Of a DNA stretch of 64,000 nucleotides, positions 1 to 64,000 are shown piece after piece. The translations under genes and the position numbers were made by a program. The DNA comes from Ferrovibrio sp. MS7 (lineage in GTDB: Bacteria; Pseudomonadota; Alphaproteobacteria; Ferrovibrionales; Ferrovibrionaceae): assembly GCF_038404985.1 (NCBI RefSeq), contig NZ_JBBKBA010000001.1, positions 1,268,001-1,332,000 of the forward strand, written 5' to 3'. Under the pieces are notes generated by a model that worked only from the letters and a program-made list of their open reading frames with translations, was not told the origin of the DNA and did no database searches. Within the stretch, counting starts at the first letter, position 1; each line of letters starts with the position of its first letter.

Positions 1-800
1 CGCTCAATACCATCACCGTGCGCGAGCAGTGGTCGCTGAAGGACTGCATCGAGGGCTGCGCGCGCCATGGCATCACCGGCATTTCGCCCTGGCGCGACAA
101 GCTGGCGGAATACGGCGTTGCCAATGCCGCGAAGCATATCCGCGATACCGGCCTGACGGTGACCGGCCTGTGCCGTGGCGGCATGTTTCCGGCGGCTGAC
201 GCCGCCGGGCGCCAGGCCAATATCGCCGAGAACAAGCGCGCCATCGACGAGGCGGCAGCGCTTGGCGCGCAATGCCTGGTGCTGGTGGTGGGCGGCATGC
301 CATCTGGTTCCAGGGACTTGGCTGGTGCGCAGATGCAGGTACGCGATGGCATCGCCGCCGTGCGCGACTATGCGCTTGCGGCCAAGGTGCCGCTGGCCAT
401 CGAGCCGCTGCATCCGATGTTTGCCGCCGACCGCGCCTGTGTGAACACGCTTGGCCATGCGCTCGATCTTTGTGACGAGTTAGGCGAAGGCGTGGGCGTT
501 GCCGTCGATGTCTACCATGTCTGGTGGGACCCGCAGCTAAGCCAGCAGATCAAGCGCGCCGGCAAACGCATCCTGGCCTTCCATATCTGCGACTGGCTGG
601 TGCCGACCACCGACCTGCTGCTGGATCGCGGCATGATGGGCGATGGCGTGATCGACATTCCCGGCATCCGTGCCCAGGTCGAAGCCCAGGGCTATGCCGG
701 CTTCTGCGAGGTCGAGATCATGTCGGCCAACAATTGGTGGAAGAAGCCGGCCGACGAGGTGCTGCGCACCTGCATCGAGCGGCACGCTACGGTCGTTTAA
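1..800 (+). CDS. Sugar phosphate isomerase/epimerase, TIM-barrel family (5' end outside window)
   Basis: The reading frame is already open from base 3 and reads LNTITVREQW before the first in-frame GTG at 18, so the real start lies upstream of the window. About 266 residues are visible. The sequence fits the xylose-isomerase-like/AP-endonuclease-2 TIM-barrel superfamily (IolE/IolI-like). Candidate metal ligands occur in the expected order: Glu in LAIEPLHPM, Asp and His in VAVDVYHVWWD, His in FHICDW and Glu in FCEVEIMS. The family isomerises or epimerises small sugars and keto-sugars in the cytoplasm; the substrate cannot be read from sequence. It is followed after 107 bases by an RmlC-like epimerase on the same strand. 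Family assignment is firm, specific activity unknown. Confidence 0.8.
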   Translation, partial: LNTITVREQWSLKDCIEGCARHGITGISPWRDKLAEYGVANAAKHIRDTGLTVTGLCRGGMFPAADAAGRQANIAENKRAIDEAAALGAQCLVLVVGGMPSGSRDLAGAQMQVRDGIAAVRDYALAAKVPLAIEPLHPMFAADRACVNTLGHALDLCDELGEGVGVAVDVYHVWWDPQLSQQIKRAGKRILAFHICDWLVPTTDLLLDRGMMGDGVIDIPGIRAQVEAQGYAGFCEVEIMSANNWWKKPADEVLRTCIERHATVV

Positions 801-867
801 TTGTCGCGGGTATACGCCAGGCCTGAGGATTGACCGCAGCGGGTGCGCGCCGCAGAATGCCGGCGTT

Positions 868-892
868 AACCATAAGCACCCATAACCATAAG
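868..892. repeat. Two direct copies of AACCATAAG before the rfbC-like gene
   Basis: AACCATAAG occurs at 868-876 and again at 884-892, 16 bases apart and 16 bases before the ATG at 908. The stretch is locally AT-rich in a GC-rich neighbourhood. It could be a pair of regulator half-sites or a chance duplication. No clear Shine-Dalgarno sequence separates it from the start codon. Confidence 0.3.
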
Positions 893-907
893 AATCGGGC
901 ATAGAAT

Positions 908-1471
908 ATGACCGCGCTGCTGGATGTCGTCTCGTTAGCCCTGCCGGGCGTCAAGCTGATCCGCCCCACCTTCTTCATGGATGAGCGCGGCTATTTCGGC
1001 GAGGTGTTTCAGACCAGCCGCTTCGCCGCTGCCGGCGTCGACACCGTGTTCGTGCAGGATAACCAGATCTATTCCGAGAAGCGCTTCACGCTGCGCGGCC
1101 TGCATTACCAGGCACCGCCGGCGGCGCAGGCCAAGCTGGTGCGGGCGCTGCGCGGTCGCGCCTATGTGGTGGCGGTGGATATCCGCCGCGGCAGTCCCAG
1201 CTTCGGCCAGCATGTCGGGCAGGAGATTTCCGCCATGGGCGGCGAGCAGCTTTTCATTCCCGCCGGTTTCGCCGATGGGTTTCTCACACTCGATCCGCAG
1301 ACCGAAATGCTGTTCCGCGTCGATCAGTTCTACGATCCGGCGTCAGAGCGCGGCGTCAACTGGCGCGATCCGGCGCTCGGCATCAAATGGCCAGTGCCGC
1401 TGGGCCAGGCGGTGCTTTCGGTGCGTGATGTCGAAGAACTGATGCTCGCCGAGCAGCCCGACCTGCTTTAG
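908..1471 (+). CDS. rfbC: dTDP-4-dehydrorhamnose 3,5-epimerase-like protein (RmlC cupin family)
   Basis: 187 residues, the usual RmlC length. RmlC-family cupins epimerise 4-keto-6-deoxy nucleotide sugars at C3 and/or C5 for surface polysaccharides. Visible family motifs are FMDERGYF near residue 23, RGLHYQ with the catalytic-base His66, FIPAGF near 116 and the tail SERGVNWRDPALGIKWP. In most family members the second motif continues AHGF; here it reads ADGF, so a usually conserved histidine is Asp123. That may mean an altered substrate or a 3- or 5-only epimerase. No rmlA, rmlB or rmlD is in the window. The stop overlaps tail-to-tail by four bases with the convergent epimerase gene. Confidence 0.85.
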   Translation: MTALLDVVSLALPGVKLIRPTFFMDERGYFGEVFQTSRFAAAGVDTVFVQDNQIYSEKRFTLRGLHYQAPPAAQAKLVRALRGRAYVVAVDIRRGSPSFGQHVGQEISAMGGEQLFIPAGFADGFLTLDPQTEMLFRVDQFYDPASERGVNWRDPALGIKWPVPLGQAVLSVRDVEELMLAEQPDLL

Positions 1472-2436
1472 AGCAGTACATCCTGCAAAATCGCATCGAG
1501 GTCGCTGCGCGGGCGCCAGCCGGTCGCTTCATGCAGCCGGGCGATGGTAGGCACGCGGATGGTGGCCTCGGCAAAGCCGCTGCCGAATACCTGCGCCACC
1601 GGCACGAAACGCGGCGGCTTGTCACTGCCGGCGGCATGCAATGCGCGCTCGGCGACATGGCGGATGCTGACGCCGGTATCATGGCCGAGATTGACCGGCC
1701 GACCGATCAGCGCGGCGCTTTGCGGGATCAGCAGCAGGGCTTCCACTGCATCCAGCACATGCAGGAAGGCGCGGCGCTGGCTGCCATCACCATGCACTTC
1801 CGGCACATCGCCTTGTTTCAGCGCGGCGGCGAAAGCAGCGATGCATAACCCGGTTTCGGGTCGCTGGCGTGGGCCGGCGATGTTGAACGGACGGATGATC
1901 CAGGTGGCGAGGCCGGCTTCCCCGGCAAGCCCGGCACAAAGCTGCTCCAGCACCATCTTGCCTGCCGCATAGCCCCAGCGCGGCGCAATGCCGAAGCCGC
2001 AGGGCTGTTCCTCGTCGATGGCTTCGGCCTGGCCGGCGCCATAAACCTCGGAGCTCGACATCGCCAGCAGCGGCACGCGCGCCGCTTCGCAGGCCTCGGT
2101 CACGGCCTGGGAAGTGGCGATGATCTCGCGCACCATGGTCAGCCGCTCGGCATGGGCGCGGCGCACGCCGATCGGGCTGGCAAGGTGATAGACCAGATCC
2201 GCGCCGGCTATTGCCTCGCCGATATCGTCACGGCCGACATGGGCCTCGCGGATCTCAAGCTGCGGATGCGCCGGCAGATTGGCGCGGCACCCAGCGGAGA
2301 AATCATCCAGCACCGTTACCGCCACGCCGCGCGCCAGCAGCGCCTCGACCAGATGCGAGCCGATGAAGCCGGCGCCGCCGGTGACGACGACACGCTGGCC
2401 GGATTGGAAAGGCGGAAGGGCGGAGGGCGCGGTCAC
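1468..2436 (-). CDS. NAD-dependent epimerase/dehydratase (extended SDR)
   Basis: 322 residues from a GTG start. An N-terminal Rossmann motif VVTGGAGFIGSHLVEALL (residues about 16-33) binds NAD. SSEVYG and YAAGK supply the Ser/Tyr-Lys catalytic set of extended SDR sugar-nucleotide epimerases and dehydratases. The later motif RPFNIAGPRQ is also typical. The likely role is cytoplasmic conversion of a nucleotide sugar for export by the ABC transporter encoded just upstream; the three genes run in the same direction with gaps of 4 and 33 bases. The exact reaction (4-epimerase, 4,6-dehydratase or decarboxylase) cannot be told. Confidence 0.85.
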   Translation of the reverse strand: MTAPSALPPFQSGQRVVVTGGAGFIGSHLVEALLARGVAVTVLDDFSAGCRANLPAHPQLEIREAHVGRDDIGEAIAGADLVYHLASPIGVRRAHAERLTMVREIIATSQAVTEACEAARVPLLAMSSSEVYGAGQAEAIDEEQPCGFGIAPRWGYAAGKMVLEQLCAGLAGEAGLATWIIRPFNIAGPRQRPETGLCIAAFAAALKQGDVPEVHGDGSQRRAFLHVLDAVEALLLIPQSAALIGRPVNLGHDTGVSIRHVAERALHAAGSDKPPRFVPVAQVFGSGFAEATIRVPTIARLHEATGWRPRSDLDAILQDVLL

Positions 2437-2469
2437 GAAAAGCCCTGAAACATTCCTGAATGGCAGCGG

Positions 2470-3198
2470 TCAGATCACATAGCGCCCGGCATGGCGCTGC
2501 ACCACGCTGCTCAATTCGCCGGCATCCACCAGCTTGCCTTGTTCCAGCACCAGGGCCTGATCGCAGAACCGCGCCAGCAAAGTGGCGGCACGCTCCACCA
2601 GCAGCACCGCTCCTTGAGCGGGCGGGCCGGAACGGAAATGCTTCGCCAGGCGGTCGAGGAATTCCGGGCCCGCATGTTCCAGCACTTCGTCGAACAGCAG
2701 GATTTCCGCTTCCAGCGCGGCGGCGATGCCGGCGCCGAGGCGCAGCCGCTGGCCGGGGCCGAGCAGTTTCAGCGGCGTGTCGGCGGCCTTGTCGTCGAGT
2801 TCGCCGAATTCCATTGCAGTTTCGGCGCGGCGGCGGCTTTCCTTGAGGTCATGGCCGGCCAGCAGGCCGTGGCCGATGGCGGTGTTGTAGGCCGAGAGAT
2901 CGGGATCGACGCCCAGGCCGACATTCAGCACTGCGAAGGCACGGCCCTGCCGCGTCACACTGCCGGCATTGGGCTGCAGCAGGCCGGCGGCGGTGCGCAG
3001 CAGGGTGGTCTTGCCCGAGGCGTTGCCGCCGAGCAGCGCGGTGCGCGAGCCACGCTTCAGGCTGAGGCTCAGATCGTCCAGTGCGGTGATGCGGTAGCCG
3101 TCGCGGCTGCCCAGCAGGTTGCGCTTCAGCGAGCGCTCGGGGGCGAAGAAGACCGGGAATTCCACCCGCACATGATCGAAGCTCAGGGCCGCGCTCAT
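2470..3198 (-). CDS. ABC transporter ATP-binding protein, polysaccharide export (Wzt-like, short form)
   Basis: 242 residues from the ATG at 3198; the frame stays open further upstream, but that part reads into the permease gene and is not typical. Walker A is GGNASGKT and Walker B ILLFDEV. The sequence at the signature position (LLGPGQRLRLGAGIA) lacks a standard LSGGQ, as often happens in Wzt/KpsT-type exporters. It has no C-terminal carbohydrate-binding extension, so it resembles short O-antigen or capsule ATPases. It energises export of a lipid-linked polysaccharide with the adjacent permease, which ends four bases upstream. Confidence 0.85.
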   Translation of the reverse strand: MSAALSFDHVRVEFPVFFAPERSLKRNLLGSRDGYRITALDDLSLSLKRGSRTALLGGNASGKTTLLRTAAGLLQPNAGSVTRQGRAFAVLNVGLGVDPDLSAYNTAIGHGLLAGHDLKESRRRAETAMEFGELDDKAADTPLKLLGPGQRLRLGAGIAAALEAEILLFDEVLEHAGPEFLDRLAKHFRSGPPAQGAVLLVERAATLLARFCDQALVLEQGKLVDAGELSSVVQRHAGRYVI

Positions 3199-3202
3199 GG
3201 CA

Positions 3203-4015
3203 TCAGGTCCAATAGGGCAGGCGCCAGGACAGGCGCTTGTAGAGCAACCAGGTGAACAGGCTGCCGAACAGCAGCAGCAGTATGGAGCCAGCCCAGTTTT
3301 CCAGCCCGACCGCATTGCCCAAGATTGGTTCGCGCACCAGCACCAGCAGTTGATAGAACGGGTTGATATCGGCCAGCCAAGTGTAGCGGCCGAGGAAAAA
3401 GGTGGGCCACAGAATTGGCGTCAGAAAGAATGCCAGATGCAGCATCCAGGCGATCAGTTGCGGCAAATCGCGGAAGCGGGCGCAGAGCAGGCCGATGGCC
3501 AGCGCCATCCAGCCAAGATTGGCGGCAAGCAAAGCAATACCGCCAAGCAGTGCAATCGGATGCACCGTCACGGTGTCGAGCAGCAGCCATTGGGCGGTCA
3601 GCGCCACGGCGATATTCTGCGCCAGGATCAGCAATTGCCGCAGCATCAGGCGCAGCACCGTGGCTGGCAGCGGCAGCGCGGTATGGCGCAGTTGTGCCAT
3701 GAACTGCCAGGTCTGGTTCGCGGTGGCGTGCAGCATGCCGGCGATCAGGCTCCAGGCAATCATGCCGCTGGCAACGAAGGGAACATAGACCGCATAGGGC
3801 GGGACCAGCTGCTGCAGCACCGTGCCGAAGAACAGCCCCAATGCTCCAACCACCAGTGCCAGGCCGAGCGTCACCCACAGCGTGCCAAGCCCGGTGCGGC
3901 GGAAGCTCGCGGCAATATCCAGCCCGGCCATGAACAGCGCAAAGCGCAGGCTGGCCAGCAGGCCCGGGGTCTGGGCCTGAGCAGGAAAGGGCAGGGTGGC
4001 GGTAGTCTGGATCAT
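3203..4015 (-). CDS. ABC-2 type polysaccharide export permease (Wzm-like)
   Basis: 270 residues from the ATG at 4015 (MIQTTATLPF). The longer open frame reaching to about 5.0 kb lies antisense to ureD and is discarded. There are about six hydrophobic segments. The family motif FRDLPQLIAWMLHLAFFLTP around two-thirds of the length, followed by PILWP and NPFYQLL, is characteristic of Wzm/KpsM/RfbA permeases. It forms the inner-membrane channel for an O-antigen or capsular polymer with the ATPase encoded four bases downstream. It is transcribed divergently from ureD across 120 bases. The main polysaccharide locus further on also carries a Wzx-type flippase. Confidence 0.87.
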   Translation of the reverse strand: MIQTTATLPFPAQAQTPGLLASLRFALFMAGLDIAASFRRTGLGTLWVTLGLALVVGALGLFFGTVLQQLVPPYAVYVPFVASGMIAWSLIAGMLHATANQTWQFMAQLRHTALPLPATVLRLMLRQLLILAQNIAVALTAQWLLLDTVTVHPIALLGGIALLAANLGWMALAIGLLCARFRDLPQLIAWMLHLAFFLTPILWPTFFLGRYTWLADINPFYQLLVLVREPILGNAVGLENWAGSILLLLFGSLFTWLLYKRLSWRLPYWT

Positions 4016-4135
4016 CAGGGGCGAGGTATAGCCGGCAATTGCGCCTCTTCCTAGCATTTCCGGCGAGGCATGGCCGCCCGGGAGATCCGGTCGGCGATGG
4101 TTGCGGGGCGGAGTTTGGCCCTGTAATCCTGCCCC

Positions 4136-5065
4136 ATGATGTCTGAACAGGGCCTTAAACCGGACCGTCCGGCGCTGGAACGTCCGGCCCTCGAGCGGGG
4201 CAATGGCGGTGTCACCGCGCGTTTCGGCCCGGCCCTGCCCGGGCGCGGCGGCGCCCGGCTGCTCGATCTGTACCAGTCCGATCCCGGCCGCGCCCTGCTG
4301 CCCGATCCGGAGCCCGGCGAGCCCGGCTCCCTGGTCATGGTCACCACGTCGGGTGGCCTCACCGGCGGCGACCGCCTGGCGCTCGAACTGGCCCTGGAGC
4401 CGGGTGCGCGGGTCACCGCCATGGCCCAGGCGGCAGAGAAACTCTACCGCTCGACCGCTTCCGACCATCCGACCCTGCTGACCCAGGATCTGCGCGCCGG
4501 CAATGGTGCCTGGCTGGAATGGCTGCCGCAGGAGACCATCCTGTTCGATGGCGCCCGGCTGGAGCGCCACACCCGCATCGACCTCGATCCAGGCGCCGAA
4601 GCGCTGATCGGCGACATGCTGGTCTATGGCCGCCTGGCCCATGGCGAACGCTTCACCCGCGGCGAATTGTTCGACCGCTGGGAATTGCGCCGCGCCGGCC
4701 GCCTGGTCTGGACCGAGCGCCAAGGCTTGCAGGGGGGCCTGGGAGGGGGGATGGATGGCGACATTCCGGCCTTGCTGGCGGCGCCGGCCGGCTTCCATGG
4801 CGCTCTGGCCCAGGCCAGCCTGCTTTTCGTGCGGCCGGGCTTTGCCAGCGATAGTGGCGCGGCCCCGATACTTGCCGCCTTGCGCGCGCTGCTGGAGGCG
4901 CATCCCGATGTGCGCGGCGGCGCCACGCGGCTGGATGGCTTCATCCTGGCCCGGCTGCTGGCGGCGGACCCGCTGGCTTTGCGCCGCGCCTTCGCTGCCC
5001 TGTGGCGGCATTGCCGTGCCGAGGCGGGCTGGGCTGATGCTATGCCCCGGTTGTGGCTGCGCTGA
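4136..5065 (+). CDS. ureD: Urease accessory protein UreD
   Basis: 309 residues. UreD is the scaffold that binds apo-urease and passes nickel from UreG/UreF into the active site. Hallmarks are TTSGGLTGGDRLALEL near residue 67, the AQAAEKLYRS segment near 100, LEWLPQETILFDGARLERHT near 127 and GRLAHGERF near 163. Two tandem ATG codons (4136 and 4139) are possible starts. The gene sits apart from ureABCEFG, with the whole urea transporter operon between; a 338-base gap holding a sigma-54 promoter separates it from urtA. Confidence 0.93.
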   Translation: MMSEQGLKPDRPALERPALERGNGGVTARFGPALPGRGGARLLDLYQSDPGRALLPDPEPGEPGSLVMVTTSGGLTGGDRLALELALEPGARVTAMAQAAEKLYRSTASDHPTLLTQDLRAGNGAWLEWLPQETILFDGARLERHTRIDLDPGAEALIGDMLVYGRLAHGERFTRGELFDRWELRRAGRLVWTERQGLQGGLGGGMDGDIPALLAAPAGFHGALAQASLLFVRPGFASDSGAAPILAALRALLEAHPDVRGGATRLDGFILARLLAADPLALRRAFAALWRHCRAEAGWADAMPRLWLR

Positions 5066-5403
5066 CGCTACCTACCGATTACTGACCAGGATTGATTCAA
5101 CTTCAGTCAGTTTTTGCTCGAATTCCATACAGCCGTATTTGTGTGTTTAAAAATTATGCATGACTAGGTTTTATGCTGATTAAATAAACACCTGTCCTTC
5201 CCTTGCGCAGAAAGCCCGGCCTCGTTGACTGGGAGCCGGTTGTTTCCACCTCTCGCGGGAATCCGTGTTGCATTGCGGAATCAAGACTCTAGGCACGATT
5301 GCGGGGCCTGCCGCCGCGCCGCTCAGGCTTTGGCACGGCTCTTGCCTTTGAGTCCCCGCGGTCGGTCCCGGGGGGGCCGGCAAACCAACACGGAGAGGGA
5401 TTT
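5066..5403. other. Intergenic region between ureD and urtA: regulatory region of the urea transport operon
   Basis: This 338-base gap contains no convincing gene. Its first 130 bases are markedly AT-rich for this genome, with several short A/T runs, as is common upstream of activator-dependent promoters. The distal part becomes GC-rich and carries a sigma-54 promoter at 5331-5346. A partial match to an IHF site lies at 5279-5291 but misses part of the consensus. I saw no clear NtrC palindrome by eye. A good ribosome binding site, GGAGAGGG, lies directly before urtA. Confidence 0.6.
5331..5346 (+). promoter_or_regulatory. Sigma-54 (RpoN) -24/-12 promoter of urtA
   Basis: TGGCACG at 5331-5337, four bases, then TTGC at 5342-5345. 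This is an essentially perfect match to the TGGCACG-N4-TTGC consensus, with the invariant GG (5332-5333) and GC (5344-5345) ten bases apart. Transcription would start about 12 bases past the GC, near 5357, leaving a leader of about 47 bases with a good ribosome binding site before the ATG at 5404. Sigma-54 control of urea uptake fits nitrogen regulation by NtrC or a similar enhancer-binding protein. Confidence 0.85.
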
Positions 5404-6675
5404 ATGGGACGCATCCTTAACACGGCAGCAGCGCTGGGCCTGGTGGCCAGCATGGGCTTCGCCGCCTCGGCGCAAGCCCAGGATACGATCAAGGTGGGCG
5501 TGCTGCACTCGCTGAGCGGCACCATGGCGATCTCGGAGACCACCCTGAAGGACACCGTCCTGATGATGGTCGACGACGTGAACAAGAAGGGCGGTCTGCT
5601 CGGCAAGAAGCTGGAAGCCGTGGTGGTGGATCCCGCCTCCAACTGGCCGCTCTTTGCCGAAAAGGCGCGCGAACTGCTGGCCAAGGAAAAGGTCTCGGTG
5701 GTGTTCGGCTGCTGGACCTCGGTGTCGCGCAAGTCCGTGCTGCCGGTGTTCGAGGAACTGAACGGCCTGCTGTTCTATCCGGTGCAGTATGAGGGCGAAG
5801 AATCGTCCCGCAACGTGTTCTACACCGGCGCGGCGCCGAACCAGCAGGCGATCCCGGCGGTCGAATACCTGATGGGCAAGGAAGGCGGCGAAGTGAAGCG
5901 CTGGGTGCTGGCCGGCACTGACTACGTCTATCCGCGCACCACCAACAAGATCCTCGAGGCCTTCCTGAAGTCGAAGGGTGTGGCCGCCGACGACATCATG
6001 ATCAACTACACGCCGTTCGGTCATTCCGACTGGCAGACGATCGTGGCGGACATCAAGAAGTTCGCCTCGGCCGGCAAGAAGACTGCCGTGGTTTCGACCA
6101 TCAACGGCGACGCCAACGTGCCGTTCTACAAGGAACTGGCCAACGCCGGCATCAAGGCTTCCGACATCCCGGTCGTGGCCTTCTCGGTCGGTGAGGAAGA
6201 ACTCGCCGGTATCGACACCAAGAACCTGGTCGGCCATCTCGCCGCCTGGAACTACTTCCAGTCCGTGAAGGCGCCGGTCAACGACGCGTTCATCAAGCAG
6301 TGGAAGACCTACATCAAGTCCGACAAGCGCGTCACCAACGACCCGATGGAAGCCACCTATATCGGCTTCAAGATGTGGTCGCAGGCCGTGCTGCAGGCTG
6401 GCACCACCGATGTGAACGCGGTGCGCCAGGCGATGTATGGCCAGAAGGTGCAGGCGCCGGGCGGTTTCGTCTCGACCATGAACACCAACCACCACCTGTC
6501 GAAGCCGGTCTATATCGGCGAAATCCGCCCCGATGGCCAGTTCAACATCGTGTGGAAGACCCGTGGTCCGGTGAAGGCCGATGCCTGGTCGAAGTTCATC
6601 CCGGAAAGCGCCAAGCTGACTGCCGACTGGACCTATCCGTGGGTCTGCGGCAACTGCGAGAAGCCGAAGTTCTAA
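5404..6675 (+). CDS. urtA: Urea ABC transporter substrate-binding protein UrtA
   Basis: 423 residues from the ATG at 5404, eight bases after GGAGAGGG; longer open frame upstream is rejected because the mature motif order and the signal peptide start here. Residues 1-23 form a Sec signal peptide ending ASAQAQ, after which DTIKVGVLHSLSGTMAISE begins the periplasmic type I binding fold. FGCWTSVSRKSVLPV and LLFYPVQYEGEE are hallmark UrtA segments. It captures urea in the periplasm and delivers it to UrtBC. It is the first gene of urtABCDE and is followed by a strong hairpin. Confidence 0.95.
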   Translation: MGRILNTAAALGLVASMGFAASAQAQDTIKVGVLHSLSGTMAISETTLKDTVLMMVDDVNKKGGLLGKKLEAVVVDPASNWPLFAEKARELLAKEKVSVVFGCWTSVSRKSVLPVFEELNGLLFYPVQYEGEESSRNVFYTGAAPNQQAIPAVEYLMGKEGGEVKRWVLAGTDYVYPRTTNKILEAFLKSKGVAADDIMINYTPFGHSDWQTIVADIKKFASAGKKTAVVSTINGDANVPFYKELANAGIKASDIPVVAFSVGEEELAGIDTKNLVGHLAAWNYFQSVKAPVNDAFIKQWKTYIKSDKRVTNDPMEATYIGFKMWSQAVLQAGTTDVNAVRQAMYGQKVQAPGGFVSTMNTNHHLSKPVYIGEIRPDGQFNIVWKTRGPVKADAWSKFIPESAKLTADWTYPWVCGNCEKPKF

Positions 6676-6691
6676 GCCTCCTGTGACGGCG

Positions 6692-6719
6692 CGGGCCGGC
6701 GGTGCAAGCCGCCGGCCCG
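6692..6719 (+). other. Strong GC-rich hairpin between urtA and urtB
   Basis: CGGGCCGGCGG (6692-6702) pairs perfectly with CCGCCGGCCCG (6709-6719) across the six-base loop TGCAAG. It begins 16 bases after the urtA stop and has no T-run behind it, so it is not a classical terminator. Hairpins directly after binding-protein genes commonly raise binding protein over permease by partial termination or by protecting the 3' end of processed mRNA. That role is inferred here. Confidence 0.7.
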
Positions 6720-6819
6720 TATCCGCCAGCACCAGTCCCGATTCCAGTCAGTCCAACTCCCAGTCAGTCGCGTACCCGTCTCGTCAACAAAAACAAAACC
6801 CAGCAAGGTGAGTGCAATC

Positions 6820-8769
6820 GTGGCTCTGCGTCGCTGCCTTCTGATCCTGGCCCTGGTGTTGCCGTTTTTTGCCGGGCTGGTCCCGTCTCACGCCGAGGCC
6901 CAGGCTCTGCCCGATCTGCTTGCCGGTCTTACCGAATCCGATCCCAAGCCGGCGCTCGAACAACTGGTGGCGTCGGATAGCCCGCAGGCCAAGGCCGCGC
7001 TCGCCGCCCTTGCCGCCGGCAAACTCTATCGCCGTACTGCCGATGGCGCCGTGGTCATCGGCGAGCCTGATGGCAATATGCTTGTCATCACCAATGCCGC
7101 CACCGGCGACATGGAAGACATGGCGGCGCCCGCCGATGTCGAACTGATCCAGTTGCCCGATGATGCCAAGGCCGATCTCGCCGCCGCCGGGCTCGGTGCT
7201 GCGGCGGTGGAAACGCCGAAGGATTTCGCCAGCGCGGTGATCGCGCTCAATGCCGAGGATTTCGCCGCCAAGGGCAAGGCCATCGAAGTGCTGACCCAGC
7301 TTGGCGATGCCCGTGCCGTGCCGGTGCTGCGCGCCATGACCGAGGGCCGCCTGTTCACGCGCAAGAGCGATGGCGCCGTGGTGATCGCGGAGCGCGCCGG
7401 CAACCAGCAGAGCCTGACGCTGGCCACCACGCTGGAACCCGCCGGCACCGCCAGCAACGCCGAACTCGATCCGGTGGTGGTGAACAACAATCTGCGCGGT
7501 GCGCTGCGCGAGGCGGTGGGCCGCCTCGGCCTGCTCAACCCAGATCCGGCGCAGCGCCGCCTGGCTGCTGCCGCCCTGCTTGAGAATGCCACGCCCGATG
7601 CCGTCGCCCTGCTGCGCGAGGTGATGCCGAAGGAAACCAACGCCAAGACCAAGGAGATCATGGCGCTGTCGCTGGCTGCCGCCGATGTGGCCGATCCGGC
7701 TGCCGACAAGCAGCGCAAGCTCGCCGCCGTGGCGACGCTTTCAGGCGCCACCGATCTGCGCGTGCGGTCGCTGCTGCAGGGGCGCCTTGCTGCCGAAACC
7801 GATGCCGATGTGAAGGCGGCCTTGCAGAGTGCCTTCACCTCGGTGCAGCGCAAGCTCACGGTGATCGGCTGGTTTGCCAATATCTTCCAAGGGATAAGCC
7901 TCGGCTCGGTGCTGCTGCTCGCCGCCGTCGGCCTCGCCATCACCTTCGGTGTCATGGGCGTGATCAACATGGCCCATGGCGAAATGATCATGATCGGCGC
8001 CTATGCCACGTTCGTGGTGCAGGAAATCTTCCGCGCCTATCTGCCGCCTTCCTGGTTCGGCGGCTATCTGGTCGCGGCCTTGCCGGTCGCCTTCCTGGTG
8101 GCAGCCCTGTTTGGCATCGCCATCGAGCGCGGCGTGATCCGCTTCCTCTATGGCCGGCCGCTGGAAACCATGCTCGCCACCTGGGGCATCAGCCTGATCC
8201 TGCAGCAGCTTGTCCGCTCGATCTTCGGTGCGCCGAACAAGGAAGTGTCGAACCCGAGCTGGATGACCGGTTCCTATGAAGTGATCGGCGGCTTCGACGT
8301 CACCTGGAACCGCGTCATCATCATCATCTTCTGCTTCCTGGTGCTGGGCCTGATCGCCCTGATCCTGCGCCGCACCAGCTTCGGCCTGCATATGCGCGCG
8401 GTGACGCAGAACCGCGGCATGGCCAGCGTGATGGGCATTCCCACCGCGCAGGTCGATGCGCTTACCTTCGCGCTCGGTTCCGGCATCGCCGGCATGGCCG
8501 GCGTGGCCTTGAGCCAGATTGGCAACGTCTCGCCCAATCTCGGCACCATCTACATTGTCGACAGCTTCCTCGTCGTGGTGTTCGGCGGCGTTGGCAACCT
8601 GATGGGCACGCTGGTCGGCGCCATGACGCTCGGCATTGTCAACAAGCTGCTCGAGCCGGTGGCCGGCGCGGTGCTGGGCAAGGTGGTGGTGCTGGTGGCG
8701 ATCATCCTGTTTATCCAGAAGCGGCCGCGTGGCCTGTTCGCGGCCAAGGGGCGCTCGGCAGATGCCTAA
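6820..8769 (+). CDS. urtB: Urea ABC transporter permease UrtB, with long N-terminal periplasmic extension
   Basis: 649 residues from the GTG at 6820, preferred over the in-frame GTG at 6808 because AAGGTGAG at 6806-6812 then serves as ribosome binding site. A signal peptide of about 27 residues is followed by roughly 330 residues of Ala-rich, repeat-like sequence (two similar segments around KLYRRTADGAVVI and RLFTRKSDGAVVI), then a LivH-type membrane domain with about eight helices. The membrane half contains GVINMAHGEMIMIGAY and GLHMRAVTQN. UrtB forms the urea channel with UrtC. N-terminal extensions of this kind are known in proteobacterial UrtB. The stop overlaps urtC by eight bases. Confidence 0.92.
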   Translation: MALRRCLLILALVLPFFAGLVPSHAEAQALPDLLAGLTESDPKPALEQLVASDSPQAKAALAALAAGKLYRRTADGAVVIGEPDGNMLVITNAATGDMEDMAAPADVELIQLPDDAKADLAAAGLGAAAVETPKDFASAVIALNAEDFAAKGKAIEVLTQLGDARAVPVLRAMTEGRLFTRKSDGAVVIAERAGNQQSLTLATTLEPAGTASNAELDPVVVNNNLRGALREAVGRLGLLNPDPAQRRLAAAALLENATPDAVALLREVMPKETNAKTKEIMALSLAAADVADPAADKQRKLAAVATLSGATDLRVRSLLQGRLAAETDADVKAALQSAFTSVQRKLTVIGWFANIFQGISLGSVLLLAAVGLAITFGVMGVINMAHGEMIMIGAYATFVVQEIFRAYLPPSWFGGYLVAALPVAFLVAALFGIAIERGVIRFLYGRPLETMLATWGISLILQQLVRSIFGAPNKEVSNPSWMTGSYEVIGGFDVTWNRVIIIIFCFLVLGLIALILRRTSFGLHMRAVTQNRGMASVMGIPTAQVDALTFALGSGIAGMAGVALSQIGNVSPNLGTIYIVDSFLVVVFGGVGNLMGTLVGAMTLGIVNKLLEPVAGAVLGKVVVLVAIILFIQKRPRGLFAAKGRSADA

Positions 8770-9940
8770 AGACGAATTGCTGCAACTCGCCAAGCCGCGC
8801 CCGCTGCTCGATACCAAGGGCTGGGCGATGTTCCTGGGCCTCGGCTTCATCCTCATCGTCGTGGTGCCGCTGCTCAACATGCTGCCCTCGGGCAATTCGG
8901 CGCTGCATCTGCCCGATTACCTGGTGCCGCTGCTCGGCAAATATGCCTGCTATGCCATCCTGGCCCTGAGCCTCGATCTGGTCTGGGGCTATGCCGGCAT
9001 CCTCAGCCTGGGCCATGGTGCCTTCTTCGCGCTCGGCGGCTATTGCATGGGCATGTACCTGATGCGCCAGATCGGCACGCGCGGCGTTTATGGCAATGCC
9101 GAACTGCCGGATTTCATGGTGTTCCTGAACTGGAAGGAACTGCCGTGGTACTGGTATGGCTTCGACAGCTTCCCCTTCGCCATGATCATGGTGATCCTGG
9201 TGCCGGGTATCCTGGCCCTGGTGCTGGGCTGGTTCGCCTTCCGCAGCCGCGTCACCGGCGTCTATATCTCCATCGTCACCCAGGCGATGACCTTTGCCCT
9301 GCTGCTCGCCTTCTTCCGCAACGATATGGGCTTCGGCGGCAATAATGGCCTCACCGATTTCAAGGATATCCTCGGCTTCCCGATCCAGGCGCCGAGCACC
9401 CGCATCGGGCTTTATGTCGCTTCCGTCATTGCGCTTGGCATCTGCTTCCTGGTCTGCCGCTTCGTCACCGGCTCCAAGCTTGGCCGCGTGCTGCTGGCGG
9501 TGCGCGATGCGGAAAGCCGGGTGCGCTTCTTCGGCTATTCCGTCACCAATGCCAAGCTGGTCGCCTTCGTGCTCTCGGCGGTGCTGGCCGGCATTGCCGG
9601 CGCGCTCTATGTGCCGCAGGTCGGCATCATCAATCCGGGCGAATTCTCGCCGGCCAATTCCATCGAAATCGCCATCTGGGTGGCGGTGGGCGGTCGTGGC
9701 ACGCTTTATGGCGCGGCGCTCGGCGGCGTGCTGATCAACCTGGTGAAAACCTGGCTCACGGGTGCGGCGCCTGATCTCTGGCTGTTTGTGCTCGGCGCGC
9801 TTTTCATCGTCTCGACCCTGCTGTTCCCCAAGGGCGTGGTCGGCCTGGCCGGCCAGGTCAAGGCCTGGCGGGCGCAGCGTGCCGCCTATCAGGCTGCTGG
9901 TGGCAGTAAGGCAGCCAGTGGAAAGGCAGGCGGGGAATGA
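8762..9940 (+). CDS. urtC: Urea ABC transporter permease UrtC
   Basis: 392 residues from the ATG at 8762, inside the last codons of urtB. It is a LivM-type permease with about nine membrane segments. GYAGILSLGHGAFFALGGY near residue 80 and GRVLLAVRDAESRVRFFGY near 240 are the conserved LivM segments, the second being the coupling loop for the ATPases. It pairs with UrtB to carry urea across the inner membrane. The stop overlaps the urtD start as ATGA. The last 20 residues are Ala/Gly/Lys-rich and cytoplasmic. Confidence 0.94.
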   Translation: MPKDELLQLAKPRPLLDTKGWAMFLGLGFILIVVVPLLNMLPSGNSALHLPDYLVPLLGKYACYAILALSLDLVWGYAGILSLGHGAFFALGGYCMGMYLMRQIGTRGVYGNAELPDFMVFLNWKELPWYWYGFDSFPFAMIMVILVPGILALVLGWFAFRSRVTGVYISIVTQAMTFALLLAFFRNDMGFGGNNGLTDFKDILGFPIQAPSTRIGLYVASVIALGICFLVCRFVTGSKLGRVLLAVRDAESRVRFFGYSVTNAKLVAFVLSAVLAGIAGALYVPQVGIINPGEFSPANSIEIAIWVAVGGRGTLYGAALGGVLINLVKTWLTGAAPDLWLFVLGALFIVSTLLFPKGVVGLAGQVKAWRAQRAAYQAAGGSKAASGKAGGE

Positions 9941-10779
9941 TGACCATGTCCGCGCCGCTGCATAACACGCCGCCGCTGCCGAAGGCTGATGTGGAACTCA
10001 AGGCCGGCCTAGGCGAAGGCGTCACCGAACGTCCGCGCGTTTCCGACAGCCAGCTCTATCTCGATGGTGTCTCGGTCGCCTTCGATGGCTTCAAGGCGAT
10101 CAACAATCTCTCGCTGATCGTGGCGCCGGGCGAATTGCGCACGGTGATCGGCCCGAATGGCGCCGGCAAGACCACGATGATGGATATCATCACCGGCAAG
10201 ACCAAGCCCGATGCCGGCGAGGTGCTGTTTGCCGGTCGCGTCGATCTGACCAAGCTGGATGAGACAGCGATTGCCAATCTCGGCATCGGCCGCAAGTTCC
10301 AGAAGCCGACCGTGTTCGAGCATCTCACCGTGTTCGAGAATTTCGAACTGGCGCTGAAGGCACCACGCGGTGCGCTGCGCAGCATGTTATCGCGGCTGAA
10401 TTCCGAAGCTGTCGACCGCATCGCCTGGGCGCTCAACACCGTCGGCCTGATGGGCCGTGTCACCGATCTCGGCGGCGACTTGAGCCATGGTCAGAAGCAG
10501 TGGCTGGAAATCGGCATGCTGCTGGTGCAGGACACCCAGCTCATCCTGCTGGACGAGCCGGTGGCCGGCATGACCGATTCCGAAACCAAGCAGACCGCCG
10601 AGCTGATCCTGCAACTGGTGGGGCAGCGCACCCTGATCGTGGTCGAGCATGACATGGAATTCGTGCGCGATCTCGGCGCCCGCGTCACCGTGCTGCATGA
10701 AGGCAGCGTGCTGGCCGAGGGCAGCCTGGACACGGTGCAGAATGACCAGCGGGTCATCGAAGTTTACTTGGGGCGCTGA
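9937..10779 (+). CDS. urtD: Urea ABC transporter ATP-binding protein UrtD
   Basis: 280 residues. Walker A GPNGAGKTT is near residue 72, the signature LSHGQKQWLEIGMLL near 185 and Walker B LILLDEP near 204. The LivG-like FEHLTVFENFELAL follows Walker A. Several Met codons lie close together at the start (MMTM), so the first is taken because it forms an ATGA overlap with urtC. An N-terminal extension of about 40 residues precedes the ATPase fold. It hydrolyses ATP for urea import with UrtE. Confidence 0.94.
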   Translation: MMTMSAPLHNTPPLPKADVELKAGLGEGVTERPRVSDSQLYLDGVSVAFDGFKAINNLSLIVAPGELRTVIGPNGAGKTTMMDIITGKTKPDAGEVLFAGRVDLTKLDETAIANLGIGRKFQKPTVFEHLTVFENFELALKAPRGALRSMLSRLNSEAVDRIAWALNTVGLMGRVTDLGGDLSHGQKQWLEIGMLLVQDTQLILLDEPVAGMTDSETKQTAELILQLVGQRTLIVVEHDMEFVRDLGARVTVLHEGSVLAEGSLDTVQNDQRVIEVYLGR

Positions 10780-10785
10780 GGAACG

Positions 10786-11481
10786 ATGCTGCAGGCCGAA
10801 GGACTGAACCTCTATTACGGCGCATCGCACGCGCTGCGCGATGTTTCAATCACCGCTGAGCCGGGCAAGATCACCTGTGTGCTGGGCCGCAACGGCGTCG
10901 GCAAGACCTCGCTGATGCGCGCCCTGGTCGGGCGCCAGCCGGTGCGCTCGGGTAGCATCGTCTGGGAAGGCGAGGATATCACCAAGCTGAAGCCGCATGA
11001 GCGGGCGCGGCGCGGCATCGCCATGGTGCCGCAGGGCCGCGAAATCTTCCCGCGCCTGACGGTGCAGGAGAATCTGGAAACCGGGATGGCGCCGCTGCCG
11101 CGCGGCCAGCGCAAGATCGACGACGAGATCTATGCGCTGTTTCCCATCCTGCATGACATGCGAAATCGCCGGGGGGGCGATCTTTCGGGGGGCCAGCAGC
11201 AGCAGCTCGCGATCGGGCGGGCCTTGGTCACGCGACCGCGGCTGCTGCTGCTGGACGAACCCACCGAAGGCATCCAGCCCTCGATCATCAAGGATATCGG
11301 CCGGGTGATCCAGGAACTGGCCTCGCGCGGCACCATGGCCATCGTGCTGGTGGAGCAGTATTTCGACTTCGCCCGGGCGCTGGCCGACCGCTTCCTGCTG
11401 CTGCAGCGCGGCGAAGTGATGGTCTCGGGCGGCCCTGAGGCTATGGATGGCGACGACGTTCGCGGCTATCTTACCGTTTAG
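10786..11481 (+). CDS. urtE: Urea ABC transporter ATP-binding protein UrtE
   Basis: 231 residues, LivF-type ATPase. Walker A GRNGVGKTSLMR is near residue 36, the signature LSGGQQQQLAIGRAL near 135 and Walker B LLLLDEPTEGIQPSI near 155. MVPQGREIFPRLTVQENLE is typical of the UrtE/LivF group. It is the last transport gene, six bases after urtD, and is followed after 34 bases by ureA, so transport and urease genes are probably on one transcript. Confidence 0.94.
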   Translation: MLQAEGLNLYYGASHALRDVSITAEPGKITCVLGRNGVGKTSLMRALVGRQPVRSGSIVWEGEDITKLKPHERARRGIAMVPQGREIFPRLTVQENLETGMAPLPRGQRKIDDEIYALFPILHDMRNRRGGDLSGGQQQQLAIGRALVTRPRLLLLDEPTEGIQPSIIKDIGRVIQELASRGTMAIVLVEQYFDFARALADRFLLLQRGEVMVSGGPEAMDGDDVRGYLTV

Positions 11482-11515
11482 GTATTGGCTTTAGCGGCAG
11501 GGGAGGCCGGGCGGC

Positions 11516-11818
11516 ATGAATCTCACGCCCCGCGAAAAGGACAAGCTGCTGGTGGCGATGGCCGCCATAGTGGCAAGGCGCCGGCTCGAACGCGGCGTCA
11601 AGCTCAACCACCCGGAAGCCGTGGCGCTGATCACCGATTACGTGGTCGAAGGCGCCCGTGATGGCCGCTCGGTCGCCGAACTGATGCGCGACGGCGCCAA
11701 GGTGCTGAGCCGCGAACAGGTGATGCCGGGCATCCCGGAAATGATCCACGAGATCCAGGTCGAGGCCACCTTCCCGGATGGCACCAAGCTGGTCACCGTG
11801 CACCAGCCGATCCGCTAA
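11516..11818 (+). CDS. ureA: Urease subunit gamma UreA
   Basis: 100 residues, exactly the standard gamma-subunit length. [17 protein letters not shown] at the start, [14 protein letters not shown] near 33 and the tail [12 protein letters not shown] are diagnostic. It is the small structural subunit of cytoplasmic nickel urease, which hydrolyses urea to ammonia and carbamate. GGGGAGG upstream of the ATG is a good ribosome binding site. A palindromic element separates it from ureB. Confidence 0.96.
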
Positions 11819-11850
11819 GCGAGGGCCGATCCGCTGATGCATATAAAATT

Positions 11851-11925
11851 GCGTCACCCCCGGGCTTGACCCGGGGGTCTCAGGCCACCCGGGAAGAGAT
11901 GCCCGGGTCGAGCCCGGGCATGACG
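11851..11925. repeat. Two-hairpin palindromic element between ureA and ureB
   Basis: The outer arms GCGTCA (11851-11856) and TGACG (11921-11925) are inverted. Inside are two perfect hairpins: CCCCCGGG-CTTGA-CCCGGGGG (11857-11877) and ATGCCCGGG-TCGAG-CCCGGGCAT (11899-11921). The same architecture with different stem sequence but the same CTTGA loop recurs at 14061-14126 and, less exactly, at 22488-22577. It looks like a REP-type dispersed element of alphaproteobacteria. Inside an operon it could affect mRNA stability. Confidence 0.8.
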
Positions 11926-11962
11926 ATTGAGTTGAGAGAGACGGCGAGGAGGGAGTAGCAGC

Positions 11963-12280
11963 ATGATCCCAGGCGAAGTGATCCCGAAGGCTGGCGAGAT
12001 CGAGCTGAATGCCGGTCGCCCCACCGTCACCATCGACGTTGCCAATAGCGGCGACCGCCCGATCCAGGTCGGCAGCCACTACCATTTCTTCGAGACCAAC
12101 CCGGCGCTGAAATTCGACCGCACCAAGGCCTATGGCTGCCGCCTCGACATTCCCGCCGGCACGGCGGTGCGTTTCGAGCCGGGCCAGACGCGGCAGGTGC
12201 AGCTTGTGTCCTTCGCCGGTTCGCGCGAGGTGTTCGGTTTCCGGGGCGATGTGCAAGGCAGTTTGAAGGGGGGCGCGTAA
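11963..12280 (+). CDS. ureB: Urease subunit beta UreB
   Basis: 105 residues, close to the usual 101. [18 protein letters not shown] at the start, [12 protein letters not shown] near residue 38 and the [16 protein letters not shown] segment are diagnostic of the beta subunit. It packs between gamma and alpha chains in the urease trimer and takes part in docking UreD/F/G. GAGGAGGGAG just before the ATG is a strong ribosome binding site, which may compensate for the hairpins upstream. Confidence 0.96.
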
Positions 12281-12282
12281 CC

Positions 12283-14052
<1,770 letters not shown>

Positions 14053-14060
14053 CGACAACA

Positions 14061-14126
14061 GCGTCATGCGCGGACTTGATCCGCGCATCTCGTGACGAGA
14101 TTGCCGGGTCAAGCCCGGCAATGACG
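14061..14126. repeat. Two-hairpin palindromic element between ureC and ureE
   Basis: Outer arms GCGTCA and TGACG again bound two perfect hairpins. These are ATGCGCGGA-CTTGA-TCCGCGCAT (14066-14088) and TTGCCGGG-TCAAG-CCCGGCAA (14101-14121). Loop one is CTTGA and loop two is its exact complement TCAAG, so the element is itself an inverted repeat at the level of its loops. Stems differ in sequence from the 11851 copy but keep perfect pairing. Confidence 0.8.
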
Positions 14127-14145
14127 ACGGAGTGAGGGTACGAGT

Positions 14146-14661
14146 ATGGATCGAACCACCGAAATCGCGCCGGCCGGCGCCTGGCCGACGCCTGAGCGCC
14201 GCGACAGCGTCACCCTGCCGCATCATGACCGTTTCCGCCGCCGCATCCGGCTCACTGGCGATAATGGCCTGGATTTCCTGCTCGACCTGCCGGAAGCCCG
14301 CGTGCTGCATCATGGCGAGGGCCTGAAGCTCGTGGGCGGCGGCTATGTCGAGGTGATCGCGGCGCGCGAGCCGCTGATCGAGATCACCGCCGGGCCACAT
14401 GTCTCCATCGCCCGCCTCGCCTGGCATCTCGGCAACCGCCATCTGCCCGCCGAAATCCAGGCCGAACGGATTCTGATTCGCGACGACCATGTCATCGTCG
14501 AGATGCTGAAGGGCCTCGGCGCCGCCGTGCGCGCCGTGGAAGCGCCGTTCGAGCCGGAAGGCGGCGCCTATGGCCAGCATAACCACGACCCCAAGCATCC
14601 CTTCGGCCATGGCTCGAAATACCACCAGCATGCCGATGGTAGCTGGCATTCTCATGATTAA
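14146..14661 (+). CDS. ureE: Urease accessory protein UreE (nickel metallochaperone)
   Basis: 171 residues. The N-terminal UreE peptide-binding domain includes RRIRLTGDNGLDFLLDLPE, and the C-terminal metal-binding domain includes LAWHLGNRHLPAEI and ILIRDDHVIVEMLKGLGA. The tail is histidine-rich (HNHDPKHPFGHG, then HQHADGSWHSHD), as in nickel-storing UreE. It delivers nickel to the UreG dimer for urease maturation in the cytoplasm. The ATG at 14146 follows the palindromic element by 20 bases; ureF begins 11 bases after its stop. Confidence 0.95.
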   Translation: MDRTTEIAPAGAWPTPERRDSVTLPHHDRFRRRIRLTGDNGLDFLLDLPEARVLHHGEGLKLVGGGYVEVIAAREPLIEITAGPHVSIARLAWHLGNRHLPAEIQAERILIRDDHVIVEMLKGLGAAVRAVEAPFEPEGGAYGQHNHDPKHPFGHGSKYHQHADGSWHSHD

Positions 14662-14672
14662 GGCTTTGGCCC

Positions 14673-15368
14673 ATGACTGAGACCGTCGATGTGAGCGGCG
14701 CGGCACTCTACCGCCTGCTTGCCTGGCTCAGCCCGAGCTATCCGATCGGTGCCTTCAGCTACAGCCATGGCCTGGAATATGCCATTCACGCCGACCTGGT
14801 GCGCGACCGCGCCACACTGATTCCCTGGCTCGCCCATGTGCTGCGCCATGGCGCCGCCTGGATCGATGCCGTGCTGCTGCGCGAAGCGCATGCCCTGGCC
14901 GCCGAGCCTGAGAAGCTCGACGACCTCGCTGATCTCGCCGCCGCCTGGCGCGGCACGGCGGAAACCGCGCTGGAAAGCGGCCAGCAGGGCGGCTCCTTCC
15001 TCACCATCACCCGCGCCGCCTGGCCGCATCCCGCACTCGAGGCTTTCGCCGCCCGGCGCGGCCAGCGCGTCATCGCGCTCCCCATAGCGCTGGGCTTGGC
15101 CGCTGCCGTGCAAGGCGTGCCGGTGGCGGCCTTGCTGCATGGCTATCTGCATGGCTTCGCCGCCAATCTGGTTTCCGCCGCCGTGCGCATCATTCCGCTG
15201 GGCCAGACCGATGGCCAGAAGGCGCTGGCGGCGCTGGAGCCGGTGGTGGCCACCGCTGCCGCCGCTGCGCTGGTGCAGCCGCTGGAGCGATTGGCCAGTG
15301 CCGCGCCCATGGTAGACTGGGCGTCGATGAGTCACGAAACGCAGTATACGAGGTTGTTCAGATCATGA
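14673..15368 (+). CDS. ureF: Urease accessory protein UreF
   Basis: 231 residues. [20 protein letters not shown] near residue 11 is the UreF signature, and the C-terminal [13 protein letters not shown] is strongly conserved. UreF is an all-helical partner that bridges UreD and UreG in the urease activation complex and gates GTP hydrolysis by UreG. The stop codon overlaps the ureG start as ATGA, so the two are translationally coupled. Confidence 0.95.
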
Positions 15369-15982
15369 CCGACAATAAGAATCCTCTCCGCGTCGGCATC
15401 GGCGGCCCGGTCGGCTCCGGCAAGACCGCCCTGGTCGAGCGCCTCTGCCGCCATCTGCGCGCGGACTGGAATATCGCCGTTGTCACCAACGACATCTATA
15501 CCAAGGAAGATGCCGAATTCCTCACCCGTGCCGGCGCGCTGGATCCGGAGCGCATCGCCGGTGTCGAAACCGGCGGCTGTCCCCACACGGCGATCCGCGA
15601 GGATGCCTCGATCAATCTCGCCGCCGTCGCCGACATGCAGCAGCGTTTCCCCGGCCTCGACGTGATCTTCGTTGAAAGCGGCGGCGACAATCTCGCTGCC
15701 ACCTTCAGCCCGGAACTGGCCGATATCACCATCTATGTCATCGACGTTTCTGCCGGCGACAAGATTCCGCGCAAGGGCGGGCCCGGCATCACGCGCTCCG
15801 ACCTGCTGGTGATCAACAAGACCGACCTGGCGCCGCTGGTCGGCGCCTCGCTTGAGGTAATGGACCGCGACGCCAGGAAGATGCGCGGCACCCGGCCCTT
15901 CGTGTTTTCCAACCTCAAGGAACTGAAGGGCGTGCCGGAAATCGCTCAGTTCATCCTGAAAAGCGGCGGCCTGGTGCAGTAG
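15365..15982 (+). CDS. ureG: Urease accessory GTPase UreG
   Basis: 205 residues, the standard length. The P-loop [16 protein letters not shown] lies near residue 13 and the metal-binding Cys-Pro-His motif [11 protein letters not shown] near 75. [17 protein letters not shown] and [11 protein letters not shown] supply the switch and nucleotide-specificity motifs. It is a SIMIBI GTPase that carries nickel and drives urease activation. It is the last gene of the urease cluster. No terminator-like hairpin is visible before the next gene. Confidence 0.97.
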
Positions 15983-16018
15983 AACGCCGGAGGCGGCTAC
16001 CGGCCATTGTGGGGAGCA

Positions 16019-16387
16019 ATGTCCAAACCGGTCTTCTCTGATCTGCTTACATTTTCCGTCCGGCGCAATCGAAAATCTTACGCGCTTGCGCAGCTGTATA
16101 TTGCACTCCCGCTGTTTATTCTGATCTGTGGGATCGCGCTGGTCGTAAAAACGAATCTTCAGACTATTGCACTGCTGCCGCTTTTCATTCTGCTGCTGTT
16201 CATCTGTGTGGTTTTGACTGTGCAGCGTCTGAACGATATAGGTTGGTCTGGCTGGCTGGGTTTGGGGTTGCTTCTTTTGCCCATTGGCTTTTTTTTAGAA
16301 CTTGCATTGCTGCTGATACCTGGGGAGGTTGGCCCGAACAAATACGGGCCCGATCCGCTGGAGCCGCCAGAGTCACCCGCCGCCTGA
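16019..16387 (+). CDS. DUF805 family small membrane protein
   Basis: 122 residues from the ATG at 16019, seven bases after GGGGAG. Three or four hydrophobic segments occur at about residues 26-50, 53-70 and 80-105. The family motif VQRLNDIGWSGWLGL and the tail GPNKYGPDPL are typical of DUF805 inner-membrane proteins. Function is unknown. Base composition is somewhat less GC-rich than its neighbours. It is 36 bases after ureG on the same strand but need not belong to the urease operon. Confidence 0.8.
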   Translation: MSKPVFSDLLTFSVRRNRKSYALAQLYIALPLFILICGIALVVKTNLQTIALLPLFILLLFICVVLTVQRLNDIGWSGWLGLGLLLLPIGFFLELALLLIPGEVGPNKYGPDPLEPPESPAA

Positions 16388-16461
16388 GCCTTCCACTCCG
16401 CCGTTATTGCCGTGAGCCACGGTGCTTGCTAGCATCCACCCAATCACAGGGGGAGGATGCC

Positions 16462-16704
16462 ATGCTTGAACTGCGCCCGAATTGCGAATGCTGTGGCCGT
16501 GACCTGGCCCCGGATTCTGCCGATGCCCGCATCTGCTCCTTCGAATGCACCTTCTGCGCCGATTGCACCACCGGCACGCTTTCGGGCCACTGCCCGAATT
16601 GCGGCGGTGAATTGCTGCGCCGCCCGATCCGTCCGGCCGAGAAGCTGGCGAAATTCCCCGCCAGCACCACGCGCAAGGTGAAGCCGCAAGGCTGCGCCGC
16701 CTGA
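16462..16704 (+). CDS. DUF1272 domain zinc-ribbon protein
   Basis: 80 residues. Multiple paired cysteines ([19 protein letters not shown] and HCPNCGGEL) form a compact zinc-ribbon-like fold typical of DUF1272. The C-terminal part is basic. GGGGGAGG lies directly upstream of the ATG. The stop overlaps the glpK start by one base (TGATG), so it is co-translated with glycerol kinase, although no functional link is known to me. Confidence 0.85.
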
Positions 16705-18206
16705 TGTCCGCCCGTCACGTCATCGCGCTCGACCAGGGCACGACCTCGACCCGCGCCATCGTGTTCGATGCAGCCGGCGCCGTGCGCGGCGTAGCGCAGC
16801 GTGAATTCCCGCAGCATTACCCCGCCGATGGCTGGGTCGAGCATGATGTCGAGGATATCTGGCGCGATACGCAAGCCGTGCTGCGCGAGGCTTTGGCGCG
16901 GGCCGGCTTGCGCCCTCAGGATATCGCAGCACTCGGCATCACCAATCAGCGCGAAACCACCGTGATCTGGGATCGCGCCACCGGCCAGCCGATCCACCGC
17001 GCCATCGTGTGGCAGGATCGCCGCACGGCGGATACCTGCGCGCAACTGCGCCAGTCTGGCGCCACCGCCCTGGTGCAGGCCAAGACCGGCCTCCTGATCG
17101 ACAGCTACTTCTCGGCCACCAAGATCGCCTGGTTGCTCGACCATGTACCCGGCGCGCGGGCACGGGCCGAACGCGGCGAACTCTGCTTCGGCACCATCGA
17201 TTGCTTTCTGCTCTGGCGCCTCACCGGCGGCCCGGGACAGTCGGCGTGTCATGCGACCGATGCCACCAATGCCGCCCGCACCATGCTGTTCGATATCGTG
17301 CGGCAGCAATGGGATGAGGAACTCTGCGCGCTGTTCCGTGTGCCGCCTGCCTTGCTGCCCGAGGTGCGCGACTGCTCCGGCATGTTTGGCGCCACCAAAG
17401 CCGATCTGCTCGGCAGCGCCATTCCGATCACCGGCATGGCCGGCGACCAGCAGGCCGCCACCTTCGGCCAGGCCTGTTTCCAGCCCGGCATGATGAAATC
17501 CACCTATGGCACCGGCTGCTTCGCCCTGGTGAATATCGGCGATAAGCCGGTGATCTCCAACAACCGCCTGCTCACCACCGTTGCCTATCGCCTCAACGGC
17601 AAGCCGACCTATGCACTGGAAGGCTCGATCTTCGTGGCCGGTGCCGGCGTGAAATGGCTGCGCGACAAGCTGAAAATCGTCAAGGATGCCGCCGAGACGG
17701 CGGCGCTGGCGGCCAGCGTGCCCGACGGCCATGGCGTCTATGTGGTGCCGGCTTTCGTCGGCCTCGGCGCGCCTTACTGGGACTCGAATGCGCGCGGCGC
17801 CATCCTCGGCCTGACGCTGGATTCGTCCGCCGCCCATATCGCGCGCGCCATGCTGGAAGCCGTCGCCTACCAGACCCGCGACCTTACCGGCGCCATGATC
17901 GCCGATGGCGCCGCCTCCACGAAGGCTTTGCGCGTCGATGGCGGCATGGTGGCGAATGACTGGCTCTGTCAGTTCCTTGCCGACATGCTGAATGTCGCCG
18001 TCGAACGCCCGCGCGTCATCGAAACCACGGCGCTGGGCGCGGCCTATCTCGCCGGCCTGGCGGTCGGCGTCTATCCCGGCCTCGATGCCATCTCGTATGC
18101 CTGGCAATGCGAGCGCCGCTTCGAGCCGCGCATGGGCGAGCAGCAGCGCCAGCATCTCTATGCCGGCTGGCAAGCGGCGGTGCAGCGGGTACTGAGCGGG
18201 GGATGA
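16704..18206 (+). CDS. glpK: Glycerol kinase GlpK
   Basis: 500 residues, standard length. [15 protein letters not shown] near residue 7 is the FGGY ATP-binding start; [22 protein letters not shown] and [10 protein letters not shown] are GlpK-specific, and [18 protein letters not shown] is the C-terminal FGGY signature. It phosphorylates glycerol to glycerol 3-phosphate in the cytoplasm. No glpF, glpD or regulator is adjacent. It runs convergently towards the methyltransferase gene of the AT-rich island, 33 bases away. Confidence 0.95.
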
Positions 18207-18239
18207 TATCAGCACAAGGAAATAATAATGCGGCCGGCT

Positions 18240-19130
18240 CTAATAATGCGTTCGCTTTTTTATTTGATAATTTTGATGATCTATATTTTGTGTTGTTTCC
18301 CGTTGATTTATCGGAGAATAGCCAACGCAGATAGCTAATTCTGTGCTCAAGCACCTGCTGGCATTGTTGCCACTAATTACACTGTGTCGCGGCAACTCGA
18401 CAAATTCTCCTAAAGGTTCGTATATTTCTCGAATGGAAGGGTGATTGGCATTTGTAACAAGGCACATTGCACCGCGTTTTCTCGCACCCTCTACAGCATC
18501 TCTCAATCTAAGTTGATCTCCCCATCGGAAAATTTTCTGATTGTATTTCACAAAGCCGTTTTTGTTGTGGCGTACTGTATAAGGGGGGTCAATGAAAATG
18601 AAATCTCCTTGCCCAGCCTTATCAATTGTGGATTGAAAGTCTCCCGCGATCAAATCGAACCCATTTAGCGCATTTGAAATTTGGCAAAAATCATCGGTGT
18701 CAAAAAGGATATTGTCTTTAGTGCCGCGAGGAACATTAAATTCTCCTTTTAGATTCTCCCTATATATCCCGTTAAAGCAGGTTCTATTTAGATAGATGAA
18801 GCGTGCCGCTTCATAATACATTGAGGAGCCCTTTTTTGAGCGAGCTATATAGTAGTACTCATCTGAATGCTTATCTCTGAAGTTTTTCAGATTCCTTAGC
18901 ACCTTCTGAGGGGCATTTTTTATTGCCAAATAACAGTTGATCAGAGATGAATTGGTATCCGAAAGAACACCATATTGCGGCAGGATACTGAAAAAGACTG
19001 CCCCACTGCCTAAGAATGGTTCAAAATATTTCCCAAATTTCACCGGAAATAAATACGGGTGATTTCTGACAAGCCATCTCTTTCCGCCTGCCCATTTAAG
19101 AAATGGCTGCACTTTATGCCTCCATATCAT
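18240..19130 (-). CDS. D12-class (Dam-type) N6-adenine DNA methyltransferase
   Basis: 296 residues. The N-terminal PFLKWAGGKRWLV and FEPFLGSGAVFF (S-adenosylmethionine-binding FxGxG) and the catalytic DPPY in FIFIDPPYTVRHN are the diagnostic motifs of Dam-like enzymes, in the alpha-class order. RFIYLNRTCFNGIYREN is the conserved target-recognition-side segment. It methylates adenine in a short DNA site, possibly GATC, though specificity cannot be read. Its start overlaps the end of the upstream DGQHR gene by 17 bases, so the two are one operon. AT-rich codon use marks it as foreign. Confidence 0.92.
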   Translation of the reverse strand: MIWRHKVQPFLKWAGGKRWLVRNHPYLFPVKFGKYFEPFLGSGAVFFSILPQYGVLSDTNSSLINCYLAIKNAPQKVLRNLKNFRDKHSDEYYYIARSKKGSSMYYEAARFIYLNRTCFNGIYRENLKGEFNVPRGTKDNILFDTDDFCQISNALNGFDLIAGDFQSTIDKAGQGDFIFIDPPYTVRHNKNGFVKYNQKIFRWGDQLRLRDAVEGARKRGAMCLVTNANHPSIREIYEPLGEFVELPRHSVISGNNASRCLSTELAICVGYSPINQRETTQNIDHQNYQIKKRTHY

Positions 19131-21412
19131 TCAGGCGTTCATATATGAACTCAAGCAATTCAATATCACTGTCTTCATATTTTCTGCCGTACGGATGCGC
19201 GTTGACGCGCCGAATCTCATTTAGCTTTAGAAGCCAGCCGACATACTTTGCTTGCCCTTTTTTTTCGTTGGGCAGCTTGATGTTCATCGTTTCCTTGAAC
19301 ATGTCCCAGTTTGGTGTGCACTCAATTATTTTTTTGAGATCTACAAGGTCTAGATAGTTTTCAGCAGGCATACGTGAGTTGTCATCGATCCGTTTTGAAT
19401 AAGCCTCTTTCTTTATTTCCTTAAATGGAACGCCTTTGTCAAAGTACTCATTCACTCCATAATTTTGTTTCAAAATTTTTATTACGTGTCCGTGCACGCG
19501 ATCAATTATTTGCTTTGTGAGTGAGTCTCCCCGCACGGCCTCTGCTTCGTCTCGTTCTGAAAGTAAGCGATCAAGATCCGGCGGGTTGAAGGCTTCAAAT
19601 TCAGAGCGAACAATTTTGCAGAGTTCGGCATAGTATCTCGGTGGACCTCCGGAGCCAAATGGCTGCTTAAATCGTCTCGAAAAATCTAGGTCATCTGCTT
19701 CCATAATAATACTCACTACTGGAGCAAGTAGCGGCTTTATTTGTTCCACTAAGTCTGATGGCTCCAGCGTGTGAGGTTCTTGACCCGTCGAAGTGCGAAT
19801 ATGCTCGCAGAGCGATGCCAGTAGTCGGATGTGCCCTTGTACACCTATGTTGCTGCACAAATATCCTGCGCGTCCCAACTCCCAGCGCGCTTGATTAGCC
19901 TTCTCTATAATGGAGAAATATTCTGTCAGACCCTCACAAAGTGCATGAACACTTTCCTCTGGAGAGTTTCTATAAAAAGGTCCGGGCGTAATTATGCCGG
20001 ACTTAGATTCCACCCCCAAAAGCTTGGCGGCTAGTATTCCTTTCTTTATCTCTGAGATTGTTAATGGAGCAGCTTCGCTTTCGGAAATATCAGCAGATTT
20101 TATTCTATCTTCGAATGGATTCCCTGTTTCGGCAGACAACAGATCGAGTGATCGTGCGATGATGGCGCCGCACCTTTCGTGATGGCTCTCAGAGGATAAT
20201 TTTAATTCGCCAGCGAGTTCGTCCAGTAGGCCGGGCGCGACCTTTTGTTGTTTACTGTTTATTGTTGTAAACAGTTCTGCTTCCTTAATTGCAGGGAGTT
20301 TTTCAAAAGCTAGGACAGGGAGAACGTGACTCTTTGCTTTTTCTGCTGTTTCCGTAAAGCCATATAGCCTATGTTGACCATCTATTATCCATATACTCTT
20401 AAAGCTATCTGGTAAGTACAATTGTCCAAAGGTTATTTGGCGGTCGTCAAAAGAAGTTTGTTTGTCAAAACGCACGGGACGTTTGAAGTTTGCAGTAATG
20501 CAATTTGGGAAGAAGCCACCTCGATCAAGATAAAGACCTATCTCTTTAAGACGGGATTTTTTTAGTACGCGCTGATACGCGGGTGCTCCGTCTGGATCCC
20601 GCAGGCCTCTATGATTTACGAATGCGATGGGTAGGAGGCGCGCCGCCGGCGCTAGAAAGAAAAAAGCCCATTGCCCTGCGAGTTTTGTACGAATCGCGGG
20701 AACAATGCAGTTCGCAAGGGATGGTATCTGCTGACTTGCTAAAAATTCTCCAAGAAACTGGTACTTCGCTGCTTTACCAACGTTTTTAGCAACTGTTTCG
20801 AAATAGCGAAGTTCTCTATCTTCAATTACATGAATATTATTCTCACCCGCTCGAAGCCGGTCTGGTTTTCCCCATATGATGTTACGCGTAGCAATAAGCC
20901 ACAAGAATTTCAGATTCGGCTCATTGAAGTGTTTTTTTATGGATTTCGCCAGCGGTCCCTTCAATGTGGAGAATTCGCCGATTTCTTTTTGTAGAGATTT
21001 ATTCTGCTTTTTTTCTGCTGATTTGCATTGAGCGACAATAACAACATCATCGATCCTTGCTATAACATCAATCTTCTTGGTGATCTGTTGTCCATCAATA
21101 GATAGGTTAACGTGAAAATTGCGTCCTTCGTTTAGACAGTCCGCGCCCAATTGGTACAGAACCGCCCATAGGCGATCCTCATGAATTTCATCGGCAGACT
21201 TGGACTTCTCGATTAAGATTTTTTTGTTTGCTAGCGCTCGGACTTCCTTCCACCCTTTTGATTCAGCGGCGGCTAATTTTTCAACTGATATTCGTGCTTG
21301 GAATAGGCGCTTTTTACGCTTTTTGAATTCTGCGATACGGGAATGTTTTTTCTAAAACCAATGGCCCCAATATTTCAACTTGCTTCTCTGTTTTTTGATT
21401 GTGATTGGGCAT
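19114..21412 (-). CDS. Multidomain DGQHR protein: PD-(D/E)XK-like N-terminus, DGQHR core, HEPN-like C-terminus (apparent 5' frameshift)
   Basis: From a TTG at 21150, 678 residues are open, but the same frame stays coding-like back to a TAG at 21352-21354 without any ATG or GTG. A second frame supplies MPNHNQKTEKQVEILG from an ATG at 21412. The two join if one T is lost from the six-T run at 21346-21351 (six A on the coding strand). Counting from the TTG, IDVIA (Asp28) and QCK (Gln41, Lys43) resemble a restriction-endonuclease-like core. IDGQHR (257-261) is the DndB/DGQHR motif. Near the end LNEIRRVNAHP gives the HEPN RNase R-x4-H pattern (Arg647, His652). It lies upstream of, and overlaps, the methyltransferase gene. 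A defence role is inferred. Confidence 0.7.
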
Positions 21413-21612
21413 GTAACGATCCCGCATAAGTCGCTTTATTTTTCTGAACTCTATCAATGTAAGAACAATTTTAAACTGAATATCTCAATCTTGTGTATTC
21501 TTCTTCCAGGGTGGTGCTTATTGGTAGATGAAGATTATATATTCATATTATTATCTTGTAATGTTCTTATTTTGATCTAGAATGCCAGCTCCCCCGACTG
21601 CAGGAGCCTGTC

Positions 21613-22341
21613 ATGCCCAAGGCGTATGACCCGTTCAAGGATGAGTCGCTGATTTATGGCCCGCCGCTGGATGAGGATGAATATGGCCCGGGGCGGAATC
21701 CGACGTCTCATGTTGTGCAGCCAGCGCCCAAGCCTGCCCCGAAGCCGAAGCGCCGGCGCTATGACTGGGTGCTGGCGGCCTCCCTGCTGGTGCAGGGCGT
21801 GGCGCCGGAAGCCATCGCGGCGCGGCTGGGCTGCTCGACCGAAAAACTGTGGCGCCAGATGAATGACAGCGGGCGCTTCCGTGCCTTGGTGGAAAAGGCA
21901 GTGCAGCGGCGCCGGCTGCTGGCGAGTTTCCAGGTGGAGGCGGCGGCGGGTGTGGCGCTGACCGGCGCCGTTGCCACCCCGGATGGTGCATCACCCCAGG
22001 ATGCGGCGCAGCTGCGCGAGCTGGGGCAGGTTGCTCAGGCCGTGCCGGTCGCCATCGAGCTGCATGACGCCACGGCCCCGGAAGCCACCGCGCTGGATGC
22101 GCGGCTGCGCCAGGCCGGCCGTCGCGCCAAGCCCTATCTCACCGACAAGCGCCGCGCCCGCCTGCTGGCTGAAATCGCCGCGATGCCGACAGCGGAGGAA
22201 TTGCGCGCATTGCAGCGGCGCGATTTCAGCCTGTTGCCGCGCAACCTCGCGCGCTTGGCCGAGGAGGCGGCCCTGGCCAAAAGGCTGGAGGACGAGGCCC
22301 GCGCCGCGCCGGCAGCGAATGGCGTCAATAACGCCGGATAA
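21613..22341 (+). CDS. Hypothetical protein with a putative helix-turn-helix segment
   Basis: 242 residues, not recognised as a characterised family. The first 45 residues are acidic then Pro/Lys-rich (PAPKPAPKPKRRR). Residues about 50-80 (LLVQGVAPEAIAARLGCSTEKLW) look like a homeodomain-type or small-terminase-like helix-turn-helix. The remainder is Ala-, Arg- and Leu-rich and mostly helical, with possible coiled coil near the C-terminus. GCAGGAG precedes the ATG. Base composition is GC-rich, so it belongs to the host side of the island boundary. The last codons already fall in the 10-base repeat that follows. Confidence 0.6.
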   Translation: MPKAYDPFKDESLIYGPPLDEDEYGPGRNPTSHVVQPAPKPAPKPKRRRYDWVLAASLLVQGVAPEAIAARLGCSTEKLWRQMNDSGRFRALVEKAVQRRRLLASFQVEAAAGVALTGAVATPDGASPQDAAQLRELGQVAQAVPVAIELHDATAPEATALDARLRQAGRRAKPYLTDKRRARLLAEIAAMPTAEELRALQRRDFSLLPRNLARLAEEAALAKRLEDEARAAPAANGVNNAG

Positions 22342-22430
22342 GCGCGAATAGCGCCGAATAAGCCGGAATAAGCAAAAATAAGGAGAAATAAGGAGAAATA
22401 AGCCGGAATAAGGAATTTTAAGGATGGATT
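22321..22430. repeat. Tandem 10-bp-period repeat, consensus AGNNGGAATA
   Basis: Eleven consecutive ten-base units keep register. They include AGCGCGAATA, GCGCCGAATA, AGCCGGAATA, AGCAAAAATA, two identical AGGAGAAATA and AGCCGGAATA again; the outer units are more degenerate. The array begins inside the last codons of the upstream gene (units GGCGTCAATA and ACGCCGGATA) and runs past its stop. The period matches one helical turn, so the A/T blocks face the same side of the DNA, which could curve it or present phased binding sites. Confidence 0.75.
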
Positions 22431-22487
22431 TGGCGGATTTCAGCCAGCGTGGATTTTTCAAACAGGAATGCGGTCCTGATTTAATGC

Positions 22488-22577
22488 CGTCATGGCCCGG
22501 CTTGGCCGGGCCATCCACGATTAGTTTTTTTACAAAAGAATGAACTCGTGGATGCCCTGCCTCCGCAGGGCATGACG
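22488..22577. repeat. Two-hairpin palindromic element with nested inverted repeat
   Basis: CGTCA (22488-22492) and TGACG (22573-22577) flank ATGGCCCGG-CTTGG-CCGGGCCAT (22492-22514) and ATGCCCTGC-CTCC-GCAGGGCAT (22552-22573). Between them ATCCACGA and TCGTGGAT form a further 8-base inverted pair around an AT-rich centre. It shares outer arms and a near-identical first loop with the copies inside the urease operon, so it is a third, diverged member of the same element type. Confidence 0.7.
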
Positions 22578-22603
22578 AATGGGGATTTCCTCCAATCTTC
22601 CTT

Positions 22604-22629
22604 GTCATTCCCGCGAACGCGGGAATCCC
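22604..22629. repeat. Short REP-like hairpin
   Basis: ATTCCCGCG (22607-22615), two-base loop AA, CGCGGGAAT (22618-22626): a perfect nine-base stem. It is preceded by TGTC and followed by CCC. The sequence style GTCATTCCCGCG...CGCGGGAATCC is widespread between convergent genes in proteobacteria. It may also act as a transcription barrier. Confidence 0.65.
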
Positions 22630-22741
22630 ATTTCACTGTTAGCCAATGGGTCTCTCTGTAAGCGCGCAAACGCTGAAGGCGTTTGTGGGCGCACAGGCCC
22701 GAAGGGCTTTCGCGAGGGTGACAGCGAAGAACAAAGGGCCG

Positions 22742-23353
22742 CTACCAGCCGCCGCGTGTCAGCCAGAGGTCGAGCAGGTCTAGGCTGTCATTGCCCCAGA
22801 AGGGTTCGCCGTCGGCGATGACGAAGGGCGAGCCGAACACGCCGCACTGCATCGAGGCCTCCACTTCATCGCGCAGCCTTTGCGCCACGCGCGGATCGGC
22901 CAGTGCCTCGCGCAGGGCGTCGCTGGCGACGCCGAGCGGCGCCAGCACGGCGCAAAGCTGCTCCAGGTTGCCCATGTCGTGGCCCTCGCGCCAATAGGCA
23001 CGGTAGATCGCCCGGGCGGCGCGCTTGGCCAGGGCCGGGTCCTGGTCGAACAGCCAGTAATAGGCGCGTGCCGGCGGCAGCGGATTCATGAATTCGTCGC
23101 GCGGCTGCCGCTTCATCTCGATGCCATGCAGGCGGCGGTAGCGCTCGACACTGCGCTCGATATAGGGGCCTTTCAGCGGCGTATCGAGCAGGGGCTTCAA
23201 GCCCATCACTTTCAGCACGCTGACGCCGAGCAGCATCGGGCGCCAGGTGGTGGTGCGGCCATGCTTCACCGCCAGTTCGTCGATGCGCAGCGAGGCGAAA
23301 TAGCCGAAGGGCGAGATGAAGTCGAAATAGAAATCCAGCGGTGGCTGCGACAC
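22742..23353 (-). CDS. 2-hydroxychromene-2-carboxylate isomerase-like protein (DsbA-fold, NahD family)
   Basis: 203 residues, typical length. The N-terminal LDFYFDFISPFGYFAS replaces the thioredoxin CXXC with a Ser-Pro-containing active site as in NahD/kappa-class GST enzymes. MQCGVFGSPFVIADGEPFWG near 165-185 is the conserved C-terminal thioredoxin-fold segment. The family uses glutathione in isomerising aromatic degradation intermediates, but many genomic members have other, unknown substrates. It lies 33 bases downstream of puuE on the same strand, last in the purine-degradation operon. Confidence 0.82.
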   Translation of the reverse strand: MSQPPLDFYFDFISPFGYFASLRIDELAVKHGRTTTWRPMLLGVSVLKVMGLKPLLDTPLKGPYIERSVERYRRLHGIEMKRQPRDEFMNPLPPARAYYWLFDQDPALAKRAARAIYRAYWREGHDMGNLEQLCAVLAPLGVASDALREALADPRVAQRLRDEVEASMQCGVFGSPFVIADGEPFWGNDSLDLLDLWLTRGGW

Positions 23354-23386
23354 GTATGTTTAGTCCTTCGGCATGTGATGCCAGGC

Positions 23387-24379
23387 TTACGGCTTATGGT
23401 GGGTGTGCCAATGCTCGGCGATGTCGCGGCGGCGGCAGATCCACACCTTGTCCTTGGCCTGGATGTAATCCAGGAAGCGGGCCAGCGCCTGGGCGCGACC
23501 GGGCCGTCCGGCAAGCCGGCAATGCAGGCCGATCGACATCATCTTCGGCGCGCCGAGGCGGCCTTCTTCGTAGAGGCAGTCGAACGCGTCCTTGAGGTAG
23601 TCATAAAAATCCGTGCCGGTGCCCATGCCGTTCAGCACCGAGAATTTCATGTCGTTGTTATCGAAGGTGTAGGGGATCACCAGATGCGGCTTGGCTGGCC
23701 GCTTTCCCATGCTCTTACCCGGTACCCAGTAGGGCAGGTCGTCGTCATAGGCATCCGAGTCATAGAGGAAGTTGCCTTCCTCGATCACCAATTTGCGCGT
23801 GTTGCTGGAAAGCCGCCCGGTATACCAGCCCACTGGCCGCTCGCCGGTCGCCTGCCGGATCGCCTCGATGGCAAGCTGCATATGGGCGCGCTCGGTGGCC
23901 AGCGGCACGCGGCTGTAATCGTACCAGCGCCAGCCATGCGAAGCGATTTCGTGGCCCTGCTCATGCATCGCCTTCACGGCTTCCGGGTAGCGCGCCACCG
24001 CCATGCCCACGGCATAGGCGGTGAAGCTGAGACGGCGCTGCTGGAACAGCCGCAGCAGGCGCCAGAAGCCGGCGCGCGTGCCGTAGTCGTAGACGGATTC
24101 GACCTGCTCATCGCGCAAGCCCTGGCGCGGCACGCCGCCCGGCACTTCATGCAGGAAAGTCTCGCTCTCCTTGTCGCCATGCAGCAGGCTGCGCTCGCCG
24201 CCTTCCTCGAAGTTGAGCACGAAGGATACCGCGACATTGGCCTGGCCGGGCCAGTGCGGATCGGGCGGATGGGCGCCATAGCCCTTGAGGTCGCGCGGAT
24301 AGGGCTTGGAGCCCAGGGCTTTGCGCACAATGTCGATGCGCTTGGTCGTTTTCTTCGCTGCCTTTTTCTTCTGGGCCAT
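23387..24379 (-). CDS. puuE: Allantoinase PuuE (polysaccharide-deacetylase fold)
   Basis: 330 residues. It has a Lys-rich N-terminal extension of about 25 residues, then the PuuE hallmark YPRDLKGYGAHPPDPHWPG. Other family segments are FVLNFEEGGERSLLHGD, HEIASHGWRWYDYS, YDSDAYDDDLPYW and TFDNNDMKFS. Unlike classical amidohydrolase allantoinases, PuuE uses the NodB-like carbohydrate esterase 4 fold, and it hydrolyses allantoin to allantoate. The gene lies four bases after the M20 enzyme gene and with the allantoate hydrolase, consistent with sequential steps. Confidence 0.92.
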   Translation of the reverse strand: MAQKKKAAKKTTKRIDIVRKALGSKPYPRDLKGYGAHPPDPHWPGQANVAVSFVLNFEEGGERSLLHGDKESETFLHEVPGGVPRQGLRDEQVESVYDYGTRAGFWRLLRLFQQRRLSFTAYAVGMAVARYPEAVKAMHEQGHEIASHGWRWYDYSRVPLATERAHMQLAIEAIRQATGERPVGWYTGRLSSNTRKLVIEEGNFLYDSDAYDDDLPYWVPGKSMGKRPAKPHLVIPYTFDNNDMKFSVLNGMGTGTDFYDYLKDAFDCLYEEGRLGAPKMMSIGLHCRLAGRPGRAQALARFLDYIQAKDKVWICRRRDIAEHWHTHHKP

Positions 24380-24383
24380 CGCC

Positions 24384-25622
24384 TCAGCCCATCAATTCGG
24401 CGAGCGTGCGCGCCACCACCTCGGTCGCCTTGTAGAGATCGGTCAGCACCAGCTTCTCATCGGCGCGGTGGCCATTGGCTTCCAGCAGGTTGCGCGGCCC
24501 GGCGCCGTAGAGCACGGTCTTGATCCCGGCGGCCGAGTAATGCCGCGCGTCCGTGTACAAGGGAATGCCTTCAGTCTCGACGGGCTTGCCCATGATGCCG
24601 CTGGCCTGGCGGCACAGAATCTCGATCAGCTTCTCCACGCCCGGCACGGCGCCAAACGGCTTGGCCAGCATGATGCGCCTGGTTTCCACCGTGATGCCCT
24701 TGAGGCCGGCGGCGGCGGTGGCGATCACCTCGCGCAAGGCGGCTTCGACTTCCGCCGGATTCTCCTCCGGGATCATGCGGCGGTCGAGCCGGAAGCTCAC
24801 CTTGTCAGGCACCACGTTGGTGTTGATGCCGCCCTTGATCAGGCCCACCACCATGCTCGGCGAGACGATGCCGGCGACCTTGGATTTCAGCGCACCGAGG
24901 CCGTTGCGATAGGCATAGAGCGCGGTCAGCACGCGGTTGGCGGCCTCCAGCGCGTCATGCCCGGTATCGGGCCGGGCCGCATGGGCGGAAAGGCCGCTCA
25001 CCGTCACTTCCAGATGCAGGCAGCCGTTATGCGCCGTGGTCACGGCATAGGAAAAGCCGGCGGAGAAGGCGTAGTCCGGCTTGCTCAAGCCCTGCTCGAG
25101 AATCCATTGCGGGCCGATGGCGCCGCCGGCTTCCTCGTCATAGGTCAGGTGCAGTTCGACTGTGCCTTTCAGCTTCGCACCGCTCGCCTTGAGCGCCAGC
25201 AGCGCGAAGGCATAGGTGACGAAATCGGATTTCGATACCGCGACGCCGCGGCCATACATCACGCCGTCCTTCACCACCGCCGCATAGGGATCGACGCTCC
25301 AGCCTTCGCCCGGCGCCACCACGTCGCCATGGGCGTTCAGCGCGACAACAGGCCCGCCCTCGCTGAATTTCTGCCGCACGATGAGATTGGTGCAAGAGAT
25401 CATGCCGTTCTGCTGCACCAGGTCAGTGGGCACCGGGTGGCGCTCGACGGTGAGGCCAAGGCCTTCGAGCAATTCGGCGGCACGCTTGGCATGTGGCGCG
25501 CAATCGCCCGGCGGATTGTCGGACGGCACCTTCACCAGTTCGGCCAGCATGCTGCGCATGGCCTCCTGGTTGGCGGTGATGAAGCTGTGCAGCGCCGAGG
25601 CGGTGGCGGCGTCGAGACTCAT
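24384..25622 (-). CDS. M20 family metallohydrolase (ArgE/DapE-like), possible ureidoglycolate or related amidohydrolase
   Basis: 412 residues. The di-zinc motifs of the M20 family are present: ALNAHGDVV near residue 95, GRGVAVSKSD near 125, YDEEAGG near 161 and the late His region LYGAGPRNLLEANGHRADE. The bacterial exopeptidase dimerisation domain lies in the middle (VSGLSAHAARPDTGHDAL). The start forms an ATGA overlap with the upstream allantoate-hydrolase-type gene, so the two are translationally coupled. Generic annotation would be acetylornithine deacetylase. Context suggests action on a purine-derived carbamoyl or ureido compound instead. Confidence 0.85.
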   Translation of the reverse strand: MSLDAATASALHSFITANQEAMRSMLAELVKVPSDNPPGDCAPHAKRAAELLEGLGLTVERHPVPTDLVQQNGMISCTNLIVRQKFSEGGPVVALNAHGDVVAPGEGWSVDPYAAVVKDGVMYGRGVAVSKSDFVTYAFALLALKASGAKLKGTVELHLTYDEEAGGAIGPQWILEQGLSKPDYAFSAGFSYAVTTAHNGCLHLEVTVSGLSAHAARPDTGHDALEAANRVLTALYAYRNGLGALKSKVAGIVSPSMVVGLIKGGINTNVVPDKVSFRLDRRMIPEENPAEVEAALREVIATAAAGLKGITVETRRIMLAKPFGAVPGVEKLIEILCRQASGIMGKPVETEGIPLYTDARHYSAAGIKTVLYGAGPRNLLEANGHRADEKLVLTDLYKATEVVARTLAELMG

Positions 25623-26866
25623 TGCAGGGACTCCAGCGTAAAATGTTCAACGAAGTGATACAGCGCCGCCGTGGCCAGCTCCACGTCCTCGGGCAGCACG
25701 GCTTCGAGCGGGTTGTGGCTGATACCACGGGTGCAGCGCATGAAGATCATGCCCACCGGGCAGATCGCGGCAACCGTCATGGCATCATGGCCGGCGCCGG
25801 ATGGCAGCCGCATGGTCGGCACATTCTGCGCCAGGATGGCACGCTCCACCGCATCCATCAGCCGGGGATCGCAGGGCGTGGCGGCGCTGTGATGCAGCGG
25901 CGTGACGATGGCTTCCACCTTGCGCCGCGCCGCGATGGCCTGGATCTCGGCCAACACGTCATCGGCGGCGGCATCGCGCAACGGATCCTGGGCTGCACGG
26001 ATATCGATGGAGAAACGCGCCATGCCGGGGATCACGTTCACAGCACCCGGAAACGCTTCCATCTGGCCGACGGTGCCGACCAGCGTGGGCGTGCCGGTGC
26101 AGCGCTGCTCGATGTAAAGCGCGATTTCGGCGGCGGCCAGCAAGGCATCCTGGCGCCCGCCCATCGGCACCGTGCCGGCATGGCCGGCCAGGCCCTTGAT
26201 CTCGACGCGGTAGCGCCGCGCGCCGGAGATGGCGGTGACGACGCCGAGCGCCAGGCCGTTGCGTTCCAGCACCGGGCCCTGCTCGATATGCAGTTCCATG
26301 AAGGCGGCGATTTCGCCCGGCTTGCGCGCCTGGGCGGTGATGCGGGCGGGATCGAGGCCGAAATCCTGCAGCGCCTGCTTGAAGCTGATGCCGTCGCGGT
26401 CCTTGGCTTCAAACACGGCCGGGTCGAAAGCGCCGATCAGGGCGCGGCTGCCGGTCATGGTGGCACCGAAGCGGGTGCCTTCCTCGTTGGAGAAACCCAC
26501 CACCTCGATGCCGAAGGGCAGCCGCTTGCCCTGACTGTGCAGTTCCTCGACGCAGGCGATGGCGGCGATCACGCCCAGCATGCCGTCATACTTGCCGGCG
26601 TTGCGCACGGTATCGAGATGCGAGCCGAGCATCAGGCGTGGCAGCTTGGGATCGCTGCCGGCATAGATGCCGATGACGTTGCCGGCATCGTCGGCGCTGG
26701 TCTCCATGCCGGCTTCCTGCATCCAGCGCAAGGCCAGGGCATTGCCCTGCTTGTGGGCGGGGGTGAAGGTGGTGCGGGTCAGATTCTCGGGGTTGTCGCT
26801 GACGCGGCCCAGCTCATCCAGGCGGGCCATCATCTTGGGCGCGAAACGGGGGGCGGCAGCGGACAT
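25619..26866 (-). CDS. Allantoate amidohydrolase / N-carbamoyl-amino-acid hydrolase family (AllC-like)
   Basis: 415 residues, M20-related Zn hydrolase of the hydantoinase/carbamoylase group. Metal-site motifs are GSHLDTVRNAGKYDG near residue 81, SNEEGTRFGATMTGSRA near 127, LHIEQGPVLERNG near 193 and the late CTRGISHNPLEAV. In the purine pathway it would cleave allantoate, releasing ammonia and CO2. It is first in a four-gene minus-strand operon and diverges from glycerate kinase across 84 bases that contain a small hairpin, AGTCGG-GTTTTT-CCGACT (26880-26897). Confidence 0.88.
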   Translation of the reverse strand: MSAAAPRFAPKMMARLDELGRVSDNPENLTRTTFTPAHKQGNALALRWMQEAGMETSADDAGNVIGIYAGSDPKLPRLMLGSHLDTVRNAGKYDGMLGVIAAIACVEELHSQGKRLPFGIEVVGFSNEEGTRFGATMTGSRALIGAFDPAVFEAKDRDGISFKQALQDFGLDPARITAQARKPGEIAAFMELHIEQGPVLERNGLALGVVTAISGARRYRVEIKGLAGHAGTVPMGGRQDALLAAAEIALYIEQRCTGTPTLVGTVGQMEAFPGAVNVIPGMARFSIDIRAAQDPLRDAAADDVLAEIQAIAARRKVEAIVTPLHHSAATPCDPRLMDAVERAILAQNVPTMRLPSGAGHDAMTVAAICPVGMIFMRCTRGISHNPLEAVLPEDVELATAALYHFVEHFTLESLQ

Positions 26867-26950
26867 TTTTCGGCCTCGAAGTCGGGTTTTTCCGACTATA
26901 GCCGCCCGCCCGGCCCTGGCAAAGCCATCGGGCTTGGGTTAGCAAAAACC

Positions 26951-28231
26951 ATGACCATGAAGCCACTTGATGCCGACGCTTTCCTGCGCGCCCTGTTCGA
27001 CGCGGCGCTGGCTGCCGCCGATCCGGCGCGCTGCCTGGCGCCGTTTCTGCCCAAACCCCCGAAAGGCCGTACCATTGTGGTGGGTGGCGGCAAGGCGGCG
27101 GCCACCATGGCCCGTGCCGTGGAACAGGCCTGGCCCCCGGAGGCGCCGCTTTCCGGCCTGGTGGTAACGCGCTATGGCCATGCCGTGCCCTGCCAGCGGA
27201 TCGAGGTGGTGGAGGCGTCCCATCCGGTTCCCGACGAGCCTGGCATGCGCGGCGCCGCCCGCATACTGGAGCTGGTACAGGGCCTCACCCCTGACGATCT
27301 GGTGCTGTGCCTGATATCCGGCGGCGGCTCGGCCTTGCTGGCCCTGCCGGCGGAAGGGCTGACGCTGGCCGACAAGCAGGCGGTGAACCAGGCGTTGCTG
27401 CGCTCGGGCGCCAATATCGCCGAGATGAACTGCGTGCGGAAACATCTCTCGGCGATCAAGGGCGGGCGGCTGGCCCTGGCCGCCGCGCCAGCACCGGTGG
27501 TGGCCTTGCTGATTTCCGATGTGCCGGGCGACGATCCGGCGGTGATCGCATCCGGTCCCACGGTGCCCGATCCCACCAGCTTTGCCGATGCCCGTGCCGT
27601 GCTGGCGAAATATGGCATCACGCCGCCGCCCGCATTGGCGGCCCATCTCGCCGCTGAAAAAGATGAGACCGCCAAGCCCGGCGATCCGCGCTTAAGCGCC
27701 GTGCGCAACATCATGGTGGCGGCGCCGCAGATGGCACTGGAGGCCGCAGCCCAGCGGGCCCGGGATTTCGGCGTCACGCCGCTGATCCTCGGCGATGCCA
27801 TCGAGGGCGAGGCGCGCGAAGTGGCCATCGTGATGGCCGGCATCGCGCGCCAGGTACGCCGCCATGGCCAGCCGCTCGGCGCCCCTTGCGTGCTGCTCTC
27901 AGGCGGCGAAACCACGGTGACTTTGCGCGGCAATGGGCGCGGCGGGCGCAACGCGGAATTCCTGCTCGGCCTGGCGGTGGCGCTGGATGGGCTGGATGGC
28001 GTGCATGCGCTGGCCGCCGATACCGATGGCATCGATGGCAGCGAGGATAATGCCGGCGCGCTGCTGCATCCGGACAGCATCGCGCGTGCGGCGGCGGCCG
28101 GCATTGCTGCCAAGGCCGCGCTGGCGAATAACGACGGCTATGGCTTCTTCCAGGCCGCGAACGGCCTGCTGATGACCGGGCCGACGCTCACCAATGTGAA
28201 TGATTTCCGCGCCGTGCTGGTGCTACCATAG
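26951..28231 (+). CDS. Glycerate 2-kinase (MOFRL/TtuD type)
   Basis: 426 residues from the ATG at 26951, the correct family start; the much longer open frame before it is antisense to the allantoate hydrolase gene. TIVVGGGKAAATMARAVEQ near residue 40, LVLCLISGGGSALLALP near 118, LLISDVPGDDPAVIASGPT near 185 and the C-terminal MOFRL segment with VLLSGGETTVTLRGNGRGGRN are diagnostic. It phosphorylates D-glycerate to 2-phosphoglycerate. In this cluster it can return glyoxylate carbon from purine breakdown to glycolysis through tartronate semialdehyde. Confidence 0.92.
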   Translation: MTMKPLDADAFLRALFDAALAAADPARCLAPFLPKPPKGRTIVVGGGKAAATMARAVEQAWPPEAPLSGLVVTRYGHAVPCQRIEVVEASHPVPDEPGMRGAARILELVQGLTPDDLVLCLISGGGSALLALPAEGLTLADKQAVNQALLRSGANIAEMNCVRKHLSAIKGGRLALAAAPAPVVALLISDVPGDDPAVIASGPTVPDPTSFADARAVLAKYGITPPPALAAHLAAEKDETAKPGDPRLSAVRNIMVAAPQMALEAAAQRARDFGVTPLILGDAIEGEAREVAIVMAGIARQVRRHGQPLGAPCVLLSGGETTVTLRGNGRGGRNAEFLLGLAVALDGLDGVHALAADTDGIDGSEDNAGALLHPDSIARAAAAGIAAKAALANNDGYGFFQAANGLLMTGPTLTNVNDFRAVLVLP

Positions 28232-28253
28232 CGGCGGCTTGATGGGGGTTGGC

Positions 28254-28775
28254 ATGCGTGGCGTGGTCGAGTTGATGGCCGAGCTTAATGGGTTGCCGGC
28301 GGCGGAGTTCGTCGCCCGGCTTGGTGGCATCATCGAGCATTCGCCCTGGGCAGCGGAAAGCATTGCCGCCTACCGCCCCTTCGGCGATCTCGAAAGCCTG
28401 CATTCCGCCATGCTTGGCGCGGTGTGGCGGCGTGGCCGCGAGGCCCAGATCACCCTGCTGAATGCCCATCCGGAACTGGCCGGCAAGGAAGCCGATGCCG
28501 GCACGCTCACGACCCATTCCACCAATGAGCAGGACAGTGTCGGGCTGACGTCGCTCAGCCCCTGGGAAAAGACGCGGATCACCGAGCTGAACCAGGCCTA
28601 CCGCGAGAAGCATGGCTTCCCCTTCATCATCGCCGTGAAGCTGCGCAGCAAGGCGCAGATCCTGGCCAATTTCGAGCGCCGGCTGGCCAACGACACCGAG
28701 GTGGAACTGGCAGTGGCGCTGATGGAAGTGAGCAAGATCGCCCGTATGCGCCTGGAGGCGCTGCTGACGGCGTAA
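28254..28775 (+). CDS. uraD: OHCU decarboxylase UraD
   Basis: 173 residues from the ATG at 28254, which has GGGGG four bases upstream; an in-frame ATG at 28242 is the alternative. It decarboxylates 2-oxo-4-hydroxy-4-carboxy-5-ureidoimidazoline to S-allantoin. The catalytic His sits in LLNAHPELAGKEAD, and HSTNEQDSVGLTSL and HGFPFIIAVKL are family motifs. It lies between glycerate kinase and uraH on the same strand (18-base gap to uraH), the usual pairing for urate breakdown. Confidence 0.92.
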   Translation: MRGVVELMAELNGLPAAEFVARLGGIIEHSPWAAESIAAYRPFGDLESLHSAMLGAVWRRGREAQITLLNAHPELAGKEADAGTLTTHSTNEQDSVGLTSLSPWEKTRITELNQAYREKHGFPFIIAVKLRSKAQILANFERRLANDTEVELAVALMEVSKIARMRLEALLTA

Positions 28776-28792
28776 TTCAAAAGGAGAGCACG

Positions 28793-29146
28793 ATGGCCCG
28801 CCTGAGTACCCATGTGCTGGATACGGTGAACGGCAAACCGGCTGCTGGCGTGGTGATCGAGTTGTTTCGCCTGGAAGGCGAGGCGCGCAGCCTGGTCAAA
28901 ACCACGGTGACCAACAGCGATGGCCGCACCGACGAGCCGGTGCTGACGGGCGACGCCTTCCGCACCGGCGTCTACGAGCTGGTATTCCATATCGGCAGCT
29001 ATTTCCGCACGCGGGGCGTGGCGGCGGCGGAACCGGCTTTCCTCGATGCCGTACCGATCCGCTTCGGCATCGCCGAGCCGAACGGCCATTACCACGTGCC
29101 GCTGCTGGCGACGCCCTGGAGCTATTCCACCTATCGCGGGAGTTGA
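28793..29146 (+). CDS. uraH: 5-hydroxyisourate hydrolase UraH (transthyretin-like)
   Basis: 117 residues, standard length. LSTHVLDTVNGKPAAGV at the start, HYHVPLLATPWSYSTYRGS at the end; the terminal Tyr-Arg-Gly-Ser tetrapeptide is the signature separating the hydrolase from transthyretin. It hydrolyses 5-hydroxyisourate, the product of PuuD, to OHCU for UraD. No signal peptide, so cytoplasmic. AAAGGAGAG is a strong ribosome binding site before the ATG. Confidence 0.96.
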   Translation: MARLSTHVLDTVNGKPAAGVVIELFRLEGEARSLVKTTVTNSDGRTDEPVLTGDAFRTGVYELVFHIGSYFRTRGVAAAEPAFLDAVPIRFGIAEPNGHYHVPLLATPWSYSTYRGS

Positions 29147-29150
29147 GATT

Positions 29151-29624
29151 ATGGCTGACCATGCCGCCTTCATGCGCCGCGCCATCGACCTGAGCCGCGA
29201 GCATATGCAGGCCGGCCATGGCGGGCCGTTCGGCGCCGTGGTGGTGATTGATGGCCGGATCGTCGGCGAGGGCTGGAACCGCGTGACCGGCACCAATGAT
29301 CCCACTGCCCATGCCGAGGTGGTGGCGATCCGGGAAGCCTGCAAGACCCTGGGCCGCTTCGACCTGCGCGGCGCCACGCTCTATACCAGTTGCGAACCCT
29401 GCCCGATGTGTCTCTCGGCAGCCTATTGGGCGCGCATCGACGGGCTTTATTACGCAAACACCCAGGACGACGCGGCGGCGATCGATTTCGACGATGCTTT
29501 CCTCTACCGCGAACTGGCCTTGCCGATGGAAAAGCGCAGCTTGGCCTGCGCGCCGCTGCTGCGCGACGAGGCACTCACCGTGTTCAACGAGTGGCGCGAC
29601 AAGCCGGATAAAGTGCCGTACTGA
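29151..29624 (+). CDS. guaD: Guanine deaminase, cytidine-deaminase superfamily (GuaD)
   Basis: 157 residues from the ATG at 29151, four bases after uraH. Zinc ligands are His in PTAHAEVVAIREA, with the catalytic Glu two residues later, and the Cys pair in TSCEPCPMCLSA. The length and C-terminal segment resemble Bacillus-type GuaD, which deaminates guanine to xanthine and so feeds urate formation. A tRNA or cytosine deaminase assignment is possible from fold alone; context favours guanine. It converges with puuD, with eight bases between stops. Confidence 0.85.
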   Translation: MADHAAFMRRAIDLSREHMQAGHGGPFGAVVVIDGRIVGEGWNRVTGTNDPTAHAEVVAIREACKTLGRFDLRGATLYTSCEPCPMCLSAAYWARIDGLYYANTQDDAAAIDFDDAFLYRELALPMEKRSLACAPLLRDEALTVFNEWRDKPDKVPY

Positions 29625-29632
29625 GGCCCCGC

Positions 29633-30823
29633 TTACTGCAGCTTCGCGCCGCCATCAATCCAGGCGCCGAGCGTGGCGCGCTCTTCCGGTGTGATCTCGG
29701 TGACATTGCCCGGCGGCATCGCCTCGGCACGCACCGCCTGCTGGTTGATCTGGGCGGCGAAGCGGCGGATCTGCTGCGGCGTTTCCAGCATCACGCCCTT
29801 AGGCGCTTCGGTAATGCCGTCGAAGGTCGGCTTGGCGGCATGACACGACGTGCAGCGCGCGGCGACGATCTTCTGCACCGACTCGATACTGGCATCGCCG
29901 GCCAGCGCATCGCGCGCCGCCTTGTGTGGGTCCCATTTGGTGAAGAAGAATAGCGCGGTGGTGATCAGGAAGGCGACGACCAGGTATTCGTAGCGGGCGC
30001 CGCGGCCCTGGTTCTTCAAGTTGAAGAAATGCCGCACCAGGCCGCCGACGATGAACACGCCGGCCAGGATCACCCAGGCATAGGGGTGGCCATAGGTGAC
30101 TGGATAATGGTTGCTGATCATGGCGAACAGCACCGGCAGGGTGAGGTAGTTGTTGTGCAGCGACCGCTGCTTGGCTTCCTTGCCCCAGATCGGGTCCGGC
30201 GCCTGGCCGGCGATCAGCGCCGCCACCGTCAATTTTTGATTCGGGATGATGATGTGGAACACATTGGCGGTCATGATCGCGCCGATCAGCGCGCCGACAT
30301 GGATATAGGCGGCGCGGCCCGAGAACAGTTTGCTGTAGCCATAGGCGGCCAGCACCAGCAGCACGAAGCCGACGATCGCCAGCGCCGCGTCATTCTTGCC
30401 GAGCGGCGACTTGCAGAGCAGATCGTAGACCAGCCAGCCCAGCACCAGGGAGACGATGCTGAAGCCGATGGCCTCGGCCTGGCTGAGCTTGGCGACGCGT
30501 TCGTCGATCAGGTAGAGGTCGGCGCCGAGATAGTAGAGCACCGCCAGCAGCAGGAATCCGGAGAGGAAAGTGGCGTAGCTCTCGTATTTGAACCAGTGCA
30601 ATTCGGCCGGCATGTTGGGCGGTGCCACGGCGTATTTCTCGACGAAATAGAAGCCGCCGCCATGCACCATCCAGGTTTCACCAAGCACGCCCGCCTTCTT
30701 GTTCGGGCGCAGCGAATTATCGAGCCAGACGAAAAAGAAGGACGAACCGATCCAGGCGATGCCGAAGATCAGGTGCATCCAGCGGATCGTCAGATTGACC
30801 CACTCCCAGAACAGCTCGCTCAT
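29633..30823 (-). CDS. puuD: Membrane-bound urate hydroxylase PuuD with C-terminal cytochrome c domain
   Basis: 396 residues from the ATG at 30823 (MSELFWEWVNLTIRWMH). About eight membrane helices make up the first 300 residues, with conserved pieces WIGSSFFFVWLDN, GGFYFVEKY, FHIIIPNQ and YLTLPVLFAMISNHYP. The C-terminal domain carries one haem c site, CTSCH near residue 335, and a distal Met in AEAMPPGN. It oxidises urate to 5-hydroxyisourate and passes electrons to the respiratory chain rather than to oxygen, replacing cofactor-free uricase. Its product is the substrate of UraH, encoded convergently just beyond guaD. Confidence 0.95.
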   Translation of the reverse strand: MSELFWEWVNLTIRWMHLIFGIAWIGSSFFFVWLDNSLRPNKKAGVLGETWMVHGGGFYFVEKYAVAPPNMPAELHWFKYESYATFLSGFLLLAVLYYLGADLYLIDERVAKLSQAEAIGFSIVSLVLGWLVYDLLCKSPLGKNDAALAIVGFVLLVLAAYGYSKLFSGRAAYIHVGALIGAIMTANVFHIIIPNQKLTVAALIAGQAPDPIWGKEAKQRSLHNNYLTLPVLFAMISNHYPVTYGHPYAWVILAGVFIVGGLVRHFFNLKNQGRGARYEYLVVAFLITTALFFFTKWDPHKAARDALAGDASIESVQKIVAARCTSCHAAKPTFDGITEAPKGVMLETPQQIRRFAAQINQQAVRAEAMPPGNVTEITPEERATLGAWIDGGAKLQ

Positions 30824-31067
30824 CCGGCCCCCGCGTATTTCGCGCTGCAACATGCGCATCCCAAGCGGTATGCGAGGGGGAGCCAAGCGTCAATGATTTT
30901 TGACGCTTAAATTAAATCGCCCCCGCCGAGTCCCTGAGCCTGGAGGGCTGCGGGTCTGGACGGGGGCGACGGCCCGGCTGCGACTGGGGGGAGCGAGCCC
31001 AGCCGGGCCCGGGGGACTAATCCCGGGGGAGGGGATCAGGCCAGGAGATTAGGCCTGGGGTTGGCGG
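30824..31067. other. Structured G/C-rich intergenic region upstream of puuD
   Basis: No gene seen. GGCCCGGCTG (30971-30980) and CAGCCGGGCC (31000-31009) form a perfect ten-base inverted repeat around a 19-base loop. CAGGCC (31037-31042) and GGCCTG (31052-31057) form another small hairpin. CCCGGGGG is directly repeated at 31008 and 31022. The hairpins lie just after the stop of the lipoprotein gene, which runs the same way as puuD, so one may end that transcript. None has a T-run. Confidence 0.45.
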
Positions 31068-31289
31068 TTACTTGGACATGGCGCCGACGGCCGCACCGCC
31101 CGCACCACCGATCAGGGCACCAGCCAGGGTATGGCCGGTCATCAGGCCGATGGCGGTACCGGCCGCGGCACCAATGGCGCCGCCGCTCAAGGCGCGCTGC
31201 TGCTGGTTGTTCATGTTCTCACAGCCGGTGGCGACCAGGGCGAGCAGCGCCAGGGCCGAAAGCTTGGTAACGCGGGAGGACGCAATCAT
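31068..31289 (-). CDS. Small glycine-zipper outer-membrane lipoprotein
   Basis: 73 residues from the ATG at 31289, preceded on the coding strand by GAAGGAGATC. A lipoprotein signal peptide ends in LVATGC (lipobox, Cys23), followed by a Gln/Asn linker. Alternating Gly/Ala helices (GGAIGAAAGTAIGLMTG and GALIGGAGGAAVGAM) match the glycine zipper 2TM family (Rick_17kDa/OmpA-like). It is probably anchored in the outer membrane; function unknown. It is transcribed divergently from the Rieske oxygenase. Confidence 0.88.
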   Translation of the reverse strand: MIASSRVTKLSALALLALVATGCENMNNQQQRALSGGAIGAAAGTAIGLMTGHTLAGALIGGAGGAAVGAMSK

Positions 31290-31486
31290 TTCTGATCTCC
31301 TTCTTCTTCTGCTGCCGGGCTGCCCCAGCGGTGAGGAGGATTGAAGCGGCCAATTTCCGCGAAAGTGAGCCGAGAATTGGGCAATACCGCGACTGGGTTC
31401 CACGAGCCGCCGGTTAAGTATCTGAATTGACAAAGGCTGCGGATAAGCTATTTGTAATTTCAAATAAAAAGGGAGGAACCGCGGGC

Positions 31487-32770
31487 ATGAACCAGCAAAT
31501 GCCGCCGCCGGACCTGCAGAGGCCTGATTCGACCGCCCCAACCCGCCTCTGGCTCGATCCGGGCGCCAGCCGGATTCCCTATTGGGCCTATACCGACCCC
31601 GCCATCTACCAGCGCGAATTGCAGCATTTCTTCTATGGCCCGCATTGGTGCTATGTCGGCCTGGAGGCGGAAATCCCTAAGACCGGCGACTACCGGCTGA
31701 GCCGTATCGGCGAGCGCAGCGTGATCGTGGTGCGCGACCGGGAGGGCGCCGTGCATGTGGTGGAGAACCGCTGTGCCCATCGTGGTGTGCGCTTCTGCCA
31801 GAAGCCGCGCGGCAACGCCCGCAGCTTCGTCTGTCCCTATCATCAATGGACCTACAAACTGAATGGCGACCTCGCCGGGCTGCCGTTCCGCCAGGGCGTG
31901 AAGCATGGCGATGAAATCCAGGGCGGCATGCCGGCGGATTTCGATCTCAAGGCGCATGGCCTCACCCGGCTGCAGGTCGCCCGCTATGGCGGCCTGATCT
32001 TCGCCAGCTTCGATGCCGCTGTGCCGCGTTTCGAGGAGTATATCGGGCCCGAGGTGATGCCCTGGCTCGACCGCATCTTCAAGGGCCGCCAACTCACCCT
32101 GCTTGGCGTCAACCGCCAGCGCATTCCAGGCAACTGGAAACTGATGATGGAGAATATCAAGGATCCCTATCATCCCGGCCTGCTGCATACCTGGTTCGTC
32201 ACCTTCGGCCTGTGGCGTGCCGACCAGCAGTCGCGCATGGTGCTGGACAAGCATGGCCGCCATGCAGTGATGATCTCGCAGCGCAATGCCGGTGGCGCCG
32301 GCACGGTCACGGAAGGCGTCACCAGCTTCAAGGCCGATATGAGCCTGAATGACCCGCGCCTGCTGGATGTGGTGCCTGAGCCGTGGTGGAACGGCCCCAC
32401 CGTCACCATGATCACGCTGTTTCCCAGCCTGATCATTCAGCAGCAGGTAAATTCGCTGTCCACACGCCATATCCTGCCGGCGGGTCCGGATAGTTTCGAT
32501 TTTGTCTGGACGCATTTCGGCTTCGCCGATGACTCTGAGGAAATGACCCGCCGCCGCCTGCGCCAGGCCAACCTGTTCGGCCCGGCCGGTTTCGTCTCCG
32601 CCGATGATGGCGAGGTGATCGAATTCAGCCAGCAGGGTTTTCATCGCGGCGATGATGCCAGCACGCTGTGCGAACTGGGTGGGCGCGATGTGGCACCGGC
32701 CGACCACATGGTGACCGAGACGCTGATCCGCGGCATGTATGCCTATTGGCGGCGGGAGCTTGGCCTGTGA
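31487..32770 (+). CDS. Rieske aromatic-ring-hydroxylating oxygenase, alpha subunit
   Basis: 427 residues from the ATG at 31487, ten bases after GGGAGG. The Rieske cluster ligands are CAHRG near residue 104 and CPYHQW near 124. The mononuclear iron site is in ENIKDPYHPGLLH near 220 (Asp, His, His). The sequence style is closest to the anthranilate 1,2-dioxygenase or salicylate 5-hydroxylase group, but substrate is not certain. It forms an oligomer with the beta subunit encoded next (GTGA overlap). No ferredoxin or reductase gene is nearby, so electrons must come from elsewhere. Confidence 0.9.
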   Translation: MNQQMPPPDLQRPDSTAPTRLWLDPGASRIPYWAYTDPAIYQRELQHFFYGPHWCYVGLEAEIPKTGDYRLSRIGERSVIVVRDREGAVHVVENRCAHRGVRFCQKPRGNARSFVCPYHQWTYKLNGDLAGLPFRQGVKHGDEIQGGMPADFDLKAHGLTRLQVARYGGLIFASFDAAVPRFEEYIGPEVMPWLDRIFKGRQLTLLGVNRQRIPGNWKLMMENIKDPYHPGLLHTWFVTFGLWRADQQSRMVLDKHGRHAVMISQRNAGGAGTVTEGVTSFKADMSLNDPRLLDVVPEPWWNGPTVTMITLFPSLIIQQQVNSLSTRHILPAGPDSFDFVWTHFGFADDSEEMTRRRLRQANLFGPAGFVSADDGEVIEFSQQGFHRGDDASTLCELGGRDVAPADHMVTETLIRGMYAYWRRELGL

Positions 32771-33279
32771 CCCCGCCCAAGATGGTTCTGGAAGAATTGC
32801 TGCTGCGGTCGGAGATCGACCGCTTCAATGCCGATTATGCCGCCCTGCTCGATACCGGCGATTTCACACGCTGGCCGGATTGCTTCGCCGCCGATGGACT
32901 CTACCGCGTCATCGGGCGGGAGAACCACGAGGCCGGATTGCCACTCTGCATCATGCAGCTCGAAGGCCATGGCATGATGCGCGACCGTGTCTATGGCATC
33001 AGCAACACGCTGTTCCATGCGCCCTACTACCAGCGCCACGTGATTGGCACGGCACGGCTGCTGGGCACAGAAACCGGCGAGGTGCTGGCGGAGGCGAACT
33101 ATGCCGTGTTCCGCACCCGCCCTGGTGCCGGCATGACCGGCGGCGTGTCGGAAGTGTTCAATGTCGGGCGCTATATCGACCGCTTTCGGTGTCAGGAGGA
33201 TGGCCGCCTGCTGCTCAGCCGCCGCGACTGTGTATTCGACAGTGAAATGATCCTGAATTCGCTCATTTACCCGATCTAG
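32767..33279 (+). CDS. Ring-hydroxylating oxygenase beta subunit
   Basis: 170 residues from the GTG at 32767, which overlaps the alpha-subunit stop as GTGA; an ATG at 32782 is the alternative start. NTF2-like beta-subunit fold: LLLRSEIDRFNADYAALLD at the start, YGISNTLFHAPYYQRHVIG mid-way and RYIDRFRCQEDGRLLLSRRD near the end. It is a structural partner of the catalytic alpha subunit. The next gene begins a different functional block. Confidence 0.88.
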   Translation: MTPPKMVLEELLLRSEIDRFNADYAALLDTGDFTRWPDCFAADGLYRVIGRENHEAGLPLCIMQLEGHGMMRDRVYGISNTLFHAPYYQRHVIGTARLLGTETGEVLAEANYAVFRTRPGAGMTGGVSEVFNVGRYIDRFRCQEDGRLLLSRRDCVFDSEMILNSLIYPI

Positions 33280-33320
33280 CCGAGCGGCTACAGTCCGGCC
33301 AGTTTTGGCAAGGGGCAGTT

Positions 33321-33971
33321 ATGTCGTTCGGCGGCGAGGCGGTCTATTTCAACCGGGTGCGGCAGGAAATCCTGCCGCTATTGCCTGCTACGCCTGGCCG
33401 TTATCTTGAAATCGGCTGCGGCGCCGGCGCAACGCTGGCGCATATCCGCACTCTCGGCCTGGCAACCTGGGCCGGCGGCGTCGAATTCAGCCCGGAAGCC
33501 GCTAAGCGGGCGGGAGAGAAGGGCTTCGACCTGCTGCTGCAGGGTGATGTCGAGACCATGGCCTTGCCGCTCGAGCCGGGATCGCTGGATGTGATTCTCT
33601 GCCTTGATGTGCTGGAGCATCTGCGCGACCCCTGGGCGATGGCGGCGAGGCTCGCCGGCCTGCTCAAGCCGGGCGGGGTGCTGGTGGTCAGCCTGCCGAA
33701 TATCCGCCACTACAAGATCGTGCTGGCTTTGCTGTTCCGCGGCCGGTGGCGCTACCAGGATGCCGGTATCCTGGATCGCACCCATCTGCGTTTCTTCGTG
33801 CGCGAGAGCGCGGTTGAGCTGCTCCAGGGGGCGGGCCTGGCGGTGGAGGCGGTGCAGCCGCATGGCCTGAAACGCTGGAAACTGAAATGGATCCTGAACC
33901 GGCTGCTGCTCGGCAGTCTGACAGACCTGTTTGCCGAGCAATTCCTGTTGCGTGGGCGGAAGGGATCGTGA
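33321..33971 (+). CDS. Class I SAM-dependent methyltransferase
   Basis: 216 residues. Motif I is YLEIGCGAGATLAHI near residue 28, and SLDVILCLDVLEHLRDPW near 88 is the usual post-I/acidic loop, as in polysaccharide-cluster methyltransferases. GGVLVVSLPNIRHY follows. The substrate is unknown, probably a glycan or glycolipid. It is the first gene of the plus-strand polysaccharide arm and its stop overlaps the next methyltransferase by one base (TGATG). Confidence 0.85.
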   Translation: MSFGGEAVYFNRVRQEILPLLPATPGRYLEIGCGAGATLAHIRTLGLATWAGGVEFSPEAAKRAGEKGFDLLLQGDVETMALPLEPGSLDVILCLDVLEHLRDPWAMAARLAGLLKPGGVLVVSLPNIRHYKIVLALLFRGRWRYQDAGILDRTHLRFFVRESAVELLQGAGLAVEAVQPHGLKRWKLKWILNRLLLGSLTDLFAEQFLLRGRKGS

Positions 33972-34804
33972 TGGCATTGGACAAGCCGCCGGCTTCCGTC
34001 GACCAGGATCATTTCCGCTTCGGCGAAAACTGGTCCGATTTCTCGCGCCATATCGATCCGGCGCGTATTGCGCAAGCCGAGGCCGATCTGGCCCGACTGC
34101 TGCCGGCCGCCGACATTGTCGACCGCCACCTGCTGGACATCGGTTCGGGCTCCGGGCTTTCGGCGCTGGCGGCGCTGCGTCTCGGTGCCGCTGCCGTGAC
34201 GGCAGTGGACCTGGATCCGGACTCGGTGGCGACCAGCGAGGCGACCTTGCGCCGATTTGCGCCGGATGCCCGCTGGGCGTGCCGCAAGGTCAGCGTTTTT
34301 GATCTCGATGCAGCGAAGGACGGCTATTTCGATATCGTGCATTCCTGGGGCGTGCTGCACCATACCGGCGCCATGTGGCCGGCAATCGAGCGCGCCGCCT
34401 CGTTGGTGGCACCGGGCGGCCTGCTGATTCTGGCGCTCTACCGCAAAACGCCGGTCTGCGGCTTCTGGAAACTGGAGAAGCGGCTCTATTCCGCTGCACC
34501 GGCCTGGCTGCAGGCACCGGCGCGCGGCCTTTTCAAGCTGGCCTACCTCGCCGGCCTGTTGGCTACCGGCCGCAGCCCGGCGGCCTATATCCGTAGCTAC
34601 AGCGGCAAGCGCGGCATGAACTGGAGCCATGACGTGCATGACTGGCTCGGCGGCCACCCGTATGAATCTGCGGCGCCGGCGGAAGTGCATGATTTCCTGG
34701 GGCAACGTGGCTTCCGCCTGGAACGCGAATTCCTCAAGCCGGCACCCGCCCTCGGCCTGCTTGGTTCGCCTTGCGATGAGTATGTTTTCCGCCGGACACC
34801 TTGA
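33971..34804 (+). CDS. Class I SAM-dependent methyltransferase
   Basis: 277 residues from the ATG at 33971; upstream in-frame sequence overlaps the preceding gene and is not homologous. Motif I LLDIGSGSGLSALAALRLG is near residue 54, then TAVDLDPDSV and the substrate-side segment IVHSWGVLHHTGAMW. A C-terminal extension (residues about 170-277) is shared with methyltransferases of O-antigen loci. Together with its neighbour it could methylate two positions of the glycan. Confidence 0.85.
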   Translation: MALDKPPASVDQDHFRFGENWSDFSRHIDPARIAQAEADLARLLPAADIVDRHLLDIGSGSGLSALAALRLGAAAVTAVDLDPDSVATSEATLRRFAPDARWACRKVSVFDLDAAKDGYFDIVHSWGVLHHTGAMWPAIERAASLVAPGGLLILALYRKTPVCGFWKLEKRLYSAAPAWLQAPARGLFKLAYLAGLLATGRSPAAYIRSYSGKRGMNWSHDVHDWLGGHPYESAAPAEVHDFLGQRGFRLEREFLKPAPALGLLGSPCDEYVFRRTP

Positions 34805-34860
34805 TCTTTGCCCCTGGGGCCGGTACTGCATTTGCTGGCAAAACCCCGCGTGAGGGCCCC

Positions 34861-35829
34861 GTGACCAACCCGGATTCCAAGCGTTTCGCCCTGATCGGTG
34901 CCGCCGGCTATATCGCGCCGCGCCATATGAAGGCCATTCGCGACACCAATAACCAGCTTGTGGCCGCACTCGACCCCAAGGACAGCGTCGGCATCATCGA
35001 CAGCTATTTCCCAGAGGCCGATTTCTTCATCGAGTTCGAGCGTTTCGACCGCCATATCGACAAGCTGCGCCGTGCCGGCACCGGCGTCGATTATGTGGCT
35101 ATTTGCTCGCCGAACTATCTGCACGACGCCCATATCCGCTTTGCGCTGCGCAGCGGCGCCAAGGCGATCTGCGAAAAGCCGCTGGTGCTCAATCCCTGGA
35201 ATATCGACGCCCTGGCGGAAATCGAGAAGGAATCCGGCAGCCGCATTTACAATATCCTGCAGCTCCGCCTGCATCCGGCGATCCAGGCCCTGCGTGCTAA
35301 GGTGGCCGCGGCACCGGCCGACCATGTTTTCGATGTTGACCTGACCTACCTCACCTCGCGCGGCCACTGGTATTTCACCAGTTGGAAGGGCGCAAATGAC
35401 AAGTCTGGCGGTATCGCCACCAATATCGGTGTGCATTTCTTCGATATGCTGGCCTGGGTGTTTGGCAAGCGCCTGGACAGTGTGGTGCATCTGCATCGCC
35501 CCGATGCTGCCGCTGGCCTGCTGACCTACCAGCGCGCCCGGGTGCGCTGGTTCCTGTCGGTGAATGCCGAGCATTTGCCGCCCGCCGCGCTGGCAGCCGG
35601 CAAGCGTACCTATCGCTCGATCCTGATCGGTGGCGAGGAGCTGGAATTCAGCGAGGGGTTTACCGACCTGCATACCGCCAGCTACCAGGATATCCTGAGC
35701 GGTGGTGGCTTCGGCCTGGAAGCGGCCCGTCCGAGCATCGAAGCGGTGCATGATATCCGGCATGCCGCCATTACACCGTTGCAGAACGACTACCATCCGT
35801 TCTGCCGCAATGTCGCTGCCTCCTCATAG
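34861..35829 (+). CDS. wlbA: UDP-GlcNAc-uronate 3-dehydrogenase-like oxidoreductase (WlbA/WbpB, Gfo/Idh/MocA)
   Basis: 322 residues from the GTG at 34861. The N-terminal NAD-binding motif is FALIGAAGYIAPRHMKAI, then VAICSPNYLHDAH and the catalytic Glu-Lys-Pro in AICEKPLVLNPWN. The diagnostic WlbA segment is WKGANDKSGGIATNIGVHFF. It oxidises C3 of UDP-N-acetyl-glucosaminuronate, the first dedicated step to 2,3-diamino-uronic acids. The next two genes encode the acetyltransferase and aminotransferase of the same route. No WbpA-type 6-dehydrogenase is in the window. Confidence 0.9.
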   Translation: MTNPDSKRFALIGAAGYIAPRHMKAIRDTNNQLVAALDPKDSVGIIDSYFPEADFFIEFERFDRHIDKLRRAGTGVDYVAICSPNYLHDAHIRFALRSGAKAICEKPLVLNPWNIDALAEIEKESGSRIYNILQLRLHPAIQALRAKVAAAPADHVFDVDLTYLTSRGHWYFTSWKGANDKSGGIATNIGVHFFDMLAWVFGKRLDSVVHLHRPDAAAGLLTYQRARVRWFLSVNAEHLPPAALAAGKRTYRSILIGGEELEFSEGFTDLHTASYQDILSGGGFGLEAARPSIEAVHDIRHAAITPLQNDYHPFCRNVAASS

Positions 35830-35838
35830 GGCTTGGCG

Positions 35839-36408
35839 ATGACCCAGGCCTGGACTGCTCACCCTACCGCGATTGTTGACGATGGCGCCCGTATCGGCGA
35901 GGGCACGCGCATCTGGCATTGGGTGCATGTTTGCGGTGGCGCCGAGATCGGCAGCGGCTGCTCGCTGGGCCAGAATGTCTTCGTCGGCAATCGGGTGAAA
36001 ATCGGCAACAGCGTGAAAATCCAGAATAACGTCTCGGTCTACGATAACGTGACCATCGAGGATGGCGTGTTCTGTGGTCCCAGCATGGTCTTCACCAATG
36101 TGTTCAATCCGCGCGCCAAAGTGTCGCGCAAGGATGAATACCGCGACACCCTGGTTAAGCACGGCGCCAGCATCGGTGCCAATGCCACCATCGTCTGCGG
36201 CGTCACCATCGGGCGCTATGCCTTCATCGGTGCCGGAGCCGTGATAACCAAGGATGTGCCCGACTTTGCCTTGATGACCGGCGTGCCGGCGCGGCGTACC
36301 GGCTGGATGAGCCGCAGTGGCATGCGGTTGGGGCGTGATCTGGTCTGCCCGCTGGATGGCTCGCGCTACCGCCTGACGGATGCCGGCCTGCTGGAAGAAG
36401 TGACATGA
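35839..36408 (+). CDS. wlbB: UDP-2-acetamido-3-amino-uronate N-acetyltransferase (WlbB/WbpD)
   Basis: 189 residues from the ATG at 35839, chosen over an in-frame TTG two codons before. It is a left-handed beta-helix acyltransferase: hexapeptide repeats run from residue about 12 to 140 ([48 protein letters not shown]). [17 protein letters not shown] is the WlbB-specific loop. It acetylates the 3-amino group using acetyl-CoA. The last 20 residues ([15 protein letters not shown]) resemble a zinc-ribbon-like tail. The stop overlaps wlbC by four bases. Confidence 0.9.
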
Positions 36409-37541
36409 GTGTCCCGATTGCCTTTGTCGATTTGCAGGCACAGCGCCGCCGGCTGGGCGAAGACCTGAACCGCGCGATTGCCCACGTGCTCGAGCATGGC
36501 GGTTTCATCCTCGGCCCTGAAGTGGCCGAACTGGAGCGCCAGCTTGCGGCTTTCTGTGGGGCGCGCCATGCCATCACCTGCGCCAACGGCACCGATGCCT
36601 TGCAGCTGGTGCTGATGGCGGAGGGTGTCGGGCCCGGCGATGCCGTCTTCGTGCCGGGCTTTACTTTCGTGGCTTCGGCGGAAGTTGTGGCCCTGGTCGG
36701 CGCCACGCCGCTTTTCGTCGACGTGCTGCCGCATAGCTTCAATCTCGATCCCGCCAGCCTGCAGGCCGGCATTACGGAAGCCAAGCGGCTTGGCCTCAAG
36801 CCGCGCGTAGTGATGCCGGTGGATCTGTTCGGCCAGCCCGCCGACTATGGTGCCATCAGCACGATTGCCGCTGAACATGACCTGCTGTTGCTGGCCGATG
36901 CGGCGCAGAGCTTCGGTGCCCGCCGCGACAACCGCCGCGTCGGCACGCTTGGCGCCTATACCGCCACCAGCTTCTTTCCGGCCAAGCCGCTGGGCTGCTA
37001 TGGCGATGGCGGCGCGATCTTCACCGACGATGATGCCAAGGCAGAGTTGCTGCGGTCGCTGCGTTTTCACGGCAAGGGCGACGACAAATACAACAATGTC
37101 CGCATCGGCATGAACAGCCGGCTGGATACATTGCAGGCGGCGATCCTGATCGAGAAGCTGCGCATCTTCGAGGACGAGATCGCAGCGCGCCAGCGTATCG
37201 CGGATTGTTACAACGCCGCTTTTGCCGGCTTGGCGCAGTTGCCGTTGCTGGATGCGGGTGCCACATCGGTCTGGGCACAATATACTCTGGTGGTGCCGGA
37301 CCGTGCCGTGGTGGCGAAAGCCTGCCAAGCGGCGGGCATACCCACGGCGGTCTATTATCCGATCCCGCTGAACCGGCAGGCCGGCTATGGCCATTGCCCG
37401 GTGGTGCCGGGTGGCTTGCCGAATGCGGAGCGTCTGGCGGCGCAGGTGATCAGCCTGCCCATGCATCCCTATCTGGAAGACTACGTGCAGCAGCGCATCA
37501 TCGCTGTGGTGCGTGCGGCCCTGGATATTGCCAAGCCATGA
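36405..37541 (+). CDS. wlbC: PLP-dependent 3-aminotransferase (WlbC/WbpE, DegT family)
   Basis: 378 residues. [19 protein letters not shown] starts the protein, then [24 protein letters not shown] and the catalytic Lys in [18 protein letters not shown]. The lysine is present, so it is a true aminotransferase, in contrast to the His-type DegT protein near 60 kb. It transfers an amino group to the 3-keto uronate made by WlbA. Its stop overlaps the following glycosyltransferase start as ATGA. Confidence 0.9.
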
Positions 37542-38716
37542 TCGGTATGGCGGTGCGGCCGGTCAAACTGCTGGCGATTGCCAACGGTCTTGATGTTGGC
37601 GGCACCGAACGACATCTGCTGCAAATCCTGCCGGCGCTGAAGCAGCGCGGTTTCGATGTGCATCTGTTACTGCTGCGCCGTGGCGGTGCTCTGGAAGCCG
37701 AGATGGCGGCACATGGTATCCCGATTTATGGCGGCCCGTTCCGTCGCCTGCCGATGCGACCGCTGATGGGCTTCTGGCATGCGGTACGGCAAATGCGGGA
37801 ATGGCAACCCGATATCGTGCACTGCTTCCTGCCCGAGGCTTATCTGATAGGGGGGCTGGCCGCCTGCTTGCTTGGTGCGCCAGTGCGGGTGATGAGCCGC
37901 CGCAGCCTGAACGACTATCAGCGCAAGCATCTGCTGGCCGGCTGGCTGGAGCGACGGCTGCATCGGCATATGACAGTCCTGCTCGGCAATTCGCGTGTCG
38001 TGGTGGCGCAGCTGATAGCCGAGGGCATGCCGGCGGAGAAGGTCGGGCTGATCTACAATGGCGTTGCCTTGCCGGCGGCCAAGCACAGTCGTGCCGAGGT
38101 GCGGCTGGCTTTCGGCTTGGCGCCCGAGGCATTGGTTTTCGTGCTGGTTGCCAACCTGATTCCCTACAAGGGTCATGCCGATCTGATCGAGGCCATGGCG
38201 AAGGCTGCTCCGCGCCTGCCCCCGGATAGCCGCATCGTTTGTATCGGTCGTGACGATGGTCATGGTGGCGCGCTACGGTTGCTCGCAAAGTTGCATGGGG
38301 TAGCCGACCGTTTCCTGTGGTTGGGACAGCTTGCCGACCATGGCCAGGTCGCCAGTCTGCTCGCTGCCGCCGATGCCGGGTTGCTGGTGTCGCATGAGGA
38401 GGGCTTCTCCAATGCCGTGCTGGAAGGCATGGCAGCAGGCCTGCCGATGCTGGTGACGGATGTCGGCGGCAATGCTGAAGCGGTGGGCAATACCGGCATC
38501 GTGGTGCCACGGCAGGCACCCGACGCACTCGCCGAGGCGCTGGTAAAGCTGGCCGAACCAGGCTGGCGGACAGAGATGGCGGCGGCAGCGCGCGAGCGCG
38601 TGGTGAAGCAGTTTTCTCTGCCGGCCTGTCTGAACCACTATGCCGTGCTCTACACGGCATTGGTGGCCGGTGCGGTGCCAGACGTGGCGTTGCGGCAAAT
38701 GCGGGAGGCGGGCTGA
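37538..38716 (+). CDS. Family 4 glycosyltransferase
   Basis: 392 residues from the ATG at 37538; the longer frame upstream is a shadow of wlbC. GT-B fold: NGLDVGGTERHLLQILPAL near the start and the C-terminal nucleotide-sugar site with the EX7E motif in SHEEGFSNAVLEGMAAGLPM. VANLIPYKGHADLIEA opens the second domain. It is probably a retaining cytoplasmic transferase building the repeat unit. It overlaps the next gene by one base. Confidence 0.88.
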   Translation: MIGMAVRPVKLLAIANGLDVGGTERHLLQILPALKQRGFDVHLLLLRRGGALEAEMAAHGIPIYGGPFRRLPMRPLMGFWHAVRQMREWQPDIVHCFLPEAYLIGGLAACLLGAPVRVMSRRSLNDYQRKHLLAGWLERRLHRHMTVLLGNSRVVVAQLIAEGMPAEKVGLIYNGVALPAAKHSRAEVRLAFGLAPEALVFVLVANLIPYKGHADLIEAMAKAAPRLPPDSRIVCIGRDDGHGGALRLLAKLHGVADRFLWLGQLADHGQVASLLAAADAGLLVSHEEGFSNAVLEGMAAGLPMLVTDVGGNAEAVGNTGIVVPRQAPDALAEALVKLAEPGWRTEMAAAARERVVKQFSLPACLNHYAVLYTALVAGAVPDVALRQMREAG

Positions 38717-40623
38717 TGTGCGGTCTGGCCGGCCTGTTCATTCCGGGCGGCGCGTCGCCGGAGCGGTTGCGCGGCGATGTGCTTGCAATGTCGAACGCTA
38801 TCGCCTATCGCGGGCCTGACAGCCATGGCATCTGGGTCGATGGCGAAGCCGGCGTGGCTTTCGGCCATCGCCGTCTCGCCATCATCGACTTGACCAGCGA
38901 GGGCGCGCAGCCGATGTCTTCGGCCTCGCACCGCTTCTGCATTGTCTATAACGGCGAAATCTACAATTACCTGGCCATACGCGAACGCCTGGCTGCCACC
39001 GGCGTGCATTTCCACGGCGCTTCCGATACCGAAGTGCTGCTGGCGGGGTTCGAGCAATGGGGCGTGGAGGCGACGCTGGCGGAAGCGAACGGAATGTTCG
39101 CCTTTGCCTTATGGGATGCATCCGAACGTGTTCTCACGCTGGGCCGCGACCGGTTTGGTCAGAAACCGATGGCCTATGGCTGGAATAACGGCGTCTTCCT
39201 GTTCGGCTCGGAACTGCGTGCCCTGGAAGCCTGGCCGTCTTTCGCTGCCGGCATCGATCCGCAGGCGCTAGCCCTGCTGCTGCGCTACGGCCATGTGCCG
39301 GCGCCGCACTCGATCAGGGCCGGCATCGCCAAACTGCCGCCAGGTTGCCTGCTGCGGCTTGGCGCTGATGCCGTACCCGGCAGCATGCCAGTGCCGCAGC
39401 CTTACTGGTCAGCCAGCGCGGTGGCGCAGGCGGCACTTGCCAGGCCATTTGCGGGCAGCGAAGCGGATGCGGTTGCCGAACTCGAGACATTGCTGCGCGA
39501 TGCGGTGCGGCTCTGCATGGTATCAGACGTGCCGCTGGGGGCGTTCCTGTCCGGCGGCATCGATTCCTCGAGCGTCGTGGCGCTCATGCAGTCGCTGGGC
39601 GGCCCGCCGGTGCGCAGCTTCAGTATCGGCTTCCGCGATGCAGCCTTCGATGAGGCGCGGCATGCCCGGGCAGTGGCATCGCATCTCGGCACCGAGCATA
39701 CCGAGCTTTATCTCGACGAAGCCGAAGCACTCGCTGTGGTGCCGGATCTTGGCCGGATTTTCGACGAGCCTTTCGCTGATTCATCGCAGATACCTACCTA
39801 TCTGGTTTCGCGCCTGGCGCGGCAGGCTGTTACTGTCAGCCTCTCGGGCGATGGTGGTGATGAGCTTTTCGGCGGCTATAACCGCTATGCCCTGGCGTGC
39901 CGTCTGGGCAATGCCGTGCAGGCCATGCCTGGGCCTTTGCTGGCCTTGGGCCTGGAGGCGGCGCGTGCCGTGCCGCCCGGGTTGTTGAATGCCGTGCGGC
40001 CATTGCTGGGCGACCGGCTGCACAAGCTGGCAGCCGTGCTGGCGCCGGGAGAATTGCGAGGCATCTATCGCCAGTTGATGGCGATGGCACCGGCTGTGCA
40101 AGTGGCGCCGGATGGGCTACTGGACCGCCCCGGCGACTGGGCAGAGTTGGATGATCCGCGCCACATGATGATGTTGCTGGACGCCGAGACCTATCTGCCG
40201 AATGATATCCTGGTGAAGCTGGACCGGGCGAGTATGGCGGTGAGCCTCGAGTCGCGTGTGCCGCTGCTCGATCACCGGCTTTTTGAATTCGCCTGGCGCC
40301 TGCCGCTGGCGATGAAGATCGCGCCAGGTGGCAGCACGCGCGGCGGCAAGTCGATCCTGCGTAAGGTGTTGCACCGCCATGTGCCGGCTGCCTTGGTGGA
40401 ACGACCGAAGATGGGCTTCGGCGTGCCACTGATGCGCTGGCTTAATGGGCCGCTGTTGGATTGGGCGGAGACGCTCCTGGCGCCCACAGCGCTTGCCGAT
40501 AGCGGCATGCTTGATGTTGCCGGCATCCGCCGCATGTGGTCGGAGCACCGCAGCGGCAGCCGTGCATGGCATAATCCGCTCTGGTGCGTGCTGATGTTCC
40601 AGGCTTGGCGCGCGGCGCGCTAA
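38716..40623 (+). CDS. asnB: Asparagine synthase-like glutamine amidotransferase (copy 1)
   Basis: 635 residues. Cys2 (MCGLAGLF) is the class II glutaminase nucleophile after Met removal. NGEIYNY and GRDRFGQKP are glutaminase motifs, and the synthetase P-loop is LSGGIDSSSVVAL near residue 279. The central SLSGDGGDELFGGYNRY matches the AsnB core. In polysaccharide loci such enzymes (WbpS, WbmE type) convert uronic acids to uronamides, which fits the three Wlb genes directly upstream. It is one of three paralogues within 12 kb. Confidence 0.9.
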   Translation: MCGLAGLFIPGGASPERLRGDVLAMSNAIAYRGPDSHGIWVDGEAGVAFGHRRLAIIDLTSEGAQPMSSASHRFCIVYNGEIYNYLAIRERLAATGVHFHGASDTEVLLAGFEQWGVEATLAEANGMFAFALWDASERVLTLGRDRFGQKPMAYGWNNGVFLFGSELRALEAWPSFAAGIDPQALALLLRYGHVPAPHSIRAGIAKLPPGCLLRLGADAVPGSMPVPQPYWSASAVAQAALARPFAGSEADAVAELETLLRDAVRLCMVSDVPLGAFLSGGIDSSSVVALMQSLGGPPVRSFSIGFRDAAFDEARHARAVASHLGTEHTELYLDEAEALAVVPDLGRIFDEPFADSSQIPTYLVSRLARQAVTVSLSGDGGDELFGGYNRYALACRLGNAVQAMPGPLLALGLEAARAVPPGLLNAVRPLLGDRLHKLAAVLAPGELRGIYRQLMAMAPAVQVAPDGLLDRPGDWAELDDPRHMMMLLDAETYLPNDILVKLDRASMAVSLESRVPLLDHRLFEFAWRLPLAMKIAPGGSTRGGKSILRKVLHRHVPAALVERPKMGFGVPLMRWLNGPLLDWAETLLAPTALADSGMLDVAGIRRMWSEHRSGSRAWHNPLWCVLMFQAWRAAR

Positions 40624-40666
40624 GGGCGCCTGCGGGCCGAAGCCGGGCAGCAGATGTGGGCGAGCT

Positions 40667-41722
40667 TCAGCGCCATTGCTCGGCCATGAGTGCGACGATG
40701 CGGTTGGCGGCATGGCCATCGCCATAATCGGCGATATCGCGGCGTGGCGCGTAATCCGGACCCTGCCACAGGCGGTTCCAGCCGGAGTTAACGGTTTCCA
40801 CCCACTCGGTTTCGCTACGCAGAGTCACGCAGGGCTTGCGGTGGAAATAGGCTTCCTTCTGCAGGCCGCCTGAATCGGTGTAGACCGCCGCGCAATCATC
40901 TAGCAGCCGTGCCATGTCCAGATATCCCAGCGGTGTTACCACCTGCAAGCCGGCGAGCGGCACGCTGAAGCGTTCGGCAGCGGCAACGGTACGGGGATGC
41001 AACGGCAGCACCACGGGCATGCGAGCGGCCCGTTCGCGCAAATACTCGATGACGGCGCCGAGTTTCCGCGCGTCGGCGGTATTCTCTTCGCGATGTATGG
41101 TGGCGACAGCATATTCGCCCGGCTTGACGTTCAGCCTGGCCAGGATGTCGGACCGCCGACGCGCCGCCTCGCGCGTCAGCAGTACAGTGTCGTACATCAC
41201 ATCGCCGACCACATGCACGCCGCGCTCGATGCCTTCCTGCCGCAGATTATCCACCGCCTGCTGCGTCGGGCAGAATAGCAGTTCGCTGACATGGTCGGCG
41301 AGCACGCGGTTAATCTCCTCAGGCATGGCGCGGTTGAACGAGCGTAGGCCAGCCTCTACATGCGCCACCGGTATGCGCAGTTTCGCGGCTGCCAGTGCGG
41401 CAGCCAGGGTGGAGTTTGTGTCGCCGTAGATCATCACCCAGTCAGGCTTTTCCTCAAGCATCACGCGCTCAAGTTCCTCGAGCATCCGTCCGGTCATCGA
41501 GCCGTGCCCGCCGCCATGGATGCCGAGATGATGCTTTGGTGCCGGAATGCCGAGTTCCTGGAAAAAGATGTCAGACATCTCGAAATCGTAATGCTGACCG
41601 GTATGCACCAGCACTTCTTCCAGTGTCTGCAACTGCTGGAAAGCGCGGCTCACCGCCGCCGCCTTGATGAATTGCGGGCGGGCGCCGACCACGGTGATGC
41701 CACGGCTGGGATGGTTAGGCAT
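40667..41722 (-). CDS. wlbD: Non-hydrolysing UDP-sugar 2-epimerase (WlbD/WbpI or WecB family)
   Basis: 351 residues from the ATG at 41722 (MPNHPSRGITVVGARPQFIK). GARPQFIKAAAVSRAF, HTGQHYDFEMSD, IYGDTNSTLAAALAA, HVEAGLRSFNRAMPEEINR, HREENT and TDSGGLQKEA are the epimerase hallmarks. With WlbA-C it would convert UDP-GlcNAc3NAcA to the manno isomer, completing the Bordetella/Pseudomonas pathway; the alternative substrate is UDP-GlcNAc. It is last in the ten-gene minus-strand operon and converges with asnB copy 1 across 43 bases. Confidence 0.88.
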   Translation of the reverse strand: MPNHPSRGITVVGARPQFIKAAAVSRAFQQLQTLEEVLVHTGQHYDFEMSDIFFQELGIPAPKHHLGIHGGGHGSMTGRMLEELERVMLEEKPDWVMIYGDTNSTLAAALAAAKLRIPVAHVEAGLRSFNRAMPEEINRVLADHVSELLFCPTQQAVDNLRQEGIERGVHVVGDVMYDTVLLTREAARRRSDILARLNVKPGEYAVATIHREENTADARKLGAVIEYLRERAARMPVVLPLHPRTVAAAERFSVPLAGLQVVTPLGYLDMARLLDDCAAVYTDSGGLQKEAYFHRKPCVTLRSETEWVETVNSGWNRLWQGPDYAPRRDIADYGDGHAANRIVALMAEQWR

Positions 41723-42999
41723 CAGCGGATTCCGATTTCGCCAAGGAAATGTTCGAGCGTTGCAAATTGTTCTCCGCGCGAGAGGCCTGCCTTCGCCGAA
41801 GCTGGCGGCGACACCACACCATTCCCACGCTTCTGGGCGAGCCACAGCCGCAATTGCTGCGCTATGGCTTCCGGCTGGTTCAGCACCTTGCCAAGGCCCC
41901 GGGAACGGATCAAGTCGGCTGCCACGCCATCCTCGCAGCCGAGCGTCAGGATCTGCCGTCCGGCGCCGGCATACTCGAACAGCTTGCCGGTGAATACACC
42001 ATGCTCGCGCGGGTCGTTCCACAGCAGTAGCAGCAGGATATCGGCATGCAACTGCAACGCCTGCGCCGTCCGCAGCGGCACAGGGACATGAATATGCACA
42101 CTGCCACCGATACCGTGCTGTCCGGCGGCATGGGCCACGCCACGCAGGTCCTGGCCGTAGAAATGCACGGCCACGCCGGCGCGTTCCTCGGCAGACAGCA
42201 AGGCAAGCGCGGCAAACAGATTTGCCGGATCGCGCCGGCCCGGATAGATGATGCCGGTATAGACGATGTTGAGTTTCCCCCGATCAAGGTCGGGTGCGGC
42301 AGGTACGTCGCCATAGGCGGCGGGATCGTAGCCATTCAGCACCACGGCGGTGCGCTTGCCATAGCGGCGACGCAGCGACTCGGCCAGCGGTTCTGAAACC
42401 GTGACACAGGCCACGGCCGGGCGCAGTGTCCAACGCTCGATCACAGTGTCGATGCCCAGCCGCCAGTCTGGCGTGTTGCCATAGGGGTTCTCGGTGAAGA
42501 GGTCGCGATATTCCGCCACCCAGGGGGCGCCGGCCAAGGTGCTGAGGCGGCGGCCGATCAGGTGGTCGGTGAAGGGCAGGGCAGTGGAATAGACAAGATC
42601 CGGCCGCCAGTCGCGCAGCAGCCTCTTGCCTGCAGCCACGGCCTGGGGATACCAGCCAATCTGGCCATCGGGAAACCCGACGATGCCTTTGGCAAGATCG
42701 ATCAGCTGGCGCCGCAGCCGGGAGGATTGTGCTGGGGCGGAAGTGCCGCTGTTTGCTGTTGTGCCGTTCTCGGCCTGCCGCAGTTTCTCGTAGGGCGCGA
42801 ATACATTGATCCAGCCCGTGGTGGTTACGCGCTCGGCCGGGAAACGGCTCACCATGGTTTTGGCATAGCCTATATTCCCAGCGGTGAGCACACGCACATC
42901 GTGGCCCTGGTCGAACAGGTATTCGGCCAGCATGCCGGCGCGCACCGCGCCGCTGGCATTAAAAGGCGGGAAGGCGAAAGCGATCAGCAGAATCTTCAT
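41722..42999 (-). CDS. Glycosyltransferase (GT4-like)
   Basis: 425 residues. LLIAFAFPPFNASGAVRAG is the N-terminal GT-B glycine loop. A middle Ser/Thr/Ala-rich insert (residues about 78-95) precedes the second Rossmann domain starting LNIVYTGIIYPGRRDP. GVFTGKLFEYAGAGRQIL is the nucleotide-sugar-binding motif of this group. It probably acts at the inner face of the membrane on the repeat unit. Its start overlaps the end of asnB copy 2 by four bases and its stop overlaps wlbD by one. Confidence 0.86.
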   Translation of the reverse strand: MKILLIAFAFPPFNASGAVRAGMLAEYLFDQGHDVRVLTAGNIGYAKTMVSRFPAERVTTTGWINVFAPYEKLRQAENGTTANSGTSAPAQSSRLRRQLIDLAKGIVGFPDGQIGWYPQAVAAGKRLLRDWRPDLVYSTALPFTDHLIGRRLSTLAGAPWVAEYRDLFTENPYGNTPDWRLGIDTVIERWTLRPAVACVTVSEPLAESLRRRYGKRTAVVLNGYDPAAYGDVPAAPDLDRGKLNIVYTGIIYPGRRDPANLFAALALLSAEERAGVAVHFYGQDLRGVAHAAGQHGIGGSVHIHVPVPLRTAQALQLHADILLLLLWNDPREHGVFTGKLFEYAGAGRQILTLGCEDGVAADLIRSRGLGKVLNQPEAIAQQLRLWLAQKRGNGVVSPPASAKAGLSRGEQFATLEHFLGEIGIR

Positions 43000-44933
43000 G
43001 CCGCCGCCCTGCCGGTTTCAATATCGCCGAACTCGGCGCCAAACAGTTTGGCCCAGCGCAGCAGGTTAAGGCAGCGCCAGAGCGATGCATCATGCTGTGT
43101 GCGGCCATCGGCCAGCGCCAGTAGGCGGTTGCGCACTACCGGCGTGAAGCAGCCGGGCAGCGGCATTGCCGCAGTGTCGCGGATATAGGCCGCCAGCGCG
43201 GCATCCCGGCCAAACCAATCGGCTTCCGGCGTAACGAAGCCGATCTTGTCGCGGCGGTCGAGGATGGCATCCGGCACCAAGCCGCGCAGTGCTTGGCGCA
43301 GCACGGCTTTCGTGGTGCCATCGGGAGCGATCAGCAGATCGTCAGACAGGCCGGTGGCGAAGTCGGCCAGGGCCGTAGTAAGGAATGGCACGCGGTTCTC
43401 CACCGAAACCCGCATGGCGTTGCGGTCGGCGTAGCGCAGCAGCATCGGCAAGCTGGAGCCGAAGGTGGCGTCGAGCAACTGCCGCTGTAGGGGCGTAGCA
43501 CCAGGCCATTGCTTCGCCTCGGGGGGATTCACCGCGCCAAACCAGTCCCCATTCAGCCAGTCTGGCATCAGCGAGCGGCCAACCAATCGGCGCATCGGTA
43601 CCTGCAATGCCGCTGGCAGCATAGGTGCCAGTGCCATCAGCAGTAGGTTACGCCGGTCCTGCGGCAAGGCAGTGAGCAGTCCGAGAGCTTCGCTCCAGCG
43701 GCCATGGCGGATCAGCGCCTCGAGCCGCGCAGCGCGGAAGACTGGATAGCCGGCAAAGAGTTCGTCAGCACCCTGGCCGTCCAGCACCACCTTGTAGCCC
43801 GCCTGATGCACGGCAGCGAAGACATGCGCCTGCGCCCACATGCTGCTGGTGCCGAAAGGCTGCTCCTGGCTCAGGATAAGTCCGTCGAGTTCTTGCGCCA
43901 GATCACCCGGCTGCAGCCTGACCGGATGCACCATGCCGCCAATGCTGCTTGCCACTTGCCCAATCCAGTGGCTCTCATCGATGCTGCCGGCACCGGCATA
44001 GTAGCTGAACAATGGCAGCGGATCGCTGCTGCCGCCAATCCGCTGCATGGCGCAGACGATGCCGCTGGAATCGATGCCGCCCGACAATGTGGCGGCCACC
44101 GGCACATCGGCGGTCATATGCAGGCGCACGCTATCAAGGAACAGGCCACGCAGTTCCTCGGCTGCAGCAGCCATGCTCAACCCGCCGCGCTTGCGCCGGC
44201 CAGGCTGCCAGTAGGGCTGCGGCACAACGCGGCCAGGATGCGCCAGGTTGACCTCCATATAATGTGCCGGCGGCAATTCGTGGATGTCGCGAAACAGCGT
44301 GGCGCCGTCTTGGTTGGTCACGGCATGGCGCAGATAGCGGAACAGGGCGGCAGTATTTACCTGGCGTGAGGCGGCACCAATGGCGAGCAGCGGCCGGATT
44401 TCAGACGCGAAGCTGAATTGCGTATCGCTATAGGCATAGTGCAGCGGCTTAATGCCGAACTGGTCCCGGGCCAACAGCAGGCGGCCCTCGCGGCAATCCA
44501 GGAAGGCAACGGCGAACATGCCGGTAAGGCGGTTAAAGCAGCCGGTGCCTTCGCGGATCAGTAGCTGGAATAGCACTTCGCTGTCGGAAGTGGAGCGGAA
44601 GCGGTAGCCGGCTGCCTCGAGTTCAGCCCGCAGTGCCGGATAATTGTAGATCTCGCCATTATAGACCATCGCATAACGGCCGGTTTCGTCCGCCATCGGC
44701 TGCCAGCCGGTGGGCGAAAGATCGACAATGGAAAGCCGCCGATGCACAAGGCCGACCGAGCCGCCGCCCAGGGCCTCCGGGTCGCGGCCAAGACGCGGCG
44801 CCGCGACGCGGTCCCACAGCAGAAAACCCCAGTCGTCGGGCCCGCGATGGCTCTGTTGCTCGGAAAGCAGCCTCAGTGTCTCGGCTGGTCTGGCGAGATG
44901 GGCATTGGAAACGATGCCAGCAATACCGCACAT
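42996..44933 (-). CDS. asnB: Asparagine synthase-like glutamine amidotransferase (copy 2)
   Basis: 645 residues from the ATG at 44933 (MCGIAGIVSN, with Cys2 nucleophile); the open frame extending upstream overlaps a methyltransferase and is not used. NGEIYNYPALRAELE and ARDQFGIKPLHYAYS are glutaminase motifs. The P-loop LSGGIDSSGIVCAM and VLDGQGADELFAGYPVF belong to the synthetase domain. All catalytic motifs are intact. Its divergence from copies 1 and 3 suggests a different acceptor acid rather than a housekeeping asparagine synthetase. Confidence 0.88.
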   Translation of the reverse strand: MCGIAGIVSNAHLARPAETLRLLSEQQSHRGPDDWGFLLWDRVAAPRLGRDPEALGGGSVGLVHRRLSIVDLSPTGWQPMADETGRYAMVYNGEIYNYPALRAELEAAGYRFRSTSDSEVLFQLLIREGTGCFNRLTGMFAVAFLDCREGRLLLARDQFGIKPLHYAYSDTQFSFASEIRPLLAIGAASRQVNTAALFRYLRHAVTNQDGATLFRDIHELPPAHYMEVNLAHPGRVVPQPYWQPGRRKRGGLSMAAAAEELRGLFLDSVRLHMTADVPVAATLSGGIDSSGIVCAMQRIGGSSDPLPLFSYYAGAGSIDESHWIGQVASSIGGMVHPVRLQPGDLAQELDGLILSQEQPFGTSSMWAQAHVFAAVHQAGYKVVLDGQGADELFAGYPVFRAARLEALIRHGRWSEALGLLTALPQDRRNLLLMALAPMLPAALQVPMRRLVGRSLMPDWLNGDWFGAVNPPEAKQWPGATPLQRQLLDATFGSSLPMLLRYADRNAMRVSVENRVPFLTTALADFATGLSDDLLIAPDGTTKAVLRQALRGLVPDAILDRRDKIGFVTPEADWFGRDAALAAYIRDTAAMPLPGCFTPVVRNRLLALADGRTQHDASLWRCLNLLRWAKLFGAEFGDIETGRAAA

Positions 44934-44938
44934 CTGGG

Positions 44939-46039
44939 TCAGGCTTTCCTGTGGCCGATATAGCCGACGCCGAGCAGCCGCTTGCCGATCAGTTCGCGAT
45001 ACTTGGCGGGCGACTGCGGTTTTGGCGTGAAGCCGGTATCCTCGAACCAGAGCGCCACTTCGTTGAAGCCGTGCTGGTGGGCATAGCGCGGCGTGAAGGC
45101 ATCGCGCAGGCCATGAAGCGTGTTCTGGAAGCGCCAGCCGGCTGGCCGGCGGTCGCGCAGCTTGACCAGTGGATGCAGCAGGCAGGTAATTAAGAACATC
45201 ACGCCATTGCGGAAGAAGGCCGGGCTGCGGCTGAGCACCGGCCGGAACAGCCGGTGGGTGATGAACCAGTAGAGCCAGATGATGAATCCGCGCAGGCCAG
45301 GGACCACGTAGGCATCCTCGACGGCATAAAGCCATACGAATAGCGAGCCATCGGGCCGCACGAACTTGGCTATGGCATCGAACGCTGCCTTGGTGGAATA
45401 GGTATGGTGCAGTACTCCTTGGCTGTGAACATGCGCCATGCTGTTCGGTGCGAAAGGAATGCGGAACAGCGAGGCCACCACCGGATGCACGCGCGGCGAT
45501 GCCTGCAAGGTCTTGCCAGCAGCGACGAGGGCAAGATTGAGGTCGAGCGCGATCACGTCTGCGGCAGGAAAAAGCTCAGCCAGGATACGGGATTCCTTGC
45601 CGAAGCCGACGCCGACATTGAGTACGGTATCGACCTTGTCCCGCTCGGCTTTGCTCATCTGCAGCCAGACATCGCGGTGCAGTGCCACCAGCTCGTCGTC
45701 GCGGTAGATGAAAGTAAGTTCGTCGTCGGCCAGGCCGTTCCACTCCTCGGTGAAGGTTTGCTGCACCGAGCGCTCGCCTGGCATCGGCAGCAAGTCCGGC
45801 GGCGCATAGCCAGGATGGGCTGCCAGCGCAGCAGCATGATCGGCAGCGAAGCGGGTGAGCAGCGGCGTTGGAAAAGCCAGCAGGATCGGCACGAAATTCA
45901 CGATCGGATACCACAGCTTGGCGTTGTCGCAGAGCAATAGCCCGGTGCGGACCGCATCGCCTTCGCACTCGATGGCTTCGAGTCGCAGGGAGCTGCCGCT
46001 TACCGGACAGCGCAGGAGGGGTAGCAGCTTTGGATTCAT
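44939..46039 (-). CDS. SAM methyltransferase with a degraded Trm112-like N-terminal ribbon
   Basis: 366 residues. The start MNPKLLPLLRCPVSGSSLRL and LLLCDNAKLWYPIVNFVPILL resemble a Trm112/YcaR-type zinc ribbon, but several of the cysteine positions are changed, so zinc binding is doubtful. A class I methyltransferase follows, with motif I VLNVGVGFGKESRIL near residue 139 and HSQGVLHHTYSTKAAFD near 209. A hydrophobic stretch near 250 (FIIWLYWFITHRLF) suggests membrane contact. It probably methylates a lipid-linked glycan. It starts four bases inside the acetyltransferase gene. Confidence 0.8.
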   Translation of the reverse strand: MNPKLLPLLRCPVSGSSLRLEAIECEGDAVRTGLLLCDNAKLWYPIVNFVPILLAFPTPLLTRFAADHAAALAAHPGYAPPDLLPMPGERSVQQTFTEEWNGLADDELTFIYRDDELVALHRDVWLQMSKAERDKVDTVLNVGVGFGKESRILAELFPAADVIALDLNLALVAAGKTLQASPRVHPVVASLFRIPFAPNSMAHVHSQGVLHHTYSTKAAFDAIAKFVRPDGSLFVWLYAVEDAYVVPGLRGFIIWLYWFITHRLFRPVLSRSPAFFRNGVMFLITCLLHPLVKLRDRRPAGWRFQNTLHGLRDAFTPRYAHQHGFNEVALWFEDTGFTPKPQSPAKYRELIGKRLLGVGYIGHRKA

Positions 46040-46587
46040 GATGCTTGCTCTGTGTGGTCGCCGACGGCCTGGCTTTGTAAGGATGAGGCAATATGGCGCA
46101 CGATGCGGGCCGGAGAGCCTGCGATCACCACCTTGCCTTCGGGAAAGGAATCGCGGACGACGCTATTAGCGCCGACAATGGTGCCGTCGCCCAGCGTGAC
46201 ACCGGGCAGGATTACCGAGCCGAAGCCGATCCAGCATTCACGCCCAATGCGAATGCCGGCCGTGGGTGGGGCATCGTCCAAATTCTCGATGGCGTGGGTC
46301 TGCGACACGATGGCGACATTGGCGCCCCAGATGGTACCACGGCCGAGCCAGAGTCCATCGGCGGCATTGATATAGCTGCCACCGCTGACGGCGAAGCTGC
46401 GACGCACGCGCGGGCAGTCATCCTCGATATGCAGGCCATAGGCATGCAGCACCCGCGTGGTGAAATGCTTGTTGTAAGGGCAATCGGCATCCAGCCGGAA
46501 AAGGCGTTGGAACAGGATGTTGATCAGCCACAGCGCCACGCCGGTGCCGGGAGGGTAGCGGAGCAGGGCAAAAAGCCGGTTCTTCAT
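46036..46587 (-). CDS. Hexapeptide-repeat O-acetyltransferase (WcaF/maltose acetyltransferase-like)
   Basis: 183 residues from the ATG at 46587; the longer frame upstream is antisense-like shadow of the flippase gene. Left-handed beta-helix repeats run from residue 70 to 165 (GLWLGRGTIWGANVAIV, IGRECWIGFGSVILPGV, LGDGTIVGANSVV). HAIENLDD carries the likely catalytic His. It would acetylate a sugar hydroxyl using acetyl-CoA. Translationally coupled to both neighbours by four-base overlaps. Confidence 0.86.
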   Translation of the reverse strand: MKNRLFALLRYPPGTGVALWLINILFQRLFRLDADCPYNKHFTTRVLHAYGLHIEDDCPRVRRSFAVSGGSYINAADGLWLGRGTIWGANVAIVSQTHAIENLDDAPPTAGIRIGRECWIGFGSVILPGVTLGDGTIVGANSVVRDSFPEGKVVIAGSPARIVRHIASSLQSQAVGDHTEQAS

Positions 46588-48104
46588 GGGTGAGCGGCTC
46601 CAGAGGGAACGGATGTGGCGAACCAGCCGAGCAGGGCAACAGCCGGTCGGCGCAGCGGCAGCGGCAGGGATCCCAGATGCGGCGCCAGCCATCGCAGATG
46701 ATGGAACCAGTGCAATTGCCGGCCGAGAAACAGTCCGGTGCCGAGCAGTACCAGCCCGATCACCGGTGCCAGCGCCGGTGGTGCCAGCACGACAGCCAAT
46801 GCACAGACGATGCTGCCCAGGCCGGTCGCGGCAACCTTGGCAAGCTCTGCAGCATTGGCGTGACCGCAGCCGATCTGCCATATCAGCAGGATCAGGGGCA
46901 GGGCCATGAGCCAGATGGTGAGCGAGGCGGCAAGTGCGGCTCCGGCAAGGCCGAAAGCTGGAACGAGCAGCAGGTTGGCGGCGATATTGGCGGCTGCTGC
47001 GGCCATGTTGATCGTCACCACACGGCCCACGGCCTGCTGGTAGGCCATCAGCAGCGGACTGATGATGTAGGTAAGTAACTGGCCGGGAAAGCTGCTGAGC
47101 AGGAGCAACAGCGGCAACTCGGCATCGGCATAGGCGATGGGCCAGATCGTCGTGCCGGCCAGTGTCACTAGCACCAGCGCCAGCGGCATCAGCGTGGCGA
47201 GCAACGCTGAAGCGGAAACCGCAAAACGCAGCATCCGCTCGATGTTCTCGGTGGAGCCGGAAAGGCGCAGGTCGGTCATGCGCGGCGCGATCACGGCGGA
47301 AAGAGCCATCAGCAGTCCCACCGCAAGGCTGTAGAGGCTGAAAGCCCAGGCATAGATGCCGGCGGCATGCACATCGAGAAAATAGCGGATCGCCCAGATG
47401 CCGAGCCAACTGACGATAATCCCCGAGGCGGTGGCCAGCGGTAGCTTCCAGCCATAAGCCACCAGGCGGCGGAGCGTGGCTTGGTCGAACAGGCTGGCGC
47501 GCCGGCGCGGCGGTAGCCGCAGCAATTGATAGGTGGCGGACAGCAACCAACCGCCAATGGTGCCAAGCAGCAGCATCTGCGTGCTGGCAGGAAAGCCGAC
47601 GGTAAATACCAGCACTACCGCCAACGGCCCGAACTTCGTCAGCACCTGTCCGGCGCCGTACCCCGAAAAGCGGTTGGCCGCTTGGCAGGCAAAGCTGAAG
47701 GCCTCGACGATGATCGCCATCGTCAGGCCTGCCAGCAGCCAGGGCAGCATGCCTAGGGAGAGTCCGAAGCGTTCGCCATAGAGCGTGGCCGCCAGCCAGG
47801 CCAGGGGGGCCACTGCGACGAGCAACGCGGCCTGCATCGAGAGGGCAGTACCGAGCGTGCTCCATACCGAGCCGGACGTATTGAACTCCTCACGCGCAAA
47901 CCGGAAGATCGACTGGTTGAGCCAGGAGAAGCCGACGCCGGCAGTGATCTGCATGGTGGAAAGTAGCAATGTATATTCGCCGAACACTGCCGGTGGCACC
48001 ACGCTGGCGGCTAGTGCGATCGTGGTGGCGGCAAACAGGAAAGCCACGCCCTGCAGCCCCAGCACGCGGAACCAGTTGCCGAGGATATGCGTAGCGTTGG
48101 TCAT
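46584..48104 (-). CDS. Oligosaccharide flippase (Wzx-like, MOP superfamily)
   Basis: 506 residues with about twelve to fourteen hydrophobic segments spread along the length. The N-terminal VLGLQGVAFLFAATTIALAA and the segment VFGEYTLLLSTMQITAG match the polysaccharide biosynthesis flippase pattern, including the usual conserved Gly-Tyr/Phe after the first helix. It translocates the undecaprenyl-linked repeat unit to the periplasm. A Wzx flippase normally works with a Wzy polymerase, which I could not identify with confidence in the window. Confidence 0.85.
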   Translation of the reverse strand: MTNATHILGNWFRVLGLQGVAFLFAATTIALAASVVPPAVFGEYTLLLSTMQITAGVGFSWLNQSIFRFAREEFNTSGSVWSTLGTALSMQAALLVAVAPLAWLAATLYGERFGLSLGMLPWLLAGLTMAIIVEAFSFACQAANRFSGYGAGQVLTKFGPLAVVLVFTVGFPASTQMLLLGTIGGWLLSATYQLLRLPPRRRASLFDQATLRRLVAYGWKLPLATASGIIVSWLGIWAIRYFLDVHAAGIYAWAFSLYSLAVGLLMALSAVIAPRMTDLRLSGSTENIERMLRFAVSASALLATLMPLALVLVTLAGTTIWPIAYADAELPLLLLLSSFPGQLLTYIISPLLMAYQQAVGRVVTINMAAAAANIAANLLLVPAFGLAGAALAASLTIWLMALPLILLIWQIGCGHANAAELAKVAATGLGSIVCALAVVLAPPALAPVIGLVLLGTGLFLGRQLHWFHHLRWLAPHLGSLPLPLRRPAVALLGWFATSVPSGAAHP

Positions 48105-50026
48105 ATGACGCGGCTCGCAGCAACATTGAGGGCGGCCAGGCGCTGGCCGAGTTCGGCAGCATCAGCACCGAACAGCGCCGTTTCGGCCCAGATCGAAAAC
48201 GACAGCAGCAGACAGGCCGCCATGTAGGAATGGTCGATGGCCCAGGCGGCGCCTTCGCGGCTGAACACGCCGAGTTCGAGATAGCGGCCGCGCAGCAGGC
48301 ATTCCTCCACCGCCGGCCGCCAGGCATGGCGCAGCAAGTCATGCAGCTGGATGCTGTAGCCGAAGCCGATCTTCGGCGCATGCACCAGACTTTCGGGCAG
48401 CACCTGGGTAAGATGCTGCTTCATGATCCATTTCGTATTCTGCGGCGCAGGCCGCTCGCCCAATAGCAGACTTGCCGGCAGCGACGCGGCAAATTCCGCA
48501 ATCGGATGCGACAGGAACGGTGCCCGCAATTCCAGCCCATGCCGCATGCCCGACATGTCGCCGATCACGGCATGGCCATGCTGGTGGCATACCATCAAGT
48601 CACTGTAGATCGTTGCATCGAGCAGGGTTTCGGGGTTGCATTCGCGCGCGGCGGCTGCGGCATAGCGACCCGGCTCGTCGTCTTGCCAGCGCGCGGCGAA
48701 GGCGGGTGTGGCTAGGCGCTGCATCAGAGTGCGGGCGGCGGCATCCAGGCTACGTCCCCGCCGCTCCGCCAATGGCAGCTTGGCGTTGGTCAGTAGCAGC
48801 GCACCACTGGATCGTAGCTGCGCCGGCAGCAGCCGGCTTAAGACCGGTGGCCAAGGCCGCGCCAGGATGTCCAGGCGCTGGCGCATCGGTATCCGCGCAT
48901 AGCCGGCATAGCCGGCGAAAACCTCGTCAGCGCCGTTGCCAGACAGTACCACTTTCACTTCCTGGCTCATCTGCCGCGCCAGCAGGTCGGCATAAAGCAT
49001 CACGAACGACGACATCGGCTGGTCGTAATGCGCGATCACGCCGACCGCCTGTGCGATATCGATCTCGCCGACATCCACATTGCGGTGCCGGGTATGCAGC
49101 AGCTCCGCGGCGATTCCGGCACGGCGAAATTCCTCATCCTCGCCGCCCGGTGGATTATGTCCGATGCAATAGGTGTTGATGGCAGGATCGGCCTGCCTGG
49201 CGAAGCGGGCAATCGTACTGGAATCGACACCGCCCGACAGCATCACGCCTACCGGCACATCGGCGATCAGTTCGTCGCGCACGGTTTCGGCCAGCAATGT
49301 GCCATAGGCTTCCAACGCTTCGTCCTGCCGCCAGGCGTGCCGGCGGCTGAAATCGAGCTTCCAGTAGCGTTGGCGTCGCGAATTTCCGTTCTGCCAGATC
49401 AGAATCTCGGCCGGCGCCAATTGCTCGATGCCGCGATGGATGCTGTGCGGCGCGGGGAGGCTCTGGTAGGCCAGCAGCAAGGGAATAGCCGCTTCATTGA
49501 GGCTGCGATCCACCCATGGCAATCGCCGCAATCCCTTGATCTCAGAACTGAAAGCCAGCATGCCACCGGCCTCGGCGAAATAGAGTGGTTTCTCACCGAT
49601 GCGGTCGCGCGCTAGCAGCAGGCGCTGCTGTTTGTTGTCCCACAGCGCGAAGGCGAACATGCCGACCAGATGTTCGACGCAGCGCTCGCCATAGCGCTGG
49701 TAGAGCGGCAGGATCACTTCTACATCGGTATCGCTCTGGAAGCGGTAGCCATCGCGGGCCAATTCGCGGCGCAGCGCGCGGTAATTGTAGATTTCGCCGT
49801 TGCAGACCATGACTAGGCTGCCATCGGCGCTGAGCATCGGCTGCGTCCCGCGCTCGCTCAGGTCGATGATGCTCAGTCTGCGGTGGCCGAAGGCCATATG
49901 CGGCATGATATGGATCGATCCACCATCGGGGCCGCGGTGGCGCAGCGCGTCATTCATCGCTGCTATCCAGGCCGGAGCCTCCGCTGTTTCAGGCTGGGTT
50001 GAGACCAGGCCGTTTATGCCGCACAT
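48101..50026 (-). CDS. asnB: Asparagine synthase-like glutamine amidotransferase (copy 3)
   Basis: 641 residues. Cys2 is in MCGINGLVST. HRGPDGGSI, FGHRRLSIIDLSERG and NGEIYNYRALRRELA are glutaminase motifs. The P-loop is MLSGGVDSSTIARFA near residue 251, then VVLSGNGADEVFAGYAGY. All motifs are intact. It is the closest in style to WbpS-like enzymes of O-antigen clusters. The start follows the fusion gene by ten bases and the stop overlaps the flippase start by four, so it lies in mid-operon. Confidence 0.88.
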   Translation of the reverse strand: MCGINGLVSTQPETAEAPAWIAAMNDALRHRGPDGGSIHIMPHMAFGHRRLSIIDLSERGTQPMLSADGSLVMVCNGEIYNYRALRRELARDGYRFQSDTDVEVILPLYQRYGERCVEHLVGMFAFALWDNKQQRLLLARDRIGEKPLYFAEAGGMLAFSSEIKGLRRLPWVDRSLNEAAIPLLLAYQSLPAPHSIHRGIEQLAPAEILIWQNGNSRRQRYWKLDFSRRHAWRQDEALEAYGTLLAETVRDELIADVPVGVMLSGGVDSSTIARFARQADPAINTYCIGHNPPGGEDEEFRRAGIAAELLHTRHRNVDVGEIDIAQAVGVIAHYDQPMSSFVMLYADLLARQMSQEVKVVLSGNGADEVFAGYAGYARIPMRQRLDILARPWPPVLSRLLPAQLRSSGALLLTNAKLPLAERRGRSLDAAARTLMQRLATPAFAARWQDDEPGRYAAAAARECNPETLLDATIYSDLMVCHQHGHAVIGDMSGMRHGLELRAPFLSHPIAEFAASLPASLLLGERPAPQNTKWIMKQHLTQVLPESLVHAPKIGFGYSIQLHDLLRHAWRPAVEECLLRGRYLELGVFSREGAAWAIDHSYMAACLLLSFSIWAETALFGADAAELGQRLAALNVAASRVI

Positions 50027-50036
50027 AGCATCACCA

Positions 50037-52022
50037 TCAGTGCGGCGGTCGTTCGCCGATCGCGATCAGCCCGGCGGATTGGCTCGGCAGCAGGCGCCCC
50101 ATGGCTTCCATCGCCATTCGACCGATGGCAATGCGGCCAAACAGGCGGCCCAGAGCCATATGCGGCATGAAGAAGCCTTCCCGGGCCACCAGCCGCACCT
50201 TCACGCCGCTGGCTGTGAGCGCGCTGTCCAGCGAGGTGGCGGTGAAGAAATGCACATGGTCGGTGGTCCGCAAGATTGAGCGCTGCAGGACATTGTTGCG
50301 CAGCCGGGCAAACAAGCAGCCTTCGTTCGGCACGCCTACCACGATCAGGCCACCGGGCCGCAGCACGCGGCAGAGTTCGGCCAGGGCAGCGGCTTTTTCC
50401 GGTATGTGCTCGATCACATGGTTGCACAATACCATGTCGAAATGGCTGTCAGGATAGGGTAGCGCGGTGAGCGAGCCGATGGTGAGGCTGGCGATCCCAA
50501 GTTTGCCGGCCCGCTCAATACGCTTCGGATTATAGTCAATGGCGAGGAAATTCGCCGTGAGGCCTTGCTGCAGCACGATCTGTTGCAGGCCCTGCAGGTT
50601 GATGCCGTCGCCACAGCCGGCGTCGAGGATGCGCAGCCTGTCCTGAGATGGTTTGTTGCGGCCGCGCCAGTCTCGCAGCGCCTGGGCAAACAGCCGCCAG
50701 CGGCCCTCAACTACGGCCCTGGTTGCCGCATGGTCGCACTGTATGTGGAACTGATCGTCGCTATACCACTCGGCACGATTGGGATCGTGCTCACGCGAGG
50801 CAGCAGGCCTGCTGCCGGCCTCGGCTAGCCATTCGGCATAATGGCGGCGCTTGTTGGCGGAGGCTGCCGCCAGCGAATGCCGAGCCACAGCGAGGTCGCG
50901 CGCGGCAACGCCGAATGTCCTGGCCTGTGCCGGATCGTCCAGCAATTGACCGATGCGGCGTGCCAGGGCGGCGGTATCATGTTCGGGTACCAGGAAGCCG
51001 GTTTCGCCGTCGCGCACCAGTTCGCTATGCCACTCAACGTCATATGCCACGATGGCGCTGCCGGCGGCGCAGGCCTCGATCAGGCTAAAACCGGCCATGG
51101 TGCAGATGCTGGCCACGGATTCCTGGCGCAGCGCGGCAACCGCGGCCCGCGATATGAAACCAGTAAACTCGACGCATCTCCGCAGCACCGGATCGGTGGC
51201 CACTTTCTTGCGCAGCCGCGCTTCTTCGGCACCGCCGCCGGCAATCACCAGCCGAAAATCCTGCCGCGCCACCCCCAGGATCGCGGCGGCAGCCAGGATG
51301 TCGTCCAGGTAGTTTTCCTTCGACAGGCGACCGGCAAAACTCACGATGGCACGGCCATCGCGTGGTACCGGCAATTCCTGCTGCGATGTGGTGAACAGGC
51401 TGAGATCGGCGCCGTGCGGTATCACCCGGATACGTTCGGGCTTTGCGCCATGGCGCAAGGCATAGGCCGAAAGGCTCTCACGGATCGGCAGCACGCGGTC
51501 TGCGCGCGCCAGCACGAAGCGCTCGATCAGCAGGGCAAGGCGGCGCGACCCCATCAAGGTAGGCGCACCGGCGGCTCCATCCAGCTCATAGCGCTTGTCG
51601 TAATCGGCATGCAGCGACACGCAGAACGGCTTGCCGGAAAGCCGTGCAACGATCAAGGCAAATAGCCCCGAGAAGCAGGGATCGGTCGAGCGGATAATGT
51701 TGATTTCTTCCTTGCGTGCCAGGTCTCGCAGTGCCAGCGAGGTGCGCAGCAGATGCAACGGCGCCATTAGGCGCCTGAGCCAGCGCCGGTTGCGCGTCGG
51801 CGCAAACCAGTCGAGGCCATACTCATGCACCACATGGCAGTCGCTCAGGTGATGCTGGCGCGTGTGGTGGGTAAAGGGAAAGGCGAAATGCACAGCCTCG
51901 AAGAAACCCTGCTCGTCGAAATCCTGCAGCAGCTCGGACACGCCCTTGCGCACCGACGAATCATAGTCGGCTGGTGCAATCACCATGAGGCGCGGTCGTG
52001 CTGCGGCGGCAGATGTTGTCAT
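50037..52022 (-). CDS. Fusion of a family 4 glycosyltransferase and a SAM methyltransferase
   Basis: 661 residues. Residues 1-400 are a GT-B glycosyltransferase: MVIAPADYDSSVRKGV at the start, VSFAGRLSKENYLDDILAA opening the second domain, and the donor-site region ICTMAGFSLIEACAAGSAIV. After a linker at about 405-430, residues 440-661 are a class I methyltransferase with motif I ILDAGCGDGINLQGLQ and the loop FDMVLCNHVIEHIPEKAA. One chain could add a sugar and then methylate it. The frame runs through without interruption, so the fusion is real in this sequence. Coupled to the upstream methyltransferase by a four-base overlap. Confidence 0.87.
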   Translation of the reverse strand: MTTSAAAARPRLMVIAPADYDSSVRKGVSELLQDFDEQGFFEAVHFAFPFTHHTRQHHLSDCHVVHEYGLDWFAPTRNRRWLRRLMAPLHLLRTSLALRDLARKEEINIIRSTDPCFSGLFALIVARLSGKPFCVSLHADYDKRYELDGAAGAPTLMGSRRLALLIERFVLARADRVLPIRESLSAYALRHGAKPERIRVIPHGADLSLFTTSQQELPVPRDGRAIVSFAGRLSKENYLDDILAAAAILGVARQDFRLVIAGGGAEEARLRKKVATDPVLRRCVEFTGFISRAAVAALRQESVASICTMAGFSLIEACAAGSAIVAYDVEWHSELVRDGETGFLVPEHDTAALARRIGQLLDDPAQARTFGVAARDLAVARHSLAAASANKRRHYAEWLAEAGSRPAASREHDPNRAEWYSDDQFHIQCDHAATRAVVEGRWRLFAQALRDWRGRNKPSQDRLRILDAGCGDGINLQGLQQIVLQQGLTANFLAIDYNPKRIERAGKLGIASLTIGSLTALPYPDSHFDMVLCNHVIEHIPEKAAALAELCRVLRPGGLIVVGVPNEGCLFARLRNNVLQRSILRTTDHVHFFTATSLDSALTASGVKVRLVAREGFFMPHMALGRLFGRIAIGRMAMEAMGRLLPSQSAGLIAIGERPPH

Positions 52023-53053
52023 TTCTTTTCCGCCACGAAGCCGAGGCGCCAGGAAACGAAGCTGAGGATGCGGAAGCCGAACGTCTTACCCCAGCGGATC
52101 GCATCGCCTTCATCTGCCGCCTCGGCATAGCTCGGCGAATAGGCGTCGTAGAGATTGATCAGGCGGTAACCCTTGTCGCTATGGCTGGTGATGCCGGGGG
52201 TGAAGAAAGCGACCACGCGGCCGAGGATCGGCAGGTTGCGCAGCTTGTATACCGTGTCCGTCGCCAGCACGCGCAGCACTGCCACCAGCATGTCGTTGGG
52301 CAGGCGCATGAAGATGTTGTGCAGCAACTCGGTATAAAGCAGGTGGGCCATCCGGGCGATCAGCATCAGGTAGGCCAGCGGCCCGGTGCGGTATTTGTCG
52401 CCAAGCGGCAGCAAAGGCCGGGCATAGATCCAGATCGCCAGCCGCTTCGCCTTGGCGGTGGCGCGTGCCACTTCACTGATGCAGGCTTCAAGGAAGCCGG
52501 AATGATGGATCGAGGCCAGGGCCATGGCGAAATCGGCGCGGTCGCTTTTCACTGGCAGGTACTTGGCATTAGCCTGCACGAACACGATGCGGTCGAGAAA
52601 TTCGGGATAGCGCTGCGCGATGATCCGCCGGCCGACATCAACGCCGCGTGTCAGGTCGAAGGCATAGACGCGCTTGGCGCCAAGCTGCAGCAGCCGCACG
52701 CTGTATTGCGCCGTGCCGCAGCCGATATCCAGACAGACTTCCGCATCTTTGATGTCAGCGAACGCCTCGCCGTCCTCCTCGAAGTAGCGGATGACGTTGT
52801 GTACCTCATAGGCCGGCGTGCCCTGCTCGATAATCTCGTAATTGTAGCCGCGGCCGCCATCCAGCTCGGTCCACTTGTAGTCCCACATGGTGTTGTAGTT
52901 GGCGCCGCCATCCAGATGCAGCAGGCGGGGAATCCCGTCGACGACCGGATAGTCGCGCGTGCAGGGGGCGCAGTGGAGTTTGTCCTGCCCGAAGGTAAGG
53001 TCGCTCTTGCAGACCGGGCAGCAGAGAACCGAAAGATCGCTGGATTCAAACAT
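52019..53053 (-). CDS. SAM methyltransferase with N-terminal zinc ribbon
   Basis: 344 residues. The Trm112-like ribbon has both cysteine pairs, CPVCKSDL and CAPCTRDYPVVDGIPRLL. A class I methyltransferase follows, with motif I VCLDIGCGTAQYSVRLLQLG near residue 107 and ADFAMALASIHHSGF near 175. Hydrophobic residues around 215-260 may contact membrane. Contrast the 366-residue homologue at 44939-46039, where the ribbon is degraded. It follows the regulator gene by 33 bases. Confidence 0.83.
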   Translation of the reverse strand: MFESSDLSVLCCPVCKSDLTFGQDKLHCAPCTRDYPVVDGIPRLLHLDGGANYNTMWDYKWTELDGGRGYNYEIIEQGTPAYEVHNVIRYFEEDGEAFADIKDAEVCLDIGCGTAQYSVRLLQLGAKRVYAFDLTRGVDVGRRIIAQRYPEFLDRIVFVQANAKYLPVKSDRADFAMALASIHHSGFLEACISEVARATAKAKRLAIWIYARPLLPLGDKYRTGPLAYLMLIARMAHLLYTELLHNIFMRLPNDMLVAVLRVLATDTVYKLRNLPILGRVVAFFTPGITSHSDKGYRLINLYDAYSPSYAEAADEGDAIRWGKTFGFRILSFVSWRLGFVAEKK

Positions 53054-53086
53054 GCGGCGTTGCTCTTGGCTGGTAAGTGTTATGGC

Positions 53087-53719
53087 TTATGGCCCGGGTA
53101 TCGGCCGGCTGGCAATGCGGAGCACTGGGGGGTGCAGGATTTGCTCCGGCCGCAACACAGTGGCCAGGCGGTCGTAGGTTTCCTGGGGCATCTGGCTGTC
53201 GGTGATCACTACCAGGTCTTGCGGGCCGACGAGTTCCAGGTCGCGTAATACCGCCAGGCCATGGACGGTTTCCCGGTTGGTCTTGCCATCGATCACGCCA
53301 CGAAGCCTGAGGCCGGATTCCTGGGCACTGAGATTGGCGATTTCGGCAAGCTCGCCGGCACCAGCCAGGAAAACGCGGGCATCGGCGCCGAGCGGGCGTA
53401 GCAGCTCGCTGTATTCAGCTCGAACGCGCCGGAAGAAATCCAGGGAATCCGATAAATACTGCGAAACCAGACGGCCTTTTTCGGCAAAACCATGGGGCGT
53501 GAGGTAATAGGCGAAGCGGCGGGCGGGCGCTTCCGATACCTTGATGTAGCCCTTGTTGATGGCCCGCCGCAGCAGGGCGTTCACCAGCCCCACGGCGACG
53601 CCGACCTGCTTGGCGAGGGAGCGCTGGTTAGCGTTTTCCGTTCCCTCGACAGCATTCAGCAGGTCCAGCGTCTCGCGCAGGTGCTGGTCTGTAGCATGGC
53701 GGGCATCATCGGCGTTCAT
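53087..53719 (-). CDS. Winged-helix regulator with a Rossmann-like C-terminal domain, probable operon autoregulator
   Basis: 210 residues. The first 90 form a MarR/winged-helix DNA-binding domain (NQRSLAKQVGVAVGLVNALLRRAINKG as recognition region, quoted in part: SLAKQVGVAVGLVNALL). Residues about 115-205 (VFLAGAGELAEIAN, RGVIDGKTNRETVHG, LVVITDSQMP) resemble the nucleotide-binding N-domain of WbpM/FlaA1-type sugar dehydratases, which may sense a nucleotide sugar. The ATG at 53719 has no Shine-Dalgarno sequence, and a promoter with two palindromes lies directly on it. It is the first gene of the ten-gene operon. Confidence 0.8.
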   Translation of the reverse strand: MNADDARHATDQHLRETLDLLNAVEGTENANQRSLAKQVGVAVGLVNALLRRAINKGYIKVSEAPARRFAYYLTPHGFAEKGRLVSQYLSDSLDFFRRVRAEYSELLRPLGADARVFLAGAGELAEIANLSAQESGLRLRGVIDGKTNRETVHGLAVLRDLELVGPQDLVVITDSQMPQETYDRLATVLRPEQILHPPVLRIASRPIPGP

Positions 53720-53756
53720 AATGTGAACACTATACTGTTCATACTGTGAACGTCAA
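53714..53756 (-). promoter_or_regulatory. Promoter with two copies of a 15-bp palindromic operator; likely leaderless start
   Basis: On the minus strand TTGACG (53756-53751), a 16-base spacer and TATAGT (53734-53729) make a near-consensus sigma-70 promoter. The start codon ATG (53719-53717) begins nine bases after the -10 box, so the transcript would have almost no leader. GTTCATAATGTGAAC (53714-53728) and GTTCATACTGTGAAC (53737-53751) are perfect GTTCA-N5-TGAAC inverted repeats 23 bases apart. One lies between the -35 and -10 boxes and the other covers the transcription start and start codon, the placement of a repressor operator. Confidence 0.75.
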
Positions 53757-53787
53757 TCTCGCCGAACCTAAATCATGGGAAAACAGG

Positions 53788-55764
53788 TTATTTCCCGGTC
53801 TCATATAGACGGAAATTAACGCTTTCCGCGACCAGTGGCAGGTTCAACTCCCAATCCCGGGGTACCAGGATATCGGTAAAACCGTAGCTCGCCGCCAGGG
53901 CTGCCCATTGCCCGGGGCTGCGCTGCTGCCATTGCCGACGCAGGCAGGGGGAACTGACGTAATTGCAGTCCGGGTCGGTGCTGAACAGTGCGATGCCATA
54001 GACCTGCTCCAGCAGGTCTGCCTGGGCTGCGGCCTGTTCACCGAGATAAGGCAGGGCGGTGACGGTGAGCGGGTCGAACAGCACCGGCCGGCGGGTCTGT
54101 AACTGGCCCCAGAGCTGCCATGTCGCGTAGTCGCCGGTGAACAGCAGCAGGCCCGGCCGGCCATGGCTGGCCTTGAGGGCGGCATCGTTCTGATAGTAGG
54201 CAAGCCGGTCGTCCATGCCGCGCCAAAGGCCCAGGCTCTGCTGTGCCATGGCGATCAGGCCCACGGCCAGCGCCAGTCCGGTGGCGGCATTGGCCAGCAG
54301 TGGCCGCCCTTTGCCGTCTGGCGACATGAGGGCAAACAGGCTCGTCCCCGTGGCGATCAGCGGAATCACCACGAAATCCGTCGCCGGCCAATGTTGCAGC
54401 AGGTTCGCCGCGCGCAACGCCAGCAAGGCGCCGCCGGCGATGATGGCCATGACGGCGGCGATGCGCAGCAGCAGGCCGGGCAGGCGCCCGGCAAGCGCTG
54501 GCCGCAGCGGCTGCAGCAGGGCCAAGGGCATGGCAGCGATTGCCAGCAAGGTGGCACTGGTGCCGCGCTCGGCATGGCCTGGGGCGAATACCAGCACGAT
54601 CCCCGCCCAGCCGAGCAGCAGCGCTGGCAGTGCCATGCTGCTTGCCGCGCCGCGTTCGCGCCCCAGGATGCCGATCAGCAGCGCCGCGAATAGCGCCGCG
54701 TTGATATTGAGGAAGCGGTTGGGCATGGCCGAGAATAGTTCCACCGGAATCCAGGCATCCGGCCAGTGATAGACCGAGGTGGCGATAGCAGCGAACAAGG
54801 CATTGATGCCGAGCAGCAGAAACAGCAGGCGCTGCGCGCCGCCCAGGCTGCGCCAAGCCAGCGCGCCATAGCCAATCACCAGCATGACCGCCGCGATGAC
54901 CTCCAGCAGGGTAAGTGATGGCCGGATAGCGGCGCGGTGGCCATCATGTAGGCGTGAATAATCCAGGATCGCCTGTTTTTGTGCGTTACCAAGGCCCTGT
55001 GGCATCGGAAACAGCCTGAAATGCAGCCACACCACCAGGGCGGAGAGAACAAGGCCGATCAGGCCCCAGGTCACGGCACGGCGGGTTTCCGCCGGCCGGC
55101 TGCCATACTGTACCAGCACGGCTAGGCCGGCGATGCCGGCACCCCACAGGCCGACTACCGGATGCGTCACCGGCAGCAACCCGGCAAGCAGCGCGCCCGC
55201 CCTGGTCCAGCCCATGGCGAAATAGGCCGCCACCAGGGTGATGAGCGTGATGGTGAAGCCACCATAGCCATAGTCGGCAGGCGGCAGGATGATTGGATAA
55301 TTCAGGCCGCGCAGGGCCGCCAGGCTGGCATAGATGAGGCAAGGCGCCAGCATTGCAAGCAACTGGCGGCGGCATATTGCCAGGATCAGCAGGCCCCAGG
55401 CCTGGAAAGCTGCGGCGGTGAGCAGGCTGCTAAAGCTGATCGATACTGCGCGCTCGTCCAGTCCGGCCATCAGAAGCCAGGCAGCAATGTAATGCTGCAG
55501 CACTGGTATCTTCATCAGGTAGAGGTAGCGGAGATTCTCGCTTGGATAATGCACCAGGTCGGCGATCACTTGCCCCGGCTCAATGATCGCCTGCCAGCCA
55601 GCGCCGGCACCACCGAGCAGCGCACCTGCCAGCGCACAGAAAATAGCAACAATACTGCCATGCGGCGTGCCCGCCGCTTCAGCCTGTTGATGTGAAACGC
55701 TTTCCCATCGCGGCATGGCCGCACGATCCATTCCTGTTGGCGGCGCTGATCTGTGGCCGGGCAT
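53788..55764 (-). CDS. Large polytopic membrane protein of unknown function
   Basis: 658 residues from the ATG at 55764; in-frame starts at 55806 and 55731 are alternatives. About twelve to fourteen membrane segments occupy residues 35-530, including AIFCALAGALLGGAGAG and TLITLVAAYFAMGW. The last 120 residues are soluble (GLLLFTGDYATWQLWGQLQ onwards), probably periplasmic, with a Cys pair in DPDCNYVSSPC. The general plan resembles GT-C glycosyltransferases or polymerases, but no GT-C acidic loop is convincing. It lies upstream of the regulator gene in the same direction, 68 bases away. Confidence 0.75.
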   Translation of the reverse strand: MPGHRSAPPTGMDRAAMPRWESVSHQQAEAAGTPHGSIVAIFCALAGALLGGAGAGWQAIIEPGQVIADLVHYPSENLRYLYLMKIPVLQHYIAAWLLMAGLDERAVSISFSSLLTAAAFQAWGLLILAICRRQLLAMLAPCLIYASLAALRGLNYPIILPPADYGYGGFTITLITLVAAYFAMGWTRAGALLAGLLPVTHPVVGLWGAGIAGLAVLVQYGSRPAETRRAVTWGLIGLVLSALVVWLHFRLFPMPQGLGNAQKQAILDYSRLHDGHRAAIRPSLTLLEVIAAVMLVIGYGALAWRSLGGAQRLLFLLLGINALFAAIATSVYHWPDAWIPVELFSAMPNRFLNINAALFAALLIGILGRERGAASSMALPALLLGWAGIVLVFAPGHAERGTSATLLAIAAMPLALLQPLRPALAGRLPGLLLRIAAVMAIIAGGALLALRAANLLQHWPATDFVVIPLIATGTSLFALMSPDGKGRPLLANAATGLALAVGLIAMAQQSLGLWRGMDDRLAYYQNDAALKASHGRPGLLLFTGDYATWQLWGQLQTRRPVLFDPLTVTALPYLGEQAAAQADLLEQVYGIALFSTDPDCNYVSSPCLRRQWQQRSPGQWAALAASYGFTDILVPRDWELNLPLVAESVNFRLYETGK

Positions 55765-55829
55765 TGTGACGACGCCGCCTTGCTCTATGATGCGGCGCGT
55801 CAGCATACGGAAAACCGCTCCGGTCGCAA

Positions 55830-56441
55830 ATGCAGCTCTTTGCCGATTTTTTTGCCGATGTACTGCTGCGGTTGGAGGAATACCGGCTGCTGGCCATGCT
55901 GGCATTTATTGTGCTGCATGTGGCTGCGGCAGCATTGCTGCTGCCTTGCTCGCAATTCACCTTGCTGGCCGGCACCCTGTGGGGACCGGCGGTTGGCTTC
56001 GCGCTGTCATCAGCCGGCATGCTGGCTGCGGCGGCAACCACACATCTGCTGGGCCGGAAGGTGCTGGCAAAACGTATCGATGGTGCCAAGGGGCGTTTTC
56101 GACGCATAACCGATGCGGTGCATAATGTCGCCGAAACGGTTGGGCCGGGTTGGAAGCCGGTGCTGCTGCTTCAGGGGCTGCCGCTGGTGCCGGCCTCAAG
56201 CACCGGCTACGTTTTCGGTGTCATCGGCACGCCGCTGCACATCTTCCTGCCGGTAACGTATATCGCCACGTTGCCGCAGCATGCGCTGATCGTCTTCTCG
56301 GGCACCCTGCTGCGCGATGCGGTTGCGGTCGGCGAAGTCCGTCTCTACCTGGCTTTTGTGTTGCCGGCGGTGGCGGTAGCATTCATCCTGCTGCCGGTTT
56401 TCCAGCGCCGGATGCGGGCCTGGCTCTCCGGACGATCCTGA
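55830..56441 (+). CDS. TVP38/TMEM64 (VTT, DedA-related) membrane protein
   Basis: 203 residues, about five hydrophobic segments. LLPCSQFTLLAGTLWGPAVGF near residue 38 and LQGLPLVPASSTGYVFG near 113 match the SNARE-associated/VTT domain, with the second reentrant Gly-Pro region. Members of this superfamily act as lipid scramblases or transporters, and DedA-family relatives recycle undecaprenyl phosphate, which would suit a polysaccharide locus. The exact role here is inferred. It is divergent from the polytopic gene and convergent with the GT2 gene. Confidence 0.82.
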   Translation: MQLFADFFADVLLRLEEYRLLAMLAFIVLHVAAAALLLPCSQFTLLAGTLWGPAVGFALSSAGMLAAAATTHLLGRKVLAKRIDGAKGRFRRITDAVHNVAETVGPGWKPVLLLQGLPLVPASSTGYVFGVIGTPLHIFLPVTYIATLPQHALIVFSGTLLRDAVAVGEVRLYLAFVLPAVAVAFILLPVFQRRMRAWLSGRS

Positions 56442-56445
56442 CGCG

Positions 56446-57453
56446 CTAGTCGAAACCGACAGTATTGTCGACGATATAGCGCGGCCGGCCACGCACATCC
56501 TTGTAGGTGCGCACCACATAAATCCCCACGGTGCCGATCGCCAGTAGCAAAGTGGCCCACAGCATCAGGCCAAGGCCGATGAACAGCGCCATTGTGTAGC
56601 CTGGCGTATCGGTAAACATCATGCCCAGAGCGGCGACGACCGTAAGCAGCAGCGAGGCGCCAAGCACTGTCACTGAAAGCACGCCGATCAGATAGATCGG
56701 CGTGAAGGAGAAGGACGTGATGCCGCCGAGCAGTGCCTGCCAGGGATTGCGGCTGAACACCGGGAAATGCGATTTGCCCTCGTGCCGCGCGTCGCGGATA
56801 TACGACACGAAGGTCTGCTGGTAGCCGATCCAGATCACTAGGCCGCGCAGGTAGGGATCGTTCTCGCGTAGGGTCAGCAGGCGGTCTACCACCACGCGGT
56901 CGAGCAGTTTGTAGTCGCCGCAATCCATAGGTAGCTTGATGTTGCTGCCGAGCTGGATGGCGCGATAGCCCATCCGTGTCACAAACAGCTTGAGCGCGCT
57001 TTCGCCCAGGCGGCGTTCGCGCACGGTATGCACCACCTTGGAGCCGGCATGCCATTGCGCAAGCAGCGTGGGGATCAGCTCCGGCGGATCCTGCAGGTCG
57101 CAATCGAGGTAGATGACGGCGGCGCCGCGGGCATGCTCCATGCCGGCCAGGGCGCATTCGGAAACGCCAAAACGCCGTGACATGTTCACCACCTTTACCC
57201 GGCTATCGCGGGCATGCAACTCCTGCAGCACCGCCAGTGACCGGTCGGATGAGACATCGTTGACGAAGATGATTTCAAAATCCTCGGGCAATGGCTCGAA
57301 TACCTTGGTGACCCGGGCCACCAGCAACGGGATGTTCTTCTCCTCGTTGCGGAAGGAAACGACGATGGAAACCAGAGCCGGGGACATGGTGGACGGCATG
57401 ATGCGGCGGTTCTCCTGGAAGGCCTGGCGGTTAGGCTGCGAATCGGCTGACAT
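56446..57453 (-). CDS. Family 2 glycosyltransferase, polyprenyl-phosphate type (GtrB/ArnC/DPM-like)
   Basis: 335 residues. SIVVSFRNEEKNIPLLVARV opens the GT-A fold, the metal-binding motif is YLDCDLQDPPELIP near residue 116, and two C-terminal membrane helices follow (around residues 245-320). DCGDYKLLDRVVVDRLL is typical of the GtrB/ArnC group, which move a sugar from a nucleotide donor to undecaprenyl or bactoprenyl phosphate at the cytoplasmic face. It could supply donor sugar for periplasmic decoration by a GT-C enzyme such as the nearby polytopic protein. Confidence 0.88.
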   Translation of the reverse strand: MSADSQPNRQAFQENRRIMPSTMSPALVSIVVSFRNEEKNIPLLVARVTKVFEPLPEDFEIIFVNDVSSDRSLAVLQELHARDSRVKVVNMSRRFGVSECALAGMEHARGAAVIYLDCDLQDPPELIPTLLAQWHAGSKVVHTVRERRLGESALKLFVTRMGYRAIQLGSNIKLPMDCGDYKLLDRVVVDRLLTLRENDPYLRGLVIWIGYQQTFVSYIRDARHEGKSHFPVFSRNPWQALLGGITSFSFTPIYLIGVLSVTVLGASLLLTVVAALGMMFTDTPGYTMALFIGLGLMLWATLLLAIGTVGIYVVRTYKDVRGRPRYIVDNTVGFD

Positions 57454-57655
57454 TCTAGATTAAGGCGCCGCGGGAGCGGAGTACCGAGGGCAAAAAATCG
57501 CCTGGCAGGCTGGCCTGAAATCCCGCATTTTGCCCAGGAATTGAAGATAAACACTTGCGAATACACGGTAAAACGTCTATCACCCGGCGGGCCTCCAGGG
57601 CGGCGCACCAGCCCTCCCCGCCAAGCCGGAAAAGTGAGCCGAGGTGGATTCCCCT

Positions 57656-58624
57656 ATGACCAAGCTCCCTGTCGCCAGCCTCGATCCGGCCGACCTGTCG
57701 CGGCTGTATCGGAAGCTCCGATTGATCCGTCGCGTTGAAGAGGAAACGGCCCGGATCTATCCCTCCGACAAGATCAAGAGTCCGGTTCATCTCGCCATCG
57801 GCCAGGAAGCCGTATCGGCGGCGGTATGCGACGTGTTGCGCGCCGACGATGCCGCCTCGGGCACATATCGCAGCCATGCCGTCTATCTGGCGAAAGGTGG
57901 CAATGTGGCGGCAATGATGGCGGAGATGTATGGCAAGGATACCGGCTGCTGCCGCGGCAAGGGCGGCTCGATGCATATCATTTCGCCGGAAGCGAATGTG
58001 CTCGGCTCCTCGGCGGTGGTTGGCACCAATATTCCGATTGCTACCGGCTATGGCCTGAAGCTGAAGCGCGAAGCGCAGGGCCGTGTCTGTGCCGTGTTCT
58101 TTGGCGATGGCGCCACCGAGGAAGGCTGCTTCTACGAGAGCGTGAATTTCGCGATGCTGCACCGGTTGCCGGTATTGTTCGTCTGTGAAAACAACGGCTT
58201 TGCGATCCATGAGCCGCTGTCCAAGCGCTGGTCCAGTGAAGATATCTGCGGTCGCGTGTCGGCTTTTGGCATGCCGGTATACCGAATCGCCGATGGTGAC
58301 GTACTTGCTATCCGCGAGGCTGCCGCTGAAGCCGTTGCGCGCATGCGGCGCGGCGAAGGCCCCAGCTTCATCGAGTGCAAGGTCTACCGCTGGCGCGAGC
58401 ATGTTGGCCCAGCGGAGGATTTTGACCAGGGCTATCGCGCGCGCAGTGAAGCAGAGCCTTGGATGAGCAACGACCAAGTGGCACGCGTCGGCGCGATGCT
58501 CGATCCCACCGAGCGTGCGGCCATCGACGCTGCCATCGAAGCGGAACTTGCAGTCGCCATCGAGTTCGCCGAAGCCTCGCCTTTCCCCGCCGCACAGGAG
58601 TTGTACGCCAATGTCTACGCCTGA
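57656..58624 (+). CDS. TPP-dependent 2-oxoacid dehydrogenase-type E1 alpha subunit
   Basis: 322 residues from the ATG at 57656, eight bases after GAGGTGG. The thiamine pyrophosphate motif runs from GDG (residues 150-152) to NN (179-180). YRSHAVYLAKGG and GCCRGKGGSMHI are the phosphorylation-loop-like and substrate-side segments of PDH/acetoin-dehydrogenase E1 alpha. No E2 or E3 gene follows; instead a sugar dehydratase gene does. The protein therefore probably uses TPP carboligase or decarboxylase chemistry on a sugar or for its two-carbon branch. It overlaps E1 beta by 14 bases. Confidence 0.88.
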   Translation: MTKLPVASLDPADLSRLYRKLRLIRRVEEETARIYPSDKIKSPVHLAIGQEAVSAAVCDVLRADDAASGTYRSHAVYLAKGGNVAAMMAEMYGKDTGCCRGKGGSMHIISPEANVLGSSAVVGTNIPIATGYGLKLKREAQGRVCAVFFGDGATEEGCFYESVNFAMLHRLPVLFVCENNGFAIHEPLSKRWSSEDICGRVSAFGMPVYRIADGDVLAIREAAAEAVARMRRGEGPSFIECKVYRWREHVGPAEDFDQGYRARSEAEPWMSNDQVARVGAMLDPTERAAIDAAIEAELAVAIEFAEASPFPAAQELYANVYA

Positions 58625-59669
58625 GCGCCTGCTGCGCTATGTCGATGCGCTGGCCGAGGCCGTGGCGCAGGAAATGGAGCGGGATCCTAGCGTTTTCGTC
58701 ATGGGCCTGGATGTGGACGACCACAAGGCGATTCAGGGCTCCACCCGAGGTCTGCTGCAGCGCTTTGGTGCTGACCGGGTTTTCACCACACCGCTGTCGG
58801 AAGATGCCATGACCGGCGTGGCTATCGGCGCGGCCATGGCGGGCATGCGGCCGATCCATGTGCATATCCGCATGGACTTCCTGATGCTGGGCATGAACCA
58901 GCTGGTGAACATGGCAGCGAAGGCGCATTACATGTATGGCGGCGCGGTGAAGGTGCCAATGGTGGTGCGCTGCATGATTGGCAAGTCATGGGGCCAGGGC
59001 GCCCAGCATAGCCAGGGCCTGCATTCCATGTTCATGCATGTGCCCGGCCTGAAGGTGGTGGCGCCGAGCAATGCCCATGATGCTAAGGGTTGCCTCATTG
59101 CCGCGATCCGCGACGATAATCCGGTGATCTTCATGGAGCATCGCCTACTCTATGGCCTGGATGCCTATGTGCCGGAAGAGCCGTTTGCGGTCGAACTGGG
59201 CAAGGCGCGCATCGTCGCCAAGGGCAATGACATCACCATTGTCGGCATTTCCAACATGCTGGTGGAATGCCTGCGGGCTCGCGAATTGCTGGCCGAGCAG
59301 GGCATCCACGCCGAAGTGATCGATCCGATCACGCTATCGCCGCTGGATAGCGAAACAGTGCTGCAATCGGTCGCCCGCACCGGCAAGCTGCTGGTGGTGG
59401 ATAATGGCTGGACAATGTGTGGCGCCAGTGCGGAAATCCTAGCCCGCGTTGCCGAAACACGCGCGACGCGCGGTGCCGTAGTGCAGCGCATGGGTTTCGC
59501 ACCCACTACCTGCCCCACCTCGCCGCCGCTGGAGCAACTTTTCTATCCGAACCCCGCCACCATCGCCGCCGCCGCTCATGTCTTGGTGCGGCCCGATGCA
59601 GAGGCCTGGATGCCTACCGCAGACCAGGCCAAGCTGGCGTATCAGGCGCAATTTCGCGGCCCCTTCTGA
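58611..59669 (+). CDS. TPP-dependent E1 beta subunit (transketolase-like)
   Basis: 352 residues from the ATG at 58611 (MSTPERLLRYVDALAEAVAQ); the longer frame upstream shadows E1 alpha. LSEDAMTGVAIGAAMAGMRP near residue 63 is the E1 beta catalytic-side motif. AKAHYMYGG and QGAQHSQGLHSMFMHVPGL follow, with transketolase C-terminal domain near 215-330. It forms the alpha2-beta2 tetramer with the upstream subunit. The pair sits at the head of a sugar-modification operon rather than with respiratory genes. Confidence 0.88.
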   Translation: MSTPERLLRYVDALAEAVAQEMERDPSVFVMGLDVDDHKAIQGSTRGLLQRFGADRVFTTPLSEDAMTGVAIGAAMAGMRPIHVHIRMDFLMLGMNQLVNMAAKAHYMYGGAVKVPMVVRCMIGKSWGQGAQHSQGLHSMFMHVPGLKVVAPSNAHDAKGCLIAAIRDDNPVIFMEHRLLYGLDAYVPEEPFAVELGKARIVAKGNDITIVGISNMLVECLRARELLAEQGIHAEVIDPITLSPLDSETVLQSVARTGKLLVVDNGWTMCGASAEILARVAETRATRGAVVQRMGFAPTTCPTSPPLEQLFYPNPATIAAAAHVLVRPDAEAWMPTADQAKLAYQAQFRGPF

Positions 59670-59695
59670 GCCGCAGCTTTAGGGGATTGTCAGCG

Positions 59696-60862
59696 ATGTT
59701 CTACGAATTGGCCGCGTCTTCCTGGGGTGTTGAGGAAATCCAGGCGATGCACCGCGTCATCGACAGCGGTTTCTTCACCATGGGTGAAAACGTCAAGAAG
59801 CTGGAGCGCCAGTTCGCCGACTATTTTGGCATGAAGTATGGTATAATGGTGAATTCCGGCTCTTCGGCCAATCTGGTGTCCACCGCGGCGCTGTTCTACA
59901 AGAAGCATTGCCCACTGCAGCGTGGCGACGAAGTGATTGTGCCGGCCATCTCCTGGGCCACCACTTACCACCCGCTGCAGCAATACGGCCTCAAGCTGCG
60001 CTTTCTTGATGTTGACCTGCACTCGCTCAACATGGATATAACCCGCCTCGAAGAGGCGCTGACTCCGCGTACCCGCGCCATTGTGGCGGTGAGCATCCTT
60101 GGTAACCCGGCCGAGCTCGACGTGCTACGCAACTTCGCCGACAAGCATGGCCTCTACTTGTTGGAAGACAATTGCGAGTCGATGGATGCGGAACTGAATG
60201 GCCGCAAGACCGGCACATTCGGCCACCTCAACACCTTCAGCTTTTTCTTCTCCCACCATATTTCCACCATGGAAGGTGGGATGATCCTGACCGACGATGT
60301 GGAATTGGCGCATCTCTGCCACTCTATTCGTGCCCATGGCTGGACGCGCGATCTGCCTCCTGACACCACCATCTACGAGCGCAAGGGCAGCGATTTCTAT
60401 GAGGCCTACAACTTTATCCTGCCGGGTTATAACGTGCGGCCATTGGAACTGTCGGGCGCCATCGGCCTTGAACAGATCAAGAAGTTGCCGGCGATGACCG
60501 CGCAGCGGCGCAAGAACTGGGCACTGTTCCAGGAGCTCTTCGGCACGGATGAACGCTTCATCATCCAGCGTGAGCACGGCAAGAGTTCGGCCTTTTCCTT
60601 CACGCTGATTCTCAATCCGGCCCTGAAGGTGGATCGCGAGCGTGCTTTCGCGGCGTTGCGCGACGCCGATATCGGCTATCGCATCATCACCGGCGGCAAT
60701 TTCCTGCGCCACAGCGTAATGAAGTACTACGAATATGAGATTGTCGGCGACGTAAAGAACGCCGACCTTGCCCATGATCACGGCTTCTTTGTCGGCAATC
60801 ATCCGCAAGACTTGACGCCGCAGCTCGAACGGCTGCGCAATGCCCTGCACAACTTTGTCTAA
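59696..60862 (+). CDS. PLP-dependent 3-dehydratase of the DegT family (ColD/RfbH-like, His replaces Lys)
   Basis: 388 residues, the same length as ColD as I recall it. The Lys that forms the aldimine in aminotransferases is replaced: FSFFFSHHISTMEGG places His187/His188 there. Such His-type members (ColD, RfbH) remove the C3 hydroxyl of 4-keto-6-deoxy nucleotide sugars to give 3,6-dideoxy sugars. ISWATTYHPLQQYGLK and LRFLDVDLHSLNMD are ColD-like. It lies 26 bases after E1 beta and 17 before an SDR gene, so all probably belong to one pathway. Confidence 0.87.
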   Translation: MFYELAASSWGVEEIQAMHRVIDSGFFTMGENVKKLERQFADYFGMKYGIMVNSGSSANLVSTAALFYKKHCPLQRGDEVIVPAISWATTYHPLQQYGLKLRFLDVDLHSLNMDITRLEEALTPRTRAIVAVSILGNPAELDVLRNFADKHGLYLLEDNCESMDAELNGRKTGTFGHLNTFSFFFSHHISTMEGGMILTDDVELAHLCHSIRAHGWTRDLPPDTTIYERKGSDFYEAYNFILPGYNVRPLELSGAIGLEQIKKLPAMTAQRRKNWALFQELFGTDERFIIQREHGKSSAFSFTLILNPALKVDRERAFAALRDADIGYRIITGGNFLRHSVMKYYEYEIVGDVKNADLAHDHGFFVGNHPQDLTPQLERLRNALHNFV

Positions 60863-60879
60863 TCCTGGGAGTTTGGCTG

Positions 60880-61827
60880 ATGGCTGCGCGTAAAACCTCC
60901 GTGCTGGTGACTGGTGGTGCCGGCTATCTAGGCGCGATCATGGTGCCCGAGCTGCTGCAAGCGGGCTACCGGGTTACAGTGCTCGACAACTTCATGTTCA
61001 AGCAGGCATCGCTCAACCATATCTGCGTTCACCCAGATTTCGATGTGGTGCGTGGCGATGCACGCGACGAAGCGGTGCTGAAGCCGTTGATAAAGGATGC
61101 GGACTACGTCATCCCGCTGGCCGCTCTCGTCGGCGCGCCACTTTGCAATAACGATAAGCTCGGCGCCACCAGTCTTAATCGCGATGCGGTGATCACCCTG
61201 ACCAGGCTGCTTTCCAAGGAGCAGCGCATCCTGACGCCGATCACCAACTCGGGCTACGGCGTCGGCGAGAAGGGCAAGTTCTGCACCGAGGAAACGCCGA
61301 TGCGACCGATCTCCCTCTATGGCACCACCAAGGTGGAGGCTGAACAGGCAGTGATGGCGCGCGGTAATGCTATCAGCTTCCGGCTGGCCACTGTCTTCGG
61401 CATGTCGCCGCGGATGCGGCTTGACCTGCTGGTCAATGATTTCGTCTACCGTGCGGTGTTCGACCGTGCCGTGGTGCTGTTCGAGCCGCATTTCAAGCGC
61501 AACTACATCCATGTGCGCGATGTCACGCGCGCCTTCCTGCATGGTATGGCGAATTTCGAGGCAATGCGCGACCAAGCCTATAATGTTGGCCTTTCGGATG
61601 CCAATCTGTCAAAGCTGGAGCTGTGCGAACGCATTCGCCAGCATCTGCCGGGCTTCGTGTTCCCCGAGGCGCCGGTGGGTGAGGATCCAGACAAGCGTGA
61701 CTATATCGTTTCAAATGCCAAGATCGAGGCGACCGGCTTTGCCCCGGCCTACGGCCTGGATATGGGTATCCAGGAACTGATCAAGGGTTACCGGATGATC
61801 CGAAACAGCCTTTACGGCAATATCTAG
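60880..61827 (+). CDS. NAD-dependent SDR epimerase/reductase
   Basis: 315 residues. VLVTGGAGYLGAIMVPELL near residue 8 binds NAD(P). TNSGYGVGE supplies Ser, and SLYGTTKVEAEQ the Tyr-x3-Lys pair. LAALVGAPLCNN, RNYIHVRDV and YNVGLSDANLSK are extended-SDR segments. It probably reduces the 4-keto group or epimerises the dideoxy sugar made by the adjacent dehydratase. It follows that gene by 17 bases. Confidence 0.85.
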   Translation: MAARKTSVLVTGGAGYLGAIMVPELLQAGYRVTVLDNFMFKQASLNHICVHPDFDVVRGDARDEAVLKPLIKDADYVIPLAALVGAPLCNNDKLGATSLNRDAVITLTRLLSKEQRILTPITNSGYGVGEKGKFCTEETPMRPISLYGTTKVEAEQAVMARGNAISFRLATVFGMSPRMRLDLLVNDFVYRAVFDRAVVLFEPHFKRNYIHVRDVTRAFLHGMANFEAMRDQAYNVGLSDANLSKLELCERIRQHLPGFVFPEAPVGEDPDKRDYIVSNAKIEATGFAPAYGLDMGIQELIKGYRMIRNSLYGNI

Positions 61828-61883
61828 GCTGGTGGCCCGGTGCCCACCGGCATTATGATGCATAGGCATGGCTCGGCCATGGC

Positions 61884-63395
61884 ATGGAGCCCCGCATGAC
61901 GGCGACCGAACAACTCGATCTCCTGTTGATCAATCCGGGTGGTCGGGAGAAAATCTACCAGAAGCTCGGCGACAGCCTCACGGCGGTGGAGCCGCCGCTG
62001 TGGTGCCGCCTGATCGCCGGCTATGCGCGCGACCGCGGCTACAAGGTGACGATTCTGGATTCCGAGGCTGAACAGATCGGTCCAGCCGGCATCGCGGCCA
62101 AGGTTGCCGCGTTGGCGCCGCGCCTCACATGCCTGGTGGTGTTTGGCCATCAACCTTCCGCATCCACGCAGCAGATGGTTGGTGCGCGCGATGCTTGCGA
62201 GGCGATCAAGGCTGACCTGCCGGAGATGCCGATCCTGATCGTCGGCGGCCATGTCTCGGCGCTGCCCGAGCGCACGCTGCAGGAAGAACCGGTGGACTTC
62301 GTCTGCAAAGGCGAGGGGCCAGTCACCACTGTGCAACTGATCGATCAGCTCAAAGCACCGGTGCCGGATTTTACCCAGGTGGCCGGCCTAGTCTGGCGCG
62401 ATGCCGTCGGCAAGGTTGTGAACAACAAGCCCGCTGAACTGATCAAGGAACTAGATATCGACCTGCATGGCAATGTTTGGGACTTGCTGCCAATGCAGAA
62501 ATACCGGGCGCATAACTGGCAGTGCTTCGGCGACTTGCCGTCGCGCATACCCTATGCCTCCGTCTATACCTCGCTTGGCTGCCCCTATAAGTGTACGTTC
62601 TGCTGCATCAACGCGCCGTTTGATGTGAACCGCTACCGGATGCGCAAGCCTGAAGCCGTGGCTGCCGAGATCGATCTGCTGCACAACACCTATGGCGTAA
62701 AGACCTACAAGTTCATCGACGAGATGTTCGTGCTGAACGATCGCCATGTGATGGCGATCTGCGACCTGCTGATCGAGCGTAATTACGATCTGAATATCTG
62801 GGCCTATGCGCGCGTCGATACGGTGAAGCCGCATATGCTCGAGAAGCTGCGCAAGGCCGGCTTTCGCTGGCTCGCGCTTGGCATCGAATCCGGCTCCAAG
62901 CACGTACGCGATGGTGCGCAAAAAGCCCTGCGACACGAAGACATCATCAGCATCGTGCGCCAGATTCAGGCAGCCGGCATCAGCGTGATCGGCAACTTCA
63001 TCTTCGGCCTGCCCGACGACGATGCTGAGACCATGCGCGAAACCTTGGAACTGGCGCAGGAGCTGAACTGCGAATTCGCAAATTTCTACTCCGCTATGGC
63101 TTATCCCGGTTCCCCGCTTTACACACAGGCGGTGGCCAATGGCTGGGCGCTACCCGATAATTGGTCGGGTTTCTCTCAGCATTCCTATGATTGCCAGCCG
63201 CTGCCAACCGAGAAGGTTTCCGCGGCCGAGGTGCTCGCCTTCCGCGACGAGGCCTTCCACGCGTATTTCGAGCACCCCCGCTATCTCGACATGGTTACCC
63301 AGCGCTTCGGCTGGGATACCCGCCGCCATATCGAAGAGATGGCGCGGCATCGCCTGAAGCGCAAACTGCTGGAAGAACGGGAGCGCGCGGCTTGA
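61884..63395 (+). CDS. Radical SAM protein with B12-binding-like N-terminal domain
   Basis: 503 residues from the ATG at 61884, with an in-frame ATG four codons later (MTATEQ) as alternative. The first 150 residues have a cobalamin-binding-like Rossmann fold (CRLIAGYARDRGYKVTILDS, ILIVGGHVSALPE), but the DxHxxG motif for base-off B12 is not visible. The [4Fe-4S] site is CPYKCTFC (Cys233, 237, 240). WLALGIESGSKHVRDG is typical of this subgroup. It probably carries out a radical methylation or rearrangement on a sugar or lipid precursor. It overlaps the next gene by four bases. Confidence 0.88.
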   Translation: MEPRMTATEQLDLLLINPGGREKIYQKLGDSLTAVEPPLWCRLIAGYARDRGYKVTILDSEAEQIGPAGIAAKVAALAPRLTCLVVFGHQPSASTQQMVGARDACEAIKADLPEMPILIVGGHVSALPERTLQEEPVDFVCKGEGPVTTVQLIDQLKAPVPDFTQVAGLVWRDAVGKVVNNKPAELIKELDIDLHGNVWDLLPMQKYRAHNWQCFGDLPSRIPYASVYTSLGCPYKCTFCCINAPFDVNRYRMRKPEAVAAEIDLLHNTYGVKTYKFIDEMFVLNDRHVMAICDLLIERNYDLNIWAYARVDTVKPHMLEKLRKAGFRWLALGIESGSKHVRDGAQKALRHEDIISIVRQIQAAGISVIGNFIFGLPDDDAETMRETLELAQELNCEFANFYSAMAYPGSPLYTQAVANGWALPDNWSGFSQHSYDCQPLPTEKVSAAEVLAFRDEAFHAYFEHPRYLDMVTQRFGWDTRRHIEEMARHRLKRKLLEERERAA

Positions 63396-64000
63396 GCGTG
63401 AGTTGCGCCGAGGAAGGCCTGGAGGCCGTTATTCTCGCAGGCGGATTGGGCACGCGGCTTCGTGGCGTGCTGGGCGACATTCCGAAAGTGATGGCACCGG
63501 TTGCTGGGCGACCGTTTCTTGACTGGCTGCTCGAAGCGCTTGCTGCAGCCGGCATCACGCGCGTGTTGCTCTGCCTTGGTCATCTAGCACATAAGGTGGT
63601 GGCGCATCTGCAGGATCAGCCACCGCCGCTGGCGGTTTCCTGGGTGATAGAGCCATCGCCGCTGGGCACTGCTGGTGCATTGCGCCTGGCACGGCCGCAG
63701 CTCACCGGGCGGCGCGTGCTGGTGATGAACGGCGATACCTGGATTGGCTTTGACATGCCGGGATTCCTGGCGGCTTTCGAAACTGCCGGCACCATGGGCG
63801 CGCTGGTTTTTGCCGAGGTCGCTGATGCCGGCCGTTACGGCAGCCTGGATATTGATGCGGATGGGCGTATTCGCGCGTTCCTTGAAAAGGATGTGGAGCG
63901 GCATGGCGGCGGTGCCATCAATGGCGGCGTCTATCTCTTTTCCGCAGCCCTGCTGGACCGCGTTGCCGCTGCCGATGCGGTGTCGCTAGAGCGCGATATA
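63392..64000 (+). CDS. Sugar-1-phosphate nucleotidyltransferase, HddC-like (3' end outside window)
   Basis: 203 codons visible, running off the window. The start is a TTG at 63392 overlapping the radical SAM stop (TTGA), or a GTG at 63398. VILAGGLGTRLRGVLGDIPK is the nucleotide-binding signature with the conserved Arg and Lys; PLGTAGALRLA and MNGDTWIGFDM (the metal-binding Asp) follow. This GT-A-like family couples a sugar 1-phosphate to NTP, and close relatives make GDP-D-glycero-D-manno-heptose (HddC). Genes for a heptose or similar pathway may follow outside the window. Confidence 0.85.
   Translation, partial: MSVSCAEEGLEAVILAGGLGTRLRGVLGDIPKVMAPVAGRPFLDWLLEALAAAGITRVLLCLGHLAHKVVAHLQDQPPPLAVSWVIEPSPLGTAGALRLARPQLTGRRVLVMNGDTWIGFDMPGFLAAFETAGTMGALVFAEVADAGRYGSLDIDADGRIRAFLEKDVERHGGGAINGGVYLFSAALLDRVAAADAVSLERDI

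Follow-up and report, generated by a model that had tools for sequence, protein, structure and literature searches.

Proteins of the DGQHR/DndB type occur widely and little is understood of them; the present analysis links them to a single clade of methylases and to a number of dissimilar partners that can be exchanged. A precedent for part of this arrangement was given by Anantharaman et al. 2013, who listed a Swt1-like HEPN domain fused to ParB (Saro_3948 of Novosphingobium aromaticivorans) and operons combining HEPN, ParB and a methylase (MAE_28990) (PMC3710099). According to the same work, fusions of HEPN domains involve restriction subunits and not methylases, in the manner of a PrrC-like second line, and HEPN RNases were proposed to take over as this second line when restriction fails (PMC3710099). 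In the case of the locus described here, the three-domain version of a DGQHR protein would allow a single polypeptide to recognize DNA, to cut it and to cut RNA as well.

The locus is a cassette of two genes, a methyltransferase gene and a large DGQHR gene, at positions 18240-21427 (minus strand) of the window, i.e. the whole stretch of 64,000 nucleotides from Ferrovibrio sp. MS7 that was analyzed. It is flanked by glpK (16704-18206) and a DsbA-like gene (22742-23353). The GC content of the cassette is 0.431, compared to a mean of 0.637 in the window outside of it, and the lowest value of any 3.2-kb segment clear of the cassette is 0.585. In the sister species G008 and G006, a stretch of approximately 4.5 kb containing the cassette and a 242-aa gene (18207..22741) is missing, so that glpK directly precedes the counterpart of the 22742-23353 gene (with a gap of about 40 bp in G008). 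The DGQHR gene was detected in one of the 18 genomes of the family, namely the window genome itself, and is rare in the class and the phylum. Because the 4.5-kb stretch is missing from the sisters and the DGQHR gene from the rest of the family, the two-gene pair was most likely gained by horizontal acquisition.

The remainder of this stretch was also inspected. The 242-aa ORF (21613-22341) has a GC content of 69%, thus differing in composition from the cassette, and gave no match in the family search. For these two reasons it was left out of the module. Just past this ORF, a 10-bp direct repeat (ATAAGSSGGA-like) occurs seven-fold at 22318-22417, and parts of 22320-22742 match dozens of sites in the own and in the sister genomes, forming a dispersed short repeat family. 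Upstream of the DGQHR gene lies a promoter-like ATTACA-17-TATAAT (21534..21562, minus strand) with 10/12 matches, in a region where the count of such sites is not above the shuffled expectation.

The methyltransferase gene (18240..19112, minus strand) has an intact frame and encodes a Dam-type (D12 class) adenine methyltransferase. The D12 assignment, originally made by eye from the sequence, was borne out by matches to PF02086 (2.4e-45) and TIGR00571 (2.6e-63). The closest solved relative is DpnM (2dpm, 5.2e-50), and the DPPY motif and the GxG region are conserved. The gene probably starts at GTG 19112, which is located 6 nt past a GGAGG and one base past the stop of the upstream gene, while the listed ATG 19130 would overlap this gene. 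With the start at GTG 19112 the gene overlap disappears; thus, of the two overlapping AT-rich genes that had been reported at first, the AT-richness holds and the overlap does not if this start is correct. Regarding the target, the GRYK stretch of Dam that follows the FNVP motif is altered to G-T/S-K in the clade of the window methyltransferase, and therefore a GATC target should not be assumed. The arginine with which enzymes of the Dam type contact the final base pair of their site does align.

The large gene (19114..21427, minus strand) encodes a protein with PD-(D/E)xK, DGQHR and HEPN regions and shows full-length homology to L031-L037, L006, L009, L010 and L052. Its central part, the DGQHR (DndB / ParB-Srx fold) domain (19810..20700, minus strand), carries the DGQHR motif at residues 324-328 of the 745-codon frame. 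This domain had also been recognized by its motif and was corroborated by TIGR03187 (5.7e-37, residues 219-514, 128 bits vs a cut-off of 58.85) and PF14072 (1.6e-11, residues 218-375, 44.3 bits vs a cut-off of 29.1).

The N-terminal PD-(D/E)xK nuclease-like domain (20830..21180, minus strand) contains the conserved residues E58, D95 and Q108-C109-K110 in the 745-codon numbering, the last of which reads ECK in the relatives. PF09002 (Card1_endonuc) was matched by the N-terminus of 8/11 members with a best value of 2.6e-6, and other members matched Hjc, HSDR_N or NERD. A Foldseek search with an AlphaFold model (mean pLDDT 79) pointed to Cdn1/Card1/Can2 with a probability of about 1 and a best E of 2.7e-3. 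The N-terminus was therefore confirmed as a Card1-like PD-(D/E)xK domain, with support that comes via the relatives and not from the window copy alone.

In the case of the C-terminal Swt1-type HEPN-like domain (19117..19554, minus strand; R714-x4-H719), PF18731 was matched by 5/11 members (best 2.3e-5), with weaker matches to Abi_2 and HEPN_Apea. The R-x4-H motif is invariant in 12/12 aligned full-length copies, including those with a degenerate nuclease; L053 has lost it and also has an incomplete methyltransferase frame. The Pfam search with the window protein alone did not match a HEPN family, and a separate model of the C-terminus (pLDDT 78), when compared with known folds, returned no significant PDB match, with Csm6 at an E of 6. 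As this fold comparison is uninformative, the HEPN assignment rests on sequence, and in this sense the putative Swt1-type HEPN domain was confirmed through the relatives. Altogether, the check by domain models and structures that the sequence-only reading called for gave statistical support to both the nuclease and the HEPN domain in relatives: the nuclease-like N-terminus is upheld, with its Gln-Cys-Lys particular to the window copy, and the C-terminal HEPN is upheld as to family and motif, not as to a structural match of the fold. PDB sequence searches with the DGQHR protein or its profile yielded nothing useful, and PADLOC reported DndB/DpdB models, generic type II methyltransferase models and weak CARF/PD-(D/E)xK matches, and nothing else.

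Single-protein scans of genome contigs and of viral contigs returned DGQHR-domain matches or none, so that alignment queries were needed to find full-length relatives. Thirteen full-length copies including the window were collected (12 after merging the near-identical L036 and L037): the window, L006 (G159), L052 (G574), L031-L037 and L053 on viral contigs, L009 on plasmid pNL1 of Novosphingobium and L010 on a Rhizobium plasmid. The protein of L009 is presumably Saro_3948, given the species in common. Two further matches, L008 and L013 (an FbiC-like ORF), were discarded as false. The relatives show 26-49% identity. A methyltransferase of the same clade (46-55% identity) adjoins the large gene in 9/12 non-redundant copies, on the downstream side in part of them and on the upstream side in the rest. 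Judged by the co-occurrence criterion of the sequence-only reading, the pair is thus not a chance neighborhood.

The state of the nuclease was compared with the presence of the methyltransferase. An intact D..ECK triad of the nuclease was seen in 8/9 methyltransferase-linked copies, the window being D..QCK, and the motif is broken in all three unlinked copies (ECR, ECT and N..ECR). The association of an intact nuclease motif with methyltransferase linkage gave a Fisher p of 0.018, on few copies and about two independent losses. Among the observations, this retention of an intact nuclease where the methyltransferase is linked speaks most clearly for a joint action of nuclease and methylase. In the three unlinked copies, radical-SAM genes are found nearby: in L035 a B12-binding/radical-SAM gene overlaps the end of the large gene (L035:8246-9481), and in L009 (11831-13444) and L010 (11392-13023) a radical-SAM gene stands beside a second small DGQHR gene. 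The missing methylase together with these neighbors could hint at a different DNA mark.

Concerning function, we lean towards reading the family as a mobile immune module that resembles restriction-modification and has an abortive arm, the HEPN domain, built in. The domains and motifs, the linked genes and their recurrent pairing, the association of methyltransferase linkage with an intact nuclease motif and the horizontal acquisition are all features that can be read from the compared sequences; the activities would follow as described here. The Dam-clade methyltransferase would mark the DNA of the carrier. The DGQHR domain, with its ParB/Srx fold and probable NTP binding, would engage unmarked DNA, presumably by sensing unmethylated sites, and the PD-(D/E)xK domain may then cut this DNA. 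If restriction were blocked or overwhelmed, the predicted HEPN RNase would, as the presumed last event in this order, cleave cellular RNA, and the cell would stop.

The window copy itself departs from this picture. The main frame of the large gene runs from 21351 to 19117, followed by a stop at 19116-19114, and the resulting 745-codon frame contains no ATG, GTG or TTG before codon 68. Translation from ATG 21427 or 21412 yields MPNHNQKTEKQVEILGPLVLEK and soon meets a stop. The frame is lost at an A6 run (21346..21351, minus strand), where the upstream frame reads ...GPLVLEK and the downstream frame, one base out, reads KKHSRIAEFKKRKK. The N-termini of L032, L033, L034 and L006 are continuous across the equivalent place; therefore, the window gene is frameshifted in the present assembly. 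Programmed frameshifting at the A6 run was judged unlikely, as it would have to be a +1 shift, and the relatives do without one. A homopolymer sequencing or assembly error is a possible source. Of the ORFs with 150 aa or more in the colinear region of the sister G008, 28/29 match the window in a single frame, and the remaining one appears to be an antisense ORF; this argues against a generally poor sequence in the window.

In addition, QCK at the nuclease motif was found in the window copy alone, the other non-redundant methyltransferase-linked relatives having ECK (8/8). Some active PD-(D/E)xK enzymes carry D...QxK, so that the glutamine by itself is no proof of inactivity. Taken together, however, the frameshift and the replacement of E by Q make relaxed selection likely, and the window copy of the nuclease gene is probably impaired. 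With an intact methyltransferase frame beside a frameshifted effector carrying E108Q, the window module is most likely capable of methylation at most, and not of restriction. This copy is consequently a poor candidate for the phage challenge that had been suggested for it. The three-domain restriction or abortive-infection idea behind that suggestion gained support from the comparison of relatives, but it had overlooked both lesions of the window copy.

It is conceivable, if short of probable, that the window locus is a decaying pseudogene relic with no present function, which would be compatible with the restriction reading at the level of the family. The A6 frameshift, an E108Q found in this copy alone and a cassette that occurs in no sister genome all fit such a relic. 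Nevertheless, no stop interrupts the remainder of the 745-codon frame, in which DGQHR, R-x4-H and other invariant residues are preserved, so that any decay would be recent; moreover, the methyltransferase frame is intact and the frameshift could still be the homopolymer error mentioned above.

To place the pair in a wider context, the viral contigs were searched with the methyltransferase alignment. This delineated a clade with an SH-aLRT of 99, well apart from other Dams. A DGQHR gene lies within three genes in 36/43 non-redundant methyltransferases of the clade compared to 0/29 outgroup Dams (p = 1.5e-13). Of the remaining seven, three are accompanied by a HerA-type ATPase together with a protein of 450 aa, and four have neither this pair nor a DGQHR gene; among these four, the DGQHR gene of L067 is split by an insertion and L100 stops at the contig edge.

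Four architectures could be distinguished. Architecture A is the three-domain PD-(D/E)xK-DGQHR-HEPN protein with its methyltransferase. Architecture B (23 cases) consists of the methyltransferase and a DGQHR gene of ~390 aa preceded by a protein of 167-258 aa with hydrophobic segments, at least two of which were found by hydropathy in 22/22 of the small proteins examined. Architecture C (6 cases: L065, L073, L079, L082, L084, L086) combines the methyltransferase with a DGQHR gene of ~500 aa and a protein of ~440 aa, and architecture D (3 cases: L071, L085, L096) has the methyltransferase, the HerA-type ATPase and the protein of ~450 aa, with no DGQHR gene. On the methyltransferase tree, 14 architecture changes are needed and C is nested within a tight B group (L073), which indicates that partners were swapped under a retained methyltransferase. 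As the other branches have no recognizable nuclease, restriction cannot be what all DGQHR-Dam modules have in common.

Several details of these cassettes should be added. The B cassettes are found among L062-L098 (e.g. L063:5010-7506 and L081:4998-7585), mostly on prophage-like contigs, and their membrane proteins are dissimilar in sequence and constant in position. The ~440-aa family of C has no Pfam match and a conserved H-L-A-Y-Y-x-E-L-R-A stretch, while the ~450-aa protein of D is zinc-ribbon-like and belongs to no confident family. In L014 (358-3862), a C-like set of a ~500-aa DGQHR gene and a ~440-aa partner stands beside an MT-A70 methyltransferase and not a Dam.

Based on the wider clade, we tentatively suggest a shared-sensor scheme, for which the odds seem somewhat below even: one Dam-type clade may guard mostly prophage-borne immune modules, in which the DGQHR protein would sense the loss or absence of the mark and license interchangeable effectors. 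These effectors would be the fused DNase-RNase, the small multi-pass membrane proteins or the ~440-aa protein. The tie to a single clade makes what the DGQHR protein senses directly testable.

An alternative idea is that the DGQHR protein mostly regulates or assists the methyltransferase, with vestigial or structural nuclease and HEPN domains, the whole being an anti-restriction or epigenetic pair carried by phages. Models for such a role would be DndB, described as a repressor of dnd genes that is modulated by ATP, and DpdB, described as an ATPase that helps to insert a base (PMC4507180; PMC12839542). Furthermore, many carriers are prophages, where Dam-type methyltransferases can protect phage DNA, and in the window the methyltransferase is intact and its partner frameshifted. 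We nonetheless regard this idea as unlikely: a triad that is intact where the methyltransferase is present, and a HEPN R/H invariant in 12 aligned copies, would be unexpected for vestigial domains, and a simple regulator leaves the linkage of DGQHR genes to membrane proteins and other partners unexplained.

The genomic setting of the cassettes bears on a further explanation. Neighbors in several of them are tape-measure and tail genes, a terminase or a transposase, which places many clade cassettes in prophages. Restriction-modification pairs are known to act as post-segregational addiction modules. By analogy, the methylase could be the antidote and the DGQHR-nuclease-HEPN protein a poison killing cells that lose the cassette, with phage defence as a side effect. 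Linked genes on mobile, AT-rich DNA in plasmids, prophages and islands are in line with this proposal, which is hard to tell from defence by sequence. Most relatives, however, are located in prophage-like contigs beside tail or replication genes, a setting with less need for a stability function, and we consider addiction quite improbable.

In relation to DndB and DpdB, the window protein has in common the DGQHR domain of ParB/Srx fold working beside a DNA-modifying enzyme. DndB and DpdB lack PD-(D/E)xK and HEPN, in contrast to the window protein, whose partner is a Dam-type methylase. The equivalog cut-offs of both were missed by far (76.6 vs 450 bits for TIGR04172 and 57.2 vs 300 bits for NF041060), and dndC (TIGR03183) had no match in the whole genome, in keeping, as far as dndC goes, with the earlier remark that dndACDE is absent. 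Membership in Dnd was rejected on these grounds. GmrSD / BrxU and SspE are similar in that a ParB-fold NTPase fused to a nuclease acts as restriction factor, but they use DGQQR/DUF262 and HNH, whereas the window protein has DGQHR, PD-(D/E)xK, an added HEPN and a dedicated adenine methylase. As DUF262 and HNH (DUF1524) were unmatched in the Pfam search of the window proteins, a GmrSD type IV system was rejected as well.

PD-lambda-5, a prophage 'RM + Abi' system (PMC9519451), resembles the module in that a methylase and an effector are combined in a compact unit borne by a prophage. The methyltransferase weakly matches the PD-Lambda-5_B model; the DGQHR protein matched none of the PD-Lambda-5 models, so that component A stayed unmatched in a system defined by both components. 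Closest to type II restriction-modification of the DpnM/Dam class are the methyltransferase, with DpnM (2dpm) as nearest relative, and the PD-(D/E)xK partner; there, the partner is a classic REase, while here it is a multidomain NTPase-like protein of ~770 aa with putative cognate cleavage.

DGQHR-Dam modules are absent from the passages seen of PMC4619093 (GmrSD), PMC10853773 (Dnd reappraisal), PMC12704722 (ParB-fold survey), PMC12839542 (BREX diversity) and PMC9519451 (PD-lambda-5). The PD-(D/E)xK part, the linkage to a Dam and the methyltransferase-clade family appear undescribed in the literature searched, which was mostly open-access. The fusion idea has a precedent in the ParB-HEPN fusion of 2013 (PMC3710099). 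Hence the undescribed and isolated system of the sequence-only reading is less isolated than it seemed, being a branch of a larger family around one methyltransferase clade, with a relative tabulated in 2013. The MAE_28990 operons share with the module the gene set of HEPN, ParB and methylase. Saro_3948, from the species of L009, has the ParB fold and the Swt1-like HEPN in one protein, and the table of PMC3710099 names for it neither a PD-(D/E)xK domain nor a linked Dam. The three-domain chain would compactly unite restriction with suicide, a coupling that has been proposed for HEPN proteins.
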